In this document: positions 1 through 64,000 of the stretch, piece after piece | Numbering within the stretch: position 1 is the stretch's first letter | How the letters are laid out: the number at the start of each line of letters is the position of its first letter | Source: Planctomycetota bacterium | Lineage (GTDB): Bacteria > Planctomycetota > Phycisphaerae > UBA1845 | DNA: 64,000 bases | Direction of reading: 5' to 3' | NCBI GenBank assembly: GCA_024280855.1 | Contig: JAJRPG010000094.1 | Span: 19,321 to 83,320, forward strand | Made by a program: the position numbers and the translations under genes | Notes under the pieces: model-generated | Database searches by the model: none | Told to the model about the DNA's origin: nothing | The model's input: the letters and a program-made list of their open reading frames with translations, nothing else

Positions 1-2
1 TT

Positions 3-809
3 GAACGTGACGCGACCATTGATTTGCAACTTCCTCGTGAGATCACACTAAAGAAGGTACTCACTGAAGTATTGGAGCAGGCTGGCGGAGGAAAAGTCGA
101 TCTTGGATTTGAAGTTTCCGAAGGCGTCATTACCGTAGCTACGCGCGACCGACTTGATCGTGATGTATTCATGCGCGTCTACGACATCTCAGATTTATTG
201 ATGGAAGTTCCCAACTTTACAAACGCACCGATGGTAGACCTTCGAGATGCAACGGCTGAGCCTAAAACAGAAAAATCAAACATCGTGCCTTGGTCCAGAG
301 GCGACGACGATGACGAGGAATATGAATCCGATCCTGAACGAATGAGTCGGGTTAGAAAAATTATTCGACTGATACAAGATTCGATTCATCCTGATAGTTG
401 GCGTCAAAGCGGTGGCACTGGTGGGTCGATTCGTGAAATCAATGGCCAATTAGTTGTCACACAGAATTCCGCCGTGCAGGGGCAAATTCGCGGCTTGCTG
501 GATCGTTTGCGACAAGAGCGTGCCATTCAGGTAGCCGTCGAAGCGTTATTTATTACGGTGTCCAGCCATTATCTCGAAGAGATGGGCATGGACCTGGACA
601 TCGTGCTCAATGGCGGTAACGCTGGTTTCGATTTTCTCAATGCTGGTGGCGGTCTTGTGACCGATCCTACGCTGGGTAACAACCTTTTGTTGCCGCGAAC
701 CTCTTCTCGATTAGGCTTTACGCCTGTCGTCCCGCCTTTGGGAACGCCTTTGGCGACGGCTGGCGGGGCTGTGAATCAGCCGTTCTCGCAGGCCTTCTTG
801 GTGCCTTAA
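3..809 (+). CDS. Secretin-like protein, N-terminal part, cut by in-frame TAA (5' end outside window)
   Basis: The reading frame is open from the first bases of the window, so the true start lies upstream; the TTG at 24 is not a credible start. The visible part has short N-domain-like segments (PREITLKKVLTEVLEQ, then VITVATRDRLDRDVF), then a helical NolW-like stretch ending in RGLLDRLRQERAIQVAVEA, which in type II/III secretins precedes the gate-forming domain. Secretins form the outer-membrane channel of type II secretion or type IV pilus systems. A TAA at 807-809 stops the frame in a Gly/Pro-rich linker. The same frame continues after it into a complete secretin C-terminus. This is a nonsense mutation, a base error, or a readthrough site; the sequence alone cannot decide. 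Confidence 0.75.
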   Translation, partial: ERDATIDLQLPREITLKKVLTEVLEQAGGGKVDLGFEVSEGVITVATRDRLDRDVFMRVYDISDLLMEVPNFTNAPMVDLRDATAEPKTEKSNIVPWSRGDDDDEEYESDPERMSRVRKIIRLIQDSIHPDSWRQSGGTGGSIREINGQLVVTQNSAVQGQIRGLLDRLRQERAIQVAVEALFITVSSHYLEEMGMDLDIVLNGGNAGFDFLNAGGGLVTDPTLGNNLLLPRTSSRLGFTPVVPPLGTPLATAGGAVNQPFSQAFLVP

Positions 810-842
810 GCGACAGGTGGTTCAGGTAGCCAATTTACGCCA

Positions 843-1577
843 GTGCCGGTTCGAACTGGATTGTTAGGGATTACTGATCCATCGGCGCTGCCGAGTGACA
901 TTCCCGGAAGTTTCGGTGGGCAGTCTATTGGGCCTGCACTAAGCATCTTTGGAAGTTTCCTTGATAACATTCAGGTTGACTTCTTAGTTCGAGCCACTCA
1001 GGCTGACTCTCGTTCTACTGTGTTGACCGCGCCAAGATTGGTTGTGTTCAACGGAGGTTCGGCGTGGGTGGCAGTGACGATTCAGCAGAACTTTATCTCT
1101 CAGTTGCGGCCTGTTGTGAATCAGGGAGCAGTCGCTCAGGCTCCTATTACAGGAACGATTGATGCGGGTGCAAGTTTGTTTGTTCGGGCTACAGTTACGG
1201 CTGACAAACGCTATGTCATGATGTTGCTGGCTCCTGGTGTGACTCGTTTGCTCGACTTGCAGACATTCCAGTTTAGTGGTGGTACTGGTGCGAACCAGGC
1301 GTTTATTCAACTGCCAACTTTATCCGCCCAACGTATGCAGACTGTCGTTTCTGTTCCTGACGGTGGTACGTTGCTCATCGGTGGACAAAAGCTTGCGAGT
1401 GAAACTGAAGTTGAAGCCGGTGTACCGATACTTTCAAAAATTCCTGTACTCAAGCGACTTTATTCCGCCCGTTCAATGGTTAAGGACGAACAAACTTTGC
1501 TTATTTTGATTAAGCCAAAGATTCTTATTCAAAGCGAGCAAGAAGAAATTGCGTTCCCTTCGTTTTCGCAGGGGTAA
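843..1577 (+). CDS. Secretin domain, C-terminal part (same frame as preceding ORF)
   Basis: This ORF is in register with the 3-809 frame (the offset between the starts is a multiple of three) and carries the secretin pore domain. The diagnostic end is present: GVPILSKIPVLKRLYS followed by TLLILIKPKIL, matching the family pattern of VPxLgdIPvLgrLF then LLIlItPxIl. An SRSTVLTAPRLVVFNGG segment is the usual strand region before it. The GTG at 843 has no good ribosome site, so independent translation is doubtful. Together the two ORFs make one secretin of the type II/IV pilus class. Downstream lie a small hairpin (about 1640-1663) and the YdjY gene; no other secretion gene is visible, so the system served cannot be named. 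Confidence 0.75.
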   Translation: MPVRTGLLGITDPSALPSDIPGSFGGQSIGPALSIFGSFLDNIQVDFLVRATQADSRSTVLTAPRLVVFNGGSAWVAVTIQQNFISQLRPVVNQGAVAQAPITGTIDAGASLFVRATVTADKRYVMMLLAPGVTRLLDLQTFQFSGGTGANQAFIQLPTLSAQRMQTVVSVPDGGTLLIGGQKLASETEVEAGVPILSKIPVLKRLYSARSMVKDEQTLLILIKPKILIQSEQEEIAFPSFSQG

Positions 1578-1693
1578 GGCTCTACTGGGCGTTTTGATAG
1601 CTGAGAAACACTGGTACGTCTTTTGGCGCGCGAGTTGAGCCGCATGCTTTAGCTTGCGCGGCGTTCGGTGGCTTGAGGGATGCTCGACAACTC

Positions 1694-2632
1694 ATGACAC
1701 TTAATTCGATTGTTAGCTATGCCATCTATCTGTCAGCTTGTTTGCTGGGGAATCTGGCTATGGCTGATCTGACTGCTGAGCATCAGCAGCCCCAAACTGC
1801 CCAAGCCGGGCAGTTTTCACCAAAGCTATTCAAAGACGATGTGCGCATTGATTGGCTGCGCAACCGCGTGGAGATTGATGCCGAGGTTGTCTTGCGGCGC
1901 GGGCCTCTTGAACTTCTTGTTTGCAGTCCGGGCACGCGCGAACACGAAAGCATTTTTGTCTCGTCAGCTAAGCCTTCTTCAATCTATCAAGCGATGGGAT
2001 TGATTGGCTTAACGCCAGGGCATCCGGTTTCTTATAACCCTAAAACAGAGCAACTGATTCCTCCGGCGGGGGAAAGCCTGAAGTTGAGCGTGCGCTGGCG
2101 CGAAGGTCAGAATCTGACAACCGTGCCGGTTGAGCGGTGGCTTCAGTTACAAGACGAGAAAAAGTCTCCTGCTGAGATGGACTGGATGTTTACGGGGTCA
2201 GTGCGTACCACTGATAACCGATTCGCCGCGGACCTGGAGGGGACCGTCGTGAGCGTCGTGGATTTTGCCTCGGCGCTGATTGCCGTTGGGGCGCTGCATA
2301 GCGACAGCAACGAATTGTTGTGGGTGCAGGCTTTTGAATCGCGAATTCCGCCAGTGGGAACCGCTTGTTCGATCATTATTGAAAGTGCCGAGCGCGTGAC
2401 TGTTGGGGTGGTATTGCAAAAGGGTGGCGAACTCGTTCATGATGGGAAATCTGCAACGCCTCTAGGATTGGCTAAGCTTGTTAAGCAGCAGGTGCGAGAT
2501 CATCACGAAGTGGTCATCAATCTGGGGATAGCTGAGGGGGTTTCGGGAAAACTTGTCGAGAAGACGCTCGCATCGTGGGTTGCGGCTGGGCTGGACCGCT
2601 CGTTAGTGAGCCTGCGTCGTCCTCAATCATGA
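1694..2632 (+). CDS. YdjY domain-containing secreted protein
   Basis: The ORF track starts at a TTG (1673), but the ATG at 1694 gives a clean signal peptide: a hydrophobic stretch around YAIYLSACLLGNLAMA, then a Q-rich linker. The middle matches the YdjY domain common in Planctomycetota: RRGPLELLVCSPGTREHES, then a GLTPGHP turn and a Trp-rich strand. The C-terminal third (VVLQKGGELVHDGKSATP onwards) is not recognised. The molecular role of YdjY proteins is unknown; export to the periplasm or envelope is inferred from the leader. It lies alone between the split secretin and the sugar-phosphate isomerase on the same strand. Confidence 0.7.
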   Translation: MTLNSIVSYAIYLSACLLGNLAMADLTAEHQQPQTAQAGQFSPKLFKDDVRIDWLRNRVEIDAEVVLRRGPLELLVCSPGTREHESIFVSSAKPSSIYQAMGLIGLTPGHPVSYNPKTEQLIPPAGESLKLSVRWREGQNLTTVPVERWLQLQDEKKSPAEMDWMFTGSVRTTDNRFAADLEGTVVSVVDFASALIAVGALHSDSNELLWVQAFESRIPPVGTACSIIIESAERVTVGVVLQKGGELVHDGKSATPLGLAKLVKQQVRDHHEVVINLGIAEGVSGKLVEKTLASWVAAGLDRSLVSLRRPQS

Positions 2633-2705
2633 CGAATAATTACGCCGTAAGTCGGCTTATATGGTGAAAGTTGAGTCTCTACGCTTTTTCGCGGATAATT
2701 ACCCC

Positions 2706-3746
2706 ATGCAGCAAGCTTCCATAAAACAATCAGAGGTGAAGGACCAGGCAACTGGGAAAGACCTTTCAGATGAGGCTATTCTCGATCGCGGGAAATCTGT
2801 ATTGGTTGCGGAATCCGAGGCGATTTTAGATGCCCTTTCACGATTGGGGGATGATTTTGTCGGCGCGGTGCGAGAGGTGGTCAACTGTCGTGGTCGTGTT
2901 TGCGTAACTGGCGTTGGCAAAGCTGGCCTGATTGGTGCGAAAATCCAGGCTACACTTGCTAGTACGGGTACGCTCTCCTATAGCTTGCATCCCGTTGAGG
3001 CACTCCATGGCGATCTTGGCATGGCTCACCCTGATGACGTGATCCTGGCACTAAGTAAAAGCGGTGGCTCTGAGTTGGTCCGCTTGCTCCCGCTGCTTAA
3101 AAAGATGGGCTGTAAAGTTATTTTGTTGACGGCTAATGTGGAGTCGTCTGCGGCGGATCATGCCGATTATGTGCTGGACATCGGGGCAACGGAAGAAGCG
3201 TGTCCGTTGCGATTAGCCCCGAGTTCGTCTGCGGCTGCGATGCTAGCCATTGGCGATGCCCTCACCTTGACAGTCATGCAGTGCAAGTCTGTACAGCCTG
3301 AGCAATACGCGACGTATCATCCGGGTGGGGCGCTTGGCCGATTCCTGATGAAAAATGATGAGGTCATGCGGAAAGGTGAGGACTGCCCCTGCGTGAAAGA
3401 GGACGTGACGCTTGGTCAGTGTTACGAGGCGATTCTAAAAGCGCCGCATAGAGCGGGTGCGGCTGCGGTGGTGGATGATAAAGGCCAGTTGGTGGGAATC
3501 ATTACGCACGGTGACTTTTTCCGCATGTTCAAAAATCATGAAAAGGCGGCTGATCGACGAGTGTGCGAGGTGATGACCAAAGACCCGAAGCGTATTCACC
3601 AACATGGCAAGGTCGTAGATGCGTTAGCCCTTATGCGTGAACACGCCATTGACGAATTGCCCGTGGTGGACGACGACAATTTGCTCGTTGGTCTCATCGA
3701 TATTCAAGACCTCGTAGCCAAGGGCTTTCTTGGGGTCGGTGGGTAA
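2706..3746 (+). CDS. kdsD: Arabinose-5-phosphate isomerase, KpsF/GutQ (KdsD) family
   Basis: SIS domain followed by two CBS domains, the standard KdsD layout. The SIS motifs are clear: GVGKAGLIGAKIQATLASTG, HPVEALHGDLGM, and LALSKSGGSELV. The switch to the CBS pair comes after YHPGGALGRFLM. The enzyme interconverts ribulose 5-phosphate and arabinose 5-phosphate, the first step to KDO for lipopolysaccharide. I chose ATG 2706 because it leaves about 346 residues, near the family length, and a TTGAGT/TAATTA-like promoter lies just before it. ATG 2661 would add 15 residues. This gene implies an outer membrane with KDO-containing glycolipid and fits the nucleotide-sugar genes further right. Confidence 0.9.
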   Translation: MQQASIKQSEVKDQATGKDLSDEAILDRGKSVLVAESEAILDALSRLGDDFVGAVREVVNCRGRVCVTGVGKAGLIGAKIQATLASTGTLSYSLHPVEALHGDLGMAHPDDVILALSKSGGSELVRLLPLLKKMGCKVILLTANVESSAADHADYVLDIGATEEACPLRLAPSSSAAAMLAIGDALTLTVMQCKSVQPEQYATYHPGGALGRFLMKNDEVMRKGEDCPCVKEDVTLGQCYEAILKAPHRAGAAAVVDDKGQLVGIITHGDFFRMFKNHEKAADRRVCEVMTKDPKRIHQHGKVVDALALMREHAIDELPVVDDDNLLVGLIDIQDLVAKGFLGVGG

Positions 3747-3817
3747 TTTTTTCTGTTTCTTCATCGCATGATTATTGCTGACGTTGACCCTGCGTCAGCC
3801 ACGTCCATAATGCTCAC

Positions 3818-4447
3818 ATGCCATCCGATACGAAATCATGTAACCAGCCCAGTGATGACTTCCTTATCCGCGCGGTGATAAGCGGAGACGCAGCTGCGTT
3901 GCGGGAGCTTATGGATCGATACGATCGGCTGGTGCGGTATTGTGTGTTTCGCGTGTCGAAGAGCCGTTGTCAGGCTGATCCGCATTGGCTTGACGCCATA
4001 GCCTCAGAGGTGTGGTCTGGTTTTGTGGAGCGATGCAAGGCTAAATCAGATGAGTCGGTAAATTCTGTATCGGCTTTGCTTTCGCGGATGGCTAGGAACC
4101 GCAGTATCTCAGCGTTGCGGAGTGCGACCGGAAACGAATCGACACAATCTTTAGATTCAGAAACTAACGCACTCGATCAAACCCTATCAGCTGACGAAGA
4201 CCTTCAGCCAAGCGAAGTTGCTGAGCGGCTGGAACTTCTGGAAATTCTACGAGGCAGCTTATCGGACCTTGATGATGCAGACCGAAGCATATGCGATGAG
4301 CTTGGGCTAATCATGGAACGGCGATGGAAAGAGGCTTCAGGACGTCTGGAAATGAGTGAATCTACCCTGCGGTCACGCTGGAAAGGCATTTTGGGCCAGT
4401 TGAAGCGGACGATATCACGAAAAACTGGAGAAAACTTCGCGCCATAG
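3818..4447 (+). CDS. ECF-like RNA polymerase sigma factor
   Basis: 209 residues with region 2-like N-terminal helices (DDFLIRAVISGDAAALRELMDRYDRLVRYCVFR), a variable acidic linker, and a region 4-like C-terminal helix-turn-helix (RWKEASGRLEMSESTLRSRWK). Planctomycetes carry many divergent ECF sigma factors of this layout. Region 2 is followed by a segment rich in W and E (EVWSGFVERC), as in sigma-70 region 2.4. The next gene downstream encodes a small single-pass membrane protein, an arrangement typical of a sigma/anti-sigma pair, although the partner has no recognised anti-sigma domain. Target promoters cannot be predicted. Confidence 0.7.
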   Translation: MPSDTKSCNQPSDDFLIRAVISGDAAALRELMDRYDRLVRYCVFRVSKSRCQADPHWLDAIASEVWSGFVERCKAKSDESVNSVSALLSRMARNRSISALRSATGNESTQSLDSETNALDQTLSADEDLQPSEVAERLELLEILRGSLSDLDDADRSICDELGLIMERRWKEASGRLEMSESTLRSRWKGILGQLKRTISRKTGENFAP

Positions 4448-4513
4448 GCCAAGAGCGGCGACTTATAGTGTATAAGACGAGGTGCGGTTTGGGACAGCAT
4501 GGGAATTGGTGAT

Positions 4514-4972
4514 ATGTCAAAATCTGAACATAAACATGAGCTGCTAGAACAGGCGATCGCTGAGCTTGTCGAAGTCGAGCAGGCGGGCGTTTTTCGTCCG
4601 ACACGGCTGGATGAACGCGGGTTGCTGATGGATGCTCAGACGGTGGCTAAGCCTGCTTGGTTGAAGTGGGGCAAGCACTGGGCGGCGCTAGCTGCGATGG
4701 TGGGCATCTCTGTTGTTGTTTGGTCCGTGATGTTCAAGATGCAGTTCGATCAAATCAACTCCGGTAGAAATCAATCGGTCGTAACGAATTCTCCCGATGG
4801 CCGAGCGCCGAATAGTGGTTGCAGCGGCGATTTTCTTAATTGCTTTAACGGGCCTACGAAGTTGGCGATGGTTAGCTGCCAAACATTTGATTACGACCTT
4901 GATGGCGATATCGACATGCTTGATATGCAAACCTATCAGCAAAACTGCCAGGGACTAAGACGCTTGCCTTAG
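4514..4972 (+). CDS. Small single-pass membrane protein with dockerin-like C-terminus, possible sigma regulator
   Basis: The start is placed at ATG 4514 (MSKSEHKHELL) rather than 4499. About 55 cytoplasmic residues precede one membrane segment (AALAAMVGISVVVWSVMF), so the N-terminus could contact the sigma factor encoded 66 bases upstream. Outside, after a spacer rich in N, S and G, it ends in DYDLDGDIDMLDMQTYQQNC, a calcium-loop segment of the dockerin or planctomycetal DLDGDGDVD type with a terminal Cys. The topology fits an anti-sigma or signal-transmitting partner, but no zinc anti-sigma motif is visible, so this role is inferred from position only. Confidence 0.55.
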   Translation: MSKSEHKHELLEQAIAELVEVEQAGVFRPTRLDERGLLMDAQTVAKPAWLKWGKHWAALAAMVGISVVVWSVMFKMQFDQINSGRNQSVVTNSPDGRAPNSGCSGDFLNCFNGPTKLAMVSCQTFDYDLDGDIDMLDMQTYQQNCQGLRRLP

Positions 4973-5058
4973 CGTCATTGTCTTTTTTTCCCTATACACA
5001 TATACGCAAAAGATCTTCCCCCACCCTTCGGGAGCACCCGAAGAATGGGCACCTGACT

Positions 5059-6162
5059 TTAGGATAAGTCCGCCACCGTCGGGGGGCTTGCGCGATACGG
5101 TCCTGACGGTGGTGGGGCCGGGGCTTGTGGAATGATCTTTTGCTTTCTTCCGACGATTAGCACGATTAGTAGTAAGAAGATTGCGCCAGCTCCCAGGCCT
5201 ATGTACCACGGCTGGTTGTAGATGCTGCATAGTACGTCGCTTACGCCCATAGCTGCGATGGCGGTTACTAAAGCGTAGGGAAGTTGGGTCCATACATGTT
5301 CTTCATGGCGACAGCCGGACGCGATGGATGAGAGGACCGTGGTGTCAGAGATGGGTGAGCAATGGTCTCCGAAAACTGCGCCAGCTAGGACGCTACCAAC
5401 AGCGGCGTAGAAGTATACCAGGGCTTGGTCGGTAGAGAGGTTGGGCGTTTGCTGAATCAAACCTGCGGCTATGACAACGGTTGCAGGACAAAGAATGCCC
5501 ATCGTTCCCCAGGATGAACCCGTTGAGAATGAGATAATCGCGGCTGTTATGAAGACGGTGAGTGAGAGCCAATGTATGGGGAAATTCATGTTTTGTAAGC
5601 GGCTTTTCATTACTTCACCTAGGGCTAAGTCCTGAAGCACCTGCGATAAGGACCACGCCAAAACAAGAATTACAATAGCAGGGAACATGCGGGCCATGCC
5701 GTCCAGGCCGGCGTCTGCGGCGTCTCTGGCACTGCAAGAACCAGCGACGATGGTTAGTATGATGGCGAAAAACGCTGATAAAATGGCACCGTAGAAAATC
5801 GAAAGGGATGAGTCCGCTTTGTTGATGACTTCGAATACTTGTTGCCGAATTGTCATATCATTTGTTATCGCGTCTGCTCCGCCACCGTTATATCCCGTGA
5901 TCCAGAGTACCGTCATGGTCGAGCCGACCAGCATAAGAATGGGGAACACGCCGAGCCACCAACGTGGCACTACTTTTTCGTCTGATGTTGAGGTCTGTGT
6001 GTCGTATGGCAAATCCTGCGTACCATCAGCCGCTTGTTGTTGAGCGCGTTTCATAGGTCCAAAATCTCGGCTTAGCAGTGCGACCAGGAATACCATGAAG
6101 AGCGCGAGGATGGGGTAGAAGCGATATTGCAAACTTCCCACGAATGCATTCATGCCGTTCAT
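5059..6162 (-). CDS. nhaC: NhaC-type Na+/H+ antiporter, C-terminal half (split by in-frame TAA)
   Basis: This is the downstream half of the transporter begun in 6166-7077. It opens with NAFVGSLQYRFYPILAL and continues through about seven hydrophobic segments, including FSTGSSWGTMGILCPATVV and AGAVFGDHCSPISDTTVLSS, which are hallmark motifs of the NhaC superfamily (the GDHxSPISDT loop lines the ion path). Only TAA-GTC separates the upstream frame from this ATG, and both halves are in one frame. Termination-reinitiation on TAAGTCATG could give two half-proteins. A nonsense mutation (CAA to TAA) of one gene is at least as likely. Sequence after the last segment is Pro-rich. Confidence 0.8.
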   Translation of the reverse strand: MNGMNAFVGSLQYRFYPILALFMVFLVALLSRDFGPMKRAQQQAADGTQDLPYDTQTSTSDEKVVPRWWLGVFPILMLVGSTMTVLWITGYNGGGADAITNDMTIRQQVFEVINKADSSLSIFYGAILSAFFAIILTIVAGSCSARDAADAGLDGMARMFPAIVILVLAWSLSQVLQDLALGEVMKSRLQNMNFPIHWLSLTVFITAAIISFSTGSSWGTMGILCPATVVIAAGLIQQTPNLSTDQALVYFYAAVGSVLAGAVFGDHCSPISDTTVLSSIASGCRHEEHVWTQLPYALVTAIAAMGVSDVLCSIYNQPWYIGLGAGAIFLLLIVLIVGRKQKIIPQAPAPPPSGPYRASPPTVADLS

Positions 6163-6165
6163 GAC

Positions 6166-7077
6166 TTACCCATCTGTGATGAGAAAGTCTGGTGTGCCTT
6201 GAATGGCGATGTCTTTGAGGCCATTATCGATAAAACTAATTTCAGCTCCGACCCAAGTGCCAATCAAGGCAAGCGACGCTACGGGAGCGGCTGTGGAATC
6301 TACGATGTAAGCTAGTTTTGCGCGGGAAATTTTTAAGCGATCGAATACGCCGCGCATGGTCGGGCCTACGATCATGGTGTTGGCGTAATCATCGAAGAAA
6401 ACTATAAGACCGGCAAACCAAGCCGTGAGTGCGCCGCGACGTGGTGAGTTGGTGTTTCCTGCTACAACGCTCACCATGCCTGCGGTGCCTCCGTTGCGGC
6501 CTAGTACGCCGACAGTAAAACCGATGACCACCGTAAAGATGATGATGTATAGATGCGCGTGATTATTTAAGGGGTCAATGATTGCGTTCATCACATATTG
6601 TTCGCAGGTTAATCGAAAGCCTGCGACGATAGAATTTTGCCCGACGTAAGGGCTAGTATTTGGTAAGCAGGGGATCATTAAATACGCGCCGGCGAGTAGG
6701 CCTACCACGAGGGCGGGTACAACTTGGCGAGAAATAATAGCCAGGAAAATAGCGATAATAGCCGGGGCGAGTACCCATAAGCCATAGAGCGTTTGAGGAC
6801 TTTTAGGTTGACGAACTGCCGTGGGGTTGTCAGCTAGAGGTTTAGCTTTAGCCACTGATTTATCAATTGTTGGTGTCGGCGTTGGAGCTTCATGGGCCGG
6901 GGGTTCTGCCGAAATTGCTACAGGTGGCTGTTGAGTCGTTGTGGTTGAGGGGCTGGGTTGGTTAGTTTGCTGTGCGAAGGCGTTTGTAGGGGTTGAGGTA
7001 AAAGCGATTAACGCGAATATGAATCCTACAGCAGGGCAGGATCGCCCGGCTAGTATTCCAGCAATACGTTTTTGCAC
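6166..7077 (-). CDS. nhaC: NhaC-type Na+/H+ antiporter, N-terminal half
   Basis: A signal-like N-terminus and a long Pro/Thr/Ala-rich spacer (to about residue 95) precede the first transporter helices (LYGLWVLAPAIIAIFLAIIS). The conserved NhaC core follows: NGGTAGMV, a SPRRGALTAW loop, then VFFDDYANTMIVGPTMR and AYIVDSTAAPVASLAL. The ORF stops at TAA 6168-6166 just after ITDG, in a region where relatives run straight on. The extracytoplasmic Pro-rich leader is longer than usual for the family. The predicted role is secondary sodium/proton exchange in the inner membrane, if the gene still makes a working protein. Confidence 0.8.
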   Translation of the reverse strand: MQKRIAGILAGRSCPAVGFIFALIAFTSTPTNAFAQQTNQPSPSTTTTQQPPVAISAEPPAHEAPTPTPTIDKSVAKAKPLADNPTAVRQPKSPQTLYGLWVLAPAIIAIFLAIISRQVVPALVVGLLAGAYLMIPCLPNTSPYVGQNSIVAGFRLTCEQYVMNAIIDPLNNHAHLYIIIFTVVIGFTVGVLGRNGGTAGMVSVVAGNTNSPRRGALTAWFAGLIVFFDDYANTMIVGPTMRGVFDRLKISRAKLAYIVDSTAAPVASLALIGTWVGAEISFIDNGLKDIAIQGTPDFLITDG

Positions 7078-7258
7078 GGTGACTCCTTTTATTCGCTCGC
7101 GTTACTTCTATCTTTTATCGTATGTCCGCCTACGTCGTGAACTCATTTCCTACGGTAAGGAATTCGTAGACTATCGCATCTTATTTGCATCGGTACAAGT
7201 CCCCGAATCGACTTGCATTCATAGGTCTTCGGCGGGAAAAGTATCATGTCGATGTTGT

Positions 7259-7418
7259 CAGAGCCGCGCGGCGCAAGCCTGCGGGCATGCCCTGCGAGTG
7301 CTTGGACCTTAATTGAAATCGCGTACAACTGTCACCAGGCTCGCGCCAGGTGTTCTGATGGCGTCGTGTTTTACTCATTTCGCAAGGCGTGCCCGCAGGC
7401 TTGCGCCGTGCGGCTCTG
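7259..7418. repeat. MITE-like inverted repeat, 39-bp arms
   Basis: The left arm 7259-7297 and right arm 7380-7418 are near-perfect reverse complements; the shared core is CGGCGCAAGCCTGCGGGCA. About 80 bases lie between the arms. The element fills most of the 345-base gap between the divergently placed nhaC and PDZ genes, and short ORFs reported here are shadows of it. A related short GC hairpin sits near 1640-1663. It looks like a dispersed non-coding palindromic repeat, perhaps moved by a transposase acting in trans. No target duplication was identified. Confidence 0.7.
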
Positions 7419-7422
7419 GGGA

Positions 7423-8253
7423 TTACTTGTTGGTTGATGGTTCGCGGAAATACGTTACCCACCAGACGGAAAAGCGGTCGATGGTTTCTTGGAGTTTACC
7501 ACGCATGCCTGGGATGTTGTTCATGCGGGCTAGGGGCATGCGTCCTAGGACTGCTTTGATGTCCAGTGTTCGCGTGCCGCGAAGTATTGTAAGTGTGACT
7601 TCTGCGCCAGGGCCTTTGCTTTTTATTTTATTGGCAAAATTTTGCCACAATTGAGGCGCGTTCTGAAGCATAGGTTCGCCGTCTAGTGCCAATATGATGT
7701 CATTTTTAATAATGCCGGCTCGTTGTGCGCCGCCGTCCTGAATGATAGATACGATTTCGATGGCCGCATAACCTTCAGGTATGTGTTGGCGATCCTTGTG
7801 GGTGAGATAAAGTCTACTCTTATCTTTTTCTATGCCAAGAAAGCCATATTTATTTCTGATGTGGGCGTTGATGTAACCCTCGTAGATGATTCGTTCAATT
7901 TGTAGGCTTACCTCTAATTCGTCTGCCTGATGATAAGCGGTGCGCAGTTGCGGAAACGCCGGTGTGCCGATGCCGATGAGGTGGTAGGCTGATTTTTCTC
8001 TTTCTTGATATGTGAAGGCTGCTAGCTGTTTGATTAGCTTGTCGACGAGTTTCTTCGTTTCAGCGTCAATGGGGACGTGGAATTCCGCGTCGGTGATTGG
8101 GGCTGGTTGGTTGGGGGTAATGGCTGGCGGTGCTTGCTTTGGGGGTGTTATTTTCGGTGGCGTTTGGGCCATTAGTAATGGTGTTGTAATTGCCATCGTT
8201 AAGAAAGCAATAATCCACGTTGCGGGTTGTGATGTTTTTTGTGTCACGGTCAT
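7423..8253 (-). CDS. Secreted PDZ-domain protein
   Basis: A signal peptide (IIAFLTMAITTPLLMAQ) and a Pro-rich linker are followed by a helical region with HEAT-like spacing (LIKQLAAFTYQEREKSAYHL). A PDZ domain comes next, at about residues 135-240: GFLGIEKD, then IVSIIQDGGAQRAGIIKNDI and ILALDGEPM. No protease domain or catalytic triad is present, so this is an adaptor-like PDZ protein rather than a DegP/HtrA enzyme. It is probably periplasmic. Its 3' end abuts the inverted repeat at 7259-7418, which may act as a transcription barrier. Confidence 0.75.
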   Translation of the reverse strand: MTVTQKTSQPATWIIAFLTMAITTPLLMAQTPPKITPPKQAPPAITPNQPAPITDAEFHVPIDAETKKLVDKLIKQLAAFTYQEREKSAYHLIGIGTPAFPQLRTAYHQADELEVSLQIERIIYEGYINAHIRNKYGFLGIEKDKSRLYLTHKDRQHIPEGYAAIEIVSIIQDGGAQRAGIIKNDIILALDGEPMLQNAPQLWQNFANKIKSKGPGAEVTLTILRGTRTLDIKAVLGRMPLARMNNIPGMRGKLQETIDRFSVWWVTYFREPSTNK

Positions 8254-8371
8254 GGCGTTTCTTGTTATCGTGCGGCAATCATCGTCTCGAAAGATACAGG
8301 CACTCGTGAGTCCGCACAGGCTCCCGATGGATCGGGATTTTATTTCGCCCGCGGCTCGTTTACTGCATATA

Positions 8372-9490
8372 TTATAGCAGTTTCTTTAATGATCCGCATA
8401 TCCGATTTACGTCGTTTTCTGTCAGTTCATGGTGAAACGGTAGGGCGATGGTCCTGGCTGCGAGGTTTTCGCAGATGGGGAAGTCGCCGGGCTTGAAGCC
8501 AAACTCCGAAACGTAGAATGGCTGAAGGTGGATGGGCGCGAAATAATTGCTGCATCCGATGCCGCATTCTGTTAATTCCATAAGGATGCGGTCGCGATCT
8601 TGCTGGTTGTAGCTGTCATTCAGGCGGACAACGAATACGAACCAACTCATGTCCATGTTGGCTACGACTTTTTGCATGTGTACGCGAGATTCGTCCGCGA
8701 GGCGTTCTCGATACATCCGCTCGATCTGGGAGCGGGCTGAAATGATGTCAGCCATGCGCTGTAGTTGGGCGATGCCCATCGCACAGTTTATGTCGCTAAG
8801 ACGATAGTTGAATCCTAGTCGAGGGTGAGCCAGCCAACCTCCTTGTACGTCGCGCCCCTGGTTGCGAAGCGATCGGCAGTGGTCAGCTATTTTTTTGTCA
8901 TCGGTAACGATCATGCCGCCTTCGCCAGTGGTGAGTTGCTTGTTGGGATAAAAGCCGAATACGCCCGCGTGGCCAAAGGCTCCGGCGTTGGTGTTGTTGA
9001 ATTTGGAGCCTAGCGCTTCGCAGGAATCTTCTATGACGAATAATCCATGTTGCTTAGCCAGGGGCAGGATGGTGTCGAAGTCGGCGATTTGGCCAAAGAC
9101 GTCTACGGGGATGATGGCTTTGGTGTTGGGGGTTATGGCTGCTTCGATGTTGGCTGCGTCGATGTTCCAGGTGTCGGGGTCAACGTCAACGAAAACTGGT
9201 TTGCCCCCGGCGAGGAGGATGCAGTTAGCTGAGGCGATGAAGGAAAATGGTGTGGTGATGACTTCGCTCTTGGCATCTACGCCAGCTGCGATCATGAGCA
9301 TGTGCAGGGCTGCGGTTCCGCTGGAACAGGCGACGGCGTGGTCGGTGCGGCAGTAGGTGGCGAAAGCCTGCTCGAACTCGGGCAATTTGGGGCCTAGGCT
9401 CAGATTCGGGCTTTTCAGCACTGCGGTGACGGCGTTGATTTCGAGATCGGTGATGTTGGGTCTAGCTAGGGGTATGAAGGCGTCTGTCAC
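8372..9490 (-). CDS. DegT/DnrJ/EryC1/StrS family sugar aminotransferase
   Basis: PLP-dependent aminotransferase of 372 residues, the family's normal length. Visible motifs: the substrate/PLP entry ACSSGTAALHM, TTPFSFIASANC, PVDVFGQ, the PLP phosphate contact region IEDSCEALGS, and the Schiff-base lysine in GFYPNKQLTTGEGGM. The start is a GTG at 9490. These enzymes place an amino group on a 4-keto or 3-keto nucleotide sugar during O-antigen or other glycan synthesis. The neighbouring divergent nucleotide-sugar dehydrogenase suggests one surface-polysaccharide pathway. The exact sugar substrate cannot be read from sequence. Confidence 0.88.
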   Translation of the reverse strand: MTDAFIPLARPNITDLEINAVTAVLKSPNLSLGPKLPEFEQAFATYCRTDHAVACSSGTAALHMLMIAAGVDAKSEVITTPFSFIASANCILLAGGKPVFVDVDPDTWNIDAANIEAAITPNTKAIIPVDVFGQIADFDTILPLAKQHGLFVIEDSCEALGSKFNNTNAGAFGHAGVFGFYPNKQLTTGEGGMIVTDDKKIADHCRSLRNQGRDVQGGWLAHPRLGFNYRLSDINCAMGIAQLQRMADIISARSQIERMYRERLADESRVHMQKVVANMDMSWFVFVVRLNDSYNQQDRDRILMELTECGIGCSNYFAPIHLQPFYVSEFGFKPGDFPICENLAARTIALPFHHELTENDVNRICGSLKKLL

Positions 9491-9675
9491 GATGGTTGAT
9501 CTCTACGAAAAAAGTTATGGTTGGCCCAGGTCCGCTTGAGGCATTATAGTGCAGCGGGCTATGGACCGATATCCGGTTGACCAGGCTACGGTCGCACTGG
9601 TCGCAAGTAAGTGTTATCGGGCTAAAGCCCGTTTGAGTAAAGAAGTCGCTACGAAGCTTTCCCTGGGATTGAATT
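9491..9675. other. Divergent intergenic region with small hairpin
   Basis: A 185-base gap between the aminotransferase (leftward) and the dehydrogenase (rightward), so it must hold both promoters. The only clear structure is a perfect CGGGCT/AGCCCG hairpin at 9618-9631, upstream of the dehydrogenase start. I did not find a convincing sigma-70 promoter pair or an operator. Confidence 0.4.
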
Positions 9676-11061
9676 TTGTTGTCTATATCTAAGAAAAATA
9701 ACAAGAAATCGCGTACCAATAATTCCAATCGACCCTTATTGCTGTCGCATGCGCAGTGGCAAAATGCGCTGGACAAGAAGACGGCTAGGGTGGCGATTAT
9801 GGGCATGGGCTACGTTGGCCTACCTCTGATGCGCACTTTTTGCTCGGCAGGGTTTAACTGCCTGGGCTTTGATGTGGATGCGGAGAAGGTCAAAAAGCTC
9901 AATAGCGGTAAGAGCTATATCAAACATATTCCCAGCTCGCTGATTAGTCAGGTGGTAGCTGATGGTAAATTCAAAGCGACGGACGACCCGGCTGAGCTTT
10001 ATTCGTGCGATGCGATTTTGGTTTGCGTGCCCACGCCGCTGACCAAAACACGCGACCCGGACATGAGCTATGTGGAGGGTACGGCTCATCTGATCGCAGA
10101 CAATCTTCGGCGCGGGCAACTTATCGTGCTGGAGAGTACGACCTATCCGGGTACGACGCGGGAGCTTGTGAAGCCGATTTTGGAGGCTGGCGGGCTAAAA
10201 GCGGAGAAGGATTTTTTCCTGGCGTATTCACCGGAGAGAGAAGACCCCGGCAGGGTGGATCATAGCACGGAGACGATTCCAAAAGTTGTTGGCGGCATTG
10301 GTCCTAAGAGCGGGAAGATTAGCGCGGCGCTGTATCGGGCTGCGGTGAGTAATGTCGTGCCGGTGAAATCTTGCGAAGTGGCTGAGGCTGCGAAGATTCT
10401 TGAGAATGTTTATCGAAGTGTGAATATCGCGTTGGTTAATGAGATGAAAATGCTCATGGACAGGATGGATATTGATGTGTGGGATGTGATTGAGGCTGCG
10501 GCGACTAAGCCATTTGGTTTTCAGGCGTTTTATCCTGGGCCGGGGTTGGGTGGCCATTGTATTCCGATCGATCCGTTTTATCTGACTTGGCGAGCGCGAC
10601 AATACGATATGAGTACGCGGTTTATTGAGTTAGCTGGTGAGATTAATACTTCGATGCCGGAATATGTTATCTCCAAACTAGCTGATGCGCTCAATATGAA
10701 AAAGAAGGCTATCAACGGCTCGAAAATTCTTATGCTCGGCTTGGCTTATAAAAAAGATGTTGATGACATCCGCGAGTCACCTTCGATTGATCTGATCGAA
10801 AAGCTTAAGGATCGCGGGGCGAAGGTGGATTATAATGATCCGTTCGTACCGCGCACGCCTAAGCAGCGAGAGCATAATCTTAATATGCGCAGTAAAAAGC
10901 TTACGGCTCGCATGTTGGCTTCTTATGATTGTGTGTTGATAGCTACGAATCATAGCGAATATGATTACGATTGGATTACCAAACACGCGAAGCTTATCGT
11001 GGATACCCGCAACGCCTGTGCTGGTGTGAAAGCCGGGAAGAAGAAGGTTGTGAAGGCATAA
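9676..11061 (+). CDS. wbpA: UDP-N-acetylglucosamine 6-dehydrogenase, WbpA-type
   Basis: UDP-glucose/GDP-mannose dehydrogenase superfamily. The N-terminal NAD fold begins at VAIMGMGYVGLPL (residue about 38). LESTTYPGTT and AYSPEREDPG follow, the latter typical of WbpA-like UDP-GlcNAc dehydrogenases. The active-site block is GPGLGGHCIPIDPFYL, containing the catalytic Cys. The C-terminal UDP-binding domain carries LMLGLAYKKDVDDIRESPS. About 37 basic N-terminal residues precede the Rossmann fold; the TTG start at 9676 is the track's choice and a later start is possible. The product would be a UDP-HexNAc uronic acid for surface glycans, consistent with the aminotransferase next door. Confidence 0.88.
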   Translation: MLSISKKNNKKSRTNNSNRPLLLSHAQWQNALDKKTARVAIMGMGYVGLPLMRTFCSAGFNCLGFDVDAEKVKKLNSGKSYIKHIPSSLISQVVADGKFKATDDPAELYSCDAILVCVPTPLTKTRDPDMSYVEGTAHLIADNLRRGQLIVLESTTYPGTTRELVKPILEAGGLKAEKDFFLAYSPEREDPGRVDHSTETIPKVVGGIGPKSGKISAALYRAAVSNVVPVKSCEVAEAAKILENVYRSVNIALVNEMKMLMDRMDIDVWDVIEAAATKPFGFQAFYPGPGLGGHCIPIDPFYLTWRARQYDMSTRFIELAGEINTSMPEYVISKLADALNMKKKAINGSKILMLGLAYKKDVDDIRESPSIDLIEKLKDRGAKVDYNDPFVPRTPKQREHNLNMRSKKLTARMLASYDCVLIATNHSEYDYDWITKHAKLIVDTRNACAGVKAGKKKVVKA

Positions 11062-11064
11062 TCT

Positions 11065-11246
11065 TGTAGGGCAGCGTCGTAGACCTGCCTGTACTATTTT
11101 GTCGTAGCTTTCTTTACATTTATTGCGTCGTTTAGCATTTCGGTTGAACAGTATGTCTTGTCAGTTCGCGGGCGGTATGCACGCCGATAGTTTAAGCAGG
11201 TCAACCTTCCACCAGTAGGCGGAAGAACGACCGTGCCCTACGGGGC
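11065..11246. repeat. MITE-like element, copy A (about 182 bp)
   Basis: Direct repeat of 11897-12080. Ends are imperfect inverted repeats: TGTAGGGCAGCGTCGT at the left and the complement of ACGACCGTGCCCTACGG at the right, with a second inner pair (GACCTGCCT and AGGCAGGTCAACC-like). The central part contains TTAGTTCGCGGGCGGTATG-like sequence in both copies. No ORF is present, which fits a miniature inverted-repeat element. Its right end coincides with the stop codon of the leftward gene 11247-11774. Confidence 0.75.
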
Positions 11247-11774
11247 TTATGGATTCGAGGATTTTTCGAGCAATGTCCATTCCACAGGATCATTGGCGTT
11301 GTAAGTTATTTTAGCTAGCCAATCTACCTTTCTGTCTGTTAGCCCATCGCCATCCGTGTCAGCGTATGTCACTGTCGGTTCTGTATTAATATCATCATCA
11401 TTTTTGGGATAGCGATTTACATGGTAGATGCCTCTTGAGTGGTTTACATTTATCCAAGGACGTTGGGCGTTGTCACAGATACCTGAAGATTGTAAAGTTT
11501 TGTAATGCTTTGATTGGAAATGAAATGTCCCCACTATTTTGCCGTTGACGGTTGCAAAGAGCGCATTCGGTTCGATGTCCGCCATGTTATGCTTATCACT
11601 CCACTTTACGAAACACATATCGCCTCGTGCTTCTACAAATCCTTCTTGAATCGTTTTTGGTCCAGCGTATTGTGTAAGCAGAAATACATTAACGATTGTG
11701 CCCGCGAGAACTACGAAAATAGCAAGAATCGTAGGTAACCATTGGCGATTGTTATCGCTAAATTTATTGTCCAT
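11247..11774 (-). CDS. Hypothetical anchored protein with calcium-loop motif
   Basis: The start at ATG 11774 (MDNKFSDNN) is supported by AGGAGG nine bases upstream; the longer ORF start is not. One N-terminal membrane helix (LPTILAIFVVLAGTIVNVFLL) is followed by an outside domain of about 140 residues. It includes a DTDGDGLTDRKVDW segment resembling an EF-hand or thrombospondin-type-3 calcium loop. No family is recognised. The gene lies exactly between two direct copies of a MITE-like element, with its stop codon at the edge of copy A. Its function is unknown. Confidence 0.6.
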   Translation of the reverse strand: MDNKFSDNNRQWLPTILAIFVVLAGTIVNVFLLTQYAGPKTIQEGFVEARGDMCFVKWSDKHNMADIEPNALFATVNGKIVGTFHFQSKHYKTLQSSGICDNAQRPWINVNHSRGIYHVNRYPKNDDDINTEPTVTYADTDGDGLTDRKVDWLAKITYNANDPVEWTLLEKSSNP

Positions 11775-11896
11775 ATCATTATACCTCCTCTTCGTACACA
11801 TCTGAGTCATCTCTCAGTATCAGTCATATGTTGCATATTGACGTAATGCTGCATGGTGATGCAATTATAGTTTGAACAATTTATTATAAACCGCTT

Positions 11897-12080
11897 TGTA
11901 GGGCAGCGTCGTAGACCTGCCTTTACTATTTTGCCTCAGCAGCTTTTTATTCGGTATTGCGGTGTTTAGCATATCAGTTGAATAGCATGTCTTGTTAGTT
12001 CGCGGGCGGTATGCTCGCCGATAGTTTAGGCAGGTCAACCTTCCACCAGTAGGCGGAAGAACGACCGTGCCCTACGGGGC
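11897..12080. repeat. MITE-like element, copy B (about 184 bp)
   Basis: Near-identical to copy A over its length and in the same orientation: it starts TTGTAGGGCAGCGTCGTAGA and ends in GACCGTGCCCTACGGGGC. It occupies the 3' side of purQ (leftward gene ending at 12097) and, with copy A, brackets the 11247-11774 gene. A third, half-length copy lies at 18521-18592. Small differences between the copies (CAGT for CGGT-like changes) indicate some age. Confidence 0.75.
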
Positions 12081-12096
12081 TATGAACACGAACATC

Positions 12097-12876
12097 TTAT
12101 TTTTTCCAAAATCTTACGGCGTTGTTGAAGATGGTTAGGCCATCGGGGGTGATGGCTGAATCTCTTTTTGTCCACTGGGGATGGTGGGCGTTGTCGAAGT
12201 GGCGGTCGGGGTGGGGCATGAGGCCAAAGACTCTTCCGGTGGTGTCGCATAGGCCGGCGATGCCGGAGGTGCTGCCGTTGGGGTTAGCTGGGTAGGTGTC
12301 GGTGCGACCATCGCTATCTATATATCGAACGGCGATTTGGCCTGCTTTTTCTAGCTTGGCTACCACTTCTTTGTTGGTGGTTACTACTTTTCCTTCTGCG
12401 TGTTCTATGGGGAGTTCGAGTAAAGCATTATCTTTTGAATTCAAGAATGGGCAGTTGTCTGTACAAACTTTTAGCTTTACCCAGCGGGCTTCGAATTTGC
12501 TGGAGTTGTTGTAGGTGACGGTGACTTGGTCGTGGCCGAAATCCTGGCCGGGGAGAAGTCCCATTTTTACCAATACCTGAAACCCGTTGCAGATGCCGAG
12601 GATGCCGCCGCCTCGCTCGACCAATTGGCGTAATGGCTTAGCCACGTCTTGCATGAGTCGGCGGGCGAGGATTACGCCTGCGCCTAAATCGTCGCCGTAA
12701 CTAAACCCGCCTGGGATAGTTACGATGGTGAAGTCATCAATAACCGAAGGAGTCTTGGCTAATTCGTTGACGTGCATGAGCGTAGGGGTTGCGCCGGCTA
12801 ATTGCCAACAGTGCATCACCTCTTCGTCGCAGTTGATACCGGCTGCCCGCAAAACTAAAACTCGTAAATCACTCAT
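12097..12876 (-). CDS. purQ: Phosphoribosylformylglycinamidine synthase subunit PurQ (glutaminase)
   Basis: Class I glutamine amidotransferase. ATG 12876 is chosen because MSDLRVLVLRAAGINCDEE is the family N-terminus and GGAGG lies eight bases upstream. The nucleophile is in GGGILGICNGFQVLVKMG, and the His/Glu end is GRVFGLMPHPDRHFD. PurQ supplies ammonia to PurL for the fourth step of purine synthesis, converting FGAR to FGAM. The start overlaps the purL stop by one base (TAATG), so the two subunits are translationally coupled. Copy B of the MITE-like repeat follows its stop. Confidence 0.95.
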   Translation of the reverse strand: MSDLRVLVLRAAGINCDEEVMHCWQLAGATPTLMHVNELAKTPSVIDDFTIVTIPGGFSYGDDLGAGVILARRLMQDVAKPLRQLVERGGGILGICNGFQVLVKMGLLPGQDFGHDQVTVTYNNSSKFEARWVKLKVCTDNCPFLNSKDNALLELPIEHAEGKVVTTNKEVVAKLEKAGQIAVRYIDSDGRTDTYPANPNGSTSGIAGLCDTTGRVFGLMPHPDRHFDNAHHPQWTKRDSAITPDGLTIFNNAVRFWKK

Positions 12877-15785
12877 TAGGATTGACCTCCGCCTTGAGAA
12901 AGTGGCGTCCGCCAAGCGTGGGCGAGTTTATCAATGCTGAGGTTTAGCACTTCGGTTCCTTCATTTGTCAAAACAAAATTTGAATCTTTTATTATATGGC
13001 CAATGACCGGTAAGCCAGCTTCGAGTGCATCTTTTTCGGTCATTTCTAATGCATAAGTTGTTGATGGTTCGTCGAATAATTCGTGTGCGTAATGTTCAGT
13101 TGATACATTGGCGGTGATGCCCAGGCCGCTGGCGATGCACATTTCAGCGAGCGCGACAGCTAATCCTCCGTCGCTTACGTCGTGGGCGGCGACTATTTTT
13201 CCTTCGGCGATTAGGGAGGCTACTTTTTTGTGTAGTTGAAAAGCTGAGTCCAAGTCGTTTTGGCGGATGTCAGCTGAGGCGATGGCGATTACGTTGCCTG
13301 CGGATTTTAAGTCCATCGTTATGCAGCGAGCCGTGTCATCTACGATGCCTAATGCGCTAATTAACAGTGTTGGTGGAATGGCGATGCTCTTGGGTAATCC
13401 GGTGCGGGCGGATTCGGCGTCGCTCATAGTGAATTCGTTGTTGAGCGAATCTTTGCCGGAGATAAAGGGCAGGCCATAGACCATCGCGGCGTCGTATGCG
13501 CCGCGACATGCGCGGACTAGCGTGCCCATCGAATGCTCTGTGTCTACCTTGGGCCAACAGAAGTTGTCTAAGATGGCGGTGCGGTTTGGATTCGCCCCGA
13601 CGCAGATGATATTTCTAAGTGCCTCGTCGATGGCATAGATAGCCATCCAGTATGGGTCGTCGCCTAACTGGGGGCATAGGCCACAACCTAGTGCGATGCC
13701 TTGTTTGCTGGTGTAAATGGGGCGGAGGACAGCTGCGTCGGATGGGCCTGATAGTGGGCCTGCTAAGGGTTTGATGACGCTTCGGCCTTGTACTTCGTGG
13801 TCGTATTGGCGGATGACCCATTCTTTTGAGGCGGTGGACCATTCGGAAAGGGCGGCGAGGAGTTGGTCGTTACCAGAAGATTTTTGATTAGGTGTTGATG
13901 GTTTTGCCTGTGATTCTGAGGCGGTCCATTTGGCTTTGCGAATGGCTTTCGGCAGTCCATCGTGGAGAAAGGCCATGTCTAATTCGCAGACGATGGTGTC
14001 GTCGTATCGAACGCGAAGTTTCTTGTCGTCGGTAAAGTCGCCAATGACTGTGGCTTCGACATCTTCCTGGGCGAAGAGGGCTAGGAATTTATCGATATTT
14101 TCCGGTGGTACGGAATAGACCATGCGTTCCTGAGCTTCGGAAATCCATATTTCGTCGTAACGCAAGCCGGAGTATTTTAAGGGGACGTTTTTGAGTTCCA
14201 CATCTGCCCCGGTTTGTTCGCCCATCTCGCCGACGGCGCTGCTTAATCCGCCTGCGCCACAATCCGTGATGGAGGAGTAGAGACAGCCATCTGCGTGGTC
14301 GCGGGCGAGAAGTTGGGCGTCGAGTAGTTTTTTCTCTTCGATCGCGTTACCGATTTGAACGGCGTGAGAAAATTCATCGGCGTGGGTGTCGGTTAATTCT
14401 GCGGAGGAAAAAGTTGCGCCGTGGATACCGTCGCGTCCGGTGCGCCCACCAGCTACGACAATTTTGTCGCCGGGGCGTGGGGCTTTGTCAATGAACTTTC
14501 TGGGGATTAAACCGACGCAGCCGCAGAAGACCAGGGGGTTAGCGAGATATCGTTCGTCGAAGTAAATCGCGCCGTTGACCGTGGGGATGCCCATGCGATT
14601 GCCGTAATCGCGCACGCCGCCGACTACGCCTTTGAGTACGCGGCGGGGGTGGATGACGTCTTTGGGAAGTTTGCTGGCGTCGAAGTCTGGCGGGGCGAGG
14701 CAGAAGACGTCGGTGGAGGCGATTGGTTTTGCGCCCAGCCCACAACCCATGACGTCGCGGATGCAGCCGCCGGTTCCGGTAGCGGCTCCGCCATAAGGTT
14801 CGATGGCGGAAGGGTGGTTGTGTGTTTCAGCTTTGAAGGCGATACCCCAGAAGTCGTCGAAAGCTATGACGCCAGCGTTGTCTACGAAGACGGATAAGCA
14901 CCAGTCGCGGTCTAAATCTGTCGTGGCTTTGACGATTGTTTCTTTGAGCAAATTGTCAAAGCTGACACGCACTTGTCCTGGTTTGCCGAAGTCGTCGCCT
15001 TCGTAGTCGATAGCGCTTTTGAGTGTTTTGTGAACGCAGTGTTCGGACCAGGTCTGGGCGAGTGTTTCCAGTTCGAGGTCGGTTGGCTCGCGGTTAAGGT
15101 CTTGGTAAAAGGCCTGGATGGTTTTCATTTCCTCAAGCGAGAGAAACAGATGGCCTTCGCGCGAGAGTTTTGTTAGTTGGGTGTCGTCGAGTTTTAGTAA
15201 AGAAACATGTCGAAGCTCGAATGGTAATGTTGGCGGGGTGGGGAAATCTTCGGGTAACACGTCGGCTCGGCCAGGGGCTTGTATGTACCACTTTTCCATA
15301 CAACTATTGGCGAGGTTGTGCGAGGCGATGCGTTCTAATTCATCTGCGTTTTTGGCTCCGAGGATTTGATATCGTCGGGCGGTGCGCACTTCGACGGTTG
15401 GGGCGACGTTGTCGTTGGTGTGTTCGAGTAGGCGACGGATGGCTTGCTCGGCGCTGAGGGCGACGGGGTCCATGACGCCGGGTAGTGATTGAACTTCGAT
15501 GACATCGGTTGGGTCGGTTCGGTCGGTTCGGTCGGTGAAGTTTTCAGCGATTTCGAATCGCTCGCTGACAGGGTCGGCGAATAGATTCGTGGCTAATTGC
15601 TGCGCGTCGGTAGCTGTGATATTTCCGCGTAACAGGTAAATACGGCTGGTGCGCACGGCTTCAATGTGGGATAGGGGTAATTGGCGAATGTCGGCGAGAA
15701 TGGATTGGCCTAGCCCGTCCATGGCGTCTGTGCGCGGATATATGCGTATAGACCATCTTTTCGACACTCGATCCTTGGTTTGCAT
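12876..15785 (-). CDS. purL: Phosphoribosylformylglycinamidine synthase PurL with PurS-like N-terminal region
   Basis: ATG 15785 (MQTKDRVSKRWSIRIYPRTD) is preferred over the 15866 start; it gives about 969 residues. This exceeds the roughly 740 residues of small PurL. The extra N-terminal 230 residues contain two PurS-like beta-alpha segments, ending in RTARRYQILGAKNADELERIA. The PurL core follows: TWSEHCVHKT (active-site region), FKAETHNHPSAIEPYGGAATG (ATP site) and the second AIRS-like half with VAAHDVSDGGLAVALAEM. No separate purS is needed if this fusion holds. A coding minisatellite giving TDRTDRTDPTD lies between the two PurS-like segments. It is co-transcribed with purQ. Confidence 0.93.
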   Translation of the reverse strand: MQTKDRVSKRWSIRIYPRTDAMDGLGQSILADIRQLPLSHIEAVRTSRIYLLRGNITATDAQQLATNLFADPVSERFEIAENFTDRTDRTDPTDVIEVQSLPGVMDPVALSAEQAIRRLLEHTNDNVAPTVEVRTARRYQILGAKNADELERIASHNLANSCMEKWYIQAPGRADVLPEDFPTPPTLPFELRHVSLLKLDDTQLTKLSREGHLFLSLEEMKTIQAFYQDLNREPTDLELETLAQTWSEHCVHKTLKSAIDYEGDDFGKPGQVRVSFDNLLKETIVKATTDLDRDWCLSVFVDNAGVIAFDDFWGIAFKAETHNHPSAIEPYGGAATGTGGCIRDVMGCGLGAKPIASTDVFCLAPPDFDASKLPKDVIHPRRVLKGVVGGVRDYGNRMGIPTVNGAIYFDERYLANPLVFCGCVGLIPRKFIDKAPRPGDKIVVAGGRTGRDGIHGATFSSAELTDTHADEFSHAVQIGNAIEEKKLLDAQLLARDHADGCLYSSITDCGAGGLSSAVGEMGEQTGADVELKNVPLKYSGLRYDEIWISEAQERMVYSVPPENIDKFLALFAQEDVEATVIGDFTDDKKLRVRYDDTIVCELDMAFLHDGLPKAIRKAKWTASESQAKPSTPNQKSSGNDQLLAALSEWSTASKEWVIRQYDHEVQGRSVIKPLAGPLSGPSDAAVLRPIYTSKQGIALGCGLCPQLGDDPYWMAIYAIDEALRNIICVGANPNRTAILDNFCWPKVDTEHSMGTLVRACRGAYDAAMVYGLPFISGKDSLNNEFTMSDAESARTGLPKSIAIPPTLLISALGIVDDTARCITMDLKSAGNVIAIASADIRQNDLDSAFQLHKKVASLIAEGKIVAAHDVSDGGLAVALAEMCIASGLGITANVSTEHYAHELFDEPSTTYALEMTEKDALEAGLPVIGHIIKDSNFVLTNEGTEVLNLSIDKLAHAWRTPLSQGGGQS

Positions 15786-15950
15786 GACGTTAGTACCTGT
15801 CAAAGTGTGTCCTTCGCGTATCCTTTGTAGCCTTGAAGCAGTATAATAGAACATATCGCGGAACATGGAGTTCTGCTAGTGCATGTTATGATAATTTCAT
15901 GACTAGATGTGCCGCCAAAAAGTTATGGCGGTTTGTTAAGAGTACCACCA

Positions 15951-17135
15951 ATGCGATTTGCCTCAGCGATTACGAGTCAACACGAAGCCAAGTCAGCCGT
16001 CGAGCATTTGTTGAGAGATATTGATTCTCAAATGACGACGGGCATGGCAGACTTGGCTATGTTTTTTTCGACGGCTCATTTTGAAGATGAGCTTGAAGAT
16101 GTTACGCAGATGCTTACGGATGCGTTGCCTCAGGCTCAGCTTTTTGGATGTACGGCTGAGGGGACTATTGGCGGCGACCGAGAGCTGGAGCGGGTTCCGT
16201 CTATGTCGTTGTTGGTGGGGGAAATGCCCGGTGTACAGATTCGGCCTTTTCACATTGTTCAATCTCAATTGGAAAGCAGCCAATCGATCTTTGATTGGGA
16301 ACGGCTGGTAGGCGTCTCGCCGGAGAGCAATCCGGTGTTTATATGTTTTGCTGATCCATTTCAGGCTGATGTTCAGCAGTTTGTTGGCGATGTCAACAAG
16401 ATGTATCCCAACGCGCCGCTGGTTGGTGGGATAGCTAGTGCTGCACGAGCGCCGGGCGAGAACCGGATGATTACTTCGGGGCAGGTTATGCGCGAGGGGA
16501 TTGTGGGGGTGACGCTGACCGGGAATATCGTAGTGGATACAGTCGTATCTCAGGGGTGTCGGCCTATTGGTGAGCCTTATGTGATTACGAAGGGCGATCG
16601 GAATGTGATTCAGGAGCTTGGCGGTAAGCCCGCGCTGCGACGATTGCAGGATACGATCGTGAACTTGTCAGACGATGATGAAGAGCTAGCTAAGCAGGCG
16701 CTGTTTGTGGGGCGGGTGATTGATGAGCATAAAGCCACTTTTTCGCACGGCGATTTTTTGATTCATAATATCGTCGGGGCTGATCGAAAGAATGGGGCTA
16801 TTGGGATTGCAGGCTTGGCGCGGGTGGGGGCGACGGTGCAGTTTCATGTGCGCGATCGTAAAAGTGCTGACCAAGACCTTCGCAATTTACTGATGCCGCA
16901 TGTGGGATCGGATGTGCGGGCGGCCATGCTTTTTGGATGTAATGGCCGGGGTAGCAATATGTGGGACAAAGCCGGGCACGATATTGGCGTCGTTCGAGAA
17001 CTATTAGGCGATGTTCCCACGGCGGGTTTTTTCTGCGGTGGAGAGTTTGGCCCGGTAGGCGGCAGTAATTTTATTCATGGGTTTACAGCTAGCATTGCGC
17101 TGCTCCGTGAACCATCAATTCGTGAATCTGCTTAA
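15951..17135 (+). CDS. FIST-domain (FIST_N/FIST_C) signalling protein
   Basis: The start is set at ATG 15951 (MRFASAITSQHEAKSAVEHL), the standard FIST start; upstream codons to 15909 are unlike the family. The FIST N-terminal domain shows MADLAMFFSTAHFEDELEDV, FGCTAEGTIGGDRELE and MYPNAPLVGGIASAA. The FIST C-terminal domain shows GAIGIAGLARVGATVQFHVRD-like sequence, AMLFGCNGRG and PTAGFFCGGEFGPVGG. FIST proteins are thought to sense small ligands such as amino acids and often accompany signal transduction modules. No kinase or methyl-accepting partner is encoded beside it, so its input and output are unknown. It is divergent from purL. Confidence 0.85.
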   Translation: MRFASAITSQHEAKSAVEHLLRDIDSQMTTGMADLAMFFSTAHFEDELEDVTQMLTDALPQAQLFGCTAEGTIGGDRELERVPSMSLLVGEMPGVQIRPFHIVQSQLESSQSIFDWERLVGVSPESNPVFICFADPFQADVQQFVGDVNKMYPNAPLVGGIASAARAPGENRMITSGQVMREGIVGVTLTGNIVVDTVVSQGCRPIGEPYVITKGDRNVIQELGGKPALRRLQDTIVNLSDDDEELAKQALFVGRVIDEHKATFSHGDFLIHNIVGADRKNGAIGIAGLARVGATVQFHVRDRKSADQDLRNLLMPHVGSDVRAAMLFGCNGRGSNMWDKAGHDIGVVRELLGDVPTAGFFCGGEFGPVGGSNFIHGFTASIALLREPSIRESA

Positions 17136-17231
17136 TAATTATGGTGTAATCGTAGGGCAGTAAGTAACGCCGTAAATCCAGATGTGCCGCATATCAGGGT
17201 GTGAATGACTCGTTATGCAGGAGATTGATAC

Positions 17232-18365
17232 ATGAATTGGCTAAGATTATCGCTAATAAGTGCAACTATGCTCTTCGCCTGTGTGCAACCCACTCGTGGG
17301 CAAATCCCGCCTTGGCCAATCACAACCGCTACCACCATCGACAATGCTTTAGCTTACCTCGCTACAGGTTCCGCGGCTGACGGCGGCTGGCAGGCGTTTG
17401 GGCGATCTCACCCGGCTATCTCCGCGCTTGTTCTCAAAGCATTATTACAAGACAAAAATTACGGCCCACAGCACCCCGTCGTGAAGCGAGGGTTGGGTTT
17501 TATCATGCGATTCGTCCAAAGCGACGGCGGTATTTATGTCCCTGGCGAGGGCATGCGAAACTACCACACCAGTGTCTGCCTGCTGGCATTGTCAGCTACG
17601 AAGGATGCCCAATATGAAAAGACCATTCTTAACGCTCAGCGATTCTTAAAGAAATTACAATGGGACGAAGCCGAAGATCACGATCCATCAAGCAGTTGGT
17701 ACGGCGGGCAAGGTTATGGTAAACACAAAAGACCCGACCTATCCAACACTCAACTAATGTTAGAAGCTTTGCATCAAAGCGGTTTATCGCACGACGACCC
17801 GGCCTATCATAAAGCATTGGCTTTCGTGTCGCGTTGCCAGATGTTAAGTGAAACCAACGACCAATCTTTCGCCAGAGGAAGTGATGATGGCGGATTCGTT
17901 TATACGCCGGTTGGTCAGGGTGAGTCCAAAGCCGGAACGGAAATTGTTGATGGCAAGCCGCGACTAAGAAGCTACGGCTCTATGACCTACGCAGGCTTTA
18001 AGAGCATGCTATACGCTCAGGTTGGGCGTGATGATGTGCGTATCAAGCGTGCGTTATCTTGGATGCAGAAACATTACACGCTCGATCACAATCCCAACAT
18101 GCCCACCGCTCAGTCCAGGGAAGGCCTATACTATTATTACCATACATTTGCTCGAGCCTTAGATGCTTGGGGAGAAGATGTTTTAGTAGATGCCAAGGGC
18201 AAGTCACATCAATGGCGGCGCGAGTTATGCGAAAAGCTAATCGATTTGCAACGCCCAGACGGAAGCTTCAGCAACCCAGCCGACCGCTGGTTTGAGGGGA
18301 ATCCACATCTAGTTACGGCTTATGCAGTATTAGCCATGCAAACCGCTATAAATGATGTTAAATAA
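17232..18365 (+). CDS. Secreted prenyltransferase/squalene cyclase-fold repeat protein
   Basis: A signal peptide (LRLSLISATMLFACVQPTRG) precedes an all-helical barrel of repeated units with the QW-like pattern of terpenoid cyclase and prenyltransferase folds: DGGWQAFGRSHPAISALVLKA, DGGIYVPGEGMRNYHTSVCL, DLSNTQLMLEAL, QRPDGSFSNPADRWFEG. No DXDD or farnesyltransferase zinc site is evident, and export to the periplasm rules out a normal squalene cyclase role. Such proteins are frequent in Planctomycetota with unknown substrate. GAGATT upstream is a weak ribosome site. The end of the gene abuts an inverted-repeat hairpin (18372-18456). Confidence 0.75.
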   Translation: MNWLRLSLISATMLFACVQPTRGQIPPWPITTATTIDNALAYLATGSAADGGWQAFGRSHPAISALVLKALLQDKNYGPQHPVVKRGLGFIMRFVQSDGGIYVPGEGMRNYHTSVCLLALSATKDAQYEKTILNAQRFLKKLQWDEAEDHDPSSSWYGGQGYGKHKRPDLSNTQLMLEALHQSGLSHDDPAYHKALAFVSRCQMLSETNDQSFARGSDDGGFVYTPVGQGESKAGTEIVDGKPRLRSYGSMTYAGFKSMLYAQVGRDDVRIKRALSWMQKHYTLDHNPNMPTAQSREGLYYYYHTFARALDAWGEDVLVDAKGKSHQWRRELCEKLIDLQRPDGSFSNPADRWFEGNPHLVTAYAVLAMQTAINDVK

Positions 18366-18371
18366 CAGGCT

Positions 18372-18456
18372 GGGTGGCATGCCCAAGCCCCTAGGCGCGG
18401 GCATGGTCAATCGGATGTTAAACATGCTCGCGCCTAGAGGCTTGAGCATGCCACCC
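18372..18456. repeat. Inverted repeat, 34-bp arms, 17-bp loop
   Basis: Left arm 18372-18405 and right arm 18423-18456 pair almost completely (core GGCATGCCCAAGCCCCTAGG against CCTAGAGGCTTGAGCATGCC). It lies a few bases after the stop of the secreted helical-barrel gene, so it could act as a bidirectional terminator, although no T-run follows. Its arm composition resembles the 7259-7418 element, and it is probably another MITE-like palindrome. Confidence 0.7.
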
Positions 18457-18520
18457 GGGACGTCAAAATTTTCGTGTAGCTACTATGCAAGATCAATGGC
18501 ACTGGCCATGCTGTCGAGAT

Positions 18521-18592
18521 TGATGCGTGCAAATAGTCTAGGCAGGTCAACCTTCCGCCTTGGGGGCGAAAGAACGACCATGCCCTACAAGA
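18521..18592. repeat. Half copy of the MITE-like element (copy C)
   Basis: Contains the right half of copies A and B only: AATAGTCTAGGCAGGTCAAC then GAAAGAACGACCATGCCCTA. The left half is missing. It lies upstream of the zinc-ribbon gene array in a 272-base gap that also holds the 18372-18456 palindrome. Confidence 0.6.
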
Positions 18593-18637
18593 ATTTCGTC
18601 ACATAGCTGTTAGTGATGTGGTATCATTGGAGGTATT

Positions 18638-19213
18638 ATGACAAACATCAGCAGATCAAGACGCATAACCAGAATTCAATTGATGGCGTTGTGTGCGTTT
18701 ACTCTCATCGTTGGCTTTGCCACTTCATCGCTCACGCTATTGGCGGTTCAGATTTTTGTTGGTGGGATTCCTCTTGGTACAGCATATGCAGACATCATTT
18801 TCCAGCAGTTCGCTACAGGACACAATTTGTTCATCTTTGCCCTGATTGGCCTCATTCCGTTTGTCGCACTTCTTATGAAGATGTTATCCATATCTAAGAA
18901 ATACAATGCCCGGAAGTGTTATGCTCTATATCTTAGTGGGCTAATCGGAATACTCGGCTTCATGATTCCATCCCATGTCGATGTGTGGTATCCATTGTAT
19001 GGGCCTGGTCGAATGTCTTCGACAGCAGTAGTTGCATTCATGTTCATACCATTCTGGTGCATTGGTACGATGCTTATTGGCATGTTCGTTGGTCGCCAAA
19101 TTATTAAGATAAAATGGTTTCAAGCATTCCCGGCCGGGCACTGCCAACACTGTGGCTACAACCTCACCGAAAACGTATCCGGAAAATGCTCCGAATGTGG
19201 GAAAGCAATATGA
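18638..19213 (+). CDS. Membrane protein with C-terminal zinc ribbon, array member 1
   Basis: 191 residues with four to five hydrophobic segments (FTLIVGFATSSLTLLAVQIF, LFIFALIGLIPFVALL, LIGILGFMIP, FMFIPFWCIGTMLIGMFVG). They are followed by a short basic link and the ribbon HCQHCGYNLTENVSGKCSEC, four cysteines in two CxxC pairs. TTGGAGGTATT precedes the ATG, the only strong ribosome site of the six-gene set. The stop overlaps the next start (ATGA). Such ribbon tails are common in Planctomycetota and their role is unknown; binding zinc is inferred from the cysteine pattern. Confidence 0.7.
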   Translation: MTNISRSRRITRIQLMALCAFTLIVGFATSSLTLLAVQIFVGGIPLGTAYADIIFQQFATGHNLFIFALIGLIPFVALLMKMLSISKKYNARKCYALYLSGLIGILGFMIPSHVDVWYPLYGPGRMSSTAVVAFMFIPFWCIGTMLIGMFVGRQIIKIKWFQAFPAGHCQHCGYNLTENVSGKCSECGKAI

Positions 19214-19800
19214 TCCGTAAGGCTTTCACTAATTTTCGTAGCATCGCTATCTGGTTTATGACGTTAATTTTATGTCTATCGGCGATGGCGGCGTTGGTTG
19301 GGGGGTTCTATCCTCTTGGTTTAACTTTGGTGCAAGATGGTGTTAGTGAAACTTACGTCGGGCTTCGTGCAGAATCAGGTGCAACGGGTTTGTTCATACA
19401 ATTTGTCACAGACCTCCCACAAGATTCTGAAAAAAACACGGTACTAATGATTGGTGAATCGCTGACATCCAATCCGACAGGTGTTGCATGCTTTGTCAAC
19501 AGAATAGAACCCGTAACATGGGATACGTCGCATGTTGAGAATCGCAGCGGATTCCCATTTTCTCAGTCTTTCGAAACCGCTGATTTTCCCTCTAAAATAG
19601 TGCATGGTATGCGACACACAATCATGGTTAGCATACATTGCATACCATTGATTGCGTGCGCTACGCTTGTAGCATTTTTCGTATGTCGCGGTCCTTGGCG
19701 TCGTTGGAATCGACGTCGTTTGGGCCTTTGTCTTCATTGCGGATACAATCTGACGGGAAATGTGTCCGGCAAATGCTCCGAATGTGGGAAAGCCATATGA
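19210..19800 (+). CDS. Membrane protein with C-terminal zinc ribbon, array member 2
   Basis: The start is the ATG within the ATGA overlap with member 1 (MIRKAFTNF); the longer ORF from 19114 only re-reads member 1. There is one N-terminal membrane helix (IAIWFMTLILCLSAMAALVG), an outside domain of about 110 residues with no family, a second helix (IPLIACATLVAFFV), an RRWNRRR link and the ribbon LCLHCGYNLTGNVSGKCSEC. Topology places the ribbon in the cytoplasm. It ends in ATGA shared with member 3. Confidence 0.65.
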   Translation: MIRKAFTNFRSIAIWFMTLILCLSAMAALVGGFYPLGLTLVQDGVSETYVGLRAESGATGLFIQFVTDLPQDSEKNTVLMIGESLTSNPTGVACFVNRIEPVTWDTSHVENRSGFPFSQSFETADFPSKIVHGMRHTIMVSIHCIPLIACATLVAFFVCRGPWRRWNRRRLGLCLHCGYNLTGNVSGKCSECGKAI

Positions 19801-20360
19801 TCCGCAAGGCAATTGTCGCCATCTTATTTACGGCAAGTCTTATGGTTTGTTTCTGTTGGGCCACGAGTTATGACAACGTGACTCGTCAGAATTGGCCACA
19901 AGGATTGGACTCTTATACTTATTACCCTAATCCGCAAAAATGCTTCTATCTCACTTCATTGCGGGGATGGGTGAGAGTTGGCAAAATTCAGATGAATAAG
20001 CCGTTCAGAGTCCCGTCGGCCAACGATCGAGACGGTTGGATGTGGTTCGGGTTACGTACGTTTCCAGATCCTGACCTAAGGAGTACTAGATTTGGCTCAG
20101 TGATCTTTAGTCACTGCGGCGGTTTGTGGTATACTTTTGGGGGCCCCTTTGCGTCGGGCACTATTAGTGCCATCTCTGTGCCGCATTGGGCATTGTTCAT
20201 TATTCTGATCGCATACCCAGCCACCGCGTGTACCTGCGGATTGTTGCGACGAAGGCGACGACTTCGAAAGCATCTATGTCGTAACTGCGGCTACAATCTC
20301 ACCGGCAACGTATCCGGCAAATGCTCCGAATGTGGCCAACTAATCTCGGAGGAGGTATGA
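19797..20360 (+). CDS. Membrane protein with C-terminal zinc ribbon, array member 3
   Basis: It starts MIRKAIVAILFTASLMVCF at the ATGA junction, almost the same N-terminal signature (MIRKA) as member 2. Helix, outside domain, helix (WALFIILIAYPATACTCGLL), a strongly basic link (RRRRRLRK) and the ribbon LCRNCGYNLTGNVSGKCSEC follow in order. The outside domains of members 2 and 3 do not resemble each other by eye, while the ribbons are nearly identical down to the DNA. This suggests repeated conservation or gene conversion of the 3' ends. Confidence 0.65.
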   Translation: MIRKAIVAILFTASLMVCFCWATSYDNVTRQNWPQGLDSYTYYPNPQKCFYLTSLRGWVRVGKIQMNKPFRVPSANDRDGWMWFGLRTFPDPDLRSTRFGSVIFSHCGGLWYTFGGPFASGTISAISVPHWALFIILIAYPATACTCGLLRRRRRLRKHLCRNCGYNLTGNVSGKCSECGQLISEEV

Positions 20361-20803
20361 CCGTAAAATTTCGAACATTTCGGCGACGAACAAAAGTTGC
20401 GATGGCTCTTTCCATCGTTTTTTTACTTGTCACCGTATTCAGTTTTACGGCAGTTCAGCATTTCTATATTGACCATTACATTATTGGAATAGCGGGTGGT
20501 GGAATCGACTTTTATGATGTGATATTCAAAGTTGGCTCAATTGAGCCAAGCATCAGTTTCACTACTTGGTCAATTAGATGGCTGCCTGAAATTGAGAATA
20601 ATCCATCTTCTAAATTCTATAATTGCACAGCATTTATTCCTGTATGGATGGTTGCGCCGCTTGTATTCATACCAACATACCTGCTATGGCGAAAAGATCG
20701 ACGTACCCCGAAGGGACACTGCAAAAATTGCGGATACAACCTCATCGGCAACGTATCTGGTAAATGCTCCGAATGTGGCCAACCAATCTCGGAGGTGTCA
20801 TGA
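20357..20803 (+). CDS. Membrane protein with C-terminal zinc ribbon, array member 4
   Basis: 148 residues from the ATG at 20357 (MTVKFRTFRRRTKVAMALS); the preceding MLRMWPTNLGG of the ORF track is the ribbon DNA of member 3 in another frame. GGAGG lies a few bases before the ATG. N-terminal basic segment, helix (MALSIVFLLVTVFSF), about 60 outside residues, helix (FIPVWMVAPLVFIPTYLLW), link RKDRRTPKGH, ribbon CKNCGYNLIGNVSGKCSEC. Closest to member 5 in both helices and link, so these two are recent duplicates. Confidence 0.65.
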   Translation: MTVKFRTFRRRTKVAMALSIVFLLVTVFSFTAVQHFYIDHYIIGIAGGGIDFYDVIFKVGSIEPSISFTTWSIRWLPEIENNPSSKFYNCTAFIPVWMVAPLVFIPTYLLWRKDRRTPKGHCKNCGYNLIGNVSGKCSECGQPISEVS

Positions 20804-21234
20804 CAGCAACACGCAGATCACTTAGGTTGCGTACGAAAATTGCACTGATACTATCTGCTGTGTTAGTACTCATTACCGTAACAAGCTTCACGACAACCAT
20901 TTATGGCTTATTCGATCATTGCGCAATCACTATTGGATACGGTGGAACTGTTTTCAGTCCGAGGACTGAGGGGAGAAGAAATGGTTTCAAGATTAAGGAG
21001 GCTTCACCAATTATATTTTGGCTGCCATGGATCCAGACCGACACAATTGGTAGCACAAATCCTACGACAAGAATGTTTCTTCCCATGTGGATGATTGCGC
21101 CATTCGTATTCATCCCTACTTTTCTCTTGTGGCGAAAAGATCGACGTACTCCGGAGGGGCACTGCCCAAACTGTGACTACGATTTAACCGGCAACGTATC
21201 CGGCAAATGCTCTGAATGTGGAGTGACTATATGA
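20800..21234 (+). CDS. Membrane protein with C-terminal zinc ribbon, array member 5
   Basis: 144 residues from ATG 20800 (MTATRRSLRLRTKIALILS), again with GGAGG just upstream inside the previous gene's end. It shares with member 4 the N-terminal helix style, the WMIAPFVFIPTFLLWRKDR segment and the position of the ribbon. The ribbon here is CPNCDYDLTGNVSGKCSEC, with CDYD in place of CGYN. The outside part (about residues 40-95) is different. The stop overlaps the next start by ATGA. Confidence 0.65.
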   Translation: MTATRRSLRLRTKIALILSAVLVLITVTSFTTTIYGLFDHCAITIGYGGTVFSPRTEGRRNGFKIKEASPIIFWLPWIQTDTIGSTNPTTRMFLPMWMIAPFVFIPTFLLWRKDRRTPEGHCPNCDYDLTGNVSGKCSECGVTI

Positions 21235-21713
21235 TTCGCAAATTTGCCATTTTTATTCTCTTGCTGTGTGCTGCTGCTACGACATATTTTACCGTTGTTA
21301 GCTTCCACCCACGTTACTTTTATTGTGGGGCAATAACTGAATTTGATACCTTGCAAGCACAAATCAAGTTCGGATCTGTCATGTTAGTATACATGCATAC
21401 CGACACGCCGCGCCCGATGGAAACAAGTATCCACAAATTCCGGACTCAAGACCTACCGGACGATGCATTGAAGGCATCGCTGGAGAATATGATTCTATAT
21501 AAAATCAGGTGGTATCGTCCGACCATCTATGGGAATGGTAAAGGTTTTTCGCATGCAATAATTTTACCGTTTTGGGTTCCATTGGGATTGTTCATGCTCT
21601 ACCCTTCCATCGTATTCATCCATGCTCGACGTCGCCGGCGTAGGCGTCGATTAAAGGGGCTGTGCCTCATCTTAAAAGAAAAGGGGTTTTGCGCATCTTG
21701 CCGATTCTCGTAA
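21231..21713 (+). CDS. Array member 6, zinc ribbon replaced at prophage junction
   Basis: It begins MIRKFAIFILLLCAAATTYF like members 2 and 3, with an outside domain, a second helix (IILPFWVPLGLFMLYPSIVF) and the basic link RRRRRRR. The paralogues then read GLCLHCGYNLTGN; this gene reads GLCL and at once diverges to ILKEKGFCASCRFS and a stop. The break falls at about 21669, which I take as the left junction of the Mu-like prophage. The last 15 codons would therefore be phage DNA and the ribbon is lost. The remainder of a ribbon is not seen beyond the right end of the prophage in this window. Confidence 0.6.
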   Translation: MIRKFAIFILLLCAAATTYFTVVSFHPRYFYCGAITEFDTLQAQIKFGSVMLVYMHTDTPRPMETSIHKFRTQDLPDDALKASLENMILYKIRWYRPTIYGNGKGFSHAIILPFWVPLGLFMLYPSIVFIHARRRRRRRRLKGLCLILKEKGFCASCRFS

Positions 21714-21922
21714 GTCGTTTGTTTATCAGGGGTTACGTTAGAATTGGCGGTTTTTTGGTTCTGCGCGGCGCAGATTGAATCGAGGGGACGCGAAGTGGTT
21801 TGGCATTTCTTGCCGTTGCTCTAAGTACTTTAGAAATCATAGACTTACGACACGAATGCCAAACCTGAGAAAGCGCAATGCGCAATGGAAAACGCAATGA
21901 AACGCGATTATATGCCATTCCT
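21714..21922. other. Left-end region with inverted 11-bp repeats, candidate transposase sites
   Basis: Non-coding. The pair GGTTTGGCATT (21797-21807) and AATGCCAAACC (21855-21865) is a perfect inverted repeat with 47 bases between. Its core GCCAAACC also occurs twice at the right end of the prophage (63230 and 63250 sites). CTAAG/CTTTAG motifs between them echo the CTTAGA of the other right-end sites. In Mu the transposase binds several such sites at each end. Assignment here rests only on the shared core and position. Confidence 0.4.
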
Positions 21923-22234
21923 TTATTCGTAATCAGGGGAATCACGAATCGCGAAATGGTGTGACAAAACGGCGTCGATCGCATGACACAGTTCGCTGGC
22001 CTCAGCATCGCTCAAGGCCGGCTCATCGTAAAATTCAAGCACACAGCAACTATCGCCAGAGGCTAGGCTGAAAGAGACGTTTGTGCCGACACCGATGAAA
22101 CTTTCATTCGCAGGGATCAACTCCGCGACAAAGCGCGGGGAAATCGTGTGCATGATGAACACACGGGCGTCGCCGGGTTCGGCGGTGTCGTCGATTATGA
22201 ATCTCGGAATCTGTCGGTTGTTGTTTTTGACCAT
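21923..22234 (-). CDS. Hypothetical phage protein
   Basis: 103 residues, acidic, no membrane segment or recognised domain. The middle (ARVFIMHTISPRFVAELIP, then GTNVSFSLASGDSCCVLEFYDEP) looks like a small beta-rich fold. The start is coupled to the gene before it by TAATG. It is the last gene of the leftward early block, next to the left prophage end, a place where transposable phages often keep accessory genes. Function unknown. Confidence 0.55.
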   Translation of the reverse strand: MVKNNNRQIPRFIIDDTAEPGDARVFIMHTISPRFVAELIPANESFIGVGTNVSFSLASGDSCCVLEFYDEPALSDAEASELCHAIDAVLSHHFAIRDSPDYE

Positions 22235-22767
22235 TACGCTCTTTTCAATACTGAATCAAAATGTTCAATCGTATGATCGTCGCCACTTGAATTCATAGCA
22301 AGTGAAATATCTTCGGAGCAATAGCATGAGCCGTGGTCACTGATGCGTAATTTGATAGTCTGGCAATCGCAATCGCTCAAGTCATCAGCCCCGCTAGCAC
22401 ACAACCCGCATGTTTTGGTTAATTCGTAATATCTTGAATTTGTGTTAAAGCCGCCAGAACAAATGGCTGGCATGTCCCAGCCGTTAGATTCGCAAAGCTT
22501 CCGGACTTGTTTTTCAGTCGATTCTATCCAATCCATCACCGTTTTATTGCGATTGCAATCGTCGCAGTAAATGTCATCGTTGGATTCTTCTATCCACTCA
22601 TTTTTTTCAAGGGTTTTGTCGCAATCACAGCATGATGCCGATACATACATGGCTTCACTGCAAATAGGGCACATAGGTTGTCCTTTGCCAGTCAATTTGC
22701 AATCGGCATAATCCTTGTCGATTTCGCAATCTGAACAGTATATGTTGGCGTTTTTGTTCATTAACAT
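22234..22767 (-). CDS. Cys-rich multi-zinc-finger protein
   Basis: About 177 residues from ATG 22767 (MLMNKNANIYCSDCEID) with at least seven Cys pairs: CSDCEIDKDYADCK, CPIC, CCDCDK, CDDC, CGLCASG, CDCQ, CYCSED. They suggest two or three zinc ribbons of LIM or rubredoxin-like spacing. TATAAT lies seven bases before this ATG, which would give a leaderless transcript; ATG 22761 (MNKN) is the alternative. With the next gene it forms a two-gene unit that may have its own promoter, apart from the main early operon. Confidence 0.55.
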   Translation of the reverse strand: MLMNKNANIYCSDCEIDKDYADCKLTGKGQPMCPICSEAMYVSASCCDCDKTLEKNEWIEESNDDIYCDDCNRNKTVMDWIESTEKQVRKLCESNGWDMPAICSGGFNTNSRYYELTKTCGLCASGADDLSDCDCQTIKLRISDHGSCYCSEDISLAMNSSGDDHTIEHFDSVLKRA

Positions 22768-22840
22768 AATACGATTATACACGTTATTAAGACAGAAGCA
22801 CTGTATAATAATGGGGAAAATTTGTAAGGAGGCTGAGGTG

Positions 22841-24112
22841 TCATAGCGGTTTTCTCGCGCGGGGCTTTGGGCGGTTTAGCTGTTGGTAGAACATTAGCGT
22901 GATGCGTTTTTGGGCTACTGGACTGTCGATGGCTGTGTTGTGGTCTTTGCACCACTGCTCGACCTTGGCTTGGATGTTGTGCGTTTCCGGGCACTGCAAA
23001 TCTGGCCACCACAAGGCGAAGGTTGCTGATGCCTCTTTTCTGGCGTGCTGCTCGCCGCGAGCGGCTCGGAATAGCATGGATCGGTAGTTGCTCTCCAGCT
23101 TGACCATTGCGTCGTGTAGTGAGGCGGCTGGCTCGGCCATGATCGATCCGGGCTGAGCCGCGACCTGGTCGGCGGCGTGGTCGAATCCGATCGATCTCAA
23201 AAACTGGTCGGTGTCTTTTACTAATACCTGTCGGTTCTGGTTGGATGGCGAGGTGACTGGATCGCGGTGCTGGACCTGCTTGGATAATTTGCTGATAGCT
23301 GTCTTGGCAGTGCTGCTGTTGGTGTCGCGTTTACGCGCTTTGGCGGCGGCACGCGAGGCTTGGATGTCGGCACATTTTATCATCTTAAAATACCAATCGG
23401 CATAATCGTACTTGGACCATTTGGCAAAAATCTTGAATGGGTAAATACTGCGGTTGGTGTCGTACTCGTAATAGCATTCGATTGTTTTAAGCACGTCGTC
23501 GATGTTGTATTTTTGGCCATCGGGCTTGAGTAGATTGAGCAGACCTGCGGCGCGTGTCATCATGGGCGTGTCGATGACCTCGCTGTTGTTAATCCGCCAG
23601 GACCACCACATGCAAATCATCATGGCCTCTTTGGCATTGGCCGGATCGACGACTAACAACTTTTTGATCGGCTTAACGTACTTATCTCGCAAGCCGTCGA
23701 TGCCATGAAGCTCGTACATTTTTAGCCATCGGCGAACGCTGCCTGCTTTGCCAATGCGGGCAGCCAAGACCGACTTGGATACGTCAGGGTTGATTTTGAC
23801 CAGGTGTTGATAGCGTTGAACCAAGTCGAGCTTTAGCTTCAACTTTTTGTCGATGGGAACATCGCCGCCTGGCTGCGGTGCTGTTGATCGATAATCGATG
23901 GGCGTGTCCTGACGATTAAACTGAGGCGGAAACTCAACGCGACCTGTTACATGATCGCCATCACGAACGATGTAACAATACATCCCTGCAAATTCAAAAG
24001 TGCCTTGCTGGACCGATGGCCGATCCACTGGCGTGGTTTGAGTCACTGACGTGGTTTGAACGCCGATCGAAGGCGGTTCGATCGGCGTTCGAGTTGGTGT
24101 TGAAGTCGTCAT
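22841..24112 (-). CDS. HTH-containing phage protein, transposase-like DNA-binding region
   Basis: 423 residues. After a Thr/Pro-rich N-terminus there is a helix-turn-helix at about residues 105-155 (DVSKSVLAARIGKAGSVRRW followed by LHGIDGLRDKY), the kind of HTH placed before catalytic domains in many integrases and transposases. No DDE residues follow; instead come Trp/Tyr-rich helices (MMICMWWSWRIN) and a basic, helical C-terminus. It may be a DNA-binding accessory of transposition or replication, but no family is recognised. Confidence 0.5.
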   Translation of the reverse strand: MTTSTPTRTPIEPPSIGVQTTSVTQTTPVDRPSVQQGTFEFAGMYCYIVRDGDHVTGRVEFPPQFNRQDTPIDYRSTAPQPGGDVPIDKKLKLKLDLVQRYQHLVKINPDVSKSVLAARIGKAGSVRRWLKMYELHGIDGLRDKYVKPIKKLLVVDPANAKEAMMICMWWSWRINNSEVIDTPMMTRAAGLLNLLKPDGQKYNIDDVLKTIECYYEYDTNRSIYPFKIFAKWSKYDYADWYFKMIKCADIQASRAAAKARKRDTNSSTAKTAISKLSKQVQHRDPVTSPSNQNRQVLVKDTDQFLRSIGFDHAADQVAAQPGSIMAEPAASLHDAMVKLESNYRSMLFRAARGEQHARKEASATFALWWPDLQCPETHNIQAKVEQWCKDHNTAIDSPVAQKRITLMFYQQLNRPKPRARKPL

Positions 24113-24131
24113 TTTTGTCGTACTTCTAAAA

Positions 24132-24737
24132 CTAGGCCAGTATGGCTTTGTCCGTTTCCTTCTTCATGCGCTTCATGGATTTCTCAAGCATGTTGATGCG
24201 TCGATCGGCTCGTTCAAAATTCTGCGTCATATCGCGTAACGCGCTTTTCAGCCCTTGGTTTATACTTGCGTAAGATTTAACAGTAGCGATTAGATCATCG
24301 ATCGTATCTTCAGGAGACTTCGGTTCTTTAGGCAGTGGAGGCAATGGCGTATCGAGCAATAGTTTCCTTGTGGCCTTGACCCGTTTTTGGCCCAAGACGA
24401 TTTCACCACGCTCGACGTATTCCTTTTCCGTGACACCGGATTCGATGGCTGCGAAAATACGTTGGCGGGTTTCGTTCATGTGTTCGATCAACTCGAAGTT
24501 CTCGTTCATCCATGTTTCGATGGATTTTCCTTCGCTATGGATCATGTCGAGCAGCTTGTTGTGATAATGCTTCTGCATCATCATGATATTCCACGCGAAG
24601 CGATAAGCTGCGCGTCGCACGGCTCGCACGCCGCTCACTAGCTTACGTGTTCCGGTCGCAAGATTGCCCGATTCTTTGAGGGCGTCATGCCACAGATTGT
24701 CGAACTTTGGAACTTGAACTGTTTTCTTGTTGGACAT
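24132..24737 (-). CDS. Helical phage protein (internal start of the longer 24132-25421 frame)
   Basis: ATG 24737 (MSNKKTVQVPKFDNLW) has AAGGAG eight bases upstream, the best ribosome site in the neighbourhood, so it is probably a separate product of 201 residues. It is almost all helical and ends in a coiled-coil-like region (NFERADRRINMLEKSMKRMK). No known domain. The ribosome site sits in a run of nine A residues which keeps the upstream Cys-rich frame open into this gene. With one A fewer, that upstream gene would stop at TAA within the site. Confidence 0.55.
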   Translation of the reverse strand: MSNKKTVQVPKFDNLWHDALKESGNLATGTRKLVSGVRAVRRAAYRFAWNIMMMQKHYHNKLLDMIHSEGKSIETWMNENFELIEHMNETRQRIFAAIESGVTEKEYVERGEIVLGQKRVKATRKLLLDTPLPPLPKEPKSPEDTIDDLIATVKSYASINQGLKSALRDMTQNFERADRRINMLEKSMKRMKKETDKAILA

Positions 24738-25421
24738 TTGAATTACTCCTTTTTTTTTATACCAACCTCTATGCTTTGAACAATAGAACCCTGTTTTGTT
24801 AATCCTGATTTGACTTGGAGATCGTGGACCAGTATCGCAATTACAAATTACGCATTTGGTATTACATGCGCCCTTATTTCTGAGAAAACCGTGACGTTTA
24901 TTTGCGCAGCTTCTGCATCTGTTACCCGACTCCTGATTGATTCTATGGGGTTTCAGCCATCCGAGTGGATGATTGCAATCTTCACAGTAACAAATCCTGC
25001 CACCTTTGTAGCACGGAGCATGTACGCCATGTTGGTGTTTAACGACGCAGGATCGACAGCGATTTCCTGCTTGAAAATTGATCTGGGCAGGTGAAAACCA
25101 TCCGAGAGATTTGTTGCAATCTTTACAATAGACAAATTGCCCGCCTGACCACGATGGGTGTCGCTCACCAATACAAAGCGTAGACGGGATAACCCCCTTG
25201 AGTAAACGGGTTGTTCGTGCATAACAATTTTGGCACATGCCTTTTGCGTAGTGTTTTGTTAATACTGAGCATTCAGGGCATACAATTAGTTTTCGAGCTT
25301 GCCTTATCATAGCGAAATGGCATTTCCGGCAACGCGATGCTTGGGGTTTTTTTCCCCCACCACAATCAGGGCACACGCGTGCTTGCTTAGTCTTCGGTTT
25401 GTCTGTTGTCGAAGCAGTCAT
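24132..25421 (-). CDS. Cys-rich tandem zinc-ribbon protein reading into the downstream ORF
   Basis: From ATG 25421 (MTASTTDKPKTKQARVCPDC) about 228 residues carry successive CxxC modules: CPDC/CRKC, CPEC/CQNC, then two tandem repeats of the form YCKDCNKSLGWFSPAQIN and CYCEDCNHPLGWLKPHRIN, each ending NRCRSC, and a final CVICNCD. Such finger arrays resemble the zinc parts of HNH endonucleases, but no HNH motif was found. As sequenced the frame continues without a stop into the MSNKK gene, giving a 429-residue fusion. Whether the fusion is real depends on the A9 tract at 24750-24758. Confidence 0.5.
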   Translation of the reverse strand: MTASTTDKPKTKQARVCPDCGGGKKPQASRCRKCHFAMIRQARKLIVCPECSVLTKHYAKGMCQNCYARTTRLLKGVIPSTLCIGERHPSWSGGQFVYCKDCNKSLGWFSPAQINFQAGNRCRSCVVKHQHGVHAPCYKGGRICYCEDCNHPLGWLKPHRINQESGNRCRSCANKRHGFLRNKGACNTKCVICNCDTGPRSPSQIRINKTGFYCSKHRGWYKKKGVIQMSNKKTVQVPKFDNLWHDALKESGNLATGTRKLVSGVRAVRRAAYRFAWNIMMMQKHYHNKLLDMIHSEGKSIETWMNENFELIEHMNETRQRIFAAIESGVTEKEYVERGEIVLGQKRVKATRKLLLDTPLPPLPKEPKSPEDTIDDLIATVKSYASINQGLKSALRDMTQNFERADRRINMLEKSMKRMKKETDKAILA

Positions 25422-25422
25422 T

Positions 25423-25743
25423 TTATGAACACGTCGCCTGTAATAAGTAGTAGTCGTATAGATCGACGTCGCCGTCTTTGTCGGCGTCGAATAGTCGCTC
25501 GCAACCCTCTGGCAAATTGGGCGTCCACGGTCCCCATTCACACAGTGGGTTGAATATGTCCTCGCCCGTGGCAGTTCGATCATCAACAAATCCACTCACG
25601 CCTTGCGGGCATTGCCCCGACCTTCCCCATGACGGTGTCATGTTCATGGGCGTGTCAATGATGCGTACATGGACGATGTTGCCAGGGCCATAAATGCACG
25701 TGCCGAATGCGAAAAGTGCTGCGCATAATTTAATCGGTGTCAT
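25423..25743 (-). CDS. Secreted protein with dockerin-like C-terminus encoded in phage early block
   Basis: ATG 25743 (MTPIKLCAALFAFGTC) gives a signal peptide. The mature part is about 85 residues, rich in Gly, Pro and Cys, and ends in FDADKDGDVDLYDYYLLQATC. That ending has the same layout as the chromosomal protein at 4514-4972 (DxDxDGDxDxxD then C near the end), a form typical of planctomycetal secreted proteins. It overlaps recQ (start) and nearly touches the next start (TAAAATG), so it is part of the early operon. It is probably a gene picked up from a host, acting outside the cell in the lysogen. Confidence 0.55.
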   Translation of the reverse strand: MTPIKLCAALFAFGTCIYGPGNIVHVRIIDTPMNMTPSWGRSGQCPQGVSGFVDDRTATGEDIFNPLCEWGPWTPNLPEGCERLFDADKDGDVDLYDYYLLQATCS

Positions 25744-27032
25744 CGGTGTGACCTCAAATTCTCGTAGTAGATACACCTGTCACAGGCGCTGCAAAATTCG
25801 CGGTCATAAGTGCCGCCAAAATGGTGAACCAACTGATGGTGCAAGCATACGCCGCGTTCGCAAAAACTATCCATGTGCGATAGCGCGCAGTTACGAGCAT
25901 TTGTAATGTCGGGGCTAAGATTTTTTTCTAACTCGTCGATCTCGAACAGGCACATCCAATAATGGTAGTCACGTTTGTGGTGGAACATGATGCAGTCGGC
26001 TGGCTCGCCATCACGACCGGCTCGACCAATCTCCTGATGATAAGTCTCGATCGAGGATGGCATACAAGTGTGGACGACATAGCGGACGTCGGGCTTATCG
26101 ACGCCCATGCCGAACGCGATGGTGGCGACGACGATTTTAATCTCATCAGCCATGAAACGATCTTGCACGTCGCGGCGATCGGCATCGTCCATGCCCGCGT
26201 GGTACGCGGCGGCACTGTAGCCTTTAACACGCAAGGCTTCGGCGATGCCTTCGGTCTCGCCACGGGTGGGGCAATAGATGATGCCCGCGTGACCTTTTTG
26301 GCCGGTGTGTGGGTAGACAGCCTCTCGCAAAAGCTGGTCGGCTAAATCCTGACGGAAAATCAACGATAGGTTTAGGTTGGGGCGGTCGAAGTCACCCACA
26401 TATATCGCGGCGGCATCTAAGCCGAGAATGCTTATGATTTCGTTGCGGACCTCTAGCGTGGCGGTGGCAGTGAATGCCGCTATGGTGGCATTGTTATACA
26501 CGACGCGAAGGCGGTTGAGCTTCTGATAATCGGGCCGGAAATCATGGCCCCATTGACTAATGCAATGGGCCTCGTCGATGACGACATAGCCAACTTGGGA
26601 TGGTCCAATCGCCGTGATGAAAGCTGGCGTCAACACGCGCTCTGGCGAAACGTATAAAATGTCTAACAAGCCCTTGCTGGCCTGATCGTAAATCTCGGCG
26701 TGCTGGCGATGGTCCTGGCCGCTGTGCATGTAAGCGGCCTCCATTTCGATCGAGGCGAGCTTGCATATTTGATCTTCCATCAGCGCTTTGAGCGGTGAGA
26801 CAACGATCATCAAACCGCTGGTGTATTTGGCTACGCCTTGAAAGATCAGGCTCTTGCCACTGCCCGTTGGCAGCACCGCGAGCAAATCGCGGTCGTCTTC
26901 GATTAGCGCCTCAATGCACTCATGCTGAAGCGGGCGAAACTCTTTATGGCCCCAGTCGTGCAGGATGCGATCGTAAACCGTTACGCCGGGCCTTGAGCCG
27001 AGCGGGATATCAGATGGGAAGGTGATTGTCAT
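25740..27032 (-). CDS. recQ: RecQ-family ATP-dependent DNA helicase, short form
   Basis: 430 residues. The helicase core is complete: motif 0 at FRPLQHECIEAL, motif I LPTGSGKS, motif II DEAHCISQWGHDFRP, motif III AFTATA, motifs V-VI VVATIAFGMGVDKPDVRYVV and YHQEIGRAGRDG. A RecQ-type zinc segment closes the protein (CERGVC and CSACDRC). The winged-helix (RQC) and HRDC domains of full RecQ are absent. It is a 3'-5' helicase by family. In a transposable phage it might help process Mu-type replication forks or recombination intermediates; this role is inferred from context. Confidence 0.88.
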   Translation of the reverse strand: MTITFPSDIPLGSRPGVTVYDRILHDWGHKEFRPLQHECIEALIEDDRDLLAVLPTGSGKSLIFQGVAKYTSGLMIVVSPLKALMEDQICKLASIEMEAAYMHSGQDHRQHAEIYDQASKGLLDILYVSPERVLTPAFITAIGPSQVGYVVIDEAHCISQWGHDFRPDYQKLNRLRVVYNNATIAAFTATATLEVRNEIISILGLDAAAIYVGDFDRPNLNLSLIFRQDLADQLLREAVYPHTGQKGHAGIIYCPTRGETEGIAEALRVKGYSAAAYHAGMDDADRRDVQDRFMADEIKIVVATIAFGMGVDKPDVRYVVHTCMPSSIETYHQEIGRAGRDGEPADCIMFHHKRDYHYWMCLFEIDELEKNLSPDITNARNCALSHMDSFCERGVCLHHQLVHHFGGTYDREFCSACDRCIYYENLRSHR

Positions 27033-27463
27033 GCAGATGGTTCCTTTCGTTTCAACATGTTCTTGAGGACGCGGATGATTTCACCGGCACGTTTCGAGGT
27101 TTCGATTTGCGATGGTGTGGGAAACCCGAAGTTGTTGAATAGCCATCGCTCGAACGCTGCCTCATCGTCGAAACATTGCGAACCGAGCCGGGCGATCTGC
27201 TGCACCTGGTCATCGGTGCGCATGCGCAATCCTTTGGGCTTGCCCTTGTACGCCGATGGTTTTTTGCCGGGTGGGTTGGCCGGGTCTTTGCCAGATAAAC
27301 GCTTAATCATGTCACTCGCGCCTGCGCTCGAAAGATCGTGCAAGCGAGAGCCTGCCATGTCACGCACCTGGTCAACGGATAAGCCGCGACGACGGGCGGC
27401 GATCATGATCGTCTTACGCTGCAAAGCCGTTGACGAACCGGGATTCGTTTTCAATGATGCCAT
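27029..27463 (-). CDS. Possible GemA/DUF1018-like phage regulatory protein
   Basis: Start at ATG 27463, sharing TGATG with the preceding gene. The pattern of an N-terminal helix pair (LQRKTIMIAARRRGLSVDQV), a SSAGASDMIKRLSG helix, a KPKGLRMRTDDQVQQIARLG middle and a C-terminal helix ending IIRVLKNMLKRK resembles Mu GemA (gp16, DUF1018). GemA sits in the Mu early region and affects host gene expression. The match is by pattern only and could be wrong. It lies just upstream of recQ in the operon with a four-base overlap. Confidence 0.45.
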   Translation of the reverse strand: MASLKTNPGSSTALQRKTIMIAARRRGLSVDQVRDMAGSRLHDLSSAGASDMIKRLSGKDPANPPGKKPSAYKGKPKGLRMRTDDQVQQIARLGSQCFDDEAAFERWLFNNFGFPTPSQIETSKRAGEIIRVLKNMLKRKEPSA

Positions 27464-27654
27464 CAGGTAAAAAGTTTCCTCCATATACGATCGATGATTT
27501 CTGTTCGCTGCTCATTCACGGACAAACCATATTGGCTATGCGCGTAATCCAATTTCATCTTGGCGATGAAATGCCTCTCCGATGAAGTCATCGCTCGACC
27601 TGCGATGGGCTTAGCCTCAAAAATCTGTAATAGTTTGTTGCACGCATCTAACAT
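27463..27654 (-). CDS. Small phage protein, paralogue of the next gene upstream
   Basis: 63 residues. The C-terminal two thirds align with the product of 27665-27853: MTSSERHFIAKMK / MTDWELDFVESAQ, then QYGLSVNEQRTEIIDRIWRK / KFGLQMTPNRLVIITRIWNK. The two genes are ten bases apart and arose by tandem duplication. No known domain; the helical, charged sequence suggests a small DNA or protein-binding early factor. Confidence 0.55.
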   Translation of the reverse strand: MLDACNKLLQIFEAKPIAGRAMTSSERHFIAKMKLDYAHSQYGLSVNEQRTEIIDRIWRKLFT

Positions 27655-27664
27655 TGGTGGTTTC

Positions 27665-27853
27665 CTACCGACAAACTTTGTTCCAGATACGAGTGATTAT
27701 TACAAGACGATTGGGTGTCATCTGTAGTCCGAATTTTGAGCAGCGTTGACGTTGAGCGCTTTCCACGAAATCCAATTCCCAGTCGGTCATCCTTCGACCA
27801 TCGTCAGGATTGTGTTCTAAAATTTCCGATAGCATGTCGTGAGCGTCTGGCAT
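27665..27853 (-). CDS. Small phage protein, paralogue of 27463-27654
   Basis: 62 residues from ATG 27853 (MPDAHDMLSEILEHNPDDG); the extra ten residues of the ORF track are unlikely. It is the partner of the tandem pair described for 27463-27654, with identical layout: DDGRRMTDWELDFVESAQ then a conserved RLVIITRIWNK end. Function unknown. Confidence 0.55.
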   Translation of the reverse strand: MPDAHDMLSEILEHNPDDGRRMTDWELDFVESAQRQRCSKFGLQMTPNRLVIITRIWNKVCR

Positions 27854-27863
27854 TAGTGATCCT

Positions 27864-28085
27864 TTAGTTGCGAGAGATTTCACTTACTAGATTTGGGACA
27901 TTTATATGGCTTGGGAGTTTATGACCGGGCCTGACTTGCCCACTCCATCGACCTTCGTTGAACTTGATGATGCGTATGTTTATACCGGGTGGCCATGGCG
28001 CATCCAGCGGATTTCTCTTGGGACGTTTGCCCTTAGAAAAATCCAGTATCTGACAATCAGATTGTACTTTTTCGTGATCCTTCAT
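27864..28085 (-). CDS. Small basic hypothetical phage protein
   Basis: 73 residues, basic N-terminus (SKGKRPKRNPLDAPWPPG) and a beta-like end (RIIKFNEGRWSGQVRPGHK). No family recognised. It lies between the MuB-like ATPase and the tandem small genes, on the same strand, with gaps of about 10 and 30 bases, so it belongs to the early operon. Confidence 0.5.
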   Translation of the reverse strand: MKDHEKVQSDCQILDFSKGKRPKRNPLDAPWPPGINIRIIKFNEGRWSGQVRPGHKLPSHINVPNLVSEISRN

Positions 28086-28115
28086 TTGTTCCTCCTCGAA
28101 CTAGGTGCGTTGGTA

Positions 28116-29261
28116 CTATGTTCCAGTCGCCGCTGTGCGTGCCGAGGTTTGACGCCTGAGATTGACGCGGTCCTGGTCGGTGTGCGTAGGACGCAACTTG
28201 GATTCCACCCACACCAAATCATGAGCCGTTATTTTGACCTTGTCGCCATCGCTAAGACCTTGTTTTTTACGGGCTTTGCGGGCCGCGTTTTTCAATAGCG
28301 ACTTGCAGCGACGTAGCGATCCCTCGCCTATACGGTTGGCGACATCTTGTAGATACTTCACCGCATCGATCGATAGCTTGATTGGTGTACGGTCGTAAAG
28401 CTTTCGGATTTCCTCTACGCTGAACAACGGCTTACCGCCGGTGTAGACATCCTTGCCCTCGGTCAAATGGTGAATCACGTCGTATCGGCTATATAGCTGA
28501 CCATGATCGGGACCGATGGTGGCCACCAACCGATCGTGTAGATCGGCAGTGGCAAATAGCAACACAGGCACGCCGGTCGTATCGTGAATGTCGCGCAAGA
28601 ATTCTAACGCGGAGTCGTTTAGTTTTTGGGCCTCGTCGATTATCAACATGCGATCGCTATCAAGTAATCTATCCATGATGCGCTCGATGCGGGTCATGGA
28701 ACGATGCCCCGCAACTGTTGTGCCGAGCAAGTCAAGCTTTAGAGAAATCGCATGAGCCAATCCACGTGGATGGTGATAGCTATCTATGATGCGCACATAA
28801 ACCGATCCCACGTAATTATGATTGATGGCCTGGGCGCAGCGACTTTTACCAACGCCGGACGGTGCGAGCAACAACCCCATTGTCCTGTTTTCGTGAACCA
28901 ATCGAGCGGCGGCGAGTATGGCTTTGGCTACGCGGGTCTCGACATATTCTTCGTCGATGGACGCAGCCTTGGCACGGGCGTGCTGCTCGATCCGTGCGTT
29001 GAGTGTGCGAATGTATTTGTCGGCGTTCTCACGCCATTTGCGATCCATCAACTCGCGGATCGTGGTGTTGCCTGGCTTGCCAAGCTGCTTCGCCACATCT
29101 TTGGGTTGGATGTTGTTGCGATCAATATACTCGATGAAATTGTTCATCGCCAAGCATCGCTCTTGATCCGTCAATTCGCCGGTATTGGGCAGCGTCCATG
29201 CAGCCATGAGTATTTGATCCTTATCCTGTAGGATGTCTGTTAAGTTGTGTTGATCGGTCAT
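28116..29261 (-). CDS. MuB-like transposition target-selection ATPase
   Basis: AAA+ ATPase of 381 residues. An N-terminal HTH-like region (IQPKDVAKQLGKPGNTTIRE) matches the DNA-binding domain of Mu B. Walker A is LLAPSGVGKS, Walker B is RMLIIDEAQKL, and a sensor-like LLFATADLHDRL follows; the basic C-terminus (KNAARKARKKQG) resembles the B-protein DNA-binding tail. Mu B binds DNA with ATP, selects the target and activates the transposase. It directly follows the transposase gene (four-base overlap), the same A-B order as in Mu. Confidence 0.85.
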   Translation of the reverse strand: MTDQHNLTDILQDKDQILMAAWTLPNTGELTDQERCLAMNNFIEYIDRNNIQPKDVAKQLGKPGNTTIRELMDRKWRENADKYIRTLNARIEQHARAKAASIDEEYVETRVAKAILAAARLVHENRTMGLLLAPSGVGKSRCAQAINHNYVGSVYVRIIDSYHHPRGLAHAISLKLDLLGTTVAGHRSMTRIERIMDRLLDSDRMLIIDEAQKLNDSALEFLRDIHDTTGVPVLLFATADLHDRLVATIGPDHGQLYSRYDVIHHLTEGKDVYTGGKPLFSVEEIRKLYDRTPIKLSIDAVKYLQDVANRIGEGSLRRCKSLLKNAARKARKKQGLSDGDKVKITAHDLVWVESKLRPTHTDQDRVNLRRQTSARTAATGT

Positions 29262-31462
29262 AACAATGACGACAAGTCATCTGACAAGTCGTTGGCGTCA
29301 TCCGTAACCGTTTCCTCATTATCAACGAACAGGTCATCCATGCCCTGGTCTTCCTCGTGATGGTCCCAATTGGTTTCTGGCACTTCGTCTTCAAACAAAT
29401 CTTCCAAGTCGTCGGTGTCGATCGGGACGGGTTTGAACGCCGTTCGATCGGTTCTCGAAACGCTATCGACGCCAAGATGAACGGGCACGATGTTGACGAC
29501 ATTTTTATCGTCGGTGCCGGTTTTCATGACGTGCGTATGCTTCTCGTTGTGTATGTGCATGGCTTCCTGCTCGACGCTGCGAGACTGCGTGATACGATTA
29601 CGCTGCACCTTGTTGGCCTCCTTACGACTGCCCTGAACGCGACGCTGGGCCTCGCGTAAATCGTCTACATGCGTACCGGGCGGTAGCTGTTTGTTGGCCT
29701 CTAGCCGACCAAGCAGGCGGCGGGTTTCGATGTCCAGCACATGCACGTGTTCGCAATGCTCAACATCCAACGCGACCAGCACCTTGCGACCTTTTAAGCT
29801 CTTGAGACAAGCTGCATATTGACCGTACGTCACACTGACGCCTCCGGCTGTTATGGTCACACCGTTGGCCCCGACCTTATACGCCCCGCGCATGTCCATC
29901 ATTAAAAGTAACTGATCTTCGACGGCCTTACGCAATCGAGAGGCGGTGTGCCACACGGCCAGCGGGGCTTGATTATTTAGCCCGCTATGCTCGGTGCGGT
30001 GATAAGTGTCTATGTACTCGCATATGTGCTTACGGGCGTCGTCGAAGCTTGGCACGTTGGCGATGTCCTTACGCAACTCCTCTACATAGTCGGGCTTATA
30101 GTCTGATGATTTGCCGCAATAAGTGGCAAAATCCTTGTCGCACTGATCGTGCATCGTGCCGTACCAACGCTCCTGAATGCCCTTCGACCAAGGCGCGTAC
30201 GGTATGGCGTAGTGGACCTTAATGCCTAACTCTTCGTACAAACCTAGCCAGCGGGCGTCGTTGGCGTCGAGCAAGCCGTCGCTCTTTTTAGCCACCTTTT
30301 CCCAATCGTCACCGTGGGTACGTTTTAGCGCATCCATCTGACGCTTGGTGATACCCGCAAATAGCTTCGATCTAAAATCCTTGCCGTTATCGAGTTTGAT
30401 ATGCTCGCAAATAGCCCAATCCCGAAACGCCATACGCAGTGCCGACATGATGGCATCTTGATGGGGCGACTTACCCAAATGCCAGCCGACGACACAACGC
30501 GATCGGCAGTCCATAATGGTGGTGAGCCACGGGCGGATCGTTTTGCCACGATGTCTTACCCAATAGTCGCAGATGGTGTGATCGGCTACATACCATTCGC
30601 CTGGCTCTACCGTGGTCCAGTCGATGCTTATGAATGACATGTACTTTCGCTGCCAAGATTCTTTGCCCTCACGCATCAAACAGGTCAACGCCAGGTCATC
30701 ACTTTTCTTTAGCCAGAGCTGCGTTGATCGTGCCGACGTGGGCCAGGCCAGGTCGTGCTTTTCGGCGTCGCGCAAGGTGGCGTCGTGACAATACTTGATC
30801 GATCGCCGCTTTTGCGTGTGCCACAAGAAATAGAAGTGTTCGATCGACTCTTCACACCGGCCACTTTGTGGCTCGCTCCCTGACAATCCGTCGTCGCCAC
30901 CACCATCGCCGCTACCGTATTTGGGGATCAACGACTCGACGCCTGCGATGTGACCGCTGGTTGTCATGCGGTTGTAGTCTCGCCACCATGTTTGCAAGCT
31001 ACGCGGCGAAATCTTAAACGGAGCTGGCTCCGCATGTATGGCATCAGCGGAAACTTCGTAGGCGATTTTAATGGCCAAGTGGCCATCTCGATTAAACGAT
31101 AGCCGCTTACGCCATACATGCATCCAATGAGCCTTGCGATAGGCACGCTCGACGTGATGTTGCGGGTAGCTGTGGAGCAAGGACGCTTGGTCTCTGTCGT
31201 CGCGGGTGTTGTTGTTGGGGCAGGTCGATAACCTGGGATCGATGCGGCGATGTAACCACCAACAACACTTGCCCTTACCATTGCGTGGTGGCGCCTTGCG
31301 TGCCCTGCCCTGCTTTTGCAAGTAGCTATTGCACTGCCACGACAACGTGCGTGCGGCTACGCCCATGAGCGACGACGCCTCGTCTATGGGAACCCAGGCG
31401 TCGGCGGCTTTGATGTCGCTGCGCGAGCGAAACGAATCAGATTGTCTGATTGCTATAGCCAT
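29258..31462 (-). CDS. MuA-like DDE transposase
   Basis: 734 residues in the Mu A plan. The N-terminal winged-helix/HTH segment (DAWVPIDEASSLMGVAART) is followed by a HTH-containing middle and the catalytic core. The catalytic residues are visible as WYVADHTICDYWV (D1), IKLDNGKDF (D2) and WSKGIQERWYGTM (E), inside the RNase-H fold. The mu C-terminal beta-barrel and a long acidic tail come after (ETVTDDANDLSDDLSSLL), where Mu A contacts Mu B. The enzyme cuts and joins prophage ends for integration and replicative transposition. Confidence 0.9.
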   Translation of the reverse strand: MAIAIRQSDSFRSRSDIKAADAWVPIDEASSLMGVAARTLSWQCNSYLQKQGRARKAPPRNGKGKCCWWLHRRIDPRLSTCPNNNTRDDRDQASLLHSYPQHHVERAYRKAHWMHVWRKRLSFNRDGHLAIKIAYEVSADAIHAEPAPFKISPRSLQTWWRDYNRMTTSGHIAGVESLIPKYGSGDGGGDDGLSGSEPQSGRCEESIEHFYFLWHTQKRRSIKYCHDATLRDAEKHDLAWPTSARSTQLWLKKSDDLALTCLMREGKESWQRKYMSFISIDWTTVEPGEWYVADHTICDYWVRHRGKTIRPWLTTIMDCRSRCVVGWHLGKSPHQDAIMSALRMAFRDWAICEHIKLDNGKDFRSKLFAGITKRQMDALKRTHGDDWEKVAKKSDGLLDANDARWLGLYEELGIKVHYAIPYAPWSKGIQERWYGTMHDQCDKDFATYCGKSSDYKPDYVEELRKDIANVPSFDDARKHICEYIDTYHRTEHSGLNNQAPLAVWHTASRLRKAVEDQLLLMMDMRGAYKVGANGVTITAGGVSVTYGQYAACLKSLKGRKVLVALDVEHCEHVHVLDIETRRLLGRLEANKQLPPGTHVDDLREAQRRVQGSRKEANKVQRNRITQSRSVEQEAMHIHNEKHTHVMKTGTDDKNVVNIVPVHLGVDSVSRTDRTAFKPVPIDTDDLEDLFEDEVPETNWDHHEEDQGMDDLFVDNEETVTDDANDLSDDLSSLL

Positions 31463-31468
31463 GATTAC

Positions 31469-31732
31469 TTACGCAGCGACTACGCGGGCTTTCTCCATGT
31501 TGGCTAGAAATTTTTCCATCAAGTCCGGTCTTGTGGACCTGCTGTAATTGATCGTGATTTTACGGTGCCATTCGCCTTCAATAATTGCGTACAAAGTTTC
31601 AATCCCTCGCTTGCAAAAATCACAATACAAATAGGTGATGCGTTGGGAGCCGAGATCGTCTACCACAAAATGCTCGCAGTCCACGCAACCGTTGCAGGTG
31701 GGGCAATGTTGGATCGGGGAAAATTCACGCAT
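31469..31732 (-). CDS. Small zinc-finger phage protein
   Basis: 87 residues with CPTCNGCVDCEHF near the N-terminus and YCDFCKRGIE in the middle, four to six cysteines for one zinc ribbon. The remainder is amphipathic. Encoded just before the transposase and overlapping the next upstream gene by eight bases. Possibly a Mu Com-like or early regulatory finger; no family match can be claimed. Confidence 0.5.
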   Translation of the reverse strand: MREFSPIQHCPTCNGCVDCEHFVVDDLGSQRITYLYCDFCKRGIETLYAIIEGEWHRKITINYSRSTRPDLMEKFLANMEKARVVAA

Positions 31733-31994
31733 GAGACAAATCTCCTTGAGATAAATCCCTGTTACGGGATAATTCTCCGTTATGATTTTTGGAGGCTCGA
31801 CAAAAAACGCATAGCTCAGATAAGGTTTGGCGGATACGCACCTCGTCGGAGGCGTCGAATAAAAGTAGCTCTTGTGATTGATGGCGACCGCAGCGGCATG
31901 ACACGATGGTTTTCTTGTGGATCGGTTCGCCGAGCCAACAAGCCAAGAACGCCATCGCCGGTAGCGAGAGACTGAAAATTATGATATCGATCAT
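31725..31994 (-). CDS. Small membrane-anchored Cys-containing phage protein
   Basis: 89 residues. One N-terminal membrane helix (IIIFSLSLPAMAFLACWLG) is followed by a cytoplasmic part with CRCGRH and CVFC, perhaps one zinc site. It overlaps both neighbours by a few bases, so it is translated with the early operon. Function unknown; superinfection exclusion proteins often look like this, but that is only a suggestion. Confidence 0.5.
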   Translation of the reverse strand: MIDIIIFSLSLPAMAFLACWLGEPIHKKTIVSCRCGRHQSQELLLFDASDEVRIRQTLSELCVFCRASKNHNGELSRNRDLSQGDLSHA

Positions 31995-32503
31995 AGGTTG
32001 TGTACCTTTCGATCGAATGACTTGGCGTGTGCTTGCATGATGTACGCATGTAACTGCGCGTCACGGACGCGGTGCAACTGGTGGGTGTGGTGATATTTAA
32101 CCACGGACTCTTTATCCACATCGTCCACGCGACCGTCGGCGATGATGTCAGCCAGGTGCATCATTTGCTTATGATGTAGACCTTCTTGCTCAACGGCGGC
32201 TCTGAACATGTCGCCGGGACTTAGCGGATCGATGAAATCGTTATGAATGATTTCGTACTTGCCAGAGTTGCCGAGTAGTAATTCCAAGATGCGCAAGTCG
32301 AAGCTATGCTCTAACCAACAGCGCCAGAAATAGATGGGGATGTTGTACTTGCCGGTTCCGTAATCGCTGATGGTTTGCAGAGACTTGCCGGTCCATGATG
32401 CGACTAGCTTGCGCGATAGGGCGTAAGTCACACCAGTGATGCAATCGGTGACGATAGGCGACTGATCGAATAGTTCGTTTAGTAGTTGTGCGTCGGTATT
32501 CAT
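31991..32503 (-). CDS. Putative phage regulatory protein (CII-like region)
   Basis: 170 residues from ATG 32503. The N-terminal half has a possible HTH (YALSRKLVASWTGKSLQTIS) before an aromatic-rich stretch (FWRCWLEHSFDLRILELLLG). The C-terminal half is His-rich and helical. The pattern is reminiscent of phage CII/CP76-type regulators, but the match is weak. It follows a hairpin-rich gap and overlaps the next gene by ATGA. Confidence 0.4.
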   Translation of the reverse strand: MNTDAQLLNELFDQSPIVTDCITGVTYALSRKLVASWTGKSLQTISDYGTGKYNIPIYFWRCWLEHSFDLRILELLLGNSGKYEIIHNDFIDPLSPGDMFRAAVEQEGLHHKQMMHLADIIADGRVDDVDKESVVKYHHTHQLHRVRDAQLHAYIMQAHAKSFDRKVHNL

Positions 32504-32520
32504 CTCGTAATGCATTAGGC

Positions 32521-32713
32521 GTCCCTACCTCTTCCGGATATTCAGGCTCGCCAATCCGTTGGCGTTGCCGTTGCTGCGTGATATAAGTTTTTCGTTAGCA
32601 CTAGGAGCCAACCGGGGCGGCGTTACTCGGTTACAAACAACGCCGCGCCGGACTGGGCATCCAAGGTGACACAATCTTCCGGCGGGACCGCCCCGCCGGA
32701 CTGGACGAAACTC
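32521..32713 (-). terminator. Hairpin-rich gap in the leftward early block
   Basis: 193 bases without a gene. A strong GC stem TCCGGCGGG/CCCGCCGGA lies at 32678-32700 and a second GGCGGCGTT/AACGCCGC pair at about 32612-32650. Read leftward they come after the two small genes at 32714-33066 and could attenuate early transcription before the regulator and transposase genes. No T-run follows, so rho-independent termination is not certain. Confidence 0.35.
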
Positions 32714-32902
32714 TTAACGCCGCTTGTGGCGGCGGTCGTTTAAGCTTGTGGTGCGGAAACGCCTGGCCAGGGCAGCCGCGCCTTCCTGAGCTACGCGAGC
32801 CAGGTCGCGCTCGAAAACCGTGATGGAAATCGATTGGCCGGTTTCATTGGAACGAAAGGAGGCTGTTACTGTAGGTCGAGGTTTTTTAGGGCGATTGGGC
32901 AT
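32714..32902 (-). CDS. Small basic phage protein
   Basis: 62 residues, strongly basic at both ends (NRPKKPRPTV and SLNDRRHKRR), with a central TGQSISITVFERDLARVAQEG segment. Second gene of the leftward early block, one base after 32905-33066. Likely DNA or RNA binding from its charge; no family known. Confidence 0.5.
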   Translation of the reverse strand: MPNRPKKPRPTVTASFRSNETGQSISITVFERDLARVAQEGAAALARRFRTTSLNDRRHKRR

Positions 32903-32904
32903 TA

Positions 32905-33066
32905 TTAGCCTGCCTTCCTTAATTTTTTAACCAGAGCCTCCGCCAGAATTTTTTGGGCCTGCTTGGGCGTGAATCCCTCAACCGTGAGAGATTCGCTCTT
33001 TCTGCGGCGTTTCCGGTCGCGTATTTCGATGTATACGGCGTCAGATTTCTTCTTCGATAATTTCAT
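32905..33066 (-). CDS. First gene of the leftward early block, small basic protein
   Basis: 53 residues from ATG 33066 (MKLSKKKSDAVYIEIRDRKR); the ORF track's longer start reads through the control region. It ends in a helix (PKQAQKILAEALVKKLRKAG). It lies divergent from the putative repressor across 73 bases, the position of Cro or Ner-like regulators in lambda or Mu. No HTH was recognised, so a regulator role is only positional. Confidence 0.45.
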   Translation of the reverse strand: MKLSKKKSDAVYIEIRDRKRRRKSESLTVEGFTPKQAQKILAEALVKKLRKAG

Positions 33067-33139
33067 TGCAATCAATGCTACCAATGATAGCGATGAATGT
33101 CGAATTGATTCCGGAAAAAAATCCGCAATAATATCAACG
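33067..33139. promoter_or_regulatory. Divergent control region with inverted operator-like repeats
   Basis: 73 bases between the two divergent first genes. AATCAAT (33070-33076) and ATTGATT (33104-33110) form an inverted pair, with an ATGATAGCGATGAATG stretch of imperfect repeats between. For the rightward gene, TTGATT (33105-33110), 18 bases, TAATAT (33129-33134) then ATG at 33140 make a promoter whose start point would fall on or beside the start codon. No leftward promoter stands out. Confidence 0.45.
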
Positions 33140-33487
33140 ATGGAAAAAATAACGAAAGAACCGACTAAACCTTTGCAGTTAAGACTGCCAAGCTCTGTGT
33201 TTGATCGACTAGAGCAAAGATATCGTGCGAGCGGCGTAGACAAACAACTACAGGCGTTGGCCGGTATAATTGCAATTGAATCACTCGATCTTGCCCGTAG
33301 AAACGAGGCAATAAATTTTGCTACGCGGATTTCACTAGGCGAAATATCAATGGACGAGGTAGTTGATCTATATCAGATGAAAGACACGGGTCAGGGGTAT
33401 TCTGATGGATTGATTGATGCCCTAAGGCAACTAGAGCGGGATGCTGTACCCACAAAAACAAAGCGTCGGCGGGCATCAGGTCAATAA
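33140..33487 (+). CDS. Putative phage repressor, possibly ribbon-helix-helix type
   Basis: 115 residues from ATG 33140, divergent from the early operon, the position of a lysogeny repressor. The N-terminal PLQLRLPSSVFDRLEQRY segment has the strand-then-helix start of ribbon-helix-helix proteins; the rest is helical (DEVVDLYQMKDTGQGYSDGL). No Shine-Dalgarno sequence is present and the promoter-like TAATAT ends five bases before ATG, suggesting a leaderless message as for lambda cI from its maintenance promoter. Identification as repressor is by position. Confidence 0.45.
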   Translation: MEKITKEPTKPLQLRLPSSVFDRLEQRYRASGVDKQLQALAGIIAIESLDLARRNEAINFATRISLGEISMDEVVDLYQMKDTGQGYSDGLIDALRQLERDAVPTKTKRRRASGQ

Positions 33488-33665
33488 GTTTGTGAGCTTT
33501 TTCACGGGCTAAGACAATTTCGTCGCGTAGAGGTAGCGTTAGCCGATCCATCGGTTGCCTCCAGAATGGTGCGTGCTCGACGGGTGTCATCCATGACATC
33601 GCAATTCCTTGGCCACCGCCAAGCACAAAAGATGAGTTGCTGGCATGGCCACGACTGTAAGCCAT
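33321..33665 (-). CDS. Uncertain ORF overlapping the putative repressor
   Basis: A minus-strand frame of about 114 residues from ATG 33665 (MAYSRGHASNSSFVLGGGQG). Its first half fills an otherwise empty gap and has a plausible helix (LRDEIVLAREKAHKLIDLMP), but its second half lies antisense to the repressor gene. Only one of the two can be fully real in the overlap. I keep it as a low-confidence candidate because 33488-33769 has no other gene. Confidence 0.2.
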   Translation of the reverse strand: MAYSRGHASNSSFVLGGGQGIAMSWMTPVEHAPFWRQPMDRLTLPLRDEIVLAREKAHKLIDLMPADALFLWVQHPALVALGHQSIHQNTPDPCLSSDIDQLPRPLIFRLVKSA

Positions 33666-33769
33666 TGTTTGCAGTGTATGGGTTATGTTAGGGCAAGTCA
33701 AGCCGCAATATGTAGGGGATGGATTATGGGATTTTACTGCACCGAGTGTGACACCCGAGGGATAATGCG

Positions 33770-34672
33770 ATGACGAAACGTAACCGCAAACGCATTACCA
33801 ATGCTAAACCTTCTTGGTCGGAATTGAAGGAGCAATGCTATCAAAATTTTTCTCAACGAATTGCGGAACTCCACGATACAGAGCTAATCGTGATCCAAAA
33901 GACCGTCGTACAGATATTGTCAGGTATAGAGTCGGGAATGTACGTCAAGGACGTTTTCAATGTGCTTCAACAAATAGGGCCAATTGTTTCAAGGGGAAAT
34001 ATGTTGTTAGGTTGCCAATCAATTGTAAGGGATGTAGATCATTACAGGTCGAGAGTTGGAGCTGCGGATCGACCTATCGAACCTGATCCCGATATTGGCA
34101 ATACGTTTCCGTATCTGAGATATTACACGGTTGGGAACGGGACGCCCGGAACGAATATGGTCAAAGAATCACATGCTAAGCTGCATCGTATTATAGTTCA
34201 TCGTGATGACGAGTTTTGGAAATATCATACACCACCTTGGGAGGATGGCTGTAGATGTATGTGTTCCCCATTAACGAAAGGGCAAGTCGAGCGCGAAGGG
34301 TTGCCGGTACGAAATTTGGAGTATGTACGTAATGTGCTCGGTGTAGAAGTTGGCCCTGAGGAATTCCACCTTGGTAATATGGATATCGAATCATCAAGGA
34401 AGATTTTTAAGGCTAGATTTGAATGCGCCATATATAAAGCCATGTTGGCATATGTAGATAATCCACTCAAGCAGTTGTTGGACGGTGCTGTTAGTAGTGA
34501 GCAGACTCGACAAGTGTCGTGTGAGTCTGTGGATAGATGGAAGTCCTTAAATGCAGAATTGAAAACCACTGACAGCCCGGTCACTGCATTGGCAACAGCC
34601 GAAGACAAACTCACCACATGGAAAGAGCAGTTGGAATTTGTTGAAATGAGAATGTCAGAAAAAAAACTTTGA
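33770..34672 (+). CDS. Stand-alone MuF-domain protein, second copy in the prophage
   Basis: 300 residues. Residues about 110-180 match the MuF (Mu gpF, SPP1 gp7) domain of the true head gene at 41510-42262: YYTVGNGTPGTN against YSTVGNGVPGTN, a conserved His before HRIIV/HGKVF, then DEFWKYHTPPWEDGCRCMC against DPFWNTFTPPWDFGCRCTM. The N-terminal 100 and C-terminal 110 residues are unrelated. MuF domains in some phages are fused to toxin domains and are ejected with the capsid. The gene sits outside the head module, between repressor and late promoter, and is more AT-rich than the late genes, which points to separate acquisition. Confidence 0.65.
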   Translation: MTKRNRKRITNAKPSWSELKEQCYQNFSQRIAELHDTELIVIQKTVVQILSGIESGMYVKDVFNVLQQIGPIVSRGNMLLGCQSIVRDVDHYRSRVGAADRPIEPDPDIGNTFPYLRYYTVGNGTPGTNMVKESHAKLHRIIVHRDDEFWKYHTPPWEDGCRCMCSPLTKGQVEREGLPVRNLEYVRNVLGVEVGPEEFHLGNMDIESSRKIFKARFECAIYKAMLAYVDNPLKQLLDGAVSSEQTRQVSCESVDRWKSLNAELKTTDSPVTALATAEDKLTTWKEQLEFVEMRMSEKKL

Positions 34673-34680
34673 GAGAACGC

Positions 34681-34709
34681 TTGACTTTTGCGCGCGTCCC
34701 GGGTTATAA
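34681..34709 (+). promoter_or_regulatory. Candidate sigma-70 promoter for the rightward late genes
   Basis: TTGACT (34681-34686), a 17-base spacer, and TTATAA (34704-34709). It lies at the start of a 315-base gene-free stretch, about 280 bases before the next rightward gene, and is the best promoter match found in the prophage. It would drive 34988 and, if not terminated, the head genes. Confidence 0.45.
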
Positions 34710-34727
34710 GAGGAATCGATAATTAAA

Positions 34728-34987
34728 AGGGCGTCTGGACGCGCCCTGAAAAGCAACATACAAATCTTAAACCTAAAGCCTTAACGGCACGCACGGGCAC
34801 TGCGCCCGCAGCATGAAGCCGCTATCGCCTTACGGGCCATAACTGGCCTTCTAGGTTCTAACGATTGCCACAAAACTGGGTATCCCCGATGCACATCGGG
34901 TGGCCTGGTTATTTTTTTGTAGGCATCCCCCGGTGAGCATCGTGGATAAAACAAAACTGGATTCCGCTCCCGCATAAGGAATGAACT
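34728..34987 (+). other. Leader region with hairpins before the late genes
   Basis: Non-coding. An AGGGCGTC/GACGCGCCCT stem at 34728-34747, directly after the candidate promoter, and a CCCGATG/CATCGGG stem at about 34888-34904, followed after 12 bases by a T-run, could terminate or regulate readthrough. A degenerate copy of the ACTGGATTCC repeat occurs at 34955-34972. AAGGA at the end is the ribosome site of the 34988 gene. Nothing else was seen. Confidence 0.35.
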
Positions 34988-35485
34988 ATGACTGATCCGC
35001 AATATCAATTGCACTTGAAAGCGTTAGGGAAAATCGCTCGGCTATGGGACGACGGTGGACTCGATACGGCATCACTGAAGCTGCTCGCGTCAAGACTGTT
35101 CGATCAAATAGCTACGGGTGAAACGGTGTCATACGAAGGCGTTATTGTCGTTAGCACCTATGCCCCGAGTCTGAATAATGCCATCAATGGTGGCCAGAAT
35201 CCCGTGCGGTCAACGGCTCAAATAATGGCAGAACAATACCTGATACAAGTTCTTACCATCGACCTGACCACGCAACCAGTAGGCACGGACGCTAAGAGTG
35301 TTCTTGAGGCGTTACAAACTGAAATGAGCGTTGGCGTAGATGGGAAAACATTGACTGATAAATCTACCACAGGATTCGTGAACTTTTTCGATACGCTGTG
35401 GTCGCCATCCGGTACATGGAATACAGAAGCAGATGTAACCGCAGATTACAAGGATAGTATTTTTGTGGTTACGACCATCGTTTGA
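34988..35485 (+). CDS. Hypothetical phage protein
   Basis: 165 residues, no membrane segment. The N-terminal helix YQLHLKALGKIARLWDDGG and a Ser/Thr-rich beta-like C-terminal half (TGFVNFFDTLWSPSGTWNTE) suggest a small virion or assembly protein. ATG 34988 has AAGGA at proper distance. First gene after the candidate late promoter; followed by a palindromic repeat. Function unknown. Confidence 0.5.
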   Translation: MTDPQYQLHLKALGKIARLWDDGGLDTASLKLLASRLFDQIATGETVSYEGVIVVSTYAPSLNNAINGGQNPVRSTAQIMAEQYLIQVLTIDLTTQPVGTDAKSVLEALQTEMSVGVDGKTLTDKSTTGFVNFFDTLWSPSGTWNTEADVTADYKDSIFVVTTIV

Positions 35486-35502
35486 TGGGGCAAGTGAACT
35501 AA

Positions 35503-35534
35503 AGACTGGATTCCCGCCTGCGCGGGAATGACGG
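35503..35534. repeat. dRS3/REP-like palindromic repeat
   Basis: GACTGGATTCCCGCCTGCGC followed by GGGAATGACGG, with the perfect palindrome ATTCCCGC-ctgc-GCGGGAAT at 35510-35529. The ATTCCC-N8-GGGAAT form is that of the Neisseria dRS3 repeat and of similar repeats in many genomes. Related copies lie at 49464-49546 and a degenerate one at 34955-34972. Confidence 0.75.
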
Positions 35535-36103
35535 ACACATAAGCAAGGATGCTGATGTTGCGAAGGATCGCACGACAACCAAGCCTTACCTCCTGTGAAG
35601 GGGACGCCTGCGCGGCGACGCCTAACCCCCGTCGCCGTGCGGGTTCCTTCGCTGGTTGTATGAGTCGAAGATCATCGACTGCCCCAGGTCCGAAGGACAT
35701 GGGCCACCCAGCCCGTATTCCGAAAATGCCGGTCCGGCGAGACTGCCATCCATCCGACTTACTCCGGATTGGAAATGTCTTGACCCCAACCCAAGCGGTA
35801 GTAGTGCGCCCATCCTCGCATGTTGCCGGACCGGCATCTCCATTTACCCAAATTAACACAGCGAAGATATTCGTCGAGTCGCGATCACGCGACAACTGCT
35901 GCCCTGGGAACATACGGCCCCTGGACCCGACGTCGGGGGCGGGGAACCACGTTCACCCCCGACCACTTATCAGAAAAACATGCGGGCGCATGTCAAAGAG
36001 TGACAACCCAGCGGCACGGACGCCGTCGCACGCGTGTGAAAATATCACGAAAAGATCAACGGCAGTTAACCAACTGCTTAACCCTTTTGGAAGGAGTGAC
36101 AAC
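35535..36103 (+). other. GC-rich gap of about 570 bases, several inverted repeats, no convincing gene
   Basis: The long open frame here (35549 on) has a composition unlike a protein (Arg, Pro, Ser and Cys-rich, no clear fold) and lacks a good start. Structure instead is frequent: ATGCCGGTCCGGC at about 35727 pairs perfectly with GCCGGACCGGCAT at about 35823, and CCCGACGTCGGGGG plus GGGGAACCACGTTCACCCCC occur near 35920-35960. The stretch may encode a structured RNA or be phage filler; the sequence alone cannot tell. Confidence 0.35.
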
Positions 36104-36499
36104 ATGAAGTCATCTCGGTTTGGAGCTTTGTTAGTAGCGGTTTTGATGGGTGTCACGACGTGGCACTGTGTAGGTTGTGCGAGTGACGCAGAGGCGTCAA
36201 TCGTTATGCAGCAGAACATGAGAATGATTAGCGACTTCGCCGACGACAACGATATGAGCGTCGTGGTGCAGGTGGCGAGCGATGGCCGATTCGGCTTCAC
36301 CTGGGACCAGTTCCTTGGTGTCAATACCGGCCTGACGATGAATGCCACGCTGACGGCACGCGGCGATGATGGACCATCAACGGCTAAGACGGTCGACGGA
36401 AAGGCAGGCAATAGCCTGCCCTACGAGGAGACATCGGCGAACACGCCCACTGCGGAGGACGCGGTAAACCCCACGAAACAAGACTCGAACGACGACTGA
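36104..36499 (+). CDS. Putative phage lipoprotein
   Basis: 131 residues from ATG 36104, which has AAGGAG eight bases before it; the longer ORF-track start is rejected. The leader ALLVAVLMGVTTWHCVGC ends in a lipobox-like VGC, then ASDAEASIVMQQNMRMIS and an acidic Ser/Thr-rich tail. An outer-membrane lipoprotein is inferred. In many Mu-like phages this region holds Rzl-like spanin parts, but no partner is clear. Confidence 0.5.
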   Translation: MKSSRFGALLVAVLMGVTTWHCVGCASDAEASIVMQQNMRMISDFADDNDMSVVVQVASDGRFGFTWDQFLGVNTGLTMNATLTARGDDGPSTAKTVDGKAGNSLPYEETSANTPTAEDAVNPTKQDSNDD

Positions 36500-36708
36500 C
36501 CGCCCGAAACGGCGACGCCAGCGAAGGCCGGGATGCCACGACGGTGAAGCCTTCGACCGTGACCGGGGCGGACCTCGGCGGAGGACGGGGCCATAAATGG
36601 CTTTAAGGGCGAAGAAAACGGCGGGCTATAGCCGCTGGACGAGGCTTGTTGGTGGCACGAGCCAAAGCAGACCGGCCACGCCGGAACCGGCAATGCCGGG
36701 AAGTAAAC

Positions 36709-37071
36709 ATGGAAATTCAGGCAGCAAAATTCGAGTCTTTGATGCGGCGGTTGCAAGAGCGATCGCCGCATCGGCCTGTTCCAGCCGTGGAAATCGCCGC
36801 CCTGTGCGGGGCGGACGGCAGCCGGGAAACCCGGCGACGACGGGTGCGAAGCCTCGTGCAAATGGCTCGATTGGCCGGCCTGCGAATCTGTGCCGAGTCG
36901 CGTGGATACTGGCTGGCACGCAGCGACGCCGAATGGAAGGCCTACTGCGAAGCGGTCAAAAACAAGGCGATTTATAAATTTGTCGCACTGGCCAAACAAC
37001 AGAAAGCGGCGAACGAAACGCGAAACGGACAAGGGAAATTGTTCGACATGACACCTATTTTTGCAGGTTGA
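36709..37071 (+). CDS. Winged-helix-like DNA-binding phage protein
   Basis: 120 residues from ATG 36709 (MEIQAAKFESLMRRLQERSP). VPAVEIAALCGADGSRETRR followed by RRVRSLVQMARLAGLRICAE and ESRGYWLARSDAEWKAY has the helix-turn-helix plus wing plan of small phage DNA-binding proteins. The GC-rich 36500-36708 stretch before it has no gene. It stands upstream of the packaging genes and may regulate them; this is inference. Confidence 0.55.
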   Translation: MEIQAAKFESLMRRLQERSPHRPVPAVEIAALCGADGSRETRRRRVRSLVQMARLAGLRICAESRGYWLARSDAEWKAYCEAVKNKAIYKFVALAKQQKAANETRNGQGKLFDMTPIFAG

Positions 37072-37093
37072 ACCTGTTTGTGCGAGATAAACA

Positions 37094-37378
37094 TTGAACG
37101 AATCACAGCAATTTGAACGAGCTATACGGGTGGCTGACTCGCTACGAGACCTGCAACTGGTCATCGGGAAAATGATCGCCTCCGTGCCGATTGATGCGTG
37201 CACCGTAGGCACAAGAGTTGGCGGGCTTCGCGCCGTTAGCGAGCAAATGATCCGCGATGTGACCGAAGTATTACACCCGTACATCCCCGAAATAACCGTG
37301 GACTTTGGCGAGTCGCCGTGCGGCGAGCGCCGCAAAAGTATGACCTGCCAATGGCAGGAAAAGGCGGGGACATGTTAG
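37094..37378 (+). CDS. Small hypothetical phage protein
   Basis: 94 residues from a TTG start at 37094 (MNESQQFERAIRVADSLRDL). It is helical with a basic tail (GERRKSMTCQWQEK). The stop overlaps the next start (ATGTTAG). No domain was recognised. Position is that of the small genes ahead of Mu gp25. Confidence 0.45.
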   Translation: MNESQQFERAIRVADSLRDLQLVIGKMIASVPIDACTVGTRVGGLRAVSEQMIRDVTEVLHPYIPEITVDFGESPCGERRKSMTCQWQEKAGTC

Positions 37379-37698
37379 CGGAAGTGACGCTTAGTTTATC
37401 TGACTTTGGCGCAATGGCTGCTATTCTCGCGGTGTTTATGGTTCCAGTATTGGCCATGCTGCGTGGCTGTAACCAGCGCATCGCCGCTGCCGAAACGCGA
37501 ATCAAAGATGTTGAAGATGACAAGGCCGATAAAGTCGTTTGCGTTCGTGGCGCGATGGCTAATAGAAACGCTATTGATCGTGTGGCTATACAGCTCGCCG
37601 AAATGAAAGGGCGTATCGATGCGTCAATCGGGTTTCAGGGCGCAACGAAACGCATGGCAGATGCCGTCGAAAAAGTGGTAGAGGAACTGACTAAATGA
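37372..37698 (+). CDS. Mu gp25-like (DUF2730-type) membrane protein with coiled coil
   Basis: 108 residues: one N-terminal helix (GAMAAILAVFMVPVLAMLRG), then a long coiled coil (CNQRIAAAETRIKDVEDDKA and on). This is the plan of Mu gp25 (DUF2730). The gene directly precedes gp26- and gp27-like genes, as in Mu. The last bases GGTAGAGGAACTGACTAAATGA recur at the end of the MuF gene at 42240. Confidence 0.6.
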   Translation: MLAEVTLSLSDFGAMAAILAVFMVPVLAMLRGCNQRIAAAETRIKDVEDDKADKVVCVRGAMANRNAIDRVAIQLAEMKGRIDASIGFQGATKRMADAVEKVVEELTK

Positions 37699-37997
37699 AT
37701 CCAACTGAAGCGAGAGCTAGACTCATCAAGCAATGCCGACGGGAAACGCTCTCGGTATTGCTCAACGTTTATCCAAGTGCATTTAGCTTTGAAGACATCT
37801 TCAACACGCTGCTGTACCTCGAAGTGGAAGAAGACCACGTCAAACGTGACCTGGCCTACCTTCAAGAAAAAGGATATGTGCAATGCGTGAATAACGAAGA
37901 TGGTCGTATGCCATTTAGCAAACGTAAATTCAAGCTGACCGCTAGCGGCGATGAAATCGCAAATAAGATCACAACTGACATCGCACTGGAACCATAA
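37695..37997 (+). CDS. Mu gp26-like winged-helix protein
   Basis: 100 residues, starting within the ATGA overlap. IKQCRRETLSVLLNVYPSAF is followed by a winged helix (DIFNTLLYLEVEEDHVKRDL, then YLQEKGYVQC), and a beta-like end. Mu gp26 relatives occupy this exact place between gp25 and the small terminase. Its role is probably in gene control or packaging, unproven. Confidence 0.6.
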   Translation: MNPTEARARLIKQCRRETLSVLLNVYPSAFSFEDIFNTLLYLEVEEDHVKRDLAYLQEKGYVQCVNNEDGRMPFSKRKFKLTASGDEIANKITTDIALEP

Positions 37998-37999
37998 AC

Positions 38000-38473
38000 A
38001 TGGCGAGGGAACCTTGGTGGACAGAACTAGGCGAAGACACACTGGAGCGCATCAACGAGCTGCTCACGGAAGGATGGGACAATGCGGACATTCTCCGCGA
38101 ATTATTCATCCCGACCAGCAAGCTGCGGTCGCTGCAAATATACGCCCAAAAGTTTGGACCACGACGAAGGCTGGAAAAGTTTGCCCAGTTCAAAAACGCG
38201 ATACTCGATCGACTGCCCGAAATGGCTCCGAAATTCATGGATGCCCTGCAACTGGTCGCGTCCAAAGCGGTGTCGCCCAGTGTGAAAGACTCGACCCAAC
38301 TGCGTGCCCAGGAACTCATGAACGACTTCATGGCGAAAATCGCCAAGGTGATGATCGTCGATGCGAAAACAGAAGAGAAACGAATACGTGATGAATCAAC
38401 TAAATCCATTGACGTGCAAGATGCTATTGATCGCCTTTACGATGCTTATGGGATTGACTCCGATCATGGCTAA
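38000..38473 (+). CDS. Small terminase subunit (DUF3486, Mu gp27-like)
   Basis: 157 residues. An HTH-like N-terminus (ERINELLTEGWDNADILREL) is followed by a helical body (RRRLEKFAQFKNAILDRLPE) typical of DUF3486. The gene ends overlapping the large terminase start by eight bases (ATGGCTAA). It recognises phage DNA for headful packaging by family role. Confidence 0.7.
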   Translation: MAREPWWTELGEDTLERINELLTEGWDNADILRELFIPTSKLRSLQIYAQKFGPRRRLEKFAQFKNAILDRLPEMAPKFMDALQLVASKAVSPSVKDSTQLRAQELMNDFMAKIAKVMIVDAKTEEKRIRDESTKSIDVQDAIDRLYDAYGIDSDHG

Positions 38474-39890
38474 TGGCCGCCCGCATATCCAAGTAAGCGA
38501 CCCCACGCAACAGCTAATGGCGGCGATGGAGAAGATTCTGCTTCCCTACCAAAAGCTGGACATCGCTTCCGATGCCCGGTTTAGACTTTGCCGCTGGTCT
38601 CGACAGACAGGCAAGAGCTTTTCCAAAACACTGCGCCGCATTTTGCGGGGCGCAAGACGCAACCGCAATCAGATTTTCCTATCAGCCGGTGAACGACAGA
38701 GTAAGGAACTCATCGCCAAGGCCAAGCAACACCTGCAGGCGATGGAGATTCTATTTGAATATGAAGAAAACGTATTCAAAGATACCGACATCAAACAAAT
38801 GGAAATCATTCTACCGTCAGCCTTTGGCGGTATCCGCATCATCGGCCTGCCCGCTAACCCGGACACCGCTCGCGGATTCACCGGCGATCTGTTTCTGGAC
38901 GAATTTGCTATCCATAAAAAGAGCCGCGAAATCTGGGCGGCTGCCTATCCGTCCGTGATGCGAAAAGGTGGCGAAGTTGATGTGGCTTCCACGCCTAAAG
39001 GCAAACGCGGCATGTTCTACGACCTGGACATGAACCCGACCTTTGAGAGCGATGTACTTACGATCTATGACGCTGTGGAACAAGGACTCGAAGTTGACCT
39101 CGAAGCACTCAAGGCAGGCGCCGTGGATAGCGAACTGTGGCGACAAGAATTTCTATGCGAATATATCGACGAGGCGTCGGCATTCCTACCCTATGAACTC
39201 ATCGCGGCGTGCATGGACGACAAACTACCGCGACAACTCGACGTCGAAGCACTCGCGCAAATCAGTAACGACGTTTACGTCGGGATCGATATTGGTCGCA
39301 AGCATGACCTGACCGCGCTGTGGGCGTTCGAGCAAGTGGGTAGCCAACTCATTAGCCTTGGCCTTATCGAACTGCGTTCGACGCCGTTTCGATTGCAGTT
39401 TGAAATCATATCTCACGTACTCAACCAACGGTGCGTGAGGCGATGTGCCATCGATAACACCGGACTCGGAATGCAACTGGCCGAACAACTGGTCGAACGG
39501 TTCGGCGACTATCGCGTTGAGGCGGTGACGTTCACGGGCAGAGTTAAAGAAAATATCGCTGGCAAGATGCGGGTGAAATTTGAAGATAGAAACATTCGCA
39601 TCCCCGCCTTCCCAGAACTACGCGAAGACCTGCACAGCGTAGAAAAAAGCGTGACGCTGGCTGGCAATGTACGGCTGCAAGCCGCCCGCGAAGGCGGGAG
39701 CCATGCGGACAGGTTTTGGGCAGGGGCGTTGGCGGTGTATGCGGGGAGTGATGGTCAAGCCGGACCTATTAGTTTTACGCCTGGCGATAGACGGAATCAT
39801 CCGGGCATGGATGGCGGTGGTGACGATCTCGATTGGCAAGATCAGGCAGATGATGAATTCGCCTCCATTTACGAAGTTGGATCACGATGA
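38466..39890 (+). CDS. Terminase large subunit (Mu gp28-like)
   Basis: About 474 residues from ATG 38466 (MANGRPHIQVS). The packaging ATPase shows a Walker A-like SRQTGKSFSKTL, Walker B with FTGDLFLDEFAIH, and a coupling STPKGKRGMFYD. The nuclease domain follows with acidic residues in VGIDIGRKHDLTAL, CAIDNTGLGMQL and SHADRFWAGALA. It cuts and pumps DNA into the prohead; Mu-type enzymes take DNA with host flanks from the integrated copy. Confidence 0.88.
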   Translation: MANGRPHIQVSDPTQQLMAAMEKILLPYQKLDIASDARFRLCRWSRQTGKSFSKTLRRILRGARRNRNQIFLSAGERQSKELIAKAKQHLQAMEILFEYEENVFKDTDIKQMEIILPSAFGGIRIIGLPANPDTARGFTGDLFLDEFAIHKKSREIWAAAYPSVMRKGGEVDVASTPKGKRGMFYDLDMNPTFESDVLTIYDAVEQGLEVDLEALKAGAVDSELWRQEFLCEYIDEASAFLPYELIAACMDDKLPRQLDVEALAQISNDVYVGIDIGRKHDLTALWAFEQVGSQLISLGLIELRSTPFRLQFEIISHVLNQRCVRRCAIDNTGLGMQLAEQLVERFGDYRVEAVTFTGRVKENIAGKMRVKFEDRNIRIPAFPELREDLHSVEKSVTLAGNVRLQAAREGGSHADRFWAGALAVYAGSDGQAGPISFTPGDRRNHPGMDGGGDDLDWQDQADDEFASIYEVGSR

Positions 39891-41215
39891 GTATGAGCTT
39901 GACTTATAACAATGTGAAGCGAGGCGTGCGGGATGCGTACCAGGCGTTTCGGTCTAATTTTTCCGGCTCACTATTTCCGCCGGATGGAACGATCGTTACG
40001 CCGTCGGCGACGCTCGATGCACACCTGCACCTGCTTAGCGATAACTTGGATTTCAAGCGGCTGCGCAGCATTGTCAACTCAGCCCTGCGCGGTGACCTGG
40101 AAGTTGGGCTGACACTGTTTAGCGAGATGCAGCGTAAAGACCCGCGACTGCAAGCGGTGGCCAACATTCGACGCATGGCCCTCACGCTACTCGATTACGA
40201 AATTGTCAGTGCTGCCGAGGACGAAGATGATGGTGTCGATCGAACCCTCGCCGATGAAGCTGCCCAATTTGTACGCGAGCAAATCTCTGACTTGATGCCA
40301 TTTGGTCGGGCACTCGAACATATGGCCAGAGGCATTGGCCCTAACCTCGCGGTGCTCGAAAAGGTTTGGGAAGGTCGTAAGCTGGTTGACCTCATACCCG
40401 TTCATGAAACACGCCTCGCCACAGACTCGAAAGAGCCGTGGCGGATACGCATTCGCACCGACGACAACCACGTTGGTGTATTCGCCACGCCGGAAAAATT
40501 CGTCATTCATATGCCGCACGGGGAAGATCGCTTTCCGTTTCGACTGTCGCCGCTGATTTCGATTGCCCCTTACTGGCTTGGGAAATCAATCTCGTTTGCT
40601 GATCTGATTATCTATAACGAGATATTCGGGATGCCCATGCGATGGGTGAAGCATCGAGCGAATGCGTCCAAGTCAGAGATCAATACGCTGATGAAAATGC
40701 TCAAGAGTATGGGCAGTAGCGCGTTCGGTGCGTTCAGCGAAAACGTGGACTTGTCGCTATTGGAATCTTCACAGCGCGGCACGTCACCGCATACGGCCAC
40801 CATCGAACTATGCGACCGACAATATGCCGTAGCATTCCTCGGCGGAAACCTCACGACGGATACCACGGGCGGGACGGGAACCTTCGCCGCTGCGTCGGTG
40901 CAAGATGAAGTACGCGACGACATACGCGATGACGATATACAAAAAGAAGCACGCACCATACGCGAACAAATCATCGAACCCATGTGCCGCTATCAGTTCT
41001 GGCGAGGCGATGTGCCGTGCCCGCATTTTAGACGCAACAAAAAACAAGTCGTCACCGTGCAAGACATCAAAGACGCACAACTGGCTGGCATTGACATGCC
41101 CAAAGATTGGGCCTTGGCACGATTGGGCATACCCAAGCTCAAGGATGGCGAAGAAAAACTAGAGCCTATGACGGGATTTTTCGGTGATGCAGTTAGCGAA
41201 GGGTTCGACGCATGA
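39887..41215 (+). CDS. Portal protein (DUF935, Mu gp29-like)
   Basis: 442 residues. DUF935 hallmarks: LFSEMQRKDPRLQAVANIRR at about residue 85, the stem/clip segment WEGRKLVDLIPVHETRL, and a DLIIYNEIFGMPMRWVKH block. It starts four bases inside the terminase stop (ATGA). Twelve copies would form the DNA port. The usual C-terminal tail of Mu gp29 seems split off as the next ORF. Confidence 0.85.
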   Translation: MSMSLTYNNVKRGVRDAYQAFRSNFSGSLFPPDGTIVTPSATLDAHLHLLSDNLDFKRLRSIVNSALRGDLEVGLTLFSEMQRKDPRLQAVANIRRMALTLLDYEIVSAAEDEDDGVDRTLADEAAQFVREQISDLMPFGRALEHMARGIGPNLAVLEKVWEGRKLVDLIPVHETRLATDSKEPWRIRIRTDDNHVGVFATPEKFVIHMPHGEDRFPFRLSPLISIAPYWLGKSISFADLIIYNEIFGMPMRWVKHRANASKSEINTLMKMLKSMGSSAFGAFSENVDLSLLESSQRGTSPHTATIELCDRQYAVAFLGGNLTTDTTGGTGTFAAASVQDEVRDDIRDDDIQKEARTIREQIIEPMCRYQFWRGDVPCPHFRRNKKQVVTVQDIKDAQLAGIDMPKDWALARLGIPKLKDGEEKLEPMTGFFGDAVSEGFDA

Positions 41216-41502
41216 AGCTGCGAAACAGCAAAGACGTGATCGGTGGTGTGACCGTACTCGGCGAACGAGCCATTCGCCAAATTGGTGATGGCTACCAGGC
41301 CATCACCGATCCGCTGGTAGATGCGATCGAATCAGCCAAAGGGTTTGGCGATTTGAAAAAGCGAATGAGTAAACGATTGATAAACAAAATGGATAGCACG
41401 GTCATCGAAGAGGCGCTCGAAACGGTGGGCACGCAAGCGGGGCTGATCGGCGTGGTTACGGCGACGCCGATCAAGATGTCGAAGGTCGAAGGTAAAGGTT
41501 AA
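41212..41502 (+). CDS. Small head protein between portal and MuF, possibly split portal tail
   Basis: 96 residues, ATGA overlap with the portal gene. The helix YQAITDPLVDAIESAKGFGD, then LKKRMSKRLINKMDSTVIEE and TVGTQAGLIGVVTA resemble the C-terminal helical region of DUF935 portals, which often reads LLxPLLxxVxxAxSYEELLxRL. Here it is an independent ORF in another frame. It could also be a separate scaffolding partner. Confidence 0.5.
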   Translation: MKLRNSKDVIGGVTVLGERAIRQIGDGYQAITDPLVDAIESAKGFGDLKKRMSKRLINKMDSTVIEEALETVGTQAGLIGVVTATPIKMSKVEGKG

Positions 41503-41509
41503 ATGATAG

Positions 41510-42262
41510 ATGCCCATCAACGTATTAGCCCAGCACGACTTCAAGCCCAAGACGCTGGACGATCTGGCCAAGCGGTTTCGGGGCAAGCTGGCCGTGGATT
41601 CGGATACGTTCGATCGGATCAGCCGCGAGCAAAAGGCCAAGGCGTTTCGCATTGCCACGGTTCACAAAGTGCAACTGGTGCAAAAGGCCCGCGACCTGGT
41701 AGCGGACGCCCTCGAAACGGGCACGCCATTTTCAGAGTTTCGAGCGAAGCTGCTCGCGCTGTTCGATCGCCAAGGCGTCGCACCTCCAGCACTGCATCGA
41801 TTGCAACTGGCGTTTCGGCAAAACCTTTTGCAGAGCTACAGCGACGCGCGGCGGGAAACACTGGACGATCCGGAAATCTCGTCGGTGTTTCGGTTCCGTC
41901 GTTATTCAACTGTCGGCAACGGTGTGCCAGGGACCAACCGGGTACGAGCCGATCACGCGATATTGCACGGCAAGGTGTTTCGATGGAACGACCCGTTCTG
42001 GAACACGTTCACGCCACCGTGGGACTTCGGATGCCGCTGCACTATGCAGGCGCTTACCGCAGGTCAAGTGCGACGCGGGCGTATGACTGTGTGGACACTC
42101 AAGGGCGGCGTGATTGTGCCAGCGGCCACGCGCAACGCCAAGGGCAAACAAAAAGGGATCAAGCTCAAACGCAATCCCAACTTCGTGGGCAGTGTGTTGG
42201 ATTTCGGGACGAAGTCGCTGGATAAAGATTTACGCGAACTGGTAGAGGAACTGACGAAATGA
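41510..42262 (+). CDS. MuF head morphogenesis protein (Mu gp30 / SPP1 gp7-like)
   Basis: 250 residues in the correct head-module place. An N-terminal helical region (FRIATVHKVQLVQKARDLVA) leads to the MuF core: RRYSTVGNGVPGTN, ADHAILHGKVFRWND, PFWNTFTPPWDFGCRCTM. A C-terminal basic loop ends in ELVEELTK. Minor capsid component needed for head assembly or ejected with DNA. The overlapping plus-strand ORF 41503-42225 is a shadow. Confidence 0.85.
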   Translation: MPINVLAQHDFKPKTLDDLAKRFRGKLAVDSDTFDRISREQKAKAFRIATVHKVQLVQKARDLVADALETGTPFSEFRAKLLALFDRQGVAPPALHRLQLAFRQNLLQSYSDARRETLDDPEISSVFRFRRYSTVGNGVPGTNRVRADHAILHGKVFRWNDPFWNTFTPPWDFGCRCTMQALTAGQVRRGRMTVWTLKGGVIVPAATRNAKGKQKGIKLKRNPNFVGSVLDFGTKSLDKDLRELVEELTK

Positions 42263-43494
42263 CCAAGCAATATGAAGATCAACCGTTGCATTTGATTGCA
42301 TGTGAGATTGATGCCAGTGCTGCTACGGTAGAGGTACTCATAGCACCATTCGGCGAAGTCGAATCTGTGAATGGTAGCTTTATCATCGATGAAGAAGGAT
42401 TCGCTTTAATCATGGAAGCCTTTAAGGCTCATGGTGTAGACATCCCCTTTGACCTGGAACATCACACCGTTGGTGGAGAGTATTCCGCGCCGGATGGAAG
42501 CGCTGATGCACAAGGTTGGATCACGGATATGCGTCTGGAAAAAGGGCGTGGCATCGTGGCCACGGTGGAGTGGAACAAAGAAGGACGTGAGCGTGTTCTA
42601 TCGAAAAAGTATAAATACTCCTCGCCCACACTCGCAGTGCGCGAATCAGATAAACGTGCGGTCCGATTACACTCGGTCGCTATGACCAATAAGCCAGCGA
42701 TACCTCGTATGGAACCGCTGGTAGCAAAGCAATCTATCAATATGAAGGAGACGAAAACTATGGTCCCAGAAACAGTACTAGGACAAGAGACGGGTGAAGT
42801 CAATGAACAGGCGCTGCTAGGCGCGTTAGCTGAGACGCTTGACTTAAAGATGGAGCAACTGCAAGGACCGAACTTGCTGCCCGCCATCTTGGAGGCGGTG
42901 AAAGCCTTGAAGGGTAGTGGCGATAAAACCGGCGCGGGCGAGAAAAAGGCTGACGGCGAGAAAAAGGCCGACGAGGCTGAAACTGCCGTGGCCAATAGTG
43001 CATGGGGCGCACTGGGACTTGACAAAGGCTCGGACGCCAACGCCGTAACGATGGCGATCAACACACTCAAGCAGGGCGGGAAAAACTTGGTTGCCATGAA
43101 ACAAGAAATTGCGACGTTGTCCGAAAAAATAGCCAATGGCGAACGCAAAGAAATGCTCCTGCCTTTCAAGGATGTCATCGGCCTTGGTGATAGCGAAGAG
43201 GCTCGCAAGAAGGACCACGAAGTGATTATGGCCCTGGCGGCATCATCCCCTGAGCAATGCAAGCACATGCTTCAGCAGCGCAAGGCGCAGCTACCGCCAC
43301 AGGGGGCAACCAACGAGCCAACGCCTACGGTAACGAGCGATGACCGAATGTCCATCATCGCTAACGCGGCGAAGGAATACGACGCCAATGACATGCAGAT
43401 CGGCTCGAAGCCCGGTTATGTCATGCAAGTTCTTAAAGAGAAAAAGTTGTCGCCAATGACAGAGGACGAACATAAGAAGTTGGTCGCGGTTTAA
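42259..43494 (+). CDS. Prohead protease (Mu gpI-like) with C-terminal scaffold region
   Basis: 411 residues. The protease domain (about 1-160) shows IMEAFKAHGVDIPFDLEHHT, a SADAQGWITDMRLEKGRGI strand and KYKYSSPTLAV with HSVAMTNKPAI, as in Mu gpI. The rest is a scaffold: charged, Ala/Lys/Glu-rich and helical (AGEKKADGEKKADEAETAV). As in Mu, the scaffold (Z) seems also to be made from an internal start; see 42760. The enzyme matures the prohead by removing the scaffold. Confidence 0.85.
   Translation: MTKQYEDQPLHLIACEIDASAATVEVLIAPFGEVESVNGSFIIDEEGFALIMEAFKAHGVDIPFDLEHHTVGGEYSAPDGSADAQGWITDMRLEKGRGIVATVEWNKEGRERVLSKKYKYSSPTLAVRESDKRAVRLHSVAMTNKPAIPRMEPLVAKQSINMKETKTMVPETVLGQETGEVNEQALLGALAETLDLKMEQLQGPNLLPAILEAVKALKGSGDKTGAGEKKADGEKKADEAETAVANSAWGALGLDKGSDANAVTMAINTLKQGGKNLVAMKQEIATLSEKIANGERKEMLLPFKDVIGLGDSEEARKKDHEVIMALAASSPEQCKHMLQQRKAQLPPQGATNEPTPTVTSDDRMSIIANAAKEYDANDMQIGSKPGYVMQVLKEKKLSPMTEDEHKKLVAV
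42760..43494 (+). CDS. Nested scaffold protein (Mu gpZ-like), internal start in protease gene
   Basis: ATG 42760 (MVPETVLGQETGEVNEQALL) is preceded by AAGGAG at nine bases, within the protease frame and exactly at the junction between protease and scaffold parts. It yields 244 residues holding only the scaffold. Mu expresses gpZ the same way from within gene I, and lambda Nu3 within C. The start is predicted from sequence, not shown. Confidence 0.65.
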   Translation: MVPETVLGQETGEVNEQALLGALAETLDLKMEQLQGPNLLPAILEAVKALKGSGDKTGAGEKKADGEKKADEAETAVANSAWGALGLDKGSDANAVTMAINTLKQGGKNLVAMKQEIATLSEKIANGERKEMLLPFKDVIGLGDSEEARKKDHEVIMALAASSPEQCKHMLQQRKAQLPPQGATNEPTPTVTSDDRMSIIANAAKEYDANDMQIGSKPGYVMQVLKEKKLSPMTEDEHKKLVAV

Positions 43495-43534
43495 CGGATT
43501 TAACCGGCACCAAAATTGAATTAGATAACAGCCA

Positions 43535-43568
43535 TACGGCTTAGCCGTAAACAAAGTGGCTTAGCCAC
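43535..43568 (+). other. Twin stem-loops with TTA loops before the decoration gene
   Basis: Two successive perfect hairpins: TACGGC-tta-GCCGTA (43535-43549) and GTGGC-tta-GCCAC (43556-43568). They follow the protease/scaffold stop and precede AAGGAGG of the next gene. No T-run follows. They may protect or process the message for the abundant capsid genes. Confidence 0.55.
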
Positions 43569-43583
43569 GACAAGGAGGTCAAT

Positions 43584-44432
43584 ATGCTGACTGCAGATAG
43601 AAGTTTGGATTTCAAGTTGAACACGGACCCGATTGGTAACTCGGTAGAGTTGCTAGTCGCGGCGACGGCGAAAATTTACCATGGTGCATTCGTCGGAATC
43701 GACGCTACGGGCTTTGCCAAGCCCTACGACAATGCCACACCGGCTACCACGCTGGCGGGTGGCGATCGTATCGTAGGCGTAGCCGCCTACGCCGCAGACA
43801 ACACCAGTGGTATCGACGGTGACAAAACCGTGAAGGTCATGATTAGCGGCGCATTCGATCATGTCATTACTGGGCTAGTTGCTGCCGATGTGGGTACGCC
43901 GATCTACGCAAGTGACGACGGTACGCTTACCAAGGTCGCCCTGGGCAACGCCTTTGTGGGTTGGGTGGAACGGTTTGTTTCTGCCGGGCTTGGCACAGTA
44001 CGCTTGCAAGGACTTGAGAGTGGCGGACCTATGATCCATCGCACGTCCGCAGCCATCGACTGTGACGCTGCCAACGAAGCGATGCTCATCCATCCGACTG
44101 AAAATCAAAATGGTTTGCTCCTGCTTTGGGCGGGCGCCATCGTCACTGAAGTGTTCGCCGGTGCTACCGAGGACCAGGGCATTGTCACGTTGCAAGACAC
44201 GGACGGCACGACGCTAGGTGCGACGTTCACCGCCAGCAACGCGGCGGCGGATGTGGTCAATGACATTATTGCCCCGCTGGCCAACAAGGTCGCTATCGGT
44301 GCTGCCACCGGCAGTTTGCTGGTTATTGTTCCTGCGGGCAAAGGTGTGAAAGCCAAAGTGACGCAACTGACAAGTGGTGCTGGCGCGGCGGGTGCGATGA
44401 AGGTTATCGCTATCGCCATTCCCATTGCCTAA
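43584..44432 (+). CDS. Capsid decoration protein (DUF2190-like N-terminal domain with added C-terminal domain)
   Basis: 282 residues. The N-terminal 150 residues match the small cement/DUF2190 fold: KIYHGAFVGIDATGFAKPYD, GDRIVGVAAYAADNT, KVMISGAFDHVITG, YASDDGTLTKVA. The C-terminal 130 residues form a second beta-rich domain (LLLLWAGAIVTEVFAGATED), apparently fused. AAGGAGG gives a strong ribosome site, in line with high expression. Sits directly before the major capsid gene. Confidence 0.7.
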   Translation: MLTADRSLDFKLNTDPIGNSVELLVAATAKIYHGAFVGIDATGFAKPYDNATPATTLAGGDRIVGVAAYAADNTSGIDGDKTVKVMISGAFDHVITGLVAADVGTPIYASDDGTLTKVALGNAFVGWVERFVSAGLGTVRLQGLESGGPMIHRTSAAIDCDAANEAMLIHPTENQNGLLLLWAGAIVTEVFAGATEDQGIVTLQDTDGTTLGATFTASNAAADVVNDIIAPLANKVAIGAATGSLLVIVPAGKGVKAKVTQLTSGAGAAGAMKVIAIAIPIA

Positions 44433-44513
44433 TCGGAAAACGATTACGAACATAACCCTTTGAGGTTTGTAAAAATACATGCGGTTCAGCCGCCAGAATA
44501 GGAGAGAAAACAG

Positions 44514-45458
44514 ATGACTTGGCATCCAACAGCAACCACTGTACGCGGGATACGCGGCGACATTGAAGAGCGCCTTAATGCGTTTCCCGAACTGTGGAAA
44601 CCCCACGTGACGAACGTGGACTCGACGACACAAGTGGAACCCTTTGCTTTCAGTGGCGCAGTACCTAAGCCACGCGAAATGAAAGATGGTCGTAAGACGC
44701 AAGGTCTCAGCCAGTTTTCGTTCAATATCGAAAATGGTGAACATGAACTTACGCTACTGATCGATCGCAAGAACTTTGAAGATCAACAAACTGACAGTGT
44801 CAAACGACGCATCGGCGAAATGAGCGGCGCCTGGGCACCGTACAAAGATGAGATATTCAACGAGATGCTCGAAAAGGGTAACACGACCACGCAAGGTACG
44901 CCGCACGATGGTCTTAGCTTTTTCCACGACACGCGGTCGCAGGGTGATAGCGGTACGATCGACAACAACTTAACTGGCGTGGTGGCGGCGGCGGATGCTA
45001 TCCCGACGTCATCAGAGTTTTTGGCGGCGATGAACCAGTGCAAACGAACGATGGCACTTTACGCCGATGACCAAGGTCGTAAGGGTACGCAAATGGCTGC
45101 GATGATGCAGCTTCGCGTGATTGCGGAAGTCGATCTGGAGCGTCCGATGCGTGAGGCATTGCAATCTACGCTGATCGATAACACCGACAACGTGTACGGT
45201 CGCAATATCGCAGAGCCGGACTTTAGCCCTTACCTCACCCCGGACGCCACACCGACTAAGGCGATGTATGTTCATGCTGTCGGTTCGGACGATTTCAAAG
45301 GCATCATTTATCAAGAGCGCACGCCGCTTGAAATTTTGATCTGGGATGATCCACATTGGATGGACAAGCACAACGGCTTGCTTATCACCATGCGTCAGCG
45401 ATTCGCTTTCGCGTATGGCAATTTCCGACGCATGATTAAGTATACCTTCACGACATAA
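44514..45458 (+). CDS. Major capsid protein (Mu gpT-like)
   Basis: 314 residues in the gpT family. Typical blocks: GDIEERLNAFPELWKPHVTN near the N-terminus, ELTLLIDRKNFEDQQTDSVK, DEIFNEMLEKGNTTTQGTPHDGL with LSFFHD, and near the end LEILIWDDPHWMDKHNGLLI before RQRFAFAYGNFRRM. HK97-fold shell subunit. GGAGAGAAAACAG precedes the ATG. A terminator-like hairpin follows the gene. Confidence 0.85.
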   Translation: MTWHPTATTVRGIRGDIEERLNAFPELWKPHVTNVDSTTQVEPFAFSGAVPKPREMKDGRKTQGLSQFSFNIENGEHELTLLIDRKNFEDQQTDSVKRRIGEMSGAWAPYKDEIFNEMLEKGNTTTQGTPHDGLSFFHDTRSQGDSGTIDNNLTGVVAAADAIPTSSEFLAAMNQCKRTMALYADDQGRKGTQMAAMMQLRVIAEVDLERPMREALQSTLIDNTDNVYGRNIAEPDFSPYLTPDATPTKAMYVHAVGSDDFKGIIYQERTPLEILIWDDPHWMDKHNGLLITMRQRFAFAYGNFRRMIKYTFTT

Positions 45459-45496
45459 GCCAGGCGGGCAAGGCCGAAGGTCAAGAAAATTAGTCG

Positions 45497-45519
45497 AACG
45501 TCTGAGACGTTTTAATTTA
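45497..45519 (+). terminator. Hairpin after the major capsid gene
   Basis: AACGTC-tga-GACGTT at 45497-45511 followed by TTAATTTAT. Short stem, weak T-run. It may lower transcription into the less needed connector and tail genes or protect the capsid message. Confidence 0.45.
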
Positions 45520-45526
45520 TGGAGCA

Positions 45527-45718
45527 ATGAGTATGGCAAAAAACAGTAAGCCTGGCGTGGATAAGCGAAAGCTTACCCGCGAAGAGGCGTATCAAAAAAT
45601 AGTGGCCACTGTGAAGCAGGCTTACGCTGAATCAGAGGATGCCCACAACGGTAGAGAGGTGACTCAGGCGATTGCTGCCGAGTGGGCAAGGTGGAAGAAG
45701 GCCAACGAGCCTGCGTAA
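45527..45718 (+). CDS. Small phage protein after capsid gene
   Basis: 63 residues, basic start (SKPGVDKRKLTREEAYQKIV) and one helical body (KQAYAESEDAHNGREVTQAI). GGAGCAATGAGT lies before the ATG. It has no recognised family. Position is that of Mu gp35. Confidence 0.5.
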   Translation: MSMAKNSKPGVDKRKLTREEAYQKIVATVKQAYAESEDAHNGREVTQAIAAEWARWKKANEPA

Positions 45719-45735
45719 GGAAAGCGTAAACGCTT

Positions 45736-46152
45736 ATGAATTATATCACCAGCCAAAACGTGATCGATCGGATCGGCAATGATAAGGCCGCTCAGCTAAC
45801 TACTGATGCCGGATCAACGCCGGATACCGTCAAGATTGATGCAATCATTGCGGAAAAGGAGGGGCGGGCCAATAGCTACATCAGTAGCCGGGTGTCCGTC
45901 CCTGTTTCCGCGAGCGACTATCCCCATACCTACGCCGCACTGAAAGGCGCAGTGATGGACATGGTGCTGTGCGCCTTGCACTCGTTGCGTTCGCCAGCCC
46001 CTACGGACATCAAAGGTAGCCATGACCGGGCGATTGAATGGCTCAAGGGTGTGGCCGATGGCAGTGTCTCACTGCCCGATGCCGGGCTGGTGTCAAACGA
46101 CGGTCAGTGGAACTCGGAAACGAAGTCCACATCACGCGAGGATATGATTTAA
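45736..46152 (+). CDS. Head-tail connector (DUF1320, Mu gp36-like)
   Basis: 138 residues. The family plan YITSQNVIDRIGNDKAAQLT, then IDAIIAEKEGRANSYISSRV and a segment with LRSPAPTDIKGSHDRAIEWL is characteristic of DUF1320. It joins portal to tail. It ends adjacent to the next gene. Confidence 0.75.
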   Translation: MNYITSQNVIDRIGNDKAAQLTTDAGSTPDTVKIDAIIAEKEGRANSYISSRVSVPVSASDYPHTYAALKGAVMDMVLCALHSLRSPAPTDIKGSHDRAIEWLKGVADGSVSLPDAGLVSNDGQWNSETKSTSREDMI

Positions 46153-46758
46153 GTGACGTCACTTACGCTTAGATTGACGGGCGATCGAAACATGTTCGAG
46201 CGGGCCTCGAAGGCCCTTCGAGCGCCGCGAAAGCTGATGCGACAAATTGGTATACTCGAAATGATATCTGCCGAACGGCGCCTTGAGGTGTTGCTTGCTC
46301 AAAAGGCGGACGGAGGTGTTCGCAGTGGAAAACTAAAGGCGTCAATCACCGCTGGCACGCAAGGTCGCGGTGGTGGTGACACAATCTTTTCGCTGAGCGA
46401 TGAATCGGTGGAAGTGGGATCGAACTTGCCCTATGCGGCGATACGGCAATTCGGTGGGACTATCCTACCGAAAAAACCGGGCGGGGCGTTGGCCATACCA
46501 CTGACCGATCAACTCAAACGTAGTGGTCAGTCGCCGACAGAATTCGATCTGTCGTTTGTGCCGATCACCGGCGGAGCCAGCGGTAACGTGTTCGGGTTAC
46601 TGGTTGATAAAAAAAATAAAAAGGATGGCAAGGGTGAGCCACTCTACGCACTGGCCCGCGAAGTGACACAGGCAGGCACGCCGTATCTGTTTATCTCGGA
46701 TGATGACCTGCGCGTAATTCAAGAAGAACTATGGCCGGAATTTTTGGGATTTTCATAA
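46153..46758 (+). CDS. Phage virion morphogenesis / tail completion protein (gpG/gpS-like)
   Basis: 201 residues from GTG 46153. RRLEVLLAQKADGGVRSGKL, then VEVGSNLPYAAIRQFGGTI and GAPYLFIS-like GTPYLFISDDDLRVIQEEL fit the family of Mu and P2 tail-completion proteins (pattern YAxIhqfGG, RPflgls). It belongs to the head-tail joining module. Confidence 0.7.
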   Translation: MTSLTLRLTGDRNMFERASKALRAPRKLMRQIGILEMISAERRLEVLLAQKADGGVRSGKLKASITAGTQGRGGGDTIFSLSDESVEVGSNLPYAAIRQFGGTILPKKPGGALAIPLTDQLKRSGQSPTEFDLSFVPITGGASGNVFGLLVDKKNKKDGKGEPLYALAREVTQAGTPYLFISDDDLRVIQEELWPEFLGFS

Positions 46759-47238
46759 ATGGTAAACGACGGATCGCTGGCAACCCTGGTCGAAGAATGG
46801 ATCGTGACGCAAATACGCGCCCTGGCGGAATTTGCGGATGATGCGGTTGAAGTGTTTCCGGGGAACGAAGTGGTCTCCGGTCAACAAGTGATCGACGAAC
46901 TGACCAAAAAACGCAGCCCCTATGCCACGGTGTTTTTTAGAGGCGACCAACCACTGCCACTTGAAGAAGGTGAGCAGGCCTACGACCCGACCTATGTGAT
47001 TTGGATTGTGGTGCAAAACCATCGGCCTGGTACGGCGCGGTTTGGAGACGGCACGTCGCCAGGCACGAACCAGATGCGGGATGTCTTACGGACTGCCCTG
47101 CACGACAAATTCCCTAACCTTACCGCCAACGGTTTTTATACCGATGGCACCAAGTTTGGTGGTGTGAAAATTATTTTTCAACGCAAAGATGCGTGGATAC
47201 TCGAAGCTACGCTGGTGATACGAGAGACGCCGACGTAG
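46759..47238 (+). CDS. Minor tail / tail terminator-like protein (Mu gp37-like place)
   Basis: 159 residues. Helix LATLVEEWIVTQIRALAEFA, then a beta-rich domain (PYATVFFRGDQPLPLEEGEQ, YVIWIVVQNHRPGTARFGDG) as in DUF1834/gp37-type terminators. Function inferred from position between morphogenesis protein and tail tube. Confidence 0.6.
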   Translation: MVNDGSLATLVEEWIVTQIRALAEFADDAVEVFPGNEVVSGQQVIDELTKKRSPYATVFFRGDQPLPLEEGEQAYDPTYVIWIVVQNHRPGTARFGDGTSPGTNQMRDVLRTALHDKFPNLTANGFYTDGTKFGGVKIIFQRKDAWILEATLVIRETPT

Positions 47239-47281
47239 GCCGCTCGCGTTTACAGGCCGCTTGCGGCGAAAGGAATGAATC

Positions 47282-48166
47282 ATGGCAAACAAAAGAGCCT
47301 TTTTGGCACAGGGACTGGTGACCAACGGTGTGAGTGTGGGCGGACTGGCCAACCTTGACTTCGACGCTAGTTACGTGGACGTCATCGAAAGCCCGCCGAA
47401 CAGCGCGTTCGGGGTTGAAGATGTGGATCGCGGCGGACTCAAAATCGGTGCGTCCATGAGCTGTACGGACATCACCAAAGCCAACGCCATCCTTAATTCC
47501 ACGCCTGGGACTACGACCTTCTCCGGTAGGGAGAGCGGGCTGGCTACCTACAAGGATTATGTGACGCAGGCTATCGTCTGGTCGGGCATGGATATGACGC
47601 TGGCGAAAAACGCTGATGGTCAACTCAACTGTAATGGCACATTACGATTTGCGGCGAATACCACCGCACTGGCTAATGCTATTGCGGTTACTCCGACACA
47701 AACGGCGCCAACCTTCGTTGCCCCTGTCAGGCTCTACCGCCCTAACAGCGCATCATTTAATCCAGGCGTAGCCATTGCACCGGGACATGTGCAGTCGGTG
47801 CGGCTGGCGCTGGCTGGTAACCTCGAGGAAGACTACGGCGATGATGACATTGGGCACACGGCAGTTGACTTAAAATCTTGGGGATCACTTAAAACCACAC
47901 TGGTGTTCCGCGATGCCAGCGACGCCGCGACCAGCGACGTCGCGTCGCAACTGATGGCGGCGGCGAAAGGCGTACTCACCGTGACGCTGCTTGGCAGGGG
48001 CGGGGCGGCGAGCCAGACGCTGACGGTCAATAACCTGCTGTGGACCAACGTCAAGAAAACGCAAGGTGAAGGCTACTTTGAATATACGATGAGCGGCGTG
48101 AGCGGATGGAAAAACGGCGTGACGCTGTATGACATGTCGGCGTCGAAATTGTTTAGCATCGCCTAA
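47282..48166 (+). CDS. Major tail tube protein
   Basis: 294 residues from ATG 47282 with AAAGGAATGAATC before it. Beta-rich sequence (GGLKIGASMSCTDITKANAI, VQSVRLALAGNLEEDYGDDD, LKTTLVFRDAS) and location between tail terminator and tape measure argue for the tail tube. There is no sheath gene before it, consistent with a non-contractile tail. No closer family match is claimed. Confidence 0.6.
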   Translation: MANKRAFLAQGLVTNGVSVGGLANLDFDASYVDVIESPPNSAFGVEDVDRGGLKIGASMSCTDITKANAILNSTPGTTTFSGRESGLATYKDYVTQAIVWSGMDMTLAKNADGQLNCNGTLRFAANTTALANAIAVTPTQTAPTFVAPVRLYRPNSASFNPGVAIAPGHVQSVRLALAGNLEEDYGDDDIGHTAVDLKSWGSLKTTLVFRDASDAATSDVASQLMAAAKGVLTVTLLGRGGAASQTLTVNNLLWTNVKKTQGEGYFEYTMSGVSGWKNGVTLYDMSASKLFSIA

Positions 48167-48179
48167 AAGGAATTAGTGC

Positions 48180-49460
48180 GTGGGAACTGGTAGAGAAGAA
48201 CTCAAGATCAAAGCAACGCTCGAAGGTGGTAAACAAACCGCCGACGGGCTGAAGGATATTGCAGGCGCACAGGCGGCGGTGAATACCGGTAATCAGGAGG
48301 CGGCCCAACCTGTTAAAGAAGCCACCGCCGCCCAGGAAGATTTGAATGCGTCGGAGAGTGATTACATTCAACTGCTGACGCAGATCAGCCCGGTGCTAGG
48401 ACGATTTGTTGATGCGGCGATCAAAGGCAGCAAAGTGGCAGGAGACCTGGCCACTCAAAATATCAATCTTACGGGGGCATTCAAGAAGGCCAAGGCTGCC
48501 ATCACTGCTAACGCCGGTGCGCTGAAGCTGCTGACCGCAGGTGGTGCGGCGGTTGTGGGCTTGGTGCTGATCTCGAAAGCATTTACGGCTATCAAAAAAG
48601 AGGCCGAAGAGGCGACCAAAGCCATTAACGGAACCATCGAAGCGCAAACACGTTTGAGAAACGAAGCGATCGATCGCAAACAATCCATTGAAGACATTGC
48701 CGACGCGCGACGCGAAGGTGGGTTTAACGCTGGCGAGGCCCGGCAAGCGTCGGACAAGGCCAGGCTAATCGGAGAGGCCAACCCGTCGCTGCAAGATGGC
48801 GCAGTCAACCAAGCCCTTGCGTTGGGCGGCGTCGAACGTAGCGTTGAAGAGCTATCAAAGATCGCCTTCCTTTTACAAAGCGGAAAGATCAATCTTGACG
48901 GCGGGCAACGCAGTGAAACACGAGATCGTGTCATCGAGCGGGCGTTAGAACGAAATGCCGAAGTCATAGACAAGGCTTTTGCACGCGAAGATGTGCAAGC
49001 CAAAGAAACACGCGATGAGGCTAAGACGCAGGCGAAGTCTGCGAGCGGTGGCAATCTGGCAGAACTAATTAAAATCATCGAACCGTTTATAAAAGGCACT
49101 GACCTGAACCCCGAAGACATCGCCAAGATTATCCAGGTGTTACCCGCCGTCGATGAAAACAGGGGCAAGCCCCTAAAAGGTGTGCCGATCACTTCGTTTT
49201 TCGCCAACACTGAACGCTCCAGGGTAGAAGGTGAACTTGGGGCTGCAGGATTAGATACTTCGGGTGTCGGGGCACCATCCCAGGTAGCTATTAACGTTGC
49301 ACGCAAAGTGTTAAATGAGCTACGAGATAAGCCAGCTCCCATCACCATCGTCAACAACAACCAAGGCGCAACCTTAAACGGTTCGGACGCGGCGTCACGG
49401 CAACAGCGAGAAGCGGCATCAGGCATAGGCGAAAACGCGAGCGTGTTGGCGGAGAATTGA
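48180..49460 (+). CDS. Tape measure-like protein
   Basis: 426 residues from GTG 48180. Long helices rich in Ala, Lys and Glu (LKIKATLEGGKQTADGLKDI; KKAKAAITANAGALKLLTAG), one hydrophobic segment (GGAAVVGLVLISKAFTAI) and coiled coils are the standard tape measure plan. It is short, implying a tail of perhaps 60 nm by the usual rule of 0.15 nm per residue. The gene is followed by palindromic repeats. Confidence 0.7.
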   Translation: MGTGREELKIKATLEGGKQTADGLKDIAGAQAAVNTGNQEAAQPVKEATAAQEDLNASESDYIQLLTQISPVLGRFVDAAIKGSKVAGDLATQNINLTGAFKKAKAAITANAGALKLLTAGGAAVVGLVLISKAFTAIKKEAEEATKAINGTIEAQTRLRNEAIDRKQSIEDIADARREGGFNAGEARQASDKARLIGEANPSLQDGAVNQALALGGVERSVEELSKIAFLLQSGKINLDGGQRSETRDRVIERALERNAEVIDKAFAREDVQAKETRDEAKTQAKSASGGNLAELIKIIEPFIKGTDLNPEDIAKIIQVLPAVDENRGKPLKGVPITSFFANTERSRVEGELGAAGLDTSGVGAPSQVAINVARKVLNELRDKPAPITIVNNNQGATLNGSDAASRQQREAASGIGENASVLAEN

Positions 49461-49463
49461 ATA

Positions 49464-49546
49464 AGACTGGATACCCGCCTGCGCGGGTATGACGGCAAGA
49501 CTGGATTCCCGCCCCGCCACAGGCGGTCTGAAAAGCGGGTATGACG
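49464..49546. repeat. Two dRS3/REP-like palindromic repeats
   Basis: First copy AGACTGGATACCCGCCTGCG with the palindrome ATACCCGC-ctgc-GCGGGTAT (49471-49490). Second copy from 49499 (CTGGATTCCCGCCCCGCC) is broken by CACAGGCGGTCTGAAAA before GCGGGTATGACG. Same family as 35503-35534. They lie between the tape measure and the next tail gene. Confidence 0.7.
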
Positions 49547-49579
49547 AGGTACTGAACGAAGTAATACAAGGAGCTAGCT

Positions 49580-50074
49580 CTGGCTGGTGGACATCCACAA
49601 TTTGGCGGATTTAACAGTGTGACACTACTTGACCTTGGTCAAGAAGGTGGCGTGCGGGCGATGGCGTCAAAGGCCGACTTTGTGGGTGTACAGGTGCATC
49701 AACAACCGGCAGCGGTTGCCCAGAACATACGCGCGGTGCCAGAGTCGGGGTTGGTACTATCCACGCGACTCGGACAACGAGGACGCAAGGTGACTATCAC
49801 CGGACTTATCAAAGCCAAGGACCAGGCCGAACTGCGCAAGATCATCGGCGAGATCGACCAGAAACGACATGGGCAACCGACCGACGCCATGACGGGGATG
49901 CTGGGCACTATCGAACTTAGCGAGATGAAACCGACCACGCTGACCTCTTTTGACGGGGCAGCCCTGAGCAATCGAGCGGTTATGAACGACTGGAAAAAAG
50001 TGGGAAGAGCGACGAAAAACCCGGCGGGATTGATCCTGCAAAAAATTGAACTGACGTTTACTTTGCTGGCGTAA
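49580..50074 (+). CDS. Tail protein with probable CTG start
   Basis: The ORF track starts at GTG 49619, but AAGGAG lies six bases before an in-frame CTG at 49580, giving MAGGHPQFGGFNSVTLLDLG, a natural beginning. 164 residues, beta-rich (RGRKVTITGLIKAKDQAELR, QKIELTFTLLA). It is close to the start of the baseplate genes and may be a distal tail or hub adaptor. Confidence 0.5.
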   Translation: MAGGHPQFGGFNSVTLLDLGQEGGVRAMASKADFVGVQVHQQPAAVAQNIRAVPESGLVLSTRLGQRGRKVTITGLIKAKDQAELRKIIGEIDQKRHGQPTDAMTGMLGTIELSEMKPTTLTSFDGAALSNRAVMNDWKKVGRATKNPAGLILQKIELTFTLLA

Positions 50075-50079
50075 CGAAT

Positions 50080-52509
50080 ATGGGAACTATTGCACCATCA
50101 CTATCTGCGGCACCTCCGACCAGAACCCGCACGCGCGTCTCCCGAACCGTGCCCAGCGACTACAGCTATCGGCTCGCACCGACGGTGGTGCAAGTCGAAA
50201 CCGGCTACCAGACCAACAACTATATGCCACTACCAGACGCCGTTACCTGGACCAATATCACGGAAGCGATGGACGGAAACGACACCACCGCGACACTCAC
50301 CGTCAGCGGACTCGACCCGGAAAAACTCACTGTGCCCGGAAGCATTGGCAACGAACACTTCAGGCACCTACTCGAATACCTGCGACCTGACCGACGCATC
50401 CGCATCGGCTTAGGGTTCAACGGGGTAGGTACGGAAATATATTTCGTGGGCTACCCGATGGTCAATGACATTGCCTGGACCGGCGACAGCCAAACGATCA
50501 CCTGCCGATGTACGTCCGAAGCGGATGAATTGCTCTCTACCCACCCGGAAGCGATGGTGCAAGGCAGGTACATGCGATTCGACCCGACGCTGACGTGGGA
50601 TGAAACCAACCCCGACGCGCGGCTGGTGCGCAGCTTGGCGCCAACCTTTAACGCGGGACTCAAACCCAACCGCAGCCAGGAACCTGTGCCGGTTACGATT
50701 GGCGGATTGACCCAAGACATCTATCTGTTCGTGGAAGATGATGCCGACGGTGCGGCCCATTGGAATGTGGCTAACGCCTTGCGGTATCTGGCGTATTTTT
50801 ACCTTGTGAAACATGGCAAGTTTGATCGCATTGATGTGCTTCGATTTTTTGATGCGACCGAGCGATTGACTGGTGTGCCGCAATCCCTATCCGATCCGTT
50901 TTCGCAATCCATGACAACCGTACTTGAAGAACTTTCGGTGAGGGGATCAAACGCCAAGGAAGCGCTGTGGTGGGTTTGCCAGGTTACGAGCCTGCATATG
51001 TGGTTCCCCATTAAAATCATCGCTTCAACGCCTTCGCCTATACCGTCAGGCGTTGGCCCTGACGGCACAACCGAATTGATGATCTTCCGCTCGCCACGCG
51101 ACGCCAACGAAGCCGCGCGACTGCCAGACGCCCGCGTATATGACCTGCCCCGACAAGCACCCTACACCGACCAAACGGGTAAGACCGTAACCGAAGTCAT
51201 CGACAAGAACATCGCGGGTTTTGATGCGAGCCTTTCGATCGATTCTAAAGTTATTACGGCTCCAGTATTTTTGGGCGCACCTAACCGCTACGAAGTGACG
51301 CTGCTACTCAGGCCAGGATGGAAACCTTTTCAATGGCTTGATGATGTTGGTTTTGTCAATGGCAGTATGCTGACTGGGAACGCGCTTAAAACCGCGAACA
51401 ATGCGGCGATGAATTTCTGGGAAACCCAGTTCGAGAAAGGCGATGAATGGGAAACCGACGCCAACGGCCAATACACCGGTGTGCCGACCAGCCTCTACCA
51501 CGGCAAACATCCCGATCATCAAGCCGTAAGCGACGTTGGTCGGCTGTGGATATTCCCGGACTCGACGCGGTACATCAGCGTTACGCCCTGCGATAAAACG
51601 GTTGACCCTAACTGCACCGACGAGGTGGACAGCGCGTGGGCACGTCAGCAGATATGGACGAAGGAATTATACAGCCCCTACAGCGATGACATTCTTGGCC
51701 GCGCGTTGGTGTACCAATCTCATGCTATCGGTGGTGGCATCCCGTTTCTGCGGTCGGTGCAATGGACGCCGCGTAACCGACCCTTCTTTGATACCATTGG
51801 CAGGCTGGCACTGGCTACGGATCAATCGCCGATTGTGCATCTTACGTTTGATGCGGTGGGCGACCCGATGAAAGCTTTGACCGACGCGACCTGGTCCAGG
51901 TACAACGGCACACCAGAGATCGACGCAACGCGGGCGGCGATACGATTCACCGATGATAACCTGCTTAACACACCGAACCTGAAAAACAACCCCGACGTTG
52001 GCCCGAACTACGATGACAGCACCATGATCGAAGCCTATATCAAAGGCACGTTCATGGTGGCGATTACCTGCACGATCGAAGGCGATAGCCGACTCATCCA
52101 GATACCCAACCTGGCGGTGACTGCCAGCCAGCGCAAGCGAGCTACGGTCATCGATGTGGCTGATCGATTTCGCCATGACAACCGACGCGGACAAAACAGC
52201 TTCCTCAACGCGCAACCAACCGACGAACCACTCTACGAGGGTCGTGACGATACGCTGGCACTGCAATGGTATGCCCTGCGGTGGCGGCAGACGATGCAAC
52301 GATCACCCGTGGCCGGTCCGTTCGTGATCCCGTGGATCGACGGACGCTACGAACCGGGCGACGTGTTCAGCGGTGTGGCTGGACTCGGTATCAACTTTGA
52401 TGATTACCCCACCATCATCAATCGCGTTACGACCAACTCGCCTGATGGGCAAGCGACAAGACTGGTCCTATCAGACCTGCGTCAGTCACCGGAGGTGCGC
52501 AATGGCTAA
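50080..52509 (+). CDS. Large tail / baseplate hub-like protein
   Basis: 809 residues, without a leader. N-terminal Thr/Arg-rich segment, then domains with hub-like blocks (GIGFNGVGTEIYFVGYPMVN-type: GLGFNGVGTEIYFVGYPMVN; ITCRCTSEADELLSTHPEAM) and a C-terminal ITCTIEGDSRLIQIPNLAVT followed by RWRQTMQRSPVAGPF. It resembles gpD/gp44-like tail hub proteins in plan, not in detail. Starts five bases after the previous stop. Confidence 0.5.
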   Translation: MGTIAPSLSAAPPTRTRTRVSRTVPSDYSYRLAPTVVQVETGYQTNNYMPLPDAVTWTNITEAMDGNDTTATLTVSGLDPEKLTVPGSIGNEHFRHLLEYLRPDRRIRIGLGFNGVGTEIYFVGYPMVNDIAWTGDSQTITCRCTSEADELLSTHPEAMVQGRYMRFDPTLTWDETNPDARLVRSLAPTFNAGLKPNRSQEPVPVTIGGLTQDIYLFVEDDADGAAHWNVANALRYLAYFYLVKHGKFDRIDVLRFFDATERLTGVPQSLSDPFSQSMTTVLEELSVRGSNAKEALWWVCQVTSLHMWFPIKIIASTPSPIPSGVGPDGTTELMIFRSPRDANEAARLPDARVYDLPRQAPYTDQTGKTVTEVIDKNIAGFDASLSIDSKVITAPVFLGAPNRYEVTLLLRPGWKPFQWLDDVGFVNGSMLTGNALKTANNAAMNFWETQFEKGDEWETDANGQYTGVPTSLYHGKHPDHQAVSDVGRLWIFPDSTRYISVTPCDKTVDPNCTDEVDSAWARQQIWTKELYSPYSDDILGRALVYQSHAIGGGIPFLRSVQWTPRNRPFFDTIGRLALATDQSPIVHLTFDAVGDPMKALTDATWSRYNGTPEIDATRAAIRFTDDNLLNTPNLKNNPDVGPNYDDSTMIEAYIKGTFMVAITCTIEGDSRLIQIPNLAVTASQRKRATVIDVADRFRHDNRRGQNSFLNAQPTDEPLYEGRDDTLALQWYALRWRQTMQRSPVAGPFVIPWIDGRYEPGDVFSGVAGLGINFDDYPTIINRVTTNSPDGQATRLVLSDLRQSPEVRNG

Positions 52510-52984
52510 CCAAACCATGCAACTACGGGTGACGATCGATTCGACCTGGAAGGCTGGGACCACACTGCAAGTCTACAGCGACTTGGGGAGCGGCACAGTG
52601 GACTTTAACACGCCACTACTAGCTAAACCCCAGCCCGTGTTTATATCGCAGCCAATCGCTCGCCAGCCGTTTGATGGTTTTGGTGGGCGCATGACGCGGG
52701 TGCTGCCTAGCTATCCGCAACGCATGAGCTTTGACCGTGGCTCGATTTTCGACCGGAGCCTTAGCAACGCACCAGGCTATGTGGATGTTGTCTTTGATGT
52801 GCCAGCCGCTTACGGGCTGCACAAATTCGTGGTCAAAGCGATCGACCTGGAAGGCAATATCCAAACGGCAGCCGCTGCCGAAAGATCGCAGTTTGTTTCC
52901 AGCACCGAAGCCGATTCGGTGGCGACGTTTGATTTTAATTCGTTCGACGCAGGGACGCGTCGAGCTACGTTTAGTATCACATGA
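52502..52984 (+). CDS. Small beta-rich tail protein
   Basis: 160 residues from ATG 52502 overlapping the hub stop (ATGGCTAA). The segment GTVDFNTPLLAKPQPVFISQ, and later GYVDVVFDVPAAYGLHKFVV, are like the Fn3-type repeats in the 58540 gene (TIDYNTPLGTIAF). A tail spike or fibre adaptor is likely. Confidence 0.5.
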   Translation: MANQTMQLRVTIDSTWKAGTTLQVYSDLGSGTVDFNTPLLAKPQPVFISQPIARQPFDGFGGRMTRVLPSYPQRMSFDRGSIFDRSLSNAPGYVDVVFDVPAAYGLHKFVVKAIDLEGNIQTAAAAERSQFVSSTEADSVATFDFNSFDAGTRRATFSIT

Positions 52985-52997
52985 TGGAGCGCAGCTC

Positions 52998-54635
52998 ATG
53001 GCTAATCCAGTACAGGCAAATTTGACCAACGCCCAGGCGTCGGCACTATCGGGACTTGTCAATACAGATGTTGGCATTACACGCATCAGCGCGACCGCCG
53101 ACGATCAAGGCGACCCCAACATGTTTGCGCAGTTCATGACCATGAACGAAAATACCTGGGGGCTGATGAAAACATTGGTCGCTGGTACAGTGTTGGCCGG
53201 AGCCGGGCTATCGTGCAACGCCTTTGCCATCGACTATCGATTGGTCGCTACCAACTACACCTACCCAGGCGGATCAATCACACTCGCGCTAAACGACACC
53301 CACTACCTCTATCTGGACTCAGCCCAAACGCTCAAGAGCGCTACGGGAACTTGGCCCAGCGATAACGTTTATAAACTTGCGATTGTCACGACCGACGCCA
53401 CGGTGGTGACGGCGATCAAAGACGCCAGGCACATGAATTATAACGTGGGGGTGAACACGAGCTGGTTTAATGTATTGCCGACATCCGCCATAGACTTTAA
53501 CGGGCAGGACATCAAGAACTTTGCTGACCTAAAACCCGCTGACCCGACAGAACTTACCATTGCGGCTGGCGTGATTACACCGACGCAGATGTATCATACG
53601 GTGGCTTCAGAAGGCGGCGCTCCATTTGATGACCTCGTTACCATCACTGCTGATCCTAATAAAATAGGCCGGTCGCTGTATCTTAAAAAAGCGATCGGTG
53701 AAACTTGGAATTTGAAATCCACTGGCAACGTAACTGTATTGCAGGAGTCCGTTGGGGCAACGGTTATTATGACTTTGGATTCGATGGTCATACAACTGAT
53801 ACAGGCCACCGCCACGACGTGGGTGACGGTTGCCGTGCCTCAGCCAAAAATCGCAACGCTCGCCAGTGATCTGGATGTCAACAACAAAAACCTGCACACC
53901 ATTAGAGGCTTGAATTTGTGGCCTATAGAAGAGACTATTTCCGCCGGAAATGTGCTGGTAGATAATGGCCATATGTTGCTTAACCTGTTGGCCGAATCGG
54001 GTGCGGCGGATGACCTGGACACCGTGGGCCCGACGTCTCCCAGTGTCCTTGGTGCGACCAGTGACCTCTTAATCGTTCGGCGATCGCAGGGCAATACCAT
54101 AACCGTGAAGCACTCGCCTGGCACGGCGAATGGATTCAATTTGCAAGGCGGTGTTGATTTCGTGATGTCGAGTGATGCAGATTTGCTGCTGTGTATATTC
54201 GATAATGGTGCTGCTAACAGTTGGCAAGAAATCGCTCGCTTCCCACGCCTGGCCTCCGACCTGGCGGGAAGCGACGAGGCCATCTACGCGCCGATGACCA
54301 TTCACATTCCCGGCACGCCAACCGCTGGTAACGATACGCGGGTGCTAATACTCGACGCCGACTGCATCATCAAGAGCGCGACCATGTATGCCGCGACCGC
54401 GCCCAGTACCGGCGACGCGGTCGTTGACATTATCGTGGACGGTGTGTCCATGTTCGCGGACCAAAGCGAAATGCCACACGTACTCAACGGGGCCAATAGC
54501 GATGACAGCGCCATCAAGAACAAGGCCGTGACCAAAGGCATGACCATCCGTCTCGAACCGGAACTGATTAACGCTGCGGCGGATATTACGGTCACGCTGC
54601 ACATTTACATGAAGCCGCAAGTGCCGCCGGTATAG
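52998..54635 (+). CDS. Tail fibre-like structural protein
   Basis: 545 residues from ATG 52998 (MANPVQANLTNAQASALSGL). Mostly beta-rich and Thr/Asn/Gly-rich, with a hydrophobic TLVAGTVLAGAGLSCNAFAI and later TYPGGSITLALNDTHYLYLD. DFNGQDIKNFADLKP is like fibre collar segments. The longer ORF start at 52731 reads the previous gene out of frame. It ends at a strong hairpin. Confidence 0.5.
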   Translation: MANPVQANLTNAQASALSGLVNTDVGITRISATADDQGDPNMFAQFMTMNENTWGLMKTLVAGTVLAGAGLSCNAFAIDYRLVATNYTYPGGSITLALNDTHYLYLDSAQTLKSATGTWPSDNVYKLAIVTTDATVVTAIKDARHMNYNVGVNTSWFNVLPTSAIDFNGQDIKNFADLKPADPTELTIAAGVITPTQMYHTVASEGGAPFDDLVTITADPNKIGRSLYLKKAIGETWNLKSTGNVTVLQESVGATVIMTLDSMVIQLIQATATTWVTVAVPQPKIATLASDLDVNNKNLHTIRGLNLWPIEETISAGNVLVDNGHMLLNLLAESGAADDLDTVGPTSPSVLGATSDLLIVRRSQGNTITVKHSPGTANGFNLQGGVDFVMSSDADLLLCIFDNGAANSWQEIARFPRLASDLAGSDEAIYAPMTIHIPGTPTAGNDTRVLILDADCIIKSATMYAATAPSTGDAVVDIIVDGVSMFADQSEMPHVLNGANSDDSAIKNKAVTKGMTIRLEPELINAAADITVTLHIYMKPQVPPV

Positions 54636-54705
54636 CCCGCGAGCGGGCTTGAGGCCACGCTGTGGCTTTGAGGCCAAGAGTGGCTTTGAGGCCGCGAGTG
54701 GCTAG
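54634..54705 (+). repeat. Hairpin plus 18-bp tandem repeat between fibre genes
   Basis: AGCCCGC-ga-GCGGGCT (54634-54649) overlaps the stop codon of the preceding gene; it is followed by an imperfect tandem TGGCTTTGAGGCC at 54663 and 54681 (18-base period) and a decayed third unit. A transcription pause or recombination site between tail modules is possible. Confidence 0.55.
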
Positions 54706-54744
54706 GAGAGTGATCGATGTTTTTTGGACGATTGGAAGTTTAGT

Positions 54745-56382
54745 ATGGCCTGGAACAGTCTTACCGATACGATTAGCGTGGCGGCGATCCGCGTGGCGGC
54801 GCCCAGCGCTACCGGCATCCAAACCATCACCATATCGGGAAGCGCAGGCATCGTCCCAGTAGCGGCACTTATCAAAATGTCGGGGGCCACGGTCAATGGT
54901 ACGCTGGCTGCCCATGCACGCATGTCTATAGGTGCTACTGATGGCACTAACGAGCGGATGGCATCGTGCTTCGCCGAGGATAATGCACCGCTGTCAGCCG
55001 CCATTGTAGCGACGACTGCGGCTACGCCAGTAAGCGTTGAGTCTACTGGCCACAATTTGACGACTGGTCAATACGTCGTACCGAGCGGCACGGGCAACTC
55101 GGACATCGACGACAACCCCTACCTTATCACTGTCACTGACGCTAACAATTACACGCTCGACGGATCGTCATCCGCATCAACTAGCACCGGCGGATCGTGG
55201 GACTTACGCAAAAACAATTACAAAGGATCGAGCAACGCCCACGTCTGCGGCTTGCTTGACACCACCAAAAACATTGGTGGCACGATCGCTTGGGAAAGCT
55301 ACGCCGAATTAGATTCATTCACCGCTGATAGCATAAAAATAAACTGGACGAAAGTTTCGGGGGCTGGAGGCGAGTTTGTAACCGTGCTACTACTCGGTGG
55401 TACGCATCTCAAGGCTTACGTCGGTGATACGGTTAGCGCCAGCCCGGCGACTGCCGTTACTGGTCCTGGTTGGCCTCCTGATATTGTTTTACCGTTTGGT
55501 CATCAAGATGGATTTTCATTTTCGGCGACGAGTGCATCGAGCCTTGGGCATAGTTGCGACATCCAAATGGGGGCCGTGGCTAACGGTGGCGGTAAGGGCG
55601 GCTTAGCGCTGTCGGCACTTAATGGTATCAGCCAAGATTTGTCCGGTAACAAAACGGTTGTGGCTAATCGCGTGCAAGACCAGTATGCAAGCTACTTTGT
55701 CAAGGATGATGAGTTACTCGGCAAGACACCGTTTACACGGGCAGTTGCCACTATCAATAATTTTAACGCGCTCGGATTCGACGTGCTACAGGAATCAATT
55801 GGCGATGGTGTAGCCAATCCGTTTGCGTATCTGGCTTTGAAATTCGACAAGCAAACAGCGGACATCAAAGTAAGTTTAGAATCCTGGCAAACAGGATCAG
55901 GCTTTGGTGGCAAAACCACTACAGGGTTTGGATTCAAACCACAGGCGTTGATAATTATTTCGTCCAACATTTCAACGAGTCAAAAAAATACCACGATCAG
56001 TGATGGTCGTGCCGGCACGTTTGGCATTGCCTTTGTGACTAGCTCGACCGACGAGTACTCCACGTTTATTTCAGTTGAAGATGGTATTGCAGGTACAAAC
56101 AAAAACAAAACATCGGCCATATGCACGGACAAAATTGTTAAGCATTATTACCACGATGACACCGGACCGAAACAAGAAAATAGCTTCACTTCGTTTGGCA
56201 CTGATGGTTTTAATTGGACGCGCGACAATTACGCCACGCCGGTAGCGAACAAATCGTTTATCTGCGTTGCAATTGGCGAGGCCAAAGCACCGACCGAACC
56301 GGTGGTAAGTGGCAACACAAGGTTAGTTAATCGTGAGCGATTATCAGGCGGATTAGTCAATGGCGGATTAGTAAGGGCATAA
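54745..56382 (+). CDS. Tail fibre-like structural protein
   Basis: 545 residues from ATG 54745. Beta-rich with concanavalin-like patterns in the second half (LKAYVGDTVSASPATAVTGP, GFKPQALIIISSN, TSFGTDGFNWTRDNY). The segment TTGQYVVPSGTGNSDIDDNP through VTDANNYTLDGS is the same short module found in the 56384 gene (ATNDYVNITGALG...TNTTQFTLKAAL). The last residues (RLVNRERLSGGLVNGGLVRA) repeat LVNGGL-like units. A receptor-binding or fibre subunit is likely. Confidence 0.5.
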   Translation: MAWNSLTDTISVAAIRVAAPSATGIQTITISGSAGIVPVAALIKMSGATVNGTLAAHARMSIGATDGTNERMASCFAEDNAPLSAAIVATTAATPVSVESTGHNLTTGQYVVPSGTGNSDIDDNPYLITVTDANNYTLDGSSSASTSTGGSWDLRKNNYKGSSNAHVCGLLDTTKNIGGTIAWESYAELDSFTADSIKINWTKVSGAGGEFVTVLLLGGTHLKAYVGDTVSASPATAVTGPGWPPDIVLPFGHQDGFSFSATSASSLGHSCDIQMGAVANGGGKGGLALSALNGISQDLSGNKTVVANRVQDQYASYFVKDDELLGKTPFTRAVATINNFNALGFDVLQESIGDGVANPFAYLALKFDKQTADIKVSLESWQTGSGFGGKTTTGFGFKPQALIIISSNISTSQKNTTISDGRAGTFGIAFVTSSTDEYSTFISVEDGIAGTNKNKTSAICTDKIVKHYYHDDTGPKQENSFTSFGTDGFNWTRDNYATPVANKSFICVAIGEAKAPTEPVVSGNTRLVNRERLSGGLVNGGLVRA

Positions 56383-56383
56383 C

Positions 56384-58543
56384 ATGTATTTAGGAAACTT
56401 GGCTGACAACGAACCAGTACGGCGATATTTTTCGTCCACTAAATCCGACGGTGACGCCATTACAATGGCCACCGATGGCGATCTGTTTGTGCATAAGCAT
56501 TCGACGTTGTCCGGTGTGGTTATTTCGAGCGTTGTGACTGTTGGTTCAGTTGTCTGTACGACCGCCACGGTGCATGGCTTAGCCACCAACGACTACGTCA
56601 ACATCACCGGCGCTCTCGGCATGACAGAGCTTAACGGATTTTGGAAAGTTACTGTGACTAATACGACACAGTTCACTCTCAAGGCTGCACTAACGGGGGG
56701 TTCTGATCCAACGGGTAGCGGCTGGGGAACTTATACGGCAAGCTCCGCGTCAACCGACGGATTACAACTTACAAAAGTTGGTATCACGTTCACCGAGGAT
56801 TATTTATTTACGACTGGGTTGCACCTTCTTGAGATAATCACGACGGATGCTTTCTACGCGACCGGCAACGAGTACACGCTAATTCTAATAGGTGCAGTGG
56901 TGGACGCGCTAACTGTTAGTACGCCGGTTTTGAGTTGGTCGGTAGAGAATCGATATATGCGTGGCACGGATGGAGCGAACACAGTTGTACCTCGCACCGC
57001 TCAGCAAAACCGCGATGCGATGAAGCTCGCACCGTCGGCAGGCGCTCCGGGCACAGGCTCGGTGGATGAACACTTAGACAACATACCACTGACGGCCATG
57101 CGTGGTACGGACAACGCGGCGTTGGCTAGCGGCGTACAGCTTAACGCCCAAGGCAAGCTAGATGTTAACGCAGAATGTGATACGGCCTTGGCTGACTACG
57201 GCGCAAACAAGGTGACGCCATTGACTGCCCTGCAAGTCAACGCCGAGGCCGATACAGCCTTGGTAGATGCGGGCGTTACTGCGACCCGAATGGGTTATGT
57301 TGACAATCTCAACATCGGTGGCTCGGCCGCATCATCATCCGAAGTCACGGCTATATCAACAAACACCAGAGTTCGCGTGGTCATCCCTGAGCAAATGCAA
57401 CTGCCAGCGTCTGGCACTATTGATTACGTTCTCGACTTGTACATCTACGACACCAATGGCAATATGGAGGCTCCAGACTCGCTGCCTACGATTACGGCTG
57501 CGAACAATGCCGACGTGAATAGATCGTCAGCGCTTGGCACGGTCACGCTAGTTAGCACCGGCGTTTATAAAGTGACTTACACCGTCGCAGCGGCTGATGC
57601 TCAAGAGCAATTACGGTTTGAGTGGTCAATCGTCGAGGGTGGTAGCACAACCAAGCACGGTCGTTCTGGTTGGGTTGTCGATGCGGTCAATGTAGGCTTC
57701 ACACCGAGCGACCGTAGCAATCAAGATGCCATAAAGGCTGTGACGGATGTGTTGCCCGACGCTGGAGCGCTAACCACGATAGGCACAGACACGGCACGAC
57801 TCACAGCAACCAGGGCACAAGTGATTGACGATTGGATTAACGGCGGTCGGCTAGATTTAATCATCGATGGTATCAAGGCAGAGACTGCGTCCGTATTAAA
57901 CGACACCGCAAACACGCTCGACACCTTGATCCGCGAGATACAAGGGACCGGGTTCTTAACCGCGAACGACTCTCTTAAAGCAATAAGGGATCGTGGCGAT
58001 GCGGCATGGATAACCGGTGGTGGCGGTGGAACCGATGGCGACATCGTCAACAACGGAACCGCACAAGGCGGATCGATCAGTACCATCACGCTGGCAGCCG
58101 GGGCATCGGCTCAAGATGATAACTATCAAAACGATCTGATCGTCATCGTCTCGGGCACAGGCGCCGGACAATCCGAAGCGGCCAGCAGCTATGTGGGGGC
58201 AACCAAGGTCGTCACGATGGCGGCGAACTGGAAGGTCGCGCCGGATAATACGTCAGTCTATAAAGTTTATGGTCGTGGAACCGTAGCCGGAGCGACTGCA
58301 CCAACTACCGGGCAAATCGCCGACGCCGTACTTAATGAGCTGATGAGCGGGCACGATGTCACCGGATCATTCGCGGCATACATCCGAGACGCTGTCGAAC
58401 GCATGGCAGGTAACACCGAATTCGATCGCACGACCAACAAACTGACCATCAAAAATACGGACACAACGACAAGGTACGCATTGCAAACGCGCGAACAGCC
58501 AGGCGACACCAACGTGCAGGAGGTCGTGCGAACCGCATCATGA
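56384..58543 (+). CDS. Large tail fibre-like protein
   Basis: 719 residues. The module TVHGLATNDYVNITGALGMT with VTNTTQFTLKAALTG resembles bacterial Ig-like/ubiquitin-like fibre units. Later it carries repeated DTALADYGANKVTPL / DTALVDAGVTATRM units and a C-terminal coiled region. The start is one base after the previous gene's stop. Hypervariable fibre modules in this position are typical for host range in tailed phages. Confidence 0.5.
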   Translation: MYLGNLADNEPVRRYFSSTKSDGDAITMATDGDLFVHKHSTLSGVVISSVVTVGSVVCTTATVHGLATNDYVNITGALGMTELNGFWKVTVTNTTQFTLKAALTGGSDPTGSGWGTYTASSASTDGLQLTKVGITFTEDYLFTTGLHLLEIITTDAFYATGNEYTLILIGAVVDALTVSTPVLSWSVENRYMRGTDGANTVVPRTAQQNRDAMKLAPSAGAPGTGSVDEHLDNIPLTAMRGTDNAALASGVQLNAQGKLDVNAECDTALADYGANKVTPLTALQVNAEADTALVDAGVTATRMGYVDNLNIGGSAASSSEVTAISTNTRVRVVIPEQMQLPASGTIDYVLDLYIYDTNGNMEAPDSLPTITAANNADVNRSSALGTVTLVSTGVYKVTYTVAAADAQEQLRFEWSIVEGGSTTKHGRSGWVVDAVNVGFTPSDRSNQDAIKAVTDVLPDAGALTTIGTDTARLTATRAQVIDDWINGGRLDLIIDGIKAETASVLNDTANTLDTLIREIQGTGFLTANDSLKAIRDRGDAAWITGGGGGTDGDIVNNGTAQGGSISTITLAAGASAQDDNYQNDLIVIVSGTGAGQSEAASSYVGATKVVTMAANWKVAPDNTSVYKVYGRGTVAGATAPTTGQIADAVLNELMSGHDVTGSFAAYIRDAVERMAGNTEFDRTTNKLTIKNTDTTTRYALQTREQPGDTNVQEVVRTAS

Positions 58544-59259
58544 AACTAATCGACCATCACAACGCCAACGCCGATCCACTTATGCTTGGACAACTAACCG
58601 CTGACCACGCACTGCTGGGCTATGGACTCACGCTCGGCGCACATTATCCGTGGGTGGATGGTGGTGTCGCCTTGCAACGACGCCGACTCTACCCCACACC
58701 GGAAACCATCTGGACGTTCTGCGGCATGGCACGACCAGGCGAGGCTACCATCATCAGCAACGACGGGGTGCAACACGACAGCAACCACGCGTATCAATAT
58801 CGAGCCGCAAAGTTTCACGGTAATGGCTATGTCGGAGAGTTTTCGGAGCCGGTTCGATTGGACTTCGATAACGCCGGTAATCAGATACTGCCACTGATGC
58901 CTATGCCACCGATCGGGCTGGCCGCTGCAGCTATCGACGGTGGTAAGATCAGGGTGTGCTTCGCCTACGAAGCGTTTGGCCAGGGCGGATACCCCACCGA
59001 CTTTCAGGTGTTCGAGGGAGCGACTGCTGCGACGATAGATTACAACACGCCGCTGGGCACAATCGCATTCGATAACACCAAACGCCGCTACGAATTTACC
59101 ACCACTGCGTTTGCAGATAGCACGCCGCACGTCCTTGTTGTGCGGGCACGCAACAGCGGGGGCGTGGCCGAACAAAACATACAACCTACCGACATCATCA
59201 CCGCAGTCACGGGCGGCATTGCCGCTGCTGTGATCGCTCAAGCGATAGTAAGGAGTTAG
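58540..59259 (+). CDS. Tail protein with Fn3-like domain
   Basis: 239 residues, ATGA overlap with the previous gene. Central Fn3-like stretch (SNHAYQYRAAKFHGNGYVGE and DFQVFEGATAATIDYNTPLG, then HVLVVRARNSGGVAEQN). Related to the smaller protein at 52502. It ends in a hydrophobic segment TAVTGGIAAAVIAQAIV. Confidence 0.5.
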   Translation: MKLIDHHNANADPLMLGQLTADHALLGYGLTLGAHYPWVDGGVALQRRRLYPTPETIWTFCGMARPGEATIISNDGVQHDSNHAYQYRAAKFHGNGYVGEFSEPVRLDFDNAGNQILPLMPMPPIGLAAAAIDGGKIRVCFAYEAFGQGGYPTDFQVFEGATAATIDYNTPLGTIAFDNTKRRYEFTTTAFADSTPHVLVVRARNSGGVAEQNIQPTDIITAVTGGIAAAVIAQAIVRS

Positions 59260-59321
59260 GCATCAAAGCACGTAACAGACAATCAATACGCAGTGACCAG
59301 GAACGCAAGCGGATCGCCGAG

Positions 59322-59780
59322 ATGCCTCAGCAAACCAGGCCGTCAGCCACGACGGACCATTACAACGCGACGCCTGCCATGCGTGCAGCGGCATTACGGT
59401 TTGTTGATCTGGACCTCAACATTGCCTACGCCCAGGAAATCCAATATGCCGATCCGCGATTTCCACTCGAAGGACAACTAAAAGTCGTGGGTGATTGGGA
59501 AAGAGTCTATCCGCGTGAAGGCGATTTCTATAAGACAATGGTTCCGTTTTTATCCCCGCTGTTTAACAGCTCGACCGGGGCGATGATTACCGACCCTGAC
59601 ACCTACAAAACGCTGCGCGACAACAATGAAATTACACCCGAAGCACTTGGCCTGGAAATCGCTACCGTCGAACTGGTACGACACGGACTCTACAGCGTGG
59701 TGATGCTCGTTGATAAGTTGCCCGCTGATGATGGCACGATTGATCCATCTAAAATTCTGGTAGGGAGCTACGGTGCCTAA
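59322..59780 (+). CDS. Hypothetical tail-region protein
   Basis: 152 residues from ATG 59322. There is no ribosome site just before it; AAGGAG stands before an in-frame ATC at 59262, so a longer form with an unusual ATC start is possible. DLDLNIAYAQEIQYADPRFP and DWERVYPREGDFYKTMVPFL are Trp/Tyr-rich; no family known. Start of next gene overlaps its stop. Confidence 0.45.
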   Translation: MPQQTRPSATTDHYNATPAMRAAALRFVDLDLNIAYAQEIQYADPRFPLEGQLKVVGDWERVYPREGDFYKTMVPFLSPLFNSSTGAMITDPDTYKTLRDNNEITPEALGLEIATVELVRHGLYSVVMLVDKLPADDGTIDPSKILVGSYGA

Positions 59781-60549
59781 CGCTGACCTCAACCCTGACA
59801 TGATTATGGTCAAGCGACTCGTTGATGTCGTGGACGCGGGCGATGTGCGCAGCTACGCCTTTGATACCGGGCAGCTTATGCCTTTCGATAATTCATTCAG
59901 CGGTAAACGTAAGCGATTTAATCTGCCAGCACCTGAGCCATCTATTACGCCGGTCAACTTTAATTTTGAAGCGATGGGAGACCTGGCTGATGGTGGGCGG
60001 GTACAGTTCAGACTTGGCGGTAGAATACTATTCTTTGCCTTTGATGATAAGGCACGCACCCAATGCCAAACGCCTGACACACCTGAAAAAGATTTTCGGC
60101 AAATCTCTGCGGGCACGTTTAATGACTTGATTGTGTCTGGTAATGATATGCCAGTCGAACTGCTGAACTTCAAACAGGCGCGATTCTGCAACGACCCGAC
60201 AACCTACATCCGGATGTCGATGGACTATGCGTATCGCGGTCCGAGCTTTGATGGTGGCGCGGTGAAACGAACCATCTATCAAACGTATCATCAAACACTT
60301 GTGGGTGGCATGGGCGAACCAAACGTGGTTTCGGGCAAGCACCAACGCGATCCACATACGGGTGGATTCGTTGTCACGCACGATAACGGCGATCTTAGGC
60401 GCAACAGACTATCGCTAGGCGGACGAGGTGTGTTCCGCGAACTGCTTCCAGATGGTTCCATCCGTAGCTTCACGGGTATACGCAGTCGTGGCGAACTGCA
60501 CGGGCAGATGGTGTCGTTCAGCACATCGGGTCAGTGTGTGCTTGTATGA
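59773..60549 (+). CDS. Hypothetical tail-region protein
   Basis: 258 residues from GTG 59773. Beta-rich with conserved-looking Gly turns (RVQFRLGGRILFFAFDDKAR; VVSGKHQRDPHTGGFVVTHD). The C-terminal third contains GGRGVFRELLPDGSIRSFTG. It overlaps both neighbours by a few bases. It is likely a virion or late accessory protein. Confidence 0.45.
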   Translation: MPNADLNPDMIMVKRLVDVVDAGDVRSYAFDTGQLMPFDNSFSGKRKRFNLPAPEPSITPVNFNFEAMGDLADGGRVQFRLGGRILFFAFDDKARTQCQTPDTPEKDFRQISAGTFNDLIVSGNDMPVELLNFKQARFCNDPTTYIRMSMDYAYRGPSFDGGAVKRTIYQTYHQTLVGGMGEPNVVSGKHQRDPHTGGFVVTHDNGDLRRNRLSLGGRGVFRELLPDGSIRSFTGIRSRGELHGQMVSFSTSGQCVLV

Positions 60550-62144
60550 GTTCACATAACTTTGTCGTCACCTGTTTGGATAGCTTAACGCACCATCACT
60601 GCAACGCCTGGATTGCGAGTGATGACACCATGCCTGTGTGCATAACCTGTACGCCGTTGATGCAGGGCGCTGCGTTTCAACCTGCGGAGAGACCGTGCCA
60701 AATCGAATATGTGGGTACCAGCTTTTCCGAGACGCAACTATGTCAAACGTTCAGCATCGGTGGCGGACGCGGGGTGATGCCGATCCCGCGCGGATTCGAG
60801 ATGAGCTATGCAGCGCGTAACCATGATATTGTCGGTGATTCGTTTCCGTTTTTTGCTGGACCTGGTGCGGTTGCTGGCGGGCCTTACTTCCAGGTGCGCT
60901 ACTACCTCACGCCCGCCGTTAATATGTACGTCGATCCATGTCATCCAGCTTATTGTAATGGCAGCTTCCCCGGTGTTCTCGTATTGTGTCGGGCAATGCT
61001 TTGCCATCTATCGGGCAAGGCATGGGATTTGTGGTGTAACCCGCTGATACATGGTCCACAAGGCGGGGGCACGCCAAACATACCCGAACTCATGGCCCCT
61101 CGGCCTATCAGTTTTTCGTTAGATGATAATGGTCAAATTGGCTTGATCCATTTTACGACTACGGGCGGCGGCCACTGCTTCCCGTTTGAGGAACAGTTCT
61201 GCTTCACGAAAAAATGCGGACCAACCGTTCTGCCGGAAACGGTTTGGGAATGCCTCGGCTCTGAAGAAGGCGGTTCCGGGTTCGACCAGCTAACTGATTT
61301 GGATCGTCTGCTGATACAAGTCGAAGCAAAAATGTCGGAAGATCAAGACGCCTATCCGATGTTTAATCCTGCTGATGTGGTACTCAAAAACCAAACGCTG
61401 GCGATGCTTGGCGTTTACCTCGACCAGTTGGATATAAATGGGCATGACAACAACAAGGACTATGACGATGTGTCTATCAATCGCTGGACGCATCTCGAAG
61501 ACTACACGGCTACGCCGCCACCAGGCGACCCGCGTCTGCAACCACCGCCAGTAACAGTAGACGGCACGCGCACCGGAACGCCTGTTGATATACAATGCCA
61601 GATTGCACATACCAACATTTATCTGCCAGCCGAACTAACGCTACACGAAGTGATCGTTGGTCTAAACATGAGCGTCGAGTCAGCACCCGGGGCGATCGCT
61701 AGTAGCGGCTCGGGACTCTCAAGACGTATGTTGGGGAACATCGATATAGACTTGACCTGCGATATCAAGCTCAAGCCCGAAGCTTATGACCTGGCGGCAC
61801 CATTTAAGTTCATGTTCCCCGATAAGCCGCTGGACCTGCGACTCGAAGACCCTGACAACCCAGGCCAGCAGCATCCAAACACGTTTCTGATTCCGCGCGG
61901 ACCCGACGGTTGCCGCGTGCCGTTGGCACTGCACTGGCGAGGCATTCGGGGCTATCACCCATTTGCTAAAGAGCCTACGTACCAGAATGTCCTTTACAAC
62001 AAAAACAAAAGCGTGATATGCCGAGGCGGTATCCAGGTAATACATGGCTCTACGTTTTTTGGGGAAGTTAACCGTCACTACGACCCGGCAGGACCGCAGC
62101 GCTACGATGGATCGGTGACTGTTATGGTGGAGAGCGAGCTATGA
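60546..62144 (+). CDS. Large Cys-containing late protein
   Basis: 532 residues from the ATGA overlap (MSSHNFVVTCLDSLTHHHCN). The N-terminal half has many Cys (CITCTPLMQG; YVDPCHPAYCNG; FCFTKKCGPT), the C-terminal half is beta-rich and Pro-rich (YTATPPPGDPRLQPPPVTVD). No family recognised. The size and place suggest a tail spike or adhesin. Disulfides might matter outside the cell. Confidence 0.45.
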   Translation: MSSHNFVVTCLDSLTHHHCNAWIASDDTMPVCITCTPLMQGAAFQPAERPCQIEYVGTSFSETQLCQTFSIGGGRGVMPIPRGFEMSYAARNHDIVGDSFPFFAGPGAVAGGPYFQVRYYLTPAVNMYVDPCHPAYCNGSFPGVLVLCRAMLCHLSGKAWDLWCNPLIHGPQGGGTPNIPELMAPRPISFSLDDNGQIGLIHFTTTGGGHCFPFEEQFCFTKKCGPTVLPETVWECLGSEEGGSGFDQLTDLDRLLIQVEAKMSEDQDAYPMFNPADVVLKNQTLAMLGVYLDQLDINGHDNNKDYDDVSINRWTHLEDYTATPPPGDPRLQPPPVTVDGTRTGTPVDIQCQIAHTNIYLPAELTLHEVIVGLNMSVESAPGAIASSGSGLSRRMLGNIDIDLTCDIKLKPEAYDLAAPFKFMFPDKPLDLRLEDPDNPGQQHPNTFLIPRGPDGCRVPLALHWRGIRGYHPFAKEPTYQNVLYNKNKSVICRGGIQVIHGSTFFGEVNRHYDPAGPQRYDGSVTVMVESEL

Positions 62145-62554
62145 TATCTAATCGCGAAAAGGGAACCAATCTCGTACTAACACTTGTCGTCATGTTTTTG
62201 TTTTGGCTGGCAACTTTCGGCTGTGTGTCTGGCAGCAAAGGCCTGGACCTATCACGTCAGACCAAGAGCGGGCAGCGGACAGAAGTTGTATCCACTGCTG
62301 GCGATAACAGCCGCATCACCACCATAAACCTCATTGGGCAAAACAGCGGATGGATCATCAGTGGCTTAACTACCCTTGGCTGGGGGACCGCGTGGATGGG
62401 ACGACGACGTTCGACCAAAGCCGTTGATCGGTTGGTGCGTGCTATTGGTGTAGATTATATGGAACCAGTCAAGAAGCGCGTGAAGCAAATGGGCAAGATC
62501 AGCGATCGAACCGAAGCGTGTATCAACGAAAGGATTCGTGTGGTATGCAGATGA
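62141..62554 (+). CDS. Small membrane/lipoprotein-like late protein
   Basis: 137 residues. An N-terminal hydrophobic segment (LVLTLVVMFLFWLATFGC) ends in a lipobox-like FGC. A second hydrophobic stretch is GWIISGLTTLGWGTAWMG before basic RRRSTKAVDRLVR. A lysis (holin or spanin) role would fit its position at the end of the late genes, but no lysis family is recognised. Confidence 0.45.
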   Translation: MISNREKGTNLVLTLVVMFLFWLATFGCVSGSKGLDLSRQTKSGQRTEVVSTAGDNSRITTINLIGQNSGWIISGLTTLGWGTAWMGRRRSTKAVDRLVRAIGVDYMEPVKKRVKQMGKISDRTEACINERIRVVCR

Positions 62555-63129
62555 CGCCTCAACAACGTAGAGATGTTGCCGGGAAGTTTGCAGCTCAACA
62601 ACACGACCAATCCATGCGAATCGCTAATGGCGAGCGCATGCCGATTTATGAGCCGATCATTCTCGACCCCGAAATGCACGCATGGTTCCAGGGATGGATC
62701 AAGGTGGGTAGCTCTATTGGGCGTTGGTATCTGAGTAATAGCCGTGAGGGGAAGCGGATCGATGCCTTTATTCTATTTGCTGTGCCGCGTGCTTTGCTGC
62801 TTATGTTGATGAAATTCTCTGAGTTGGCTTATGTGAATGCAACTAGCTTTGCTTGGGCACATGCGGGCGGGCTTGTCAGTAAAGACGCTCAAGTAGAGCG
62901 AGCAAAAGCGTGTGGGGTATGCGACCAAAGGTTCGAGAGCGGTGGACATTATTACTGTCACGCCTTCCAGAAATCATGCAGCTCTTGCCCGACTAAGTCT
63001 TGGTGGATGTTTTCCAGGCTGTTCTGGCGAGCTTCGCTACGCAATCAATCGTGCCCAAAGGGGCTTTGGGATAAGCGTCGGTTTAGGGCTGGTATAGCTC
63101 GGAAAGTAAACCGCTCGAAAGCGGTTTGA
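62545..63129 (+). CDS. Last late gene: membrane-associated Cys-rich protein
   Basis: 194 residues from ATG 62545, overlapping the preceding stop. One hydrophobic segment (FILFAVPRALLLMLMKFSEL) precedes a zinc-like motif CGVCDQRFESGGHYYC then SCSSCP and a basic tail (KRRFRAGIARKVNRSKAV). CxxC...C...CxxC tails of this kind are seen in phage genes of Planctomycetota-like hosts but have no known role. Confidence 0.5.
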   Translation: MQMTPQQRRDVAGKFAAQQHDQSMRIANGERMPIYEPIILDPEMHAWFQGWIKVGSSIGRWYLSNSREGKRIDAFILFAVPRALLLMLMKFSELAYVNATSFAWAHAGGLVSKDAQVERAKACGVCDQRFESGGHYYCHAFQKSCSSCPTKSWWMFSRLFWRASLRNQSCPKGLWDKRRFRAGIARKVNRSKAV

Positions 63130-63330
63130 ACTGGGTTCGACGCCGGTTCGACAATTAGTTGATATCTGCCCGACGGGGTCCGTTTAACAAGTTATAGGAC
63201 CACGCCGGGCATTTTACGCGCTATGGGGCGTGCGCCAAACCATTGCGCTGTGCGCCAAACCGTGGTGCGCCTTAGACGTGGTGCGCCTTAGAACGCGGGC
63301 CACCACATCTAGTCTCACAGGCTAGCCGTC
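63130..63330. other. Right-end region with four GTGCGCC repeats, candidate transposase sites
   Basis: Non-coding. GTGCGCCAAACC occurs at 63230 and 63250; GTGCGCCTTAGA at 63265 and 63281. All are in one direction with 15-20 base spacing. The first two share GCCAAACC with the left-end inverted repeat at 21797-21865. Clustered sites just inside the end match the R1-R3 arrangement in Mu. The exact prophage end was not fixed; it lies between about 63290 and 63330. Confidence 0.45.
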
Positions 63331-63373
63331 GCGCAAAAAAATCAACTTTAAGCAAAATTTGCCGTTTTTTTTG

Positions 63374-63401
63374 TTGACGAAGTGGGGCCTCGTGCTAAAC
63401 T
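63374..63401 (+). promoter_or_regulatory. Promoter upstream of mraZ
   Basis: TTGACG (63374-63379), 16 bases, TAAACT (63396-63401). The leader to ATG 63444 is about 40 bases. TGGGC/TGGGA repeats at about 63423-63432 could be weak MraZ sites, but their spacing (5 bases) is not the known 10-base period. Thus autoregulation is not established. Confidence 0.5.
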
Positions 63402-63443
63402 ATACCACGCCAGACCTAGGTTTGGGCTGGGAAACTTAAATTT

Positions 63444-63926
63444 ATGCGGATTTTCACGGGTCAACATGAGCGATCGATTGATGCAAAGAATCGACTCACT
63501 TTACCAACGCAGCTTCGAGCGGCGTTGGGGCCGGACCGTGAAGGGAACGGGGTGTACATCACCCTCGGCGAGCATCGAGGCACGCTCTCCGTATTTACCG
63601 AGCAGGGTTACAAAGCGATGGCCAGTCGCAGTGGAACGGAGTTCACGCCTGGCCCAGAATCGCGCAGCTTCGAGTTGCAGTATTATTCGATCAGCGAATA
63701 TGTCGAGTTGGATAAGCAGGGACGCATCGTCCTGCCCGGCAGGCTGCGACGCAAAGCGAAGCTGTGTGATGAGGCGCTTTTAGTAGGGCAGAAAAACCGG
63801 TTCGATATTTGGAACCGGGCTGAGTTCGAGAAAGTCTTGGGCATTGATTGGGAAAGCGACGATTGGCCAGATTGGCAGGGCTTCCTGCGGATGAAACCAG
63901 GCCAAGCGGAGCAGGCGGGTCAATAA
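63444..63926 (+). CDS. mraZ: MraZ, division and cell-wall cluster transcription regulator
   Basis: 160 residues with two SpoVT-AbrB-like halves. Half one: MRIFTGQHERSIDAKNRLTL followed by PTQLRAALG; half two: SEYVELDKQGRIVLPGRLRR, the classic DxKgRlxlPxxlR pair of MraZ. It forms a DNA-binding ring and controls its own operon in other bacteria. It is normally the first gene of the dcw cluster, so rsmH and ftsI should follow beyond the window. The full chromosomal gene starts only about 110-150 bases from the prophage end, so insertion has replaced whatever lay upstream. Confidence 0.92.
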   Translation: MRIFTGQHERSIDAKNRLTLPTQLRAALGPDREGNGVYITLGEHRGTLSVFTEQGYKAMASRSGTEFTPGPESRSFELQYYSISEYVELDKQGRIVLPGRLRRKAKLCDEALLVGQKNRFDIWNRAEFEKVLGIDWESDDWPDWQGFLRMKPGQAEQAGQ

Positions 63927-64000
63927 GTTGCAGTTGCGTAGTTGGAAGGATTCGATTTCGCAGCGAGTGGTTTTTGGCGCGGTGTGTTAGGTGTTGAACA
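63927..64000 (+). other. Spacer after mraZ, window end
   Basis: 74 bases with no complete feature. GGAAGGA at 63941-63947 may belong to the next dcw gene, whose start could be in or beyond this stretch; no reliable start codon is visible. Confidence 0.25.

Follow-up and report, generated by a model that had tools for sequence, protein, structure and literature searches.

Why should a prophage carry, among its early genes, a small protein with an export-like N-terminus and a C-terminus resembling domains of its host? The question arises at positions 25423-25743 of the 64,000-nucleotide stretch of planctomycetal DNA analysed here (the window), where an earlier note, made from the sequence alone, had described a secreted dockerin-like protein in a phage early operon and proposed that it might anchor to the host surface or act as a lysogenic conversion factor. 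The features concerned are these.

4499..4972, plus strand: chromosomal transmembrane protein used for comparison, with the same C-terminal half-dockerin (profile match)
22841..24112, minus strand: phage early protein with a weak HTH match (domain search and prophage comparison)
24132..25421, minus strand: phage protein rich in Cys, with CxxC spacing like that of a zinc ribbon, directly 3′ of the half-dockerin gene (homologues in syntenic prophages)
25423..25743, minus strand: gene for the probably exported half-dockerin, 106 aa (ORF translation, profile match, codon usage)
25429..25545, minus strand: half-dockerin module, residues 67-105, LCEWGP...GCERLFDADKDGDVDLYDYYLLQATC (profile match)
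25453..25488, minus strand: single EF-hand-type calcium loop DADKDGDVDLYD, residues 86-97 (sequence; modelled helix-loop-helix)
25693..25728, minus strand: hydrophobic stretch near the N-terminus (residues 6-17), either signal peptide or anchor (hydropathy; predicted helix)
25752..25755, minus strand: GAGG, likely ribosome-binding site (sequence; eight bases 5′ of the half-dockerin ATG)
25740..27032, minus strand: RecQ-like helicase, operon partner 5′ of the half-dockerin (PF00270, PF00271, PF16124)
27029..27484, minus strand: GemA-like early protein (phrog_286 E 3.7e-5, weak PF06252)
28116..29261, minus strand: MuB-like transposition ATPase (phrog_296 E 3e-35)
29258..31462, minus strand: MuA-like transposase (phrog_310 E 1.7e-75)

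An exported-type protein in a Mu-like early operon

The ORF is a phage gene and not a stray reading frame; the prophage that carries it is Mu-like, and the operon is the early one. It occupies the minus strand, the plus-strand reading of the same positions being interrupted by many stops, and its product runs MTPIKLCAALFAFGTCIYGPGN...CERLFDADKDGDVDLYDYYLLQATCS up to the stop codon. The ATG (25743) overlaps the TGA of the upstream RecQ-like gene in the tetranucleotide ATGA (25740-25743), and the Cys-rich gene starts one base past the half-dockerin stop codon. Codon usage is like that of the operon in the gene's own frame only, which scores +0.066 per codon; scores for the five other frames lie between -0.11 and -0.24.

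The succession of A, B and GemA, with further small genes after them, is that of Mu (AF083977), although here it is the RecQ-like, half-dockerin and Cys-rich genes that come after GemA. Orientation also differs, in that the early operon of Mu runs inward from the left end whereas here it runs outward to the left prophage end (21.9-33.7 kb), with the late genes (33.7-63.2 kb), including a Mu-type portal and terminase, on the opposite strand. In two genomes of the same genus (G001 and G002), the left flank (about 17.2-18.4 kb, with short matches at 20.7-21.2 kb) and the right flank (63294 to the end of the window) are found on one contig, together spanning ~3 kb in the former and ~5 kb in the latter. 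This adjacency identifies the intervening segment of ~42 kb, half-dockerin gene included, as a mobile insertion.

Several other observations were made nearby. Short stretches at about 18360-18590 recur at dozens of sites across the three same-genus genomes, inverted copies lying near one another; they represent a dispersed repeat family, perhaps of REP- or MITE-like type. Adjoining the insertion, 18638-21713 (plus strand) encodes tandem membrane-protein paralogues, several of them with a CxxCGYNLTGNVSGKCSECG end. Within the prophage, the product of 31725-31994 (minus strand), 5′ of the transposase gene, is likewise strongly hydrophobic at its N-terminus, with a hydropathy of 2.18, and several Cys residues follow the membrane segment.

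The half-dockerin protein probably leaves the cytoplasm. Its best 12-residue hydropathy, 2.25, is the highest among 15 early-region proteins tested. The hydrophobic leader ends around Cys16, where the sequence FGTC does not form a canonical lipobox, the usual consensus being [LVI][ASTVI][GAS]C. An AlphaFold model contains a confident helix at residues 2-17 and a helix-loop-helix at 82-103; mean pLDDT is 60.8, confidence being low except in the leader and the loop, and the middle of the chain is poorly modelled. The best two Foldseek matches of this model are dockerins, at non-significant E values of 6-7. The earlier description is borne out as regards the early-operon setting and the export-like N-terminus.

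Relation of the module to host dockerins

The last ~40 residues of the protein are common to proteins of the same host family. This was assessed with a profile of 76 columns, built from sixteen C-terminal domains of the host and its relatives with the phage half-dockerin left out, and searched against every window ORF of at least 30 aa. The phage ORF was matched with an i-E of 1.5e-11 over columns 35-73 and the chromosomal protein at 4499-4972 with an i-E of 2.3e-10, while the remaining ORFs gave E values of about 2 or worse and no further match. The module consists of C-x-x-G-P, a short spacer, a Cys, the one calcium loop and an exit helix. Pfam, PHROG and NCBIfam searches with the phage protein yielded no meaningful match, nor did an NCBIfam search with the host dockerin-type domains; two of three host-family segments tested nevertheless passed the Dockerin_1 (PF00404) cut-off (E 1.8e-8 and 1.7e-6). 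Since only columns 35-73 align, and since host segments reach Dockerin_1, the phage module corresponds to a dockerin-type domain of which only the second half is present.

Searching the host genome for the C-terminal motif, as the earlier note had suggested, gave 18 occurrences of the DNA form of D-x-D-x-D-G-D-x-D, against none in the backwards control, and 58 module matches with the profile. The latter are mostly two-looped and are carried mostly by long proteins. The likeness to chromosomal proteins that the note had drawn is therefore upheld, at 25423-25743 and at 4499-4972 alike, in the case of the Asp-rich motif, which exceeds chance; for the terminal Cys the agreement is only rough, the phage protein ending in QATCS, the 4499-4972 protein having QQNC eight residues before its end, and most host copies having F at this position. 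Beside the latter gene, 3818-4447 (plus strand) gives a sub-threshold match to sigma-70 region 2 (PF04542, E 4e-4), and the arrangement suggests that the single-pass membrane protein at 4499-4972 could be an anti-sigma factor with a half-dockerin at its outer end.

Comparison with type I dockerins reveals both likeness and difference. The phage loop is of the D-x-D-x-D-G-x-x-D type and is followed by a helix, as in PF00404, and homology is indicated by the presence, in the profile that matched it, of host-family domains passing the PF00404 cut-off. PF00404, however, is a duplicated loop-helix pair, of which the phage protein has one, the second half only; it also has the C-x-x-G-P...C pattern, is phage-borne and lacks a significant Pfam match. 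Because the duplicated loop was looked for and is missing, type I dockerin is not the right assignment for this protein, although it may work like one nonetheless. The host's bipartite domains are closer, their second half aligning end to end with the phage module, but their carriers are mostly long whereas the phage protein has 106 residues and no first half.

Half-dockerins in other phages

Parts of the early operon were found on five further prophage contigs (L059, L060, L109, L110 and L111). The content of the stretch from recQ to the HTH gene varies among prophages, comprising ASCH proteins, a D12 methylase, a lipoprotein-like protein or a half-dockerin. The last occurs in two of the six prophages with this operon, some contigs being partial: the second example, at L110 2099-2398, is a 99-aa hydrophobic-leader protein whose start abuts the preceding ORF, and which matches the profile at E 7.5e-8 and Dockerin_1, just sub-threshold, at 0.0053. 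In addition to the module, it shares with the half-dockerin of the window a short likeness around the leader (FxTCxxGP..HV..DT). By the earlier note's own account, its reading would have fallen had there been neither homologues in any phage or host nor a predicted signal peptide. The module has homologues and the leader is hydrophobic; the first ~60 residues, on the other hand, have no homologue except for this weak match. In the recQ-to-HTH stretch of L111, 2040-3080 (minus strand) encodes a 346-aa lipoprotein-like protein, with similar sequence in L059, for which PHROG and Pfam searches gave no match.

The architecture of leader plus half-module recurs in other phages. Pattern scans of IMG/VR revealed small single-loop proteins with a hydrophobic leader in L096, L090, L147, L168, L094 and L100, and further ones in L149, L095, L083 and L086, although in these last four the match is weak or spans little beyond the loop. 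Their genes belong to several different modules and are not always early: neighbours include portal and methylase genes (L096), a terminase gene, which is overlapped (L168), a tape measure gene, which is preceded (L147), and genes for major head protein (L095), DNA polymerase (L083), primase (L100), integrase (L094) and helicase (L090). Leader hydropathy across all 12 phage half-dockerin proteins ranges from 1.7 to 3.5. A tally made by eye and hand, with the window's own copy counted in, found the first loop absent in 12 phage copies and two loops in about 3 viral-contig copies, as against about 5 and 52, respectively, for chromosomal copies (Fisher p 1.4e-7), a statistic that is indicative only, since copies may be related, the window's copy is included and the classes were assigned by eye. 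From these look-alikes it seems that a host surface-docking tag has been put to use more than once by phages of these bacteria.

A transposase scan of the viral contigs gave no match. Some candidates were set aside. Viral lysozyme-type EF-loop proteins (L084, L098, L148, L154) have the loop without C-x-x-G-P...C. The same is true of a membrane EF-loop family (L082, L085, L087, L088, L091, L093, L097, L099), a near-identical small protein with an N-terminal TM segment followed by FDLDKDGDVDLDDAKVAV, which is present on many IMG/VR contigs and has no dockerin half. The only apparent whole-protein relative among the genome contigs, in Boseongicola (L009), was rejected, the similarity being short and falling in unrelated genomic sequence where it overlaps other reading frames. 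A supposed prophage copy (G008:C140) sits in a protein of ~1060 aa in a chromosomal stretch. No significant match was obtained by tblastn of the half-dockerin against phages, that to phage Boilgate (E 6) being noise.

Possible roles

Beyond the anatomy of the sequence, everything that follows we infer. Our tentative preference is for an early-made envelope protein that uses a host docking module and whose benefit would be superinfection exclusion. The envelope is suggested as its site by the combination of early position, export and host-mimicking tag. The protein would be synthesised soon after infection or induction and exported via Sec; in the oxidising envelope the cysteines of C-x-x-G-P...C may pair and the loop may bind calcium. 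The module would then occupy the host envelope partner of dockerin-tagged proteins, be it a cohesin-like domain or anchoring machinery, and a receptor so altered or masked would lead to superinfection exclusion as the likeliest benefit. Precedent exists in small phage envelope proteins that block receptors, superinfection exclusion being proven for T5 Llp and Rtp45 (PMC9586334, PMC12685063); Llp is periplasmic and lipidated, with a disulphide (PMC9586334). The half-dockerin would work like these lipoproteins without being one of them. It resembles Llp/Cor/Rtp45 as a small phage-encoded, apparently exported protein with a proposed envelope role, but has the noncanonical FGTC and a predicted calcium loop, and PHROG, Pfam and tblastn searches against phages gave no match to that family. 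Counting against the envelope reading are the noncanonical FGTC, the near lack of homologues for the first ~60 residues, the varied and not always early positions of the genes in other phages, the low confidence of most of the model and the non-significant Foldseek matches, and a single loop that may fail to bind cohesin.

The main alternative is a decoy, which would compete with host dockerin-tagged proteins for cohesin-like partners and so strip or remodel the host surface, with no exclusion of other phages. This we consider rather unlikely, despite the 58 module matches in the host genome, the retention of the loop in phage versions that have lost the first half, and two exported host proteins, encoded at G000:C30 near 48157 and G000:C47 near 70526, whose cohesin domain exceeds the Pfam cut-off. 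Both of these putative partners have a single cohesin and look dockerin-bearing themselves, and a single loop may bind too weakly. Anchoring to a host envelope partner, as proposed in the earlier note, is made plausible by the two cohesin proteins; the phage module is only half a dockerin. That note's other proposal, a conversion factor displayed on the lysogen, would suit an exported, prophage-borne protein with a host-like tag, encoded in a slot whose cargo varies between prophages. It has fared less well and now appears distinctly improbable: the position is internal to the early operon, the gene's start overlaps the recQ stop, and a scan for the sigma-70 consensus detected no promoter-like site on its strand from recQ to the half-dockerin gene. 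The early operon of Mu is repressed in lysogens, and by this analogy, with the translational coupling and the missing promoter-like site, the half-dockerin gene should be silent in a lysogen.

A host gene fragment, acquired by the phage and of no function, would explain both the host-type module and its presence in so few of the prophages sharing this operon. We think it scarcely probable, given the intact frame, overlapping start and coding bias, and the recurrence of the layout in phages that are otherwise different. A lysis accessory, for instance one that weakens the envelope or acts like a spanin and is adapted to this host, is very unlikely. It could be a small, exported, Cys-containing protein such as this, and in Mu the interval from Mor to C encodes membrane proteins, with a spanin pair near, but no endolysin or holin was recognised adjacent and no lysis family in the early region, the gene lies between recQ and the Cys-rich early gene, a C-terminal membrane segment is absent and the lipobox is noncanonical.

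Dockerins are known, as are exported proteins of phages; no paper on dockerins in phages was found in literature that took in few subscription journals. A broader proposition, which we regard as improbable at present, is that phages of Planctomycetota (hosts being assigned from the style of their proteins) recurrently encode exported single-loop dockerins as decoys or hijackers of dockerin/cohesin-type surface assembly. If true, these would make up a category of envelope effectors of phages for which we found no description. Dozens of proteins in these bacteria end in a dockerin-like domain, and what such domains bind and serve for is apparently unexplained outside cellulosomes. The reduced module, present more than once in a short exported phage protein, would offer a small and testable probe of host docking, and perhaps also of the control of superinfection by these phages.

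What the first reader, a model, noticed from the sequence alone, without database searches (positions are those of the whole stretch)
33770..34672. Second MuF-domain protein outside the head module
The MuF core is shared with the true head gene (VGNGxPGTN, TPPWxxGCRC), but this copy has unrelated flanking domains and sits between the repressor and the late promoter, in AT-richer DNA. MuF domains are known carriers of toxin domains delivered by capsids. The C-terminal 110 residues could be such a cargo, or the protein could interfere with head assembly of competing phages. This is the most interesting candidate for an undescribed function here.
Basis: partly seen in the sequence, partly recalled or inferred. 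Interest (0 to 1): 0.7.

Follow-up and report, generated by a model that had tools for sequence, protein, structure and literature searches.

The report
Stray minor-capsid (MuF) gene in prophage
A dormant virus in a planctomycete bacterium carries, beside its control genes, an intact and strongly reshaped second copy of one of its own kind's head proteins, possibly used to jam the assembly of rival viruses rather than to build its own.

Summary
The ORF at 33770-34672 is real, intact and not chance. I call it MuF-b. It lies in a Mu-like prophage of a Phycisphaerae (Planctomycetota) genome and descends from the head MuF gene of that phage lineage: it shares a lineage-specific 5-residue insertion and 42-49% core identity. 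It is not a recent copy of this phage's own head gene; its nearest relatives are sibling-phage heads.

The N-terminal half is a remodelled homologue (15-17% identity). The last ~95 residues are a new, predicted helical extension without relatives.

The core is constrained (25/31 lineage-invariant residues kept); the N-terminal half is not (5/26, fewer than any other MuF tested). MuF-b sits in an accessory slot between the lysogeny regulator and the late genes, where it replaced a zinc-ribbon gene just after its start codon. Its downstream neighbour, ORF 34988, is also a head-type gene.

Toxin cargo is not supported. The best reading, inferred and untested, is a captured head protein made in the lysogen that interferes with head assembly of related phages or satellites. 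Rivals: accessory virion part, young relic. It is a singleton so far.

The parts
33770..34672 (+). MuF-b, second MuF-domain protein, 300 aa: residues 1-106 remodelled N-terminal helices, 107-190 MuF core, ~196-300 new helical extension
   Evidence: ORF; homology to head MuF; conservation; AlphaFold model
34088..34339 (+). MuF core (residues 107-190) of MuF-b
   Evidence: 25/31 lineage-invariant residues kept; pLDDT 81-94 in most blocks; 42-49% identity to heads
34355..34669 (+). C-terminal extension (residues 196-300), predicted all-helical, no relatives found
33572..33704 (.). Conserved control-region DNA upstream of the slot, shared with sibling prophages G027 and, in part, G013
   Evidence: local alignment, 0 of 1000 shuffles as good; MAFFT alignment
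33726..33773 (+). 15-codon leader ORF MGFYCTECDTRGIMR: probable relic of the start of the zinc-ribbon gene that occupies this slot in G027; its stop overlaps the MuF-b start (ATGA)
   Evidence: 23 nt after the conserved block, against 24 nt for the G027 gene; motif YCxEC[DE]T occurs once in six frames of the window
33140..33487 (+). Probable lysogeny regulator, divergent from the leftward MuA/MuB operon
   Evidence: position; similar segment in L021 protein fused to a Cro/CI-type HTH (E 7e-7); weak similarity to the G013 gene in the same place
34874..34918 (+). Terminator-like hairpin plus T-run between MuF-b and ORF 34988 (weak evidence)
   Evidence: z-score -1.15
34988..35485 (+). ORF 34988, 165 aa, head-module-type protein family; possible partner in the same cassette
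   Evidence: homologues beside capsid or protease genes in L179, L180, L185, L186
36104..36499 (+). Small lipoprotein-like gene; right border of the accessory slot, also present in G027 and L021 by position and type
41510..42262 (+). The prophage's own head MuF, between portal and protease
   Evidence: PF04233 52.8 bits, PHROG 220 E 2e-38

Best explanation
MuF-b is a minor head protein captured from a sibling Mu-like phage and put to a new use. Shown: it is a MuF homologue from this phage lineage with a constrained core, a reshaped N-terminal half and a new helical tail, and it stands in the accessory slot beside the lysogeny regulator, on the start signals of the gene it replaced. Inferred: it is made in the lysogen, apart from the late operon. 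Its core still recognises what MuF cores recognise at the portal vertex of a forming head, while the altered N-terminus and added helices make it a non-productive partner. It would act as a decoy that spoils or alters head assembly or DNA ejection of related incoming phages, or of the capsid-carrying transposable elements found in the same genus. ORF 34988, a second head-type gene beside it, may belong to the same cassette.
For: Constraint on the core only: 25/31 lineage-invariant residues kept, 5/26 in the N-terminal half, Fisher p 4e-6; other MuFs keep 9-18 of those 26. Descent from this phage lineage: shared 5-residue insertion, tree 98/86, E 7.6e-31; not its own recent copy, AU p 0.026. 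Slot beside the regulator with contents that vary between sibling phages; replacement of the zinc-ribbon gene just after its start. Neighbour ORF 34988 is a head-type gene 65% identical to one in a compact transposable element of a congener. Precedents: Ccm, a captured capsid-protein homologue that redirects helper capsids (PMC8569155); Tab, a prophage-made blocker of virion assembly (PMC10884400); SPP1 gp7 binds the portal and is carried into the procapsid (PMC6316719).
Against: No expression, binding or phenotype data. Only one example known, so selection on it cannot be measured directly. Codon usage departs from that of the phage core. The terminator that would set it apart from other genes is weak. 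No anti-factor protecting the phage from itself was identified.
Confidence: 0.38

Rival explanations
1. Accessory virion component: MuF-b is packaged in this phage's own heads next to the normal MuF, as a second internal or pilot-type protein, and helps infection of some hosts.
For: The MuF core, the part typical of virion MuFs, is well kept. SPP1 gp7 shows that MuF proteins can be accessory and still aid infection (PMC6316719). ORF 34988 next to it is also a head-type gene.
Against: The N-terminal half, kept in all other MuFs tested, is lost. The gene is away from the head module, next to the regulator. The head module already has its own MuF. Sibling phages do without it.
Confidence: 0.25
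2. Young relic: a head-gene fragment left by recombination with a sibling phage, still open but without function.
For: Singleton; very long branch; extension without homologues; atypical codon usage.
Against: Core constraint with loss only in the N-terminal half is not what neutral decay gives. The 300-codon frame is intact despite the long branch. The fusion to a resident gene's start with ATGA overlap looks like a usable expression context.
Confidence: 0.17
3. Other intracellular role in the lysogen, for example regulation or superinfection immunity that does not act on head assembly.
For: Position next to the regulator; replacement of a zinc-ribbon gene on the same start signals.
Against: No DNA-binding or enzymatic family found; the residues kept are those kept in virion MuFs.
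Confidence: 0.12
4. MuF polymorphic toxin: the MuF domain carries a C-terminal toxin into recipient cells inside the capsid.
For: Architecture of a MuF domain plus a C-terminal extension; many MuF extensions have no known domain (PMC5576092).
Against: No toxin family hit; low-confidence all-helical model. The next ORF is 165 aa, 315 bp away, and of head-gene type rather than immunity type. The gene is outside the head module, whereas the characterised MuF toxins Bxa and Apk2 are in it (PMC11699363).
Confidence: 0.08

Closest known systems
Head MuF proteins (Mu gpF/gp30, SPP1 gp7; PF04233, PHROG 220, TIGR01641)
   Same: Homologous core with the invariant W, P and CRC residues; co-linear over about 190 residues with the heads of the same phage lineage
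   Different: Not next to portal; N-terminal half strongly remodelled; about 95-residue helical extension; below the Pfam and NCBIfam cut-offs
MuF polymorphic toxins (Bxa, Apk2; PMC5576092, PMC11699363)
   Same: MuF domain followed by a C-terminal extension; encoded in a prophage
   Different: No toxin domain recognised, no small immunity-type ORF next to it, and not in the head module
Ccm of SaPIbov5 (PMC8569155)
   Same: Works-like comparison: a homologue of a phage head protein, diverged (24% identity for Ccm) with an altered N-terminal part, carried by a competing element
   Different: Ccm is a major capsid protein homologue of a satellite and acts on capsid size and shape; MuF-b is a minor head protein in a full prophage; its action is unproven
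Tab, the tail assembly blocker of phage JBD26 (PMC10884400)
   Same: Works-like comparison: an accessory gene of a Mu-like prophage proposed here to act on virion assembly of related phages
   Different: Tab targets the tail tape-measure protein, lies between the terminase genes and has an anti-Tab partner; no anti-factor is known for MuF-b

Membership tests
MuF superfamily (head MuF) | Homologous MuF core with conserved W, P and CRC residues | tested here: met
   E 7.6e-31 with a profile of sibling heads; W150, P155, C161, C163 invariant in 21 sequences
MuF superfamily (head MuF) | Score above curated family cut-offs | tested here: not met
   PF04233 22.1 bits against 29.6; TIGR01641 15.8 against 39.65; it matches only the C-terminal part of the Pfam model
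MuF superfamily (head MuF) | Gene immediately downstream of portal, in the head module | tested here: not met
   5.2 kb upstream of the portal gene; the head-module MuF is a separate gene. I therefore file it as a MuF homologue, not as a head MuF
MuF polymorphic toxin | C-terminal toxin domain | tested here: not met
   No Pfam, PHROG or NCBIfam hit beyond the MuF core; a toxin of an undescribed family cannot be excluded
MuF polymorphic toxin | Small ORF (<150 aa) immediately downstream as immunity gene | tested here: not met
   Next ORF on the strand is 165 aa, 315 bp away, and of head-gene type
MuF polymorphic toxin | Packaged in the capsid and delivered | not testable with these tools
   Needs virion proteomics
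Ccm-like captured head protein | Homologue of a head protein of the phage it acts on | tested here: met
   Homologue of sibling-phage head MuFs; that it acts on them is not shown
Ccm-like captured head protein | Incorporated into, or altering, target heads | not testable with these tools
   Needs procapsid reconstitution
Tab-like prophage assembly blocker | Expressed from the prophage independently of the late operon | tested here: inconclusive
   Own slot beside the regulator and a weak terminator-like hairpin; no expression data
Tab-like prophage assembly blocker | Counter-factor in the late operon that protects the phage itself | not tested
   No candidate was looked for systematically; divergence between MuF-b and its own head (42% core identity) could also give self-protection

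The most novel reading that the evidence does not exclude
A prophage has captured a rival's portal-vertex protein, kept its recognition core, reshaped the rest, and uses it from the lysogeny side as a dominant-negative inhibitor of rival head assembly or DNA ejection: a MuF-based anti-phage factor, possibly paired with a second captured head protein (ORF 34988).
Probability: 0.3. Interest if true: 0.75.

Novelty: new variant of a known kind. Interest (0 to 1): 0.45.

Why it matters
Defence that acts late, on virion assembly, is known from few cases, and a minor head protein turned into such a factor would be a new route to it. The case is testable: core, reshaped half and tail can be swapped against the head MuF of the same prophage. 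Even if the function proves different, this is a clear example of a head gene moved into a phage's accessory slot by replacing the resident gene just after its start codon.

Tried and rejected
Close relatives of MuF-b in IMG/VR and GTDB contigs by single-sequence scan: none. N- and C-terminal parts alone against phages: none. N- and C-terminal parts against all ORFs of the fetched loci: only themselves. PDB by sequence and by fold: no meaningful match. Recent duplication of the prophage's own head MuF: rejected (AU p 0.026). Origin from the MuF of the compact G015 cluster: disfavoured on the core (AU p 0.038), though the reduced full-length tree joins the two weakly (36/35). AT-richness as proof of recent import: rejected, since regulator genes of sibling phages show lower GC3 too. 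Rfam on the slot: nothing above threshold. ORF 34988 as an immunity gene: rejected, because its family lies after the major capsid gene in phages L185 and L186. ORF 34988 fold search: no useful match. PADLOC: none for MuF-b, ORF 34988 or the regulator.

Full report
WHAT IS THERE. The window is G000:C7:19321-83320 of a 4.56 Mb assembly. The closest hits with names are Phycisphaerae MAGs. Window ~22-63 kb holds a Mu-like prophage: MuB and MuA leftward (28116-31462), then regulators, then rightward terminase (38361), portal (39887), head MuF (41510), protease (42259) and major capsid (44514). The ORF 33770-34672 is an open 300-codon frame; 500 shuffles of the region gave no ORF that long. I call it MuF-b, to avoid confusion with the 'MuF2' domain (PF06152) of PMC5576092.

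HOMOLOGY. MuF-b matches the head MuF of its own prophage over 191 residues (E 2e-26), and a profile made only from head MuFs finds it at E 7.6e-31 over profile positions 20-206. So it is co-linear with a head MuF over its first ~190 residues. The core is 49% identical to the G032 heads and 42% to its own head. The N-terminal half is only 15-17% identical to the sibling heads, whereas those are 34-55% identical to the window's head there. N-terminal homology is weak but in register: 9 of 2718 shuffles score as high, and hhalign picks the same register (P 0.036). The last ~95 residues have no relative in any search. AlphaFold gives four N-terminal helices, a confident core (pLDDT 81-94 in most blocks) and three long low-confidence C-terminal helices. 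Fold search against viral models returns 'phage head morphogenesis' proteins, and nothing useful in the PDB.

ORIGIN. The core carries a five-residue insertion (VGNGTPGTN.V where other MuFs read, for example, VGDG.RVRP) that among the aligned sequences is shared only with this planctomycete phage group. In a 139-sequence tree MuF-b falls within that group (98/86) on the longest branch (2.29). The AU test on the core rejects sisterhood to its own head (p 0.026) and to the G015 cluster (p 0.038), but not to the G032 heads (p 0.30). The tool warns that long branches weaken such tests, and a reduced full-length tree leaves the exact place open. MuF-b was therefore probably captured from a sibling phage, or is an old duplicate; it is not a recent copy.

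SELECTION. Of 31 core residues invariant in the sibling heads MuF-b keeps 25, as many as the most similar outgroup head (L011) and more than every other (15-22). Of 26 N-terminal ones it keeps 5, fewer than any other MuF tested (9-18) (Fisher p 4e-6). Neutral decay would erode both; an unchanged virion role would keep both. This is the best evidence for a changed but real function. It rests on one sequence.

THE SLOT. In sibling phages the stretch between the regulator gene and the late genes is variable. L021 shows no such gene between the regulator and a lipoprotein-like gene. G027 has a zinc-ribbon membrane protein, and G013 a related-looking one plus a 213-aa ORF. The ~130 bp upstream of MuF-b (33572-33704) align with the DNA upstream of the G027 zinc-ribbon gene (0 of 1000 shuffles as good). 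A 15-codon ORF, MGFYCTECDTRGIMR, starts 23 nt after the block, against 24 nt for the zinc-ribbon gene in G027 (MSKNPVYCMECETAC). The motif YCxEC[DE]T occurs once in six frames of the window, here. Its stop overlaps the MuF-b start (ATGA). MuF-b thus appears to have replaced the zinc-ribbon gene just after its start and to use its signals. The regulator assignment rests on position and on L021, whose related protein (E 7e-7) has a Cro/CI-type HTH. A terminator-like hairpin follows MuF-b (34874-34918; z-score only -1.15).

THE NEIGHBOUR. ORF 34988 (165 aa) belongs to a small family that sits one to three genes after the major capsid gene in phages L185 and L186, and beside protease or capsid genes in compact elements of G001 (65% identity, same genus) and G017 (47%). 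The slot thus holds two head-type genes of different origin, while the head module itself is complete. This makes conflict between elements plausible but does not prove it.

RARITY. No second MuF-b was found in 114 genomes of the order, samples of 397 (class) and 392 (phylum) genomes, IMG/VR or 50,697 phage records. In the order only G000 has two MuF genes in one prophage; the two in G032 lie on separate contigs, each between portal and protease genes. PMC5576092 found portal or terminase genes near 85% of phage muf genes, so MuF genes elsewhere are not unheard of.

FUNCTION. SPP1 gp7 binds the portal and is carried into the procapsid; without it particles form but only about 25% are infectious (PMC6316719). 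A protein that keeps that core but has an altered N-terminus and added helices could compete at the portal vertex. Ccm (PMC8569155) and Tab (PMC10884400) show that captured head proteins, and prophage-made assembly blockers, exist. I give the decoy model 0.38, an accessory virion part 0.25, a relic 0.17, another intracellular role 0.12 and a toxin 0.08. Expression, portal binding and any phenotype are inference.

ASIDE. Following ORF 34988 led to a capsid-gene cluster conserved across the order (see Noticed in passing), which may deserve more attention than the finding itself. Its MCP homologues are in 90 of 114 genomes; terminase, portal, protease, decoration, MCP and connector genes stand in one order in most neighbourhoods read; within the genus dN is far below dS.

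Noticed in passing
G000:C24:16927-26561 (L235 4928-14562); same cluster in L239, L240, L241, L242, L244, L246, L247, L249, L250, L252, L253, partly in L237, L238, L248, L251, L254: Candidate gene-transfer-agent-like or otherwise domesticated phage-head cluster of about 10 kb: terminase, portal, protease, decoration, major capsid, connector and a few tail-like genes, one strand; no MuA, MuB or MuF found in the neighbourhoods by profile, integrase not searched for. A homologue of its capsid protein is in 90 of 114 genomes of the order (60 of 65 high-quality), mostly one copy, 52-60% identical over several families (about 35% in f4). Within the genus dN/dS is about 0.04-0.14 for capsid, decoration, portal, terminase and one more gene, and a flanking gene is shared by G000 and G001. 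No particle or DNA transfer is shown; one literature search found no such element described in this group.
   Followed up: partly
L179 4909-13652 (G001:C77), L243 9763-18311 (G017:C10), L236 3-11876 (G000:C62, same genome as the window): Compact elements with a capsid protein, decoration protein and protease related to the above cluster plus MuA/MuB transposition genes, without terminase found (portal only in L236): possible transposable capsid-carrying satellites or remnants.
   Followed up: partly
L011 8422-14892 (G015:C13): Cluster of capsid, protease, coiled-coil protein, MuF and decoration genes between host genes, without portal, terminase or transposase detected.
   Followed up: partly
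window 33321-33551 (-); L010 about 5894-6214 (-); L014 3394-3627 (+): Small antisense ORF overlapping the end of the regulator gene, with a similar start (M.[RQ]L.LPLR) in three sibling phages; could be a real leftward early gene.
   Followed up: no
L123, L143, L148, L156 (Verrucomicrobiota): MuF ORFs of about 1050-1100 aa in loci where the window's portal profile finds no portal gene: long extra parts that could be effector or portal fusions.
   Followed up: no
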